In this document: one piece after another, positions 1 through 21,233 of the stretch | Position numbering within the stretch: position 1 is the first letter of the stretch | Layout of the letters: every line of letters begins with the position of its first letter | DNA from: a virus | Virus record (IMG/VR): IMGVR_UViG_3300023184_000593 | Coordinates: 1 to 21,233 of that record | Direction: 5' to 3' (one strand) | Length of the DNA: 21,233 bases | The notes under the pieces: generated by a model | The model's input: the letters and a program-made list of their open reading frames with translations, nothing else | The model's database searches: none | What the model was told of the DNA's origin: nothing | Made by a program: the position numbers and the translations under genes

Positions 1-887
1 ATCATTGAACCATCCTTGAACAAGTACTTGGCCCAGGCCTTTTCTTGTTCGGCCGCCTCAAGGAACATTTTTTCGCATTCTTCTAGTGTTTCTTCCTTGA
101 TTTTCACATAGTCTGGGTCATCTGTGGGGAGGATTTTTAGTAGTGTTTGTGTTGCAGCCAAGTGTACGTTCTCGTCACGTGCAATCAGTTTAATAATCTT
201 TGCATTGCCTTCCATCTTCTTGAGTTCGGCAAATGCCCAGGAACAGGCAAAGGATACATAAAATCTTATGCCTTCAAGAGCATTGACAGAATTTATTGCC
301 AACCACAATTTTTTCTTAAGTTCGTATCGGTCAACTGTGATATTCTTTCCATTGACCACGTGGTTGCCTTCGCCCAGCATACTGTGCCAACCACTTGCCT
401 CAATCAGTTCGTCGTAGTACCTGCTGATGTCTTTTGCACAGTTGACAATCTCTTCAATGTCTGTGAGTTCATCGAAGATGATGCTAGGGTCTGAATATAC
501 ATTACGAATAATATGAGTATAGCTACGACTGTGAACTGTTTCATTGAATGTCCATGTTGTGATCCATGTTTCTAATTCAGGAATAGAAACAAGTGGGCCA
601 AACGCCATTGCTGGCGCACGACCTTGTACTGAGTCTAGTAGTATTTGTCGTTTGAGATTTGATGTAAAGATGTGTTGTTCAAAATTGGTTAGTTCTTTGA
701 AATCTTTGCTGTCGTGAACAACGTCAATTTCCTCCGGTCTCCAAAAGAAGCCTAGTTGTTTGTCTGTCAGTTTATCGAACTGTCTGTACTTTAGTGTGTC
801 ATACCGCTGGATGGTCACAGCCCCAGCTGGGTCTAAAAAAGCAAAACTATCGGTGTGAGATTTTTTATTAAGATTGAATACGGACAT
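1..887 (-). CDS. nrdB: Class Ia ribonucleotide reductase small subunit (partial, C-terminus outside window)
   Basis: Makes the diiron-tyrosyl radical that NrdA needs to reduce ribonucleotides to deoxyribonucleotides for phage DNA synthesis. My translation starts [11 protein letters not shown] at 887 and stays open to base 1 (295 codons). All class Ia radical-site residues are visible: iron ligands D85, E116, H119, E205, E239 and H242, and radical tyrosine Y123 in NETVHSRSY, one position off the E. coli numbering. Long stretches such as [13 protein letters not shown] and [15 protein letters not shown] match the family. It lies 28 bases after nrdA and surely shares its transcript; the leader is a purine-rich A/G run rather than a classical Shine-Dalgarno site. 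The interaction tail that docks into NrdA lies outside the window. Confidence 0.97.
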
Positions 888-915
888 TTTTATTTTTCTT
901 TTCTTTTTTCTTTAA

Positions 916-3219
916 TTAGATAACGCAACTTTCACAGTCTACTTGGTCAATGTCTTCCAGTGCCAATGGCTCTTTGACCATCATCTTGTCCACATCAATT
1001 TCGCCTTGTCCATCATAGGTGTTGAAGTAGTAAAGTTGTTTGCCCCCGTACTTGTAAAATTGTACCAAGTGCTTTAGCATGTCGCTCAATGGAATTTTTT
1101 CTTCTTCGTAGTGTTGTGGATTGTAGCTGGTGTTGACTGAGATGCCTTGATCGATGTATTTTTGTAGAACAGCACAGATATTCATGTAACCTTCTGGGCT
1201 TTTCTGATCCCATAACAATTCGTATTTGTTTTTTAATCTACGGAACTCTGGAACAACTTGTTTCAGCACTCCGTGCTTGCTTTGTTTAACACTCACAAAC
1301 GCACGTGGTGGCTCAATACCATTTGTGGCATTGGCAATCTGTGCAGATGTTTCTGCAGGCATTAGTGCCATCAGGGTTGCATTGCGAATACCGGTGCTGA
1401 GAATCTGCTCACGCAATGCGCCCCATGGCATGCGCTCTTGATGTGGCACCAGTTCGTCAATATCTTTCTTGCGTGTGTCGATGGGCAACAAGCCATCTGC
1501 ATACTTGAGATCTTGCCAGCGCGAACACGGGCCTTGTTCTATAGCTAGGTCCGCACTGGCTTTGATCAGGTAATAACTCCAGGCTTCTGCATATTCGTCA
1601 ACTAGAGCAAGTGCTCGAGGATCAGAATAACTTACATCGTTCTTGGCCAAGAAGTATGCTAGGTTGATGATACCAACACCCAGTGGGCGGAACTCTTCTG
1701 TGGCCAAACGTGCGGCTTTAACTGGATAGTCTTGATAACTCAACAAGGCATCCAAGCCACGTACTGCCAAGCGACCAATGCGTTCGAAATCATGTGGGCT
1801 TTTTACATTGCCCCAATTGGCTGCACTCAAAGTACACAGTGCAATCCTACCATCCTCGTCATTGATATCTTTCAATGGTACAGTTGGCAAATCAATTTCA
1901 GTACACAAATTGCTCATTTTAATTGGAGCAATTTTTTCTTTGAACGGGGAGTGTGTGTTGGCATGATCCACATTCATCAAATAAATGCGGCCAGTGTCTT
2001 TGCGCTCTTGCATGAAGTTAGAGAACAAGGCCACGGCTTTGATAGTCTTCTTGCGAAGCTTGGTATTGCGTTCTGCACGTTCGTACAGTTCTTTGAAACG
2101 ATCTTGATCATTGAAAAATGCTTCATACATCTCAGGCAAGTCGTGTGGTGAGAACAGGGTGATGTCACCATTGGTCAGCAAGCGTTCGTACATGAGCTTG
2201 TTGAACTGCACACCATAGTCCATGTGGCGCACACGATTGTCTTCTGTGCCTTTGTTGTTTTTCAATACCAATAGGTCTTCAACTTCCAAGTGCCAGATTG
2301 GATAGTACAAGGTTGCGGCACCGTTGCGTACACCACCTTGGCTACAGCTACGAGTAGCTGTTTGAAAGTGTTTGTAAAAAGGCACTACGCCGGTGTGATA
2401 GGCATCCCCACGTCGAATGGGACTGCCCAGGGCACGTATTCGTCCTGCACCAATGCCAATACCTGCTTTTTGTGAAACGTACTTGACCACGGCGCTGGCT
2501 GTGGCATTGATACTGTCAAGACTATCGTCTGTTTCAATCAACACACATGAGCTGAATTGTTTTTGCGGAGTACGCAGACCGGCCATGATAGGTGTGGGCA
2601 AACTGATGTCGTGTGTGCTGATGGCATCGTAGTATTCTTTGACCCATTGCAGTCTTGTGGCTGTGGGATACTTCTGGAACAGTGTAGCGGCAATGAGAAT
2701 ATAACCCATTTGCGGGGTTTCAAGGATCTCGCCGGTCACACGATTTTGTACCAGATACTTGCCACGCATCTGCTCCATGGCAACATAGGTTAGTTTTTCA
2801 TCACGTTCGTGCTGGATGAAACTGTTGATCTTGTTCCATTCTTCTTCATTGTAGGCGGCGAGAAGTCCGGTATCGTAATAACCAATCTCCACGTTGCGTT
2901 TCACAAGGTCCAGCAGGGTCCATGGTTCATAGTTGTTGTAAACTTGTTTACGCAAATGGTAGTTTATCAGCCTGCCGGCCACGTACTGATAGTTAGGAGT
3001 TTCTTCACTGATCAGATCTGCCGCACTCTTGATCAGCGTTTCTTGAATTTCAGATGTTTTGATTCCGTTGTAAAATTGTATGTGACTTTTGATTTCAACT
3101 TCGCTTGCACTCACTCCAGTTATGCCTTCTGTGGCCCAAAAAACTACTTGATGTAATTTTTCTAGATTCAGTGACTCTTTGGTGCCGTCTCGCTTGGTTA
3201 CTAAGATATTTTGACTCAT
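916..3219 (-). CDS. nrdA: Class Ia ribonucleotide reductase large (catalytic) subunit
   Basis: Catalytic subunit that reduces ribonucleoside diphosphates to dNDPs together with NrdB. It has 767 residues, close to E. coli NrdA (761) and T4 NrdA. An N-terminal ATP-cone (about residues 3-95) begins with VTKRDGTKE. The active-site residues fall at the same numbers as in E. coli: C225 and C462 (redox pair), N437, C439 (thiyl radical) and E441 in NLCTE, and Y730/Y731 in QLYYFNT on the radical path. The C-terminal shuttle cysteines are C762 and C765 in CESC, a CxxC pair instead of the CxxxxC of E. coli. AGAGGA lies just upstream of the ATG at 3219. I saw no convincing promoter directly before it, so it may be transcribed from further upstream together with the 148-aa gene. 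Confidence 0.98.
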   Translation of the reverse strand: MSQNILVTKRDGTKESLNLEKLHQVVFWATEGITGVSASEVEIKSHIQFYNGIKTSEIQETLIKSAADLISEETPNYQYVAGRLINYHLRKQVYNNYEPWTLLDLVKRNVEIGYYDTGLLAAYNEEEWNKINSFIQHERDEKLTYVAMEQMRGKYLVQNRVTGEILETPQMGYILIAATLFQKYPTATRLQWVKEYYDAISTHDISLPTPIMAGLRTPQKQFSSCVLIETDDSLDSINATASAVVKYVSQKAGIGIGAGRIRALGSPIRRGDAYHTGVVPFYKHFQTATRSCSQGGVRNGAATLYYPIWHLEVEDLLVLKNNKGTEDNRVRHMDYGVQFNKLMYERLLTNGDITLFSPHDLPEMYEAFFNDQDRFKELYERAERNTKLRKKTIKAVALFSNFMQERKDTGRIYLMNVDHANTHSPFKEKIAPIKMSNLCTEIDLPTVPLKDINDEDGRIALCTLSAANWGNVKSPHDFERIGRLAVRGLDALLSYQDYPVKAARLATEEFRPLGVGIINLAYFLAKNDVSYSDPRALALVDEYAEAWSYYLIKASADLAIEQGPCSRWQDLKYADGLLPIDTRKKDIDELVPHQERMPWGALREQILSTGIRNATLMALMPAETSAQIANATNGIEPPRAFVSVKQSKHGVLKQVVPEFRRLKNKYELLWDQKSPEGYMNICAVLQKYIDQGISVNTSYNPQHYEEEKIPLSDMLKHLVQFYKYGGKQLYYFNTYDGQGEIDVDKMMVKEPLALEDIDQVDCESCVI

Positions 3220-3232
3220 TGATTCCTCTAAT

Positions 3233-3679
3233 TCAATAGCGATCCAGTTTCAGTTCAATACTGGAATATTCGATTACGTGTACTAGGTTGTCTGGTATTG
3301 ATGTTTTATTTACGACCTCTTGAGTCTCTAAATTAAGAACATATTTCCCACCGTCAACCCAGACTAAATTGTACTGATACAGCGTACCATGTTGTTTATA
3401 CACCCGCAAACGCAGGTCGTGATCATTATGGTCGCTAAGATGTATAGTATACAGGATTCCTAATGCTTTTGCAAGATCACAGTAGTAATTCTCGGCAATC
3501 AATGTCCAAGGATCTGGCCAAGTTTCTGGCTGTGATTGTTCAAGGTAAAAAGGGGTAAAGGGGGCTCGATCCCAAAACGTAGCGACTTGTTCAAGTGCTT
3601 GTTCGAACTCTAGCTCATTGATGTTTTTTCTGAAACGTTTCCACTGTTCCAGACGGTCTGTTGCCGGTAACTTCCACAT
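3233..3679 (-). CDS. Conserved-looking phage protein of unknown function (148 aa)
   Basis: I do not recognise a domain. The protein is soluble, rich in aromatic residues (WPDPWTL, YQYNLVWVDGGKY) and begins MWKLPATDRL; there is no signal peptide or membrane segment. It lies 14 bases after the tail fibre gene and 13 bases before nrdA, so it links a structural gene with a metabolic gene on one strand. Its general look (a WP-PW block followed by a Tyr-rich beta-type end) recalls small conserved proteins of marine T4-like phages, but that is from memory only. A tail-fibre chaperone or assembly role is possible from position, without direct support. Confidence 0.75.
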   Translation of the reverse strand: MWKLPATDRLEQWKRFRKNINELEFEQALEQVATFWDRAPFTPFYLEQSQPETWPDPWTLIAENYYCDLAKALGILYTIHLSDHNDHDLRLRVYKQHGTLYQYNLVWVDGGKYVLNLETQEVVNKTSIPDNLVHVIEYSSIELKLDRY

Positions 3680-3693
3680 GCAGTTACTTATCG

Positions 3694-5310
3694 TTAGGTG
3701 ATGCTGGTGATTGAATATGTCAGGTTACCACTTGCACCTGCGGTGCTGGTATAGGTAATGTTGGCTACCGTGGAGCTTTCGCTGTTGACTTTGAATGTAA
3801 CTCCAGTCGGCCCTGGATACAAGAAGTTGGTTGCGTTCGGATACTCTAAATACTGGTCTATGTACTGGATGTTGGTTCCTGTACGAATAATTTCAATCGT
3901 GCCTCGGCGGTAAGCGCCTGCTGTTTCACGTTTTAAGAAGTAGTTGACAGTTGCCGCTGTGGTGGTGCCAGTGAATACGATACCAGTATTGGCCATGGTC
4001 TGTGCGGCACTGAGTGTGAGTATGCGAGCAGGTGCAATGGTTTGCATGCCTAGCGTGATACCTGTGTTGGCATCAAAGCCTACACTTACACCACGTGCTT
4101 GATAACTCACACGAGGTTGTACACCTTGGTCTTGTTCACTGCGTTCAAATGTGTCACCTGTGCTGTAGTTGCCACTGCCAGTAAAAGCAATGACAGGATA
4201 TGCGGCAGCACCTGCGCCTACATAAGCAGTGCCTACATCTCCAAAGTAGTTCATAGAACTCATAACAGACGATACCACAGATGTGTTTGCTGTGGTTACA
4301 ACGATTGCGCTTCTAGCAATAGAATCAAATGTGCTGTTGAGAACCTTGACATTCTTGGTTGCCACTGCAATGGCAGTTGAGTCAATGACAATAGCTTGAC
4401 TAAGTTGATTGAACGAACAATCAAGGAAACGAACGTTGGTACCATTTACCACAGCGCCTTGTGTGCAATTAGTAAATGTGCAACCTAGCATGGTTACATT
4501 TTTAATAAAACCAGTTGCACTTGTTGGTCGCGCATACAACGCATTTTGTACCGAGGTGCTGGTTGAGTTTGGATTTGTTTGACTGCCTTTGAATTCAACG
4601 CGAACAAACTCCACACGTTCTGTTGTGTCCAATTGCATGATATTCTTTGTGCCAAGATGTTCCATGGTCATGTCTACCACAGTGATATCTTTTGCAGGAA
4701 TAGAACTACCTGTGGCATAAAGTTCGTTAATCTTGTTTTCGCTGTCCTTTAACTGCATCAACGGATATGTTGATCCAGACAAACGAATGACTGTGCGGCC
4801 TTTACCTTCGCCTTGCAAGTAAGCATAGCTAGGAATTTTTAAGCTGTTGGTAATTAGATAGATACCAGCTGGCAAATGAATGACACGGCGCAAGCGTGGT
4901 GTGGTCAACGCAAAGTTACCAAAGTAAATTTCATCAATGGCACGTTGTAGCGCAACTGTGTCATCTGTGTTACCGTCACCTGTTACTCCAAAGTCACGAA
5001 CGCTGACATAATCGTCGACCTTTTGTTGTAGTGTACGAGTGATAGGCGCATCTGTTGTAGGGCCTGTGCGACTGGTGTAACCAGACTGCGAGCCTTTGAA
5101 TGTGTACGCATCACTAATGTTCAACAAATCGGAATACTGAGTCAAAATTTCAGTAAGTCCAATTTCTGGAGCACCTTCAGCAATAGTACCGTTTCCGATA
5201 TACAGCTGACGTGTGTCTAGTGCCCAGCCCAGCTCTGCAGATGCTAGTTGTGGCAAATCTTGTTGTAGCCCTTTACGGTGCTGAATTCTTGATATTTGGA
5301 TAACGGCCAT
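3694..5310 (-). CDS. Tail fibre / receptor-binding protein with pectate-lyase-like beta-helix
   Basis: Predicted virion protein that recognises or degrades host surface polysaccharide. The first about 45 residues (MAVIQISRIQHRKG ... ELGWALDTRQLYIGNG) match the N-terminal attachment module common in phage tail fibres (Mtd_N type). From about residue 101 a pectate-lyase-3 type start follows (YVSVRDFGVTGDGNTDD) and then a long Val/Ile/Asn/Thr-rich repeat region that fits a right-handed beta-helix, with a beta-rich C-terminus. I chose the ATG at 5310 (538 aa) over the ATG at 5379: the typical N-terminal module begins there, the longer form overlaps the upstream gene by 40 bases, and a CTAAATA late-type promoter at 5337-5343 lies 26 nt before 5310. 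Enzyme activity cannot be told from sequence; many such helices only bind. Confidence 0.85.
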   Translation of the reverse strand: MAVIQISRIQHRKGLQQDLPQLASAELGWALDTRQLYIGNGTIAEGAPEIGLTEILTQYSDLLNISDAYTFKGSQSGYTSRTGPTTDAPITRTLQQKVDDYVSVRDFGVTGDGNTDDTVALQRAIDEIYFGNFALTTPRLRRVIHLPAGIYLITNSLKIPSYAYLQGEGKGRTVIRLSGSTYPLMQLKDSENKINELYATGSSIPAKDITVVDMTMEHLGTKNIMQLDTTERVEFVRVEFKGSQTNPNSTSTSVQNALYARPTSATGFIKNVTMLGCTFTNCTQGAVVNGTNVRFLDCSFNQLSQAIVIDSTAIAVATKNVKVLNSTFDSIARSAIVVTTANTSVVSSVMSSMNYFGDVGTAYVGAGAAAYPVIAFTGSGNYSTGDTFERSEQDQGVQPRVSYQARGVSVGFDANTGITLGMQTIAPARILTLSAAQTMANTGIVFTGTTTAATVNYFLKRETAGAYRRGTIEIIRTGTNIQYIDQYLEYPNATNFLYPGPTGVTFKVNSESSTVANITYTSTAGASGNLTYSITSIT

Positions 5311-5336
5311 TTTGCTAAAAACCCCAGTGTATGGTG

Positions 5337-5343
5337 TATTTAG
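5337..5343 (-). promoter_or_regulatory. T4-late-like promoter element CTAAATA before tail fibre gene
   Basis: The minus strand reads GCTAAATA, close to the T4 late consensus TATAAATA, 26 nt before the ATG at 5310. The same element with the same 26-nt spacing occurs before the gene starting at 8474. It fits late expression of a virion gene and supports the shorter start. It overlaps the last codons of the nuclease gene. Confidence 0.65.
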
Positions 5344-6050
5344 CTCATGCGGTAATAGAGCTCCACTCGCTTGAGCCACTCCTGTCGCCAGTGCTCAAAC
5401 TCGTCGCCTTCGATGACAAATTCTATGTACTGTGGTGTGTCAAAGTCGCCGTTTGGCAACTGTTTTGGCTGTACAGCCATCAAAATCACACCTGTATTGA
5501 TGTCAGTGCCATGTGTTTCGTTGTGTGCTTCTGCATAGGCCGCTAGCTGTGTAAAGTAGTCAGCAATGTATTCTTTTTTCTTTACTTTGTTGCTTTGCTT
5601 GAAATCCATGATAGCAGGCCGGCCTTTCCACAGGCCCAGACAGTCTGTGGTACCTGCATATAACCCGCTATAATACACAGGTACTTCTGTGCCCCAGAAT
5701 TCGTCTACGTTGCTGAGTCCTTTGAGGATGACCTCCGCGGCCATGAACCAACTGGCATGTCCAAACGGATTGGCTGGCAGGGGTTTTAGTTCATCGCTGA
5801 TGATATACGATTCCAAGTAGCTGTGCATACGTGTGCCACGATTCGCGGCTTCGGTTACAATCTGCTGTGCTTGTTGTTCACCCACACGCTTTTTCCAATT
5901 GGCCAGCGCGGCTCGGCTTTCTTCGCTTTTGGTACGATCTAGTATTGTGGTAACTGACGGAACTTTATCTCCGTTGGGCAATACATAATGGCGCTTGCCT
6001 TCCAGCGTGGTTCTATTGAGAGGTTTGTAATCGAATTTGTTTGTGATCAT
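5340..6050 (-). CDS. PD-(D/E)XK exonuclease, RecB/Cas4-like
   Basis: Predicted metal-dependent DNA nuclease of the RecB/Cas4/AddB-type fold, 236 aa. The family motifs can be read in order: H76 in GTRMHSYLE, E122 in GTEVPVY, D136 in TTDCLG, the D149-F-K151 active site in AIMDFKQSNK and the Q168-x3-Y172 motif in QLAAYAEA. Only one cysteine is present, so it lacks the Fe-S cluster of Cas4 and AddB even though it follows iscA. Its ATG at 6050 overlaps the iscA stop (ATGA), so the two are translationally coupled. Likely roles are host DNA degradation, recombination or end processing during replication; the sequence does not decide between them. Confidence 0.88.
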   Translation of the reverse strand: MITNKFDYKPLNRTTLEGKRHYVLPNGDKVPSVTTILDRTKSEESRAALANWKKRVGEQQAQQIVTEAANRGTRMHSYLESYIISDELKPLPANPFGHASWFMAAEVILKGLSNVDEFWGTEVPVYYSGLYAGTTDCLGLWKGRPAIMDFKQSNKVKKKEYIADYFTQLAAYAEAHNETHGTDINTGVILMAVQPKQLPNGDFDTPQYIEFVIEGDEFEHWRQEWLKRVELYYRMS

Positions 6051-6367
6051 ATTCTAAAAGATTCTCCGCAACCACAACGGTCACGTTCCAAAGGGTTATT
6101 GAATTCAAAGCCTTCGTTAAGGCCCTGACGAACATAGTCTATTTCTATATTTTCTACGATGGCAAGATCTCTTGTGTCAATGATAATGCTAAATCCATCC
6201 TGCGGAAAAGATGTTGATCCTTCCCATGTTTCGTCAACATATTCTAGCACATAAGCCAGTCCAGAGCAACCAGTGGTTCGTATGCCAACTTTGATGCCAA
6301 TGCCATGGCCTCGTTTGGCAATACTATCCAGGATCTTTTTACTGGCTGTGCTTGTTACGGTAATCAT
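6047..6367 (-). CDS. iscA: IscA/HesB-type iron-sulfur cluster carrier
   Basis: A-type carrier that receives Fe-S clusters from a scaffold and hands them to apo-enzymes in the cytoplasm. It has 106 residues, the usual family length. The three cluster-binding cysteines are present: C34 in TTGCSGLAY, and C98 and C100 in DRCGCGESF at the C-terminus. The GLNEGFEFNNP block before the last cysteines is typical of IscA. The gene overlaps the end of iscU by 29 bases and the nuclease start by 4 bases, so all three are coupled. HesB/IscA-like genes are known in T4-like cyanophages; having the IscU scaffold beside it is less usual. IscA is preferred over SufA or ErpA because of the neighbour and the overall match, but the subfamilies are close. 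Confidence 0.93.
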   Translation of the reverse strand: MITVTSTASKKILDSIAKRGHGIGIKVGIRTTGCSGLAYVLEYVDETWEGSTSFPQDGFSIIIDTRDLAIVENIEIDYVRQGLNEGFEFNNPLERDRCGCGESFRI

Positions 6368-6716
6368 TTACAGCCGCTTTAATAGCATCTTCTGCAAGAA
6401 TGCTACAATGTATTTTAACCGGTGGGAGGGCAAGTTCTTCAGCAATTCGTGAATTAGTAATCTTTCCCGCTTCGTCAAGCGTTTTTCCCTTGACCCACTC
6501 TGTAACAAGACTTGAGCTGGCGATTGCTGATCCGCAACCGTATGTTTTGAATTTTGCGTCCGTGATAATGCCATCTTGCACCTTTATCTGTAGTTTCATA
6601 ACATCGCCGCAGGCAGGTGCACCTACCATGCCTGTGCCGACTGTGTCGTCAATTTCTAGCTTGCCCACATTGCGTGGGTTTTCATAATGATCAATTACTT
6701 TGTCTGAATATGCCAT
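6339..6716 (-). CDS. iscU: IscU iron-sulfur cluster assembly scaffold
   Basis: Scaffold on which IscS-derived sulfur and iron form [2Fe-2S] clusters. At 125 residues it is nearly the full E. coli length (128). All key residues are present: C36 and D38 in APACGDVMK, C61 in YGCGSA, H103 and C104 in KIHCS, and the LPPVK motif (97-101) that binds the HscA chaperone. It starts MAYSDKVIDHYENPRNVG, almost identical to proteobacterial IscU, and VGTGMVGAP plus EELALPPVK look betaproteobacterial to me. No iscS, hscA, hscB or fdx is in the window, so it must use the host desulfurase and chaperones. AGGA lies 6 nt before the ATG, and the 2OG oxygenase ends 3 bases upstream. The strong conservation suggests recent gain from a host and retained function. 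Confidence 0.96.
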   Translation of the reverse strand: MAYSDKVIDHYENPRNVGKLEIDDTVGTGMVGAPACGDVMKLQIKVQDGIITDAKFKTYGCGSAIASSSLVTEWVKGKTLDEAGKITNSRIAEELALPPVKIHCSILAEDAIKAAVNDYRNKHSQ

Positions 6717-6719
6717 TGG

Positions 6720-7343
6720 TTATCCTAGGTTACCTGCTATACTGATACGCACACCGTCGGAGGTATAAAACGGCGCCACTGAGTGACTCATACGTGACGG
6801 GAACATGCACATGCGTCCTTCCCATGTTTTATCAACAGGAAGACGGTGGGTTGCAATGTCGCCCACGGTTGTTATATACGTGAACGAAAACATGCTCACA
6901 TCCTGACAGTTGGCATTGGGATATAGTTCAAGTTCATGTTCTAGTTCGTAAGGGATGTCCAGCCAAATCACCCAGCTCAGTTTGCCAGTGTGGTTGTGTA
7001 CAGGATTGTATTCGTGTTTGACCTGCAGGTTGATCCATGCACTCTGATGATTCATTTCATGCTCGGCTTGGATGCCCGGCTTGTCGTAATTTTGCATGAA
7101 CCGTTTGCCAATTTCCACTAGCTTGGCCTGAGCCTCGGCGCTGAACTCCATTAGGAATTCACCTTTGATCTGTCCGGCTAATTCTTTATTCCAGGGCTGA
7201 GGCTTTTTTTGCTTGGACATGATCAAGTTCAGTTCTTGTCGAACTTCCTGGATCACAATGGCAGGAGCCTCCATTATTGCATACCCTATGTTGGGAAATG
7301 ACAAGGCTTCAAAATTTAGATTTTCAATTTCGTTGGTGTCCAT
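6720..7343 (-). CDS. Putative 2OG-Fe(II) oxygenase
   Basis: Predicted 2-oxoglutarate and Fe(II)-dependent dioxygenase of the phage-type family (PF13759-like), 207 aa; the substrate is unknown. The likely iron ligands are H116 and H118 in NPVHNHTGKLSWV and H187 in FPSRMSHSV, and R199 in GVRISIAGN would bind 2-oxoglutarate. The N-terminal about 95 residues are helical and less typical. It is the first gene of a cassette with iscU, iscA and the nuclease. A consensus sigma-70 promoter ends 5 nt before its ATG, so the message is probably leaderless. The iron requirement fits the Fe-S neighbours, but a functional link is only inferred. Related proteins are common in T4-like cyanophages. Confidence 0.8.
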   Translation of the reverse strand: MDTNEIENLNFEALSFPNIGYAIMEAPAIVIQEVRQELNLIMSKQKKPQPWNKELAGQIKGEFLMEFSAEAQAKLVEIGKRFMQNYDKPGIQAEHEMNHQSAWINLQVKHEYNPVHNHTGKLSWVIWLDIPYELEHELELYPNANCQDVSMFSFTYITTVGDIATHRLPVDKTWEGRMCMFPSRMSHSVAPFYTSDGVRISIAGNLG

Positions 7344-7348
7344 AACAT

Positions 7349-7378
7349 ATTATACAGCATTTGGCAATGCAATGTCAA
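7349..7378 (-). promoter_or_regulatory. Consensus sigma-70 promoter for the oxygenase-iscU-iscA-nuclease cassette
   Basis: The minus strand carries a perfect TTGACA (7373-7378), an 18-nt spacer and a perfect TATAAT (7349-7354). Expected transcription start is at or next to the ATG at 7343. A promoter this close to consensus would be used by host RNA polymerase at once after infection, so the cassette is predicted to be early. Confidence 0.85.
7357..7370 (-). promoter_or_regulatory. Inverted repeat within the promoter spacer (possible operator)
   Basis: GCATT-GCCA-AATGC is a perfect 5-bp inverted repeat with a 4-nt centre, placed between the -35 and -10 elements. A repressor binding there would block the promoter. 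It is short enough to arise by chance. Confidence 0.3.
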
Positions 7379-7382
7379 TGGA

Positions 7383-7763
7383 TTAGGATCGATTGGCAGC
7401 GGCTTTTTTAGCCATTGCATTGACAATATTTGTTGGATCTTTAGAGTTGCCCGAACCTGTGTCTGCTGGCTCTTGTGGTGCACCTGGCTCGTCACCAAAT
7501 GATTTAAGACTCAGACTATCGCGGTCCATATTGGTAACAAGAGCACCAATTGTTTTGTTGCTGTTCTTCAGTTGGTCTAGTAATTCGTATGTCACCATGG
7601 CGCCGGATGACATGTTGTTTATCATGTTAATAACTCCTGCCGTGGAATGCTTGGGCAGGAGTTTCTTGTTATGATCTCGACTACGCAAAAACTCAAGCAC
7701 AGTCAAAATCTGTGCTACGAGATCGCCTTCCGAGTCCTCTCTCAGGAGTTCACGGATACGCAT
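7383..7763 (-). CDS. Unknown phage protein with capsid-targeting-like N-terminus (126 aa)
   Basis: No known domain recognised. It begins MRIRELLRED, which contains IRE and LRE, both fitting the (L/I)xE cut site of T4-type prohead protease. The middle is helical, and the C-terminal 35 residues are a Pro/Gly/Asn-rich linker (EPGAPQEPADTG) followed by a short basic helix. It starts 3 bases after the 235-aa gene and shares its transcript from the late-type promoter at 8501. A prohead core or internal capsid protein is one reading; there is no direct proof. Confidence 0.7.
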   Translation of the reverse strand: MRIRELLREDSEGDLVAQILTVLEFLRSRDHNKKLLPKHSTAGVINMINNMSSGAMVTYELLDQLKNSNKTIGALVTNMDRDSLSLKSFGDEPGAPQEPADTGSGNSKDPTNIVNAMAKKAAANRS

Positions 7764-7766
7764 TGT

Positions 7767-8474
7767 TTAACGCTTTGCGCGGCCTAGTGACTCATCGCCA
7801 CCTGCGGCAGCATCTGTGGCAGCAAACTCGTCACCGGAATCCATATCGCTTGGAGGCATACCACCGGGTACTTCGCCTGCGGCCATACCAGCCATCTCAT
7901 CCGGTCCTATACCACCCGGAGCGGCACCTGGCATGCCCATGGGTGCGGCAACTTGTTCACCAGCCAAAGTACGTGCGGCTGCATCAGCAGTTTCACGAGC
8001 TTGTTGTAGGCTACCTACTAGTTCTTGCAACAGTGGTGTCAAAGTACCTTTGAATGAGTCAGCTTGTGGCTGGCCAATTTGGTCACGAATAGTGTCCAGC
8101 AATGCTGGCATCTGTTCGTTTTGCATTTTGCTGATATCTTCCAACATGTCCTGGAAGCTGTCAACAATGTCTTTGGCAGCTAGGATAGCGCCAGACTTGG
8201 CGATTTCACTTTCTGTCAGCGGACGATTTTCGTCCAGCCAGCGATTAAGGCCTTCACGCACCATGATAAGTTCCATGTACTTTGGATTCTTTTCAGCGGT
8301 GTGTACACCAAAACTTTGTTTTAGTTTTGTCAGGTTTTCTGACAAGGCTGAGCTCAATGCGCGAGCTTTGCGGATTGTAAGAGCATCATAATCAATGCGG
8401 AACCCAAAACGGGTTTCGTTGACCTTGTTGATCTTACGTGATGTTGGTCTAGTTGCGAGTTCTTGCAGTTTCAT
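7767..8474 (-). CDS. Unknown, probably virion-related protein (235 aa)
   Basis: I chose the ATG at 8474 (MKLQELATRP) over an in-frame ATG at 8510: a CTAAATA late promoter lies 26 nt before 8474 and would be downstream of the longer start. The first about 165 residues are mostly helical with charged heptads (KARALSSALSENLTKLKQ, DMLEDISKMQNEQM). The C-terminal third is a low-complexity Gly/Ala/Met/Pro/Asp tail (PGGMPPSDMDSGD). LQE at residues 3-5 again fits (L/I)xE. The helical core and disordered acidic tail recall prohead scaffold or core proteins, but this is inference. Confidence 0.72.
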   Translation of the reverse strand: MKLQELATRPTSRKINKVNETRFGFRIDYDALTIRKARALSSALSENLTKLKQSFGVHTAEKNPKYMELIMVREGLNRWLDENRPLTESEIAKSGAILAAKDIVDSFQDMLEDISKMQNEQMPALLDTIRDQIGQPQADSFKGTLTPLLQELVGSLQQARETADAAARTLAGEQVAAPMGMPGAAPGGIGPDEMAGMAAGEVPGGMPPSDMDSGDEFAATDAAAGGDESLGRAKR

Positions 8475-9042
8475 GGTTGTTAGTTTCCCAAACTTTACTG
8501 TATTTAGCACTGGTAATACTTTTCTGTAGATTACTTTCCAGCTGTTCTAGCCTGGGTTTTACCCAGCTTAGTCTTGCTAGGTAGAGATCTTGCTTGAAGC
8601 TATCTTTGTTCTGCATGGCCGTACGTAGATGTGCCAGATATTCGTTGACTTCATGGTGAGTGCGCCCTAGTTCTATATCTGTTTGTAGAAATTCGTGTGC
8701 CCTCTTGAACAATGATCTGCTTTCGTACAAGCAGTAAAACACTGCCGCTTGGCAGTTGTAAAATTCGTGTATGACCCTGCCGTTTGAGTCTTTTACAATC
8801 CAACATGTTGCTGAAACTTTTTGTAGATTAAACCGTCCTACTCTGTATAAATTACGTGCTAGATCTACGCAAACAAATTCTTTTGATGCTGATAGTCTAG
8901 TAAGTTCTTCTCGAGTGAATTTCTCCAACAGCCGAGCCATTATCTCTGCTGTGGTTTCTACTGCCGCTTGAAATGTGGCTCTTTCTGCTAGTTGTGGATT
9001 GTGTTTTTTACGGCGTTTTTTTGTAGTATGTGATGCGCCCAT
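8449..9042 (-). CDS. Unknown basic phage protein (197 aa)
   Basis: No domain recognised. From the ATG at 9042 it begins MGASHTTKKRRKKHNPQ, a strongly basic N-terminus that could bind nucleic acid. The rest is helical with many charged residues and a conserved-looking block YNCQAAVFYCLYESRSLFKRAHEF cut by none of the usual motifs I know; the last 60 residues could form a coiled coil. An in-frame ATG at 9066 would give 205 aa. I prefer 9042 because of the smaller overlap with the preceding gene, but neither start has a good ribosome binding site. It overlaps the next gene's start by 26 bases. Confidence 0.68.
   Translation of the reverse strand: MGASHTTKKRRKKHNPQLAERATFQAAVETTAEIMARLLEKFTREELTRLSASKEFVCVDLARNLYRVGRFNLQKVSATCWIVKDSNGRVIHEFYNCQAAVFYCLYESRSLFKRAHEFLQTDIELGRTHHEVNEYLAHLRTAMQNKDSFKQDLYLARLSWVKPRLEQLESNLQKSITSAKYSKVWETNNHETARTRN
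8501..8507 (-). promoter_or_regulatory. T4-late-like promoter element CTAAATA before the 235-aa gene
   Basis: The minus strand reads GCTAAATA, ending 26 nt before the ATG at 8474. Motif and spacing are identical to the element before the tail fibre gene, which makes chance less likely. Confidence 0.62.
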
Positions 9043-9217
9043 CTTGATTCTTTCTATACAGTACATCTCGGTTGACTAAATGATTGGCCACTTCAATTTG
9101 CCTTTCATTTAGATCCTTGCGAGACACGCTGTTTCCTTCATGGAATTTTGATAAGAGGTCTGATTCTTCATTTGTGATGGGCATGTGTAGCCCAGCCATG
9201 ACCTCTATTATTTTCAT
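9008..9217 (-). CDS. Small unknown protein (69 aa), MKIxE start
   Basis: No family recognised. It begins MKIIEVMAGLHMPIT, with IIE at residues 3-5, and has a compact charged body (ESDLLSKF, NERQIEVANHLVNRDVLYRK) ending ITYYKKTP that looks like a small winged-helix or marR-like fold; this is only an impression. The ATG at 9217 overlaps the stop of the 85-aa membrane gene (ATGA), and its end overlaps the next gene by 35 bases, so it sits inside a coupled string. Confidence 0.65.
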   Translation of the reverse strand: MKIIEVMAGLHMPITNEESDLLSKFHEGNSVSRKDLNERQIEVANHLVNRDVLYRKNQDGRITYYKKTP

Positions 9218-9471
9218 TTGTTTATAAAGTGTACCAAGACTGTGATCAGTCCAGTGATTAACACACTGATAATCGCAGTACCAATGGCAATTATTTGTTT
9301 ACTTTGTTTGTCTCCAGCCCCTGCTAGAACCTGCTTGATTTCAATGACGTGAGTTTCTAACCCCTCGACTTTCTTTTCAAGACTATCTAGTTTAGTTTCC
9401 AATTTATCATACCTTTCCGCACATAATTCCACATGGGCCTCAAGGTTATTCTTTTCTATGTTAGTCGCCAC
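9214..9471 (-). CDS. Small coiled-coil protein with C-terminal membrane segment (XhlA-like)
   Basis: 85 aa. Residues 12-50 have a heptad pattern (KLETKLDSLEKKVEGLETHV) and residues 61-83 form one hydrophobic segment (IIAIGTAIISVLITGLITVL) followed by HFINK. This coiled-coil plus tail-anchor layout resembles XhlA/haemolysin-type lysis accessory proteins and other phage membrane proteins; the lysis role is inferred. The start is GTG at 9471, supported by AAGGAG at 9481-9486 (9 nt spacing). The short inverted pair AGGA/TCCT around the site could partly hide the ribosome binding site. Confidence 0.72.
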   Translation of the reverse strand: MATNIEKNNLEAHVELCAERYDKLETKLDSLEKKVEGLETHVIEIKQVLAGAGDKQSKQIIAIGTAIISVLITGLITVLVHFINK

Positions 9472-9559
9472 AGGACTACACTCCTTAATGTTGAGATGTT
9501 GTGATTGATGAGCCTTGATATGTGCCGTAATGAAATGCCAATGATGCTTATTACATCTA
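9472..9559. other. Intergenic leader region, 88 bases
   Basis: This holds the AAGGAG ribosome binding site of the 85-aa gene. A GTAAATA late-like variant lies at 9565-9571 just upstream inside the end of the preceding gene. No ORF, RNA gene or strong hairpin terminator was seen. Confidence 0.5.
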
Positions 9560-10000
9560 TTATGTATTTACGACAGAGTCCGGAATCATAAAATATATGT
9601 TTTTGATTGCTCCGGCAGTGTAAAACAATGGCAACAAGAACCGTGCAGTCTCAGATAGATATGTGACTACCGGTACTTCATCAAAATCACTTTCAAGTAA
9701 TCCTATAGGATCTTTACCGTCATCAAACACGCCAGGGTAGTCTGTGGTGAATGCAAAACTCCATACCTTATGGATACCTTTGTATAGATCGCCAAACTCA
9801 TAGTTTTCCAATGATACTTCGTCTACCCGCCAGGCCATGTTTTGTGGCTGTGCTCGTAGTCCAATACATTGTAAAACTGTTTCCCAGTTGCGTTGTTGAT
9901 TACGCTCTAGTTCTTTTCCATCCAGGTCACGAATCATCTTGGTTTCAGTGATGTCAACCAATGTATAACCTATAACAGTTCGTTCGTGGATAGTGCTCAT
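9560..10000 (-). CDS. Unknown conserved-type phage protein (146 aa)
   Basis: No domain assigned. The block ERNQQRNWETVLQCIGLRAQP recalls a conserved motif of small T4-like marine phage proteins, but I cannot name a function. The rest alternates acidic loops (YPGVFDDGKDPIG) with aromatic beta-type stretches and ends YFMIPDSVVNT; it is soluble. Its ATG at 10000 lies just 5 nt after a CTAAATA late-type element, so it may be translated from a leaderless late message; the next in-frame Met is residue 22, past the conserved start. A terminator of the preceding gene lies 16 bases upstream, so it needs its own promoter. Confidence 0.72.
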   Translation of the reverse strand: MSTIHERTVIGYTLVDITETKMIRDLDGKELERNQQRNWETVLQCIGLRAQPQNMAWRVDEVSLENYEFGDLYKGIHKVWSFAFTTDYPGVFDDGKDPIGLLESDFDEVPVVTYLSETARFLLPLFYTAGAIKNIYFMIPDSVVNT

Positions 10001-10005
10001 ACAGA

Positions 10006-10012
10006 TATTTAG
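10006..10012 (-). promoter_or_regulatory. T4-late-like element CTAAATA 5 nt before an ATG
   Basis: The minus strand reads ACTAAATA, directly after a terminator and 5 nt before the ATG at 10000. In T4 late promoters transcription starts about 6-7 nt after the element, which here is the start codon itself. Confidence 0.5.
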
Positions 10013-10016
10013 TCAC

Positions 10017-10041
10017 AAAAAAAGCACCCGGGGGTGCTTTT
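10017..10041 (-). terminator. Intrinsic terminator after the 147-aa gene
   Basis: Minus strand: AAAAGCACC stem, short GC-rich loop, GGTGC and then a run of seven T. It is a strong Rho-independent terminator 20 bases after the stop of the 147-aa gene, and it separates that gene from the following late unit. Confidence 0.9.
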
Positions 10042-10060
10042 AATGTCACGGTGAATGTGA

Positions 10061-10504
10061 TTATGGACGACGATAAGCAAAGTGTGTGTCAACAACTTCT
10101 GCGTTGGTTGCTGTAACTGTACCTGTGCTACCAATGTTACCCAGTGTACGAATAACAGTTTGCAATGCGGCATTGCTGGTCCAACCTGAACGCTCTACTA
10201 GAACTGTCATGCTAGCACCTAAAGCGCCGGCTGCTGTGCCAGTGTTAGCTGGGTTGACTTGATATGCAAGAACTGAAGCATTGCTTGAAATTGTTTTCAA
10301 CAATGTCTCAACTGCACCGGCCACACCAGAACCGTTTGGTCCGCCTAGCTCTGCTGCCAGGTTACCCAAGATTTCAATATTATAAACATTCAAAGGACCA
10401 GCAACGCCTGTGCTGATAATTTTACTGTTTGCGTTTCTTGTGACATCACCACCAACGAAATTTACGTTTTGTGCATCACCATTTACTCTGTTAAATACAG
10501 CCAT
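10061..10504 (-). CDS. Probable abundant virion protein, unknown family (147 aa)
   Basis: No named family. The protein is small, Gly/Ala/Asn/Thr-rich and beta-type (MAVFNRVNGDAQNVNFVGGD ... THFAYRRP), without membrane segment or signal peptide, as expected of a decoration or structural protein. It forms its own transcription unit: late-type promoter CATAAATA at 10544-10551, a strong AGGAGA site at 10511-10516 (6 nt from the ATG) and an intrinsic terminator right after it. That layout is typical of a highly expressed late gene. A capsid decoration or tail-associated role is inferred from layout and composition only. Confidence 0.75.
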   Translation of the reverse strand: MAVFNRVNGDAQNVNFVGGDVTRNANSKIISTGVAGPLNVYNIEILGNLAAELGGPNGSGVAGAVETLLKTISSNASVLAYQVNPANTGTAAGALGASMTVLVERSGWTSNAALQTVIRTLGNIGSTGTVTATNAEVVDTHFAYRRP

Positions 10505-10543
10505 TTTATTTCTCCTAATATATAGCGACTATGCGCTTGTAAA

Positions 10544-10551
10544 TATTTATG
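10544..10551 (-). promoter_or_regulatory. T4-late-like promoter CATAAATA for the 147-aa gene
   Basis: One mismatch from the T4 late consensus TATAAATA, 39 nt before the ATG at 10504. The leader contains a small AGCG/CGCT hairpin and then the AGGAGA ribosome binding site. Confidence 0.7.
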
Positions 10552-10566
10552 ATTGAGACAAAAATC

Positions 10567-11118
10567 TCACATATTTGGCAGTAGTTCCACTATGTCCAAC
10601 AGCAAAGAGTGTCGGTGTATTTCTCTGCGTATATTATCAATTGCCATGCGTTTTTCCATGTCTGTGGCCCTGCGCCAGTCTATCACTGTGCGGCGCACAC
10701 TCCATAGGGTGCTGTCGTTGATTTGTAGCATGGCTTCTAGATTAAGAAAGAACTGACGTACCATGCCAGACGAAAAATAACGTTGTTTGAGGTTCTGCAT
10801 GTAGCTGTTGATCTGTAGCATGGGTGCGCTGACATCAAAATCTACTTGAATTTTTTCTTCGTATTCGCTTTGATTGTTTAGTATACACACTAAGTTTGCA
10901 ACGTCTGTGGTGCCCATACGCATACTATCAAAGTCGCCAAATTGTAGGGTTTTAACGGCATAGTTACGCACAGCATATTCATCTATTTTGCGAGCAAGTT
11001 CTAGTGCTAGCAAAGCCACATACAAGGTCTTGCCCAGCTGATGTGCTGACTGCCCACGCAGTCCGCCTGCACCACGAAACATCCTAGCTTCTTTGAGATC
11101 TTGTATGAACTCTAGCAT
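10567..11118 (-). CDS. Unknown late-operon protein (183 aa)
   Basis: No domain recognised. It begins MLEFIQDLKEARMFRGAGG: LKE followed by A at residues 8-11 is a good match to the (L/I)xE|A/G cut site of T4 prohead protease. The body is helical with many Met, Leu and Arg residues (KRMAIDNIRREIHRHS) and is soluble. Its ATG overlaps the stop of the ligase-like gene by one base (TGATG), so it is the last coupled gene of the late operon. Position and N-terminus suggest a virion or internal capsid protein; function is unknown. Confidence 0.72.
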   Translation of the reverse strand: MLEFIQDLKEARMFRGAGGLRGQSAHQLGKTLYVALLALELARKIDEYAVRNYAVKTLQFGDFDSMRMGTTDVANLVCILNNQSEYEEKIQVDFDVSAPMLQINSYMQNLKQRYFSSGMVRQFFLNLEAMLQINDSTLWSVRRTVIDWRRATDMEKRMAIDNIRREIHRHSLLLDIVELLPNM

Positions 11119-12251
11119 CAGCCATTTTTAGCAAAGTTTGCTCTGCTAAATCCCAGTCGGTCAATCAACTTGAACTTGTCTGCGCCACCACCCACAACAT
11201 AGCCTTCATGGCCAGGATCTTGGCCAGTGAAGGCTTGTATATCACCTGTGGCCTGCTGTCCGTCAATCTGTTGCTTGATGTTGATCTTTAGGTTGTAGAT
11301 AGCAACCCAGACTGCAAACATACCTTGCAGGCCTGTTTGGCCTTCACCATACAGCCAGCCTTTGCCACCACCTAGTAATTTTTCAGCCGCTGTTGGACTT
11401 AGATTTTTACCAAGGTAATCATAAAAGCCGTCAAGCATGTTATCAAAGTTGCCTGCGGAGATCTTGCTGGTAATGTACTTGCTGGCCAAGCCAATGATGC
11501 CTTTGGCTTTCATTAGCGTGAGTTGTCCAATGAAGTCAGTGACTGCTTGGTTGTATTTTTTAACTTCTGCATTGGCCGCATCCACTGCGGTCTTGTCCAT
11601 CTTGACCTTGGGCACAGGCATTTCACCTGTCACAAACCAAATTGGATTACCGTCTTTGGGCAAGCCGCCTGTGCCTTTTAATGGCTGATCTGGTTCACCA
11701 ATGCTGGGAATAAAACTGTGTACAGCAATGCCTGCCACACTATTACCGACTCGTGCGCCCATGTCGCTGTCTGCTCGAACCTTGTAGGTAACTGTGTTGG
11801 GCTTGAATACATAGAAGCCATCCGTGGGCTGTAGGCGTCCTGCGTACAGCAAATCACCAAAGTAAAAGCCCCTGAAGTTGCCAGGAATGATGGTTTCCAG
11901 TGCCGGCCATAGCAGGTTTATCTTGCCGTACAAGTCAGCACGGTCAGCACCACGGTTGATGTCATATTGTTGGAATTCTTCAGCACTGGTAACACGGCCT
12001 TCGCCGGACTTCTTTTCAAACATGTGTTTGTCCATTACCATCAACTGTCCGTCCACGTTGCGTCCAAACACCAGTGCAGGGAATCCGTCCCACTTGATGG
12101 TAGTAAGTTCTTTACCTTGTGCCATGGCAGCAAGGCCTGCAATGGCCTGTTGTGCGCCAGCAATGCCGTCAGTCCAAATAGCATCCTCAGGATGCACAAT
12201 GCCTTCCTTGATCACTTGTGGTTTACGTGCAAATATTTCTGTTATTTTCAT
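11118..12251 (-). CDS. Predicted ligase-fold nucleotidyltransferase (covalent Lys-NMP type), 377 aa
   Basis: The protein carries what read as the motifs of the DNA/RNA ligase and capping-enzyme superfamily, in order: motif I K53-W-D-G56 in TIKWDGFPAL with R64 ten residues on, a motif III-like FYFGDLLY (129-136), motif IV E349-G-Y-V-V in HEGYVVGG and motif V K359-F-K361-L. Motif I lysine would carry the nucleotide. The spacing between motifs III and IV is long, with an insert (about 200-340) of unknown role, and no C-terminal OB domain is evident. It begins MKITEIFARKPQVIKEG with ITE and IKE|G, fitting prohead-protease sites. It overlaps the second pol-beta-like gene (ATGA). Whether it ligates DNA or RNA or acts differently cannot be told. 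Confidence 0.72.
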   Translation of the reverse strand: MKITEIFARKPQVIKEGIVHPEDAIWTDGIAGAQQAIAGLAAMAQGKELTTIKWDGFPALVFGRNVDGQLMVMDKHMFEKKSGEGRVTSAEEFQQYDINRGADRADLYGKINLLWPALETIIPGNFRGFYFGDLLYAGRLQPTDGFYVFKPNTVTYKVRADSDMGARVGNSVAGIAVHSFIPSIGEPDQPLKGTGGLPKDGNPIWFVTGEMPVPKVKMDKTAVDAANAEVKKYNQAVTDFIGQLTLMKAKGIIGLASKYITSKISAGNFDNMLDGFYDYLGKNLSPTAAEKLLGGGKGWLYGEGQTGLQGMFAVWVAIYNLKINIKQQIDGQQATGDIQAFTGQDPGHEGYVVGGGADKFKLIDRLGFSRANFAKNG

Positions 12252-13267
12252 CTGAAATAGCCCTGCACCATGTCAAGGCCCTGTTGTATTTTTGCTCTAT
12301 CTGCGTCAGCTCTAGCAATAGCATCTGGAGTTTGCGCTTTGTCACGTTTCTTGCCTGCGATGTCTATCATGGCTTTTTCTTGATACCGTGCCCAAAACTT
12401 ATTTAAGTAATCTTGCGCTGAGCCAAAGTTCTTTAGGTCGCCTTGGCCAAACATGCCATTGATTTCACAGCTTTCAGCAAATGCTTTGAGTCCTTGCACC
12501 ATCTTACCAATCTTGACATCAGCAATATTAACACCACCATATGTCTTTAGTGCAGGACGAATCTTGGGTCGTTCCACCCCCATTTGCTGTGCCAGGTACA
12601 TGAATGTATCGTAGATAAATGATTCAGGATTTGTAGATACTGTCACAGTCTCTGTGTCTTTTTGTTTGCTGAAAGGCACACGCTCATTGTCAATGACCTT
12701 TAACTGTACGCCAGCATGTTGTATGCTCATGTCCAGCAGTTCGCCAAACACACTCCACATGTTGCCTGTCAGTAGACCTTTGACACCATGCTCTGGAGTA
12801 ACACGGGCGGCACCCCAGGCTCGCATCTTGGGCTCATGCCACATGAAGTCTACTTGTACAAATGCGCCGTCACCTATTTGAATGATAGGATGCCCTGGCT
12901 TGCTTTCCACAGGATGTACATAGCCAGGATTTGTTGTTTTAACAAACTCGTCTGCTAGTTTGTTCCAGTGACCAGTAAACTGTCCGTATGTTAGCCCTTC
13001 TACAGGAGGAGCAATCATCTGCAGATCAATGTCACCGTACACTTTGTCTGGATCGTTTTGTGTATCACGTTCATGATACGCACTAGAACCTGTTGGTGTG
13101 CCCATTTGTACTGGACTGGATCCTTGTTGTTCTAGCCATGCATTGAAGTCTTGCACAAATTTCTGCACAACACCTAGTGCAATTTTAACCACCGCAGGCT
13201 TGATCACAGTACCTTGTGTTACTGTAGTATCCCACCCGCCTTCGTTGATAAATTCATGTATTTTCAT
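12248..13267 (-). CDS. Predicted pol-beta-fold nucleotidyltransferase B (339 aa)
   Basis: Motifs of the polymerase-beta/MNT-type nucleotidyltransferase superfamily: G60-S61 in PTGSSAYHERD, the metal pair D79 and D81 in YGDIDLQM, and a third carboxylate D140 in FVQVDFMW. The gap from GS to DxD is longer than usual. I chose the ATG at 13267 (MKIHEFINEGGW): it overlaps the previous stop as ATGA and gives the shared MKIxE start; an ATG at 13303 would only add 12 untypical residues. The C-terminal half is helical and ends QGLDMVQGYFR. FINE|GG fits a prohead-protease site. The substrate is unknown: nucleotide addition to RNA or to protein are both possible for this superfamily. Confidence 0.74.
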   Translation of the reverse strand: MKIHEFINEGGWDTTVTQGTVIKPAVVKIALGVVQKFVQDFNAWLEQQGSSPVQMGTPTGSSAYHERDTQNDPDKVYGDIDLQMIAPPVEGLTYGQFTGHWNKLADEFVKTTNPGYVHPVESKPGHPIIQIGDGAFVQVDFMWHEPKMRAWGAARVTPEHGVKGLLTGNMWSVFGELLDMSIQHAGVQLKVIDNERVPFSKQKDTETVTVSTNPESFIYDTFMYLAQQMGVERPKIRPALKTYGGVNIADVKIGKMVQGLKAFAESCEINGMFGQGDLKNFGSAQDYLNKFWARYQEKAMIDIAGKKRDKAQTPDAIARADADRAKIQQGLDMVQGYFR

Positions 13268-14037
13268 TGATCTACCAGAATATTTTGCATCTGGCGGAAC
13301 CATGTAGATGAACCTTCAGCAACTGGCTCGTGCAAATTAAGTATGCCCTTGGCAGCGTCATCGCGAGCCTGTGCCAGTTTAAGATCACGTTGAGGATCAT
13401 CAGCCAGTGCTTTTATGATACTCTTTACGCTGTTGAAATCTGCTCCTGTTGCACCAGGAATTAACTTGTCTGCAACAGAATCTCGATCCGGGCCGGCAAC
13501 CGGTTCATTGTTGTCGCGTCGTAGCAGGTTACCACTAAATGCATCAAACTTCAAGCCTAGGGGTTTACCTATGCTGTTCATCAGGATGAATATGGCATTA
13601 CCTTTGAAGTCAGGATCATCATAACTACCACGCGGTCCATGTTGATGCCAAGGTGCAACCCCAGTAGCATTTGGAATGACCATGAGGTCTACTTGTCCAA
13701 ACGTACCATCAGGAAGTGGCACACGTATGTGTACATTGCGCCCTTTCATTATGGTCTGGAGGCCTGTTTTTTCGGTCAAAGCATTAGCGAGCCACTGCTT
13801 GGCTGCTTTTACAGGGTCTTTTTTATCGTCCTTGGTACCGGCTTTTTCAATAACTTGATCTTGGTCTAGGAACAAATCCATGTCCCCACTTGCAACCTTG
13901 AAACCTGCAGAGCCAATGTGTGGCTCCACCTTGAAGCTGGGCAGGGCGGCCTGCACGAATTTCAACACGCCAGGAACATACTCTTTCTTGATGTCCACTA
14001 CATCTGGCCAAATATTGCCGCCTTCAGTTAACTGCAT
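13264..14037 (-). CDS. Predicted pol-beta-fold nucleotidyltransferase A (257 aa)
   Basis: Reads as a compact pol-beta-type catalytic core: G42-S43 in PHIGSAGFKV, D52 and D54 in SGDMDLFLD, and third carboxylate D117 in FGQVDLMV. The last motif is nearly the same as in the following gene (VQVDFM), which suggests that the two are paralogues. It begins MQLTEGGNIW, with LTE|GG fitting (L/I)xE|G. CAGGAG lies 5 nt before the ATG at 14037. It follows the LysM gene by 2 bases and overlaps the next gene by 4. The C-terminal part (about 185-257) is helical and ends WFRQMQNILVDQ. Its activity and target are unknown. Confidence 0.75.
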   Translation of the reverse strand: MQLTEGGNIWPDVVDIKKEYVPGVLKFVQAALPSFKVEPHIGSAGFKVASGDMDLFLDQDQVIEKAGTKDDKKDPVKAAKQWLANALTEKTGLQTIMKGRNVHIRVPLPDGTFGQVDLMVIPNATGVAPWHQHGPRGSYDDPDFKGNAIFILMNSIGKPLGLKFDAFSGNLLRRDNNEPVAGPDRDSVADKLIPGATGADFNSVKSIIKALADDPQRDLKLAQARDDAAKGILNLHEPVAEGSSTWFRQMQNILVDQ

Positions 14038-14039
14038 GT

Positions 14040-16502
14040 TTACTCCTGCTTGAGTAAGAAGTTTTCAAACTCACGTGCTAGCTTTTGATCAGCTGATTCT
14101 TTAACGTACTTGCCGCCGTATGTGCGCTTGCGTGACTCGTTGGTGCCTGTCCTAACAGGTGCCGGGATCGTGTGTGGGTCAGTACCTGATGTATTTGCGG
14201 CTTGTGGCCCTAGTGCAGGTCTGGCTTGTGATGTAGCTTGCGGTACCGGTGCGGCAGCGGCTGCTGGAAAATGTTGATCTAGTCTATCACGAATGTACTT
14301 GACCATTGCAGGTTGCATACGGTTATCCATGCGTAGCAATGATCTCATCATATCATCAATCTCTTGGTCAATTTCACGTTTTACGGCAGCTTGGGATTGT
14401 TGTCCACCTGCGGCACCACCTTGTTGTCCACCTTGTTGTCCACCTTGTTGACCATCTGCTTCGCCGCCAGCGGCACCAGCGTCAGCACCACCTGTCATGG
14501 CAACTGTGCCATCAGCGTAAGTACGTGCATTTCCTTGTGCATCAGTTGCAACTTGTGGTAGGTTAGGTGCAGGCAATCCCAGTTGTTGATACACTTGTGT
14601 TATCACATCATTAGGAACTTTTAGACGTTGTAGCACTTGTTGTGCAATTTGATCTGAGTCTGTAGGACTATTTGCATCTTTCCAATGACGCTCTAGGCCA
14701 GCGGCAGTGACTTTAGTGGTCATATCTTTCCACTTGTCTTTGATCCAGTTACCCGCACGTCCCAGGCTAGTTTCAACACCTCTTGATGCTCCTGTGCTAG
14801 TTCCACCTTTGTACTTGGTATCAAACTTGCCTTCTGGATCTGCTGCCAGATAAGGCATAGTATTTCCAGCTGGTGCTTGACCAGTAGCTAGTCCGCCTAC
14901 ATTGCCCCCAGGCAGGCCACCCAGTGGGCCAGCTGTGGTACTTGTGTTGCCAGCACGAGCTTGAGCACGGGCTTGGCGTTTGGCTTCAGCTTCGGGCGTT
15001 TGACTTTCAGGACGATCAGGGTTGACTGCTTCGCTGATACGTTGTAGGTTCATGAACAGTGTCATCACACCAGTTTCATTCATTTGTACTGAATTGCGTT
15101 TGCGTCCAAGACTTTCATTCAGTGCCCATTTGCGAACCGTGGTCTCTTTGTCTACCATCAGAACTGTAGGCAATGTGATAAGTTGGATTCCTTCTAACAC
15201 ACCACGGCCTGCTTTGAACTTGAAAGTTTCTGGCAGGCGATTGGCAATGATATCGCCGCCACGCTGAACGGCACCTTGAGCAGCCTTGGCCGCTTGTGCA
15301 GATTTATTGGCAATGGTACCAATAATGTCATTACCTCCGGCTGCTGCCTGCGCAGGCGCGGTAGCACTTTTGGTTGCTACTGCTTTGCCTGCACCTGCTT
15401 TGGCATTGGCAACAGCTTTGGCGGCCATACCACCATCTGCACCATATTGGCCTGCCTGTTGCTTGTTCAAAATATTCTGCGCTGTCATGGCATTGTCGCC
15501 TTGGTACGCACCTTTGTAGGCAGCGGCATCAATATTCTTTGGCAATACAATTTGATCACCCGGGTTAATCACGTTAGGATTACCGTTGGGGCCAAACTTG
15601 CCCGGATTTAGTTTTGCTATTTCATCAGGATTTACTTTGTATTTGTCAGCCAACTGACTCAAAGTGTCACCTTTTTTAATTGCAATAGCCTGTGTCTCTG
15701 CGCCAGGGGCAACAGGGGCATTAGGTGGCACTACTTCTGTGCCACCGGTTGACGGTACTACTGTTTCACCACCCGGTGTTACTGTGGGCTTGTGGAATGG
15801 GTTTAGTGTGCTTGGGTCAAAGTTGTGAACAGCATCTGTTGCTGATTTCACGCCGTGCTGTACTGCATCCGCGGCAGATGATATACCTTGTGCGGCAGCA
15901 TCTGCACCTTGCACAACAGCTTTTGCACCTAGTGCTGTACCTGCGGCACCTAGGCCAGCACCAACTGATGTGCTGAATTGTTTTCCTTGCACCATGCTGT
16001 CAATCATCTTGATAGCACCTAGTGCCACAACTGGGCCTGCGCCGCCAGTTAGTAAACCTGTCAGTACACCGGCCACGCCCCAGAAGAACTTACTGGTAGT
16101 TGGATGTTTTTGTACAATTTGTTTGTATTGATCCAGCGCACGAAGCACAGTAGAGCCTTGTGTGCTCTTGCCCATGCTGGCTGATGCTTTTCGCTTCAGG
16201 TCATCAAACATACTATCCACACCCTTGACTGGTGTAGTGTCTTGTAGTGCTTGTGCCAGGCCTTTGATCTTGGCACCAACGACGCTGGCCATTTCGCCAG
16301 CTTTGCCTATCATGGTGCGATTGCCGCCGCCGTCTGTCATTGCTTGTTCAATGTTGGTAAACAGCGTGAAGCGTTCACCCGGATTGAGATCCTTGCCTTC
16401 TGTTAGCTTGTTTAACTCACGAGCAAAATTGTATGCTTCCTTGTATATAGGATGCGCTTCTGCTACTAGGTTAGTCTTCGTTGTTAGATGATGGGCTTTC
16501 AC
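14040..16502 (-). CDS. Large LysM-domain late protein (820 aa)
   Basis: The largest gene here. I chose GTG at 16502 (MKAHHLTTKTN) because AGGAGA stands 7 nt before it; a GTG at 16550 would lack such a site and overlap the preceding gene by 80 bases. Parts in order: helical N-terminus; a Gly/Ala-rich hydrophobic stretch at about 139-194 (WGVAGVLTGLLTGGAGP) that could enter a membrane; one LysM domain at about 272-322 (IKKGDTLSQLADKYKVNPDEIAKLN); Ala/Gly/Gln low-complexity regions including a GGQQ tract; and a basic C-terminus (ESRKRTYGGKYVKES). LysM binds peptidoglycan, so a role at the cell wall during entry or assembly is likely. It shares the late operon with the nucleotidyltransferases. 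It may be an internal or tail protein that helps their delivery (inference). Confidence 0.85.
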   Translation of the reverse strand: MKAHHLTTKTNLVAEAHPIYKEAYNFARELNKLTEGKDLNPGERFTLFTNIEQAMTDGGGNRTMIGKAGEMASVVGAKIKGLAQALQDTTPVKGVDSMFDDLKRKASASMGKSTQGSTVLRALDQYKQIVQKHPTTSKFFWGVAGVLTGLLTGGAGPVVALGAIKMIDSMVQGKQFSTSVGAGLGAAGTALGAKAVVQGADAAAQGISSAADAVQHGVKSATDAVHNFDPSTLNPFHKPTVTPGGETVVPSTGGTEVVPPNAPVAPGAETQAIAIKKGDTLSQLADKYKVNPDEIAKLNPGKFGPNGNPNVINPGDQIVLPKNIDAAAYKGAYQGDNAMTAQNILNKQQAGQYGADGGMAAKAVANAKAGAGKAVATKSATAPAQAAAGGNDIIGTIANKSAQAAKAAQGAVQRGGDIIANRLPETFKFKAGRGVLEGIQLITLPTVLMVDKETTVRKWALNESLGRKRNSVQMNETGVMTLFMNLQRISEAVNPDRPESQTPEAEAKRQARAQARAGNTSTTAGPLGGLPGGNVGGLATGQAPAGNTMPYLAADPEGKFDTKYKGGTSTGASRGVETSLGRAGNWIKDKWKDMTTKVTAAGLERHWKDANSPTDSDQIAQQVLQRLKVPNDVITQVYQQLGLPAPNLPQVATDAQGNARTYADGTVAMTGGADAGAAGGEADGQQGGQQGGQQGGAAGGQQSQAAVKREIDQEIDDMMRSLLRMDNRMQPAMVKYIRDRLDQHFPAAAAAPVPQATSQARPALGPQAANTSGTDPHTIPAPVRTGTNESRKRTYGGKYVKESADQKLAREFENFLLKQE
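14416..14451 (-). repeat. Three tandem 12-bp repeats coding a GGQQ tract
   Basis: The unit ccaccttgttgt occurs three times in a row (the last with one change) and codes repeated Gln-Gln-Gly-Gly. It lies in the Gln/Gly-rich linker of the LysM protein and could vary in copy number by slippage without a frameshift. Confidence 0.85.
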
Positions 16503-16740
16503 TACGTATTCTCCTGATTCCACGAATAAATTTCTTTGGATCCTGAGCACGTATACTATTGAGCAAACGTCTTTCTAATTCAGAAGCAGACTCACTATCG
16601 TAGCTTTCGCGGATAGTGTTAATAAGGTTGATTGCACCTTGTATAACATGGTCGGCACGACTTTCCAGCACGTTTTCTTTGTCTTTATCGACAAAAAGGC
16701 TGTCAAGTTCTTCTAAAATGCTCTTAGTTTTCCTAAGCAC
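16471..16740 (-). CDS. Small charged helical protein, first gene of the late operon (89 aa)
   Basis: No family recognised. It starts with GTG at 16740, supported by GGAG at 16748-16751 (7 nt spacing). The protein is highly charged and helical (RKTKSILEELDSLFVDKDKE ... RRIRSESPSSNNED) with a basic patch KKFIRGIRRIR and an acidic/Ser tail. It overlaps the LysM gene start by 32 bases, so the two are coupled, and a late-type promoter CATAAATA lies 19 nt upstream. A structural, chaperone or regulatory role is possible; nothing visible decides. Confidence 0.72.
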   Translation of the reverse strand: MLRKTKSILEELDSLFVDKDKENVLESRADHVIQGAINLINTIRESYDSESASELERRLLNSIRAQDPKKFIRGIRRIRSESPSSNNED

Positions 16741-16759
16741 AGCAGGACTCCATTTGTAT

Positions 16760-16767
16760 TATTTATG
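16760..16767 (-). promoter_or_regulatory. T4-late-like promoter CATAAATA for the LysM/nucleotidyltransferase operon
   Basis: One mismatch from TATAAATA, 19 nt before the GTG at 16740, in the short gap after the helicase gene. It separates the early replication genes from the late operon down to 10567, inside which I saw no other convincing promoter. Confidence 0.68.
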
Positions 16768-16789
16768 TGGATCAGTGATTACGGAATAG

Positions 16790-18199
16790 TTACGAGTTCT
16801 GCGCTTTGATGCCTGCAAGCATACTTTTCAGCTTGCTACCATTTACGTCTGCTTTGATTGATGCAATTTCGCCTGTGTCAGAGTCTACATTGTCACTTTT
16901 GGGCACTACCCTACTGCTACTTTTGATCTGGTTCATGATGCTGGTAGCATGTGGTTGATACCCGCTGGCGTCTTCGCCCTCATCTGTGATACGCATGGTT
17001 TCAATGTTGTAAGTCAAATCAATCTTCATGCCCACACCTGTTGAAGAGCGAGATTTCATACACTGGATTTGGTAACGTCCACGCTCACGCATGGCTCTAG
17101 AAGTAAAAATACCAAACACATTATCTGCTGTGTTAATCTTTGAAATACCACCCGAGATATGACTGTGGTCAAACTCCACTTCTTCCACTGCACTACGATT
17201 CAGCTGGCTTGCTGTTACCATCAAGATGCCCAGCTCTTTGGCCAAGTTACGCAGTTCTTCACTCACGTACTTGTCTTTCACAAACAAGTCGTTGGGGCTA
17301 ACTTTGGCACTCACAGGCATGAGCAAGTCCAAGTAATCAATCATCATGAAGTCTACTTTCTTGCCTGTTTGTATCTGATACTCTTTCAAGAATGCACGGA
17401 TATCATTGATGTTGCTCTGTGCTGGCAATGCCTTGACCTGATAGCTACCAGACTTCTTGCCCACCATCTTGACCTTGAGTGTGGCTGTGTCAATATCCTT
17501 GCGGATATCTTTGGTACTGGTACTGGTCAGCATGGCATCTGTTCTCAAACTGGTTAGTTCTTCGCTAAGTTCCAAGCTGACATACACACCACTAAGTCCT
17601 GCTTGCACCCAGTTCAGTGCAATGTTCATCATGACAAGTGACTTACCTGATCCAGAGCCACCTGCAAAGATGTTCAGCTCGCCGCGACTGAATCCACCGT
17701 ATAATAGTTTGTCCAGCTGTGGCCAACCTGTTGATACTTGACCACCTGAGTTGAAGTATTTGTTGATACGAGCACTAGGATCATAAAAGTAATCTGTACC
17801 TAGATCTTTCTGCAGGCTGATTTGCACAGCATCTTTGATCAGCTTTTCCACAGGATTAAAGTCACCAGCTTCGATCAAGTCAGCGGCTTTGAGAATTGCA
17901 CGTTCTAGTTCTTTTTGTTTTGTAAAGTTTTCAAACTCTTCCAGGAACCAGCTGGTGTGGCCTTCGTTCATTTCTGGAATAGGTTTTAGTTCAACCTGGC
18001 ACGTGGCTCGAATTTGATCTACTGTGGGTAGTGTGTGATGATTGTCACTGTGTTCTTTGATAAACTTTGCGGCAGCTCTGATGCTACGGTCAAAGTTTTC
18101 TTCGTTGAAGATGTTCTGCACACGCACATAGCTTTGTGCATCATGCAACATCATTTCTAAAAATAGTTTTTGTAGGTCTGTGTTATAGTCTTTTGTCAT
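16790..18199 (-). CDS. Replicative DNA helicase (DnaB / T4 gp41 type)
   Basis: Hexameric 5'-3' helicase that unwinds the fork ahead of the phage polymerase and works with the primase. It has 469 residues, the usual gp41 size. An N-terminal helical domain (about 1-130) precedes a RecA-like motor: Walker A GGSGSGKS (180-187), Walker B FMMIDYLDLL with D288, and the DnaB-type H3 motif TASQLNRSAVEE; HISGGISKINTAD follows as in the family. The C-terminal tail (about 400-469) is Ser/Asp-rich and ends GIKAQNS, a likely contact site for partners. The ATG at 18199 overlaps the stop of the radical SAM gene (ATGA), so both are coupled to the primase. Confidence 0.95.
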   Translation of the reverse strand: MTKDYNTDLQKLFLEMMLHDAQSYVRVQNIFNEENFDRSIRAAAKFIKEHSDNHHTLPTVDQIRATCQVELKPIPEMNEGHTSWFLEEFENFTKQKELERAILKAADLIEAGDFNPVEKLIKDAVQISLQKDLGTDYFYDPSARINKYFNSGGQVSTGWPQLDKLLYGGFSRGELNIFAGGSGSGKSLVMMNIALNWVQAGLSGVYVSLELSEELTSLRTDAMLTSTSTKDIRKDIDTATLKVKMVGKKSGSYQVKALPAQSNINDIRAFLKEYQIQTGKKVDFMMIDYLDLLMPVSAKVSPNDLFVKDKYVSEELRNLAKELGILMVTASQLNRSAVEEVEFDHSHISGGISKINTADNVFGIFTSRAMRERGRYQIQCMKSRSSTGVGMKIDLTYNIETMRITDEGEDASGYQPHATSIMNQIKSSSRVVPKSDNVDSDTGEIASIKADVNGSKLKSMLAGIKAQNS

Positions 18200-19068
18200 A
18201 GTGTTCTACAAGTATAACTGCAAACAGGTGCAGGGTCAATTCTCATTTGCTCATCATATGAGCCTAATTGTTCTAGTACTTGGCTTAGTGTAGTGTTACT
18301 TATATTGTAGTCGTCCCGGTTTGCATGGAACTGACTCTTATAATGAAACACATGGTTGGCTGAGTAACAGCAAGGCGAGTACTGGCCGCCTGCGCCAATG
18401 TAGTGTTGGTCACCTGTGGCACACATTGGATCCATGTTACCTGCGCCACGATGCCAAATAATAGTCTGTTCCTGTGGACGTAGCGGATCGTCATCACCAA
18501 ACCTATTGCTAGGATCTAGTTTAAGGGTCATACCACGTGACTCGGCCATTACTCTGACTGCATCTATTTCATGTTCGTTGAAAGCAAACGGAACCATCTT
18601 CCAAACAACTTGTGCAGAGGTTTCACAAGCTGTACGCATGCCAGCGTCAATTGTGGACCAATCACTGTTGGTTCTGTATTGAGGACTAGTTTCTGGTAAC
18701 CCGTCCACGCTGAACTCAACAACATCATCTTGTGTTAAATTTTGTAGTGTTTGTTTCCACCATGCGTCAGTCCGGTAACTACCATTGGTTGTCAACACAA
18801 TACGGCCTCGCTGGTCTTTGATGTATGCAATTAGTTCTTCTAATCTACTGTAGTAGATAGGGTCGCCTATGTTACCACACAATCCCCATCGCAAACCTGT
18901 CACATCCATGTCCATGAACCGGACCAGCGCATCCAGGTCTAGGTCTTGATTGTGCCAGTTCTTTTGGCCAAATTTGTTTATAAACTGTGTGCGCTCACAC
19001 GCAGAACATCCTAGCACACAACGATTGGTTGGTTCTAAATGGAATCCAGTCAGTTTCATTGTTTGCAT
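18196..19068 (-). CDS. Radical SAM enzyme with possible auxiliary Fe-S cluster
   Basis: Predicted to cleave S-adenosylmethionine with a [4Fe-4S] cluster and make a radical; substrate unknown. The cluster motif C17-x3-C21-x2-C24 is in NRCVLGCSACERTQF, a GGEP-like SAM site is CGNIGDPIYY (64-73), and later motifs LTTNGS and EFSVDGL fit the barrel. C216, C233, C234, C283 and C287 near the C-terminus could bind a second cluster, as in SPASM or twitch-type enzymes. 290 aa from 19068, or 287 from Met4 at 19059, which would give a 4-base overlap with the primase stop. It sits between primase and helicase and overlaps both, which suggests a DNA- or nucleotide-related job, but peptide or RNA substrates are equally possible. 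It is a likely client of the phage IscU/IscA. Confidence 0.88.
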   Translation of the reverse strand: MQTMKLTGFHLEPTNRCVLGCSACERTQFINKFGQKNWHNQDLDLDALVRFMDMDVTGLRWGLCGNIGDPIYYSRLEELIAYIKDQRGRIVLTTNGSYRTDAWWKQTLQNLTQDDVVEFSVDGLPETSPQYRTNSDWSTIDAGMRTACETSAQVVWKMVPFAFNEHEIDAVRVMAESRGMTLKLDPSNRFGDDDPLRPQEQTIIWHRGAGNMDPMCATGDQHYIGAGGQYSPCCYSANHVFHYKSQFHANRDDYNISNTTLSQVLEQLGSYDEQMRIDPAPVCSYTCRTL

Positions 19069-20111
19069 CTCAATCGGATCTTCACAGGATTACGTTCCAC
19101 GCTGTCTATAATGCTTTTGAGCACAAACAGCTTGCCGTATTTTTCCACTGCCTTGGCCACGTCCTTGCACTCAGCATCGTCACGCCATACAGGAAACGCC
19201 ACACCCCAGCTGTACTCTATGGCTTTTTCAATCAGCATCATGCCCGGCCATACTTCTTGACCACGCTTGTCTGTGTGTCGATCAAAGTCAGGCACAACAA
19301 TAACATCACGTCCCAGACTTTCGATTATCTCTGCTTGTGTTTCGCTACACTCGTTGCCCAGTATAGCAACACCGTCTATGGCCATGGCATCAAATGGGCC
19401 TTCCGACACCACAACAAATCTAGCATCATCCAGTTGTCGATCCATGTTAAACACATAGTTACCGTCATGACTGTTGTGATATTTAGGCTTGATTCCATCT
19501 ACCAACGCTCTGGCAGTATAACCAATTGTCTTGTTCTTCCAGGTAAACGGAATTATCAATCGTTTGTCTAGATTGTAGCTGGACTCGTCAGTGATGTAGA
19601 AATCATATTTACTCATATCAATTTTACGACTGCTGACATATTCCACAGCATCAACCAGCTGAGTTGGTACAACATAATCTTCATCAGTTAGTCGTAGCAT
19701 GGTGGTCCACTGTGTGAAACTGGCGCTGTCTTCTGGCAGTGGGCGTGGCTTGTAAGTGACTTCGACTTCGGGCACAGGCGCACGTTCTTCTACTGGCACC
19801 AGCTCTTTGATACGCATGGCTTCCATGACCAGGCGCTGTACTGTGTTGGGATCTGCACCCAACCAGCCCAACAGTTTGCGAAACTTGAAGTTCATTGGGC
19901 GTCCAGGATAGAAGCCTGTTTTGAACCCACAGTTGAAACAGTGATAGGTTACGCTGCCATCGTGATTGGGTAACACGCCGCCACGTCGGCGTGTGTCTGC
20001 ACTTTCTCCGCTGTGGGGGCAACAAACCGCATTGAAGCTTATCCATTTATTGGATGTCTTTTTATGCGGCGGTAGTAGATTAAGTAGCTCTCGTTGGATC
20101 AGATCGTGCAT
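19056..20111 (-). CDS. DNA primase with zinc ribbon and TOPRIM domain
   Basis: Makes RNA primers for lagging-strand synthesis with the helicase two genes downstream. 351 aa from the ATG at 20111. The N-terminal zinc ribbon has C31-x-H33 in CCPHSGE and C58-x2-C61 in HCFNCGF; the TOPRIM core has E237 in VSEGPFDAMA and D275/D277 in VVPDFDRHTD; KYHNSHDGNYVFN is typical of this type. I reject the in-frame ATG at 20285 because its extra 58 residues overlap a divergent gene and look like non-coding translation, and because the sigma-70-type promoter lies at 20117-20145. That promoter ends 5 nt before the ATG, so the message appears leaderless. Confidence 0.93.
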   Translation of the reverse strand: MHDLIQRELLNLLPPHKKTSNKWISFNAVCCPHSGESADTRRRGGVLPNHDGSVTYHCFNCGFKTGFYPGRPMNFKFRKLLGWLGADPNTVQRLVMEAMRIKELVPVEERAPVPEVEVTYKPRPLPEDSASFTQWTTMLRLTDEDYVVPTQLVDAVEYVSSRKIDMSKYDFYITDESSYNLDKRLIIPFTWKNKTIGYTARALVDGIKPKYHNSHDGNYVFNMDRQLDDARFVVVSEGPFDAMAIDGVAILGNECSETQAEIIESLGRDVIVVPDFDRHTDKRGQEVWPGMMLIEKAIEYSWGVAFPVWRDDAECKDVAKAVEKYGKLFVLKSIIDSVERNPVKIRLRCKQ

Positions 20112-20116
20112 AGCGT

Positions 20117-20145
20117 ATTGTAACACACTTGTCAAGAAAAAACAA
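20117..20145 (-). promoter_or_regulatory. Sigma-70-like promoter for primase-radical SAM-helicase
   Basis: Minus strand TTGTTT (20140-20145), 17-nt spacer, TACAAT (20117-20122), then 5 nt to the ATG. A perfect TTGACA at 20130-20135 is also present but only 7 nt from TACAAT, so it is not the paired -35. Expected early transcription by host RNA polymerase. Confidence 0.6.
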
Positions 20146-20161
20146 GCGGTTCGTTTTGGAA

Positions 20162-20168
20162 CTAAATA
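20162..20168 (+). promoter_or_regulatory. T4-late-like promoter CTAAATA for the plus-strand gene
   Basis: The plus strand reads ACTAAATA, 27 nt before the GTG at 20196, nearly the same spacing as two late elements on the other strand. It lies back to back with the early promoter of the primase operon. Confidence 0.62.
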
Positions 20169-20195
20169 ATTTGGCGCACAAAATAGATTGAACCC

Positions 20196-20573
20196 GTGGA
20201 CGACAAACAAACAGAATTTATCAAGAAGTATCCCTTCATTAGTTACGTGGTGTATGGCGGTAATGAATATATCGGCATCATACAAAACGTGGATGATATC
20301 CTCACCACTGTATACGACTTCGGTAGCTTGAAAACCGAACTTGAAAAAACAACATTCCTAGCACTGGGTGAAACTTGGTGGTGGGAATCTAATAGAAGCA
20401 TACCAATCAACGTGTTCCTTAGAGCAGACTGGGGACCATTCCGCTACAGCCTTAAAACAATGAACAGCCGCGATGTGGAAATTAAATTTGGACCTTATGT
20501 GAGTCTAAAAGAAATTGCCGCAAAGAAAACCAAACGCCGTTCAATTGTGCTTGTTCGCAAGATCCCCGACTAA
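20196..20573 (+). CDS. Unknown protein, the only plus-strand gene (125 aa)
   Basis: No domain recognised. It starts with GTG at 20196; the protein begins MDDKQTEFIKKYPFISYVVYGG and looks like a compact alpha/beta protein (NEYIGIIQNVDD, WWWESNRSIPINVFLR) with a basic C-terminus (KKTKRRSIVLVRK). Small proteins with this YPF-YGG-EYIGII look are, from memory, common in marine T4-like phages. It has its own late-type promoter and runs against the replication genes; its last 33 bases overlap the end of the convergent DnaE-like gene. Late transcription through it could antagonise expression of the genes to its right. No clear Shine-Dalgarno site is seen. Confidence 0.75.
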   Translation: MDDKQTEFIKKYPFISYVVYGGNEYIGIIQNVDDILTTVYDFGSLKTELEKTTFLALGETWWWESNRSIPINVFLRADWGPFRYSLKTMNSRDVEIKFGPYVSLKEIAAKKTKRRSIVLVRKIPD

Positions 20574-21134
20574 ATTCATATTCACTATAACCAGGTGTGC
20601 ATACGCTACAGCGTGGCTCTTCTTGAAATAGTACCCATCATCATCAGGTTTGGTCCAAACTTCTTGTGCCACATCTGCCCAGGTCTTTCCAATCAAATGA
20701 CGTTTAGCAGGTCTGATAACTGCTAGAAGCATGGCCAGTCGCGGAATTGTATCCACTGGCTCCAGCATCTTTTTTAGCACACTCCAGTGATTGTTTACAT
20801 GTATTAGCTGTTCAAAGAACGCCTGATCTGTATTAAATCTTGTCCAGTCGGGTGGCGTATCCATTAACTGTTCTAGATGTGCTTCACTACGCACTTGCTG
20901 ATATAAGTTAACGTTAAGGAAATCCAGTTTCAAGTAGCCACGTCTTTCAGCATACTCATATGGCAAGCTGGCTAGTTTGGCAAACGGATCTTCTGGAATA
21001 TCTGTCACATACACGCCGGTGTTGTGCGCCACTAGTTTGTCTTCACGCAACATACTCGCAGGCACATGCTTGACTATATCAAGTATTTTCTTTCTGTCAG
21101 CAAAATCAATGTCAATGTCTGATTGGAACTTCAT
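20541..21134 (-). CDS. Mini DnaE-like protein (bacterial DNA polymerase III alpha remnants), 197 aa
   Basis: Short blocks resemble the palm and thumb neighbourhood of C-family polymerases in the right order: DIDIDFADR (6-14; DnaE PDxDIDF with catalytic D8 and D10), HNTGVYVTD (38-46; DnaE HAGGV), GYLKLDFLNV (67-76; DnaE VKFDFLGL, third catalytic D71) and YYFKKSHAVAYAHL (168-181; DnaE FNKSHAAAYAL). The family has over 1,000 residues, so the PHP domain, fingers and beta-binding parts are missing. There are no frameshifts or stops, and the ATG at 21134 is coupled to the upstream gene (ATGA), so this looks like a functional small protein rather than decay. A polymerase accessory or a stripped nucleotidyltransferase are possible roles. 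Confidence 0.7.
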   Translation of the reverse strand: MKFQSDIDIDFADRKKILDIVKHVPASMLREDKLVAHNTGVYVTDIPEDPFAKLASLPYEYAERRGYLKLDFLNVNLYQQVRSEAHLEQLMDTPPDWTRFNTDQAFFEQLIHVNNHWSVLKKMLEPVDTIPRLAMLLAVIRPAKRHLIGKTWADVAQEVWTKPDDDGYYFKKSHAVAYAHLVIVNMNLVGDLANKHN

Positions 21135-21233
21135 AGCTTGTATCCATAATCTTTAACTACGTCGCGGTCATCACGTGTCAGTCCTGCCCGGTCAGCCAGT
21201 GTGTCTCTACGACTTCTGTGTGTGACTGATATA
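21131..21233 (-). CDS. C-terminal end of an unknown upstream gene (partial)
   Basis: An open frame enters from the right edge and ends at TGA 21133-21131, overlapping the ATG of the DnaE-like gene. The visible 33 residues include RRDTLADRAGLTRDD and end VVKDYGYKL; they are highly charged and give no family. Its place next to replication genes suggests a replication or recombination protein, but this cannot be supported from the fragment. Confidence 0.6.
   Translation of the reverse strand, partial: ISVTHRSRRDTLADRAGLTRDDRDVVKDYGYKL

Follow-up and report, generated by a model that had tools for sequence, protein, structure and literature searches.

The gene at positions 20541 to 21134 of the window, i.e. 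of the whole 21,233-nucleotide stretch that makes up the virus record IMGVR_UViG_3300023184_000593 of IMG/VR, encodes a 197-aa protein that is a derivative of the C-family polymerases, represented by the α subunit of bacterial DNA polymerase III (Pol III α). The protein, here called the C-half, is probably one of two subunits of an accessory polymerase without a thumb, namely the metal-binding half; the activity of this polymerase is predicted. The other subunit, here called the N-half, is encoded by a separate gene in related phages.

The gene and its surroundings

The following features of the window surround the half-polymerase gene:

16790 to 18199, minus strand: DnaB/gp41-type replicative helicase
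19056 to 20285, minus strand: DnaG/gp61-type DNA primase (longest frame; the true start is probably further in)
20196 to 20573, plus strand: small convergent gene, 125 aa, PHROG 11637, function unknown
20541 to 21134, minus strand: C-terminal half of a split Pol III α palm/fingers core, 197 aa, PHROG 11778
21131 to 21233, minus strand: 3′ end of the upstream gene, the stop codon of which overlaps the half-polymerase start (ATGA)

The half-polymerase ORF is an open frame of 197 codons on the minus strand with an ATG start, and the probability of a chance ORF of this length at this composition was approximately 2e-5 per start. Comparison with the copy at locus L001, which is 92% identical, gave a dN/dS of 0.083 at a dS of 0.55, a sign of purifying selection on the gene. 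It was accepted as a real gene because it is conserved, both by this measure and by the presence of relatives in phages and in IMG/VR. An earlier note on this DNA had described the frame as intact and coupled to its neighbour, and this description was borne out: given the ATGA overlap, translation of the half-polymerase gene is probably coupled to that of the upstream gene. The upstream gene runs past the edge of the window; its complete counterpart in L001 encodes 169 aa and showed no Pfam match.

At its 3′ end, the half-polymerase gene is overlapped by 33 bp by the convergent gene. A gene of similar size on the opposite strand was found at the same site in all relatives examined (Phosso, Atu_ph07, RaK2, Paride, CBB, Slicko01 and L234), and this conserved convergent arrangement may have a regulatory role. 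The gene order with the primase is common to RaK2, CBB, Phosso and Paride. A radical SAM protein (PF04055, E 5e-7) is encoded between the primase and the replicative helicase (18196-19068, minus strand), and a radical SAM gene also follows the primase in L001.

Further observations were made elsewhere in the window. Two adjacent, overlapping genes for iron-sulphur assembly, encoding an A-type carrier (PF01521, E 2e-14) and an IscU/NifU-type scaffold (PF01592, E 7e-53), are located at 6047-6367 and 6339-6716 on the minus strand, near a class I ribonucleotide reductase at 916-3219. Three consecutive genes between 11118 and 14037 (minus strand) showed nucleotidyltransferase-like motifs by eye, namely KWDG at 11118-12251 (DUF6267), GSS...DID at 12248-13303 and GSAG...DMD at 13264-14037, the last of which also matched a poly(A) polymerase palm, weakly and short of the threshold (E 0.085).

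Homology of the C-half to Pol III α

Searches of Pfam, NCBIfam and PDB with the single C-half sequence yielded no relatives, and a profile of the C-half did not find Pol III α among the PDB sequences; profile-profile and fold comparison were therefore needed. The protein matched PHROG 11778 with an E-value of 4e-59 and the DnaE family PHROG 405 with 6e-4 at the KSH motif. Comparison by hhalign with a 10-sequence DnaE alignment, which included E. coli DnaE, gave an E-value of 5.2e-6 for the window family (A1) and of 3.5e-11 for 17 diverse phage copies of the C-half, so that the profile comparison proposed in the earlier note did not refute its assignment. The hhalign score of the C-half was 51.9, against a maximum of 24.2 for 150 column-shuffled alignments; the best E-value among these 150 nulls was 0.043, and no null of any set was better than 0.02.

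The four DnaE blocks to which the earlier note referred proved to be real. They are DIDIDF, HNTGVY (HAGGVV in DnaE), YLKLDFLN (LVKFDFLG) and FKKSHAVAYA (FNKSHSAAYA), to which a fifth, IRPAK (FRPGP), can be added. That note had put the lost part of the family length at about 80%, and with 197 of 1160 aa the figure is indeed approximately 83%, leaving approximately 17%; the chain, however, corresponds only to E. coli residues ~397-784, of which about half are retained. The blocks corresponding to DFDVDF and HAGGVV are separated by 25 residues in the C-half and by approximately 105 in E. coli, indicating that the thumb is gone. Most of the fingers are missing from the interval between FRPGP and FNKSH, including LRRAMGKKK, and since the C-half has no counterpart of this E. 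coli segment, substrate binding must differ.

The aspartates of E. coli DnaE are at positions 401, 403 and 405 in PDFDVDF and at position 555 in VKFDFLG; of these, D401, D403 and D555 are the established catalytic residues of the family. When the phage DIDIDF was aligned with DFDVDF position by position, D6 corresponded to D401, D8 to D403 and D10 to D405, while D71 corresponded to D555. The catalytic aspartates are thus kept, as the earlier note had said, but its numbering (D8, D10 and D71) was shifted by one motif step, the trio being D6, D8 and D71. Further equivalences are H37 with H511, K69 with K553, R141-P142 with R639-P640 and H174 with H760. Eleven residues (D6, D8, D10, H37, K69, D71, R141, P142, K144, H174 and Y178) were identical in 80 of 80 C-half sequences.

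An AlphaFold2 model of the C-half, computed with 44 sequences, reached a pLDDT of 89.3 and a pTM of 0.75. Its first Foldseek match was Pol III α (E 0.0045, probability 0.99), and neither this model nor that of the N-half gave a Foldseek match below E 0.001. In the VIA comparison, the C-half model was superimposed on Pol III α with a Z-score of 9.4 and an rmsd of 3.5 over 190 residues, residues 1-196 being aligned with E. coli ~397-784. The 12 best VIA entries were all Pol III α or PolC (Z 5.8-9.4), followed by the next, unrelated entry at Z 2.7. The fold match suggests that the three aspartates would lie close together in space. With regard to the completeness of the palm, which the earlier note had proposed to check, the Pol III α fold was recovered, but the Pol-β-like palm of the C-half model is partial and the remainder is supplied by the model of the N-half.

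The N-half, the division point and the relatives

Palms of the Pol-β-like type also need a GS motif, which holds the triphosphate. The corresponding GRGS motif is absent from the C-half chain; in the relatives it is carried by a separate gene of approximately 175 aa (PHROG 11127) with the motif GxGRGSS. In phage CBB this gene is gp328, which encodes 172 aa, matches PF07733 (E 2e-8) and PHROG 11127, contains GLGRGSS and stops at ...NEFLKW. In other phages, the C-terminus of the N-half coincides with that of gp328 or lies a few residues from it. The N-half model had a pLDDT of 92.9, reached Z-scores of 9.8-12 in its best rows and fitted E. coli ~277-393 with residues 74-173. As the N-half ends at 393 and the C-half starts at 397, the cut through Pol III α falls within the palm (E. 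coli 393/397); its position is precise and does not vary between lineages. A profile in which the two halves were paired aligned with DnaE in a single collinear stretch (E 4.7e-20), the end of the N-half and the start of the C-half being two residues apart; it scored 164.6, whereas the best of 60 shuffles reached 23.1. The N-half residues G143, R146, G147 and S148 were identical in 94 of 94 sequences.

By tblastn, relatives of the C-half were found in 63 phage records. The carriers include Agrobacterium phage Atu_ph07, Sinorhizobium phage Phosso, Pseudomonas PA5oct and Paride, the RaK2/121Q/GAP32/CBB group, Salicola SCTP-2 and Alishewanella phage Slicko01, and at least 94 stretches of IMG/VR encode a relative. 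The gene keeps a uniform length of approximately 190-200 aa in phages that infect many different hosts. A distribution strictly limited to jumbo phages was ruled out by Slicko01, the circular genome of which comprises 141 kb and encodes both halves. Many phage records leave the half-polymerase unannotated or misannotate it ('hypothetical', 'putative membrane protein'), e.g. the CBB copy of the C-half, gp287, which is labelled 'putative membrane protein' in KU574722. A cellular origin was also rejected, as 84,980 species genomes gave only 11 loci in metagenome bins and none in isolates. Two of these, L229 and L234, belong to the Neomarinimicrobiota metagenome bin RS350, and the other bins with half-polymerases are labelled as bacteria or an archaeon. 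L234, the one bin locus inspected, showed phage-like synteny, indicating that phage contigs had probably been binned with hosts by mistake.

The two halves occur together almost without exception. Among the 60 listed phage records with a C-half, 58 were also found in the N-half search and a 59th, Slicko01, was found by profile search; the sole exception is a 109-kb record marked UNVERIFIED, from a phage group with genomes of approximately 350 kb. Both halves were present in 11 of the 20 IMG/VR records having at least one of them. Of the larger IMG/VR records, four have only one half, the C-half being absent from G005, G012 and G013 and the N-half from G002; these records may be fragments. The C-half gene is located before the primase and helicase genes and the N-half gene before a clamp-loader gene; the two halves are 34 kb apart in CBB and approximately 125 kb apart in the IMG/VR record G001. 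Fusions of the two halves were sought in 94 N-half and 98 C-half loci and were not found. An N-half frame of 310 aa (L100/L186) was considered as a fusion with the C-half, but proved to be an upstream open extension: in L100, a 191-kb IMG/VR contig, the frame is open for 310 codons (5584-6513) with approximately 130 extra upstream residues, possibly representing a domain fusion or a late start.

A B-family polymerase was present in all seven phage records tested and in 12 of the 20 IMG/VR records, the rest being mostly fragments. None was found in the gene list of the 21-kb window, and no N-half match was obtained within it; the window is a fragment, and judging from the relatives its phage would also carry an N-half and a B-family polymerase. 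No family match to a PHP domain was obtained in 16 related phage records, while the control was positive in 14 of 14. A DnaQ exonuclease was rejected as a general partner, being present in only 7 of 18 records.

Predicted function and comparison with known systems

The two chains are predicted to bind each other and thereby to rebuild one palm active site, to which the C-half would contribute D6, D8 and D71 and the partner GRGS. The dimer might then act at the phage replisome as a short-patch, distributive DNA polymerase or nucleotidyltransferase, working beside the B-family replicase in primer extension, gap filling or repair; this choice of task is tentative and is the least certain step of the proposal. 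The thumb, most of the fingers, and the PHP, clamp-binding and tau-binding parts are missing from the pair, and the lack of a thumb and of clamp-binding parts points to short distributive synthesis rather than to genome replication, which is presumably carried out by the B-family enzyme. On balance, we favour a working polymerase of large T4-related phages that has its palm site assembled in trans from two proteins, one with the metal-binding aspartates and one with GRGS, and that works without thumb, PHP and clamp-binding parts beside a B-family replicase.

The same losses could also be expected if the halves were a non-catalytic mimic of Pol III, serving as a decoy or replisome adaptor that binds partners of the host Pol III or the phage primase or clamp loader. 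Bulk synthesis is already done by the B-family polymerase in complete relatives, and the genes adjoin those for primase-helicase and clamp loader, as such an adaptor might require. A decoy would, however, not need the three aspartates, K69 and H174, invariant in 80 sequences, nor the GRGS of the partner, invariant in 94, and the C-terminal regions contacting clamp and tau, which a decoy of the host enzyme would be most expected to imitate, are exactly the parts that are missing. A catalytically dead mimic is therefore improbable, since the active-site residues of both halves are kept, and a decoy of the host Pol III, which the earlier note had suggested, is not favoured, because the catalytic residues are invariant and the partner gene is co-conserved.

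The same note had also raised a stand-alone minimal nucleotidyltransferase. In a broader form, the C-half would be a small metal-dependent nucleotidyltransferase acting alone or with another partner, for instance as an accessory of the primase, and would resemble half a polymerase by ancestry only. In all phages examined, the neighbours of the C-half gene are the primase and helicase genes rather than the N-half gene, and the two halves are widely separated, as the distances in CBB and G001 show. A palm without the GRGS strand and helix has, however, no known triphosphate site, and the near-complete co-occurrence of the halves and the exact division point, common to all lineages, argue against this alternative. 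The C-half is not a stand-alone enzyme in our reading, because the triphosphate-holding part of the palm lies in the second gene, and we regard this alternative as quite unlikely. Decay of a complete DnaE acquired from a host would agree with the small fraction of DnaE length that is left, but this reading is already refuted by these data, i.e. by the low dN/dS, the intact frames in relatives, the uniform length and the invariant active-site residues. The two-subunit polymerase is thus retained as the best explanation. Should the two proteins together prove to be an enzyme, it would count with the smallest of the known C-family polymerases, and its palm would be divided within the active site. 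Two questions would then be open to test: the minimal composition of a replicative Pol III core, and the origin of the large bacterial enzyme, which either arose from a module of this kind, as proposed by Iyer et al. (2021), or was cut down by the phages.

A split minimal Pol III has already been described in jumbo phages, and the window gene adds a further case. According to Iyer et al. (2021, Viruses 13:63, PMC7824862), group 2.2 jumbo phages encode a minimal split Pol III α beside a B-family polymerase, consisting of an NTP-binding protein and a Mg2+/template-binding protein from distant genes, which were proposed to reconstitute an enzyme. The earlier note had considered a C-family protein unexpected in a group of phages replicating with a B-family polymerase; the combination is real, but in view of that paper it is not new. 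The arrangement found here is likewise one of separate N- and C-genes at distant loci, with a B-family polymerase in the relatives, and Atu_ph07, entered here under the same paper, carries close relatives of the window C-half. The C-half thus appears to be their C-terminal unit, an identity that we infer, as the available text gives no accession for the split pair. A search of open-access journal papers found no biochemical or experimental work on the pair after that study. The present analysis adds the split point, models of both halves, the invariant residues and the co-occurrence counts, as well as the occurrence of the pair in the 141-kb phage Slicko01 and in many uncultivated phage contigs. 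In Pectobacterium phage CBB, a truncated 'DNA polymerase III alpha' of 172 aa, CBB_328, has been reported (PMC5259590); it belongs to the same split enzyme as the window protein, but is the N-terminal partner (PHROG 11127). Bacterial Pol III α (E. coli dnaE, PF07733 and PF17657) resembles the C-half in the palm strands with DIDID and KxD, in the HxxGV, RP and FxKSHxxAY motifs and in the fold, as measured over 190 residues (Z 9.4). In contrast to the bacterial subunit, the C-half lacks the PHP, thumb, HhH/clamp-binding, OB and tau-binding parts and most of the fingers, and the GRGS part is encoded by another gene.
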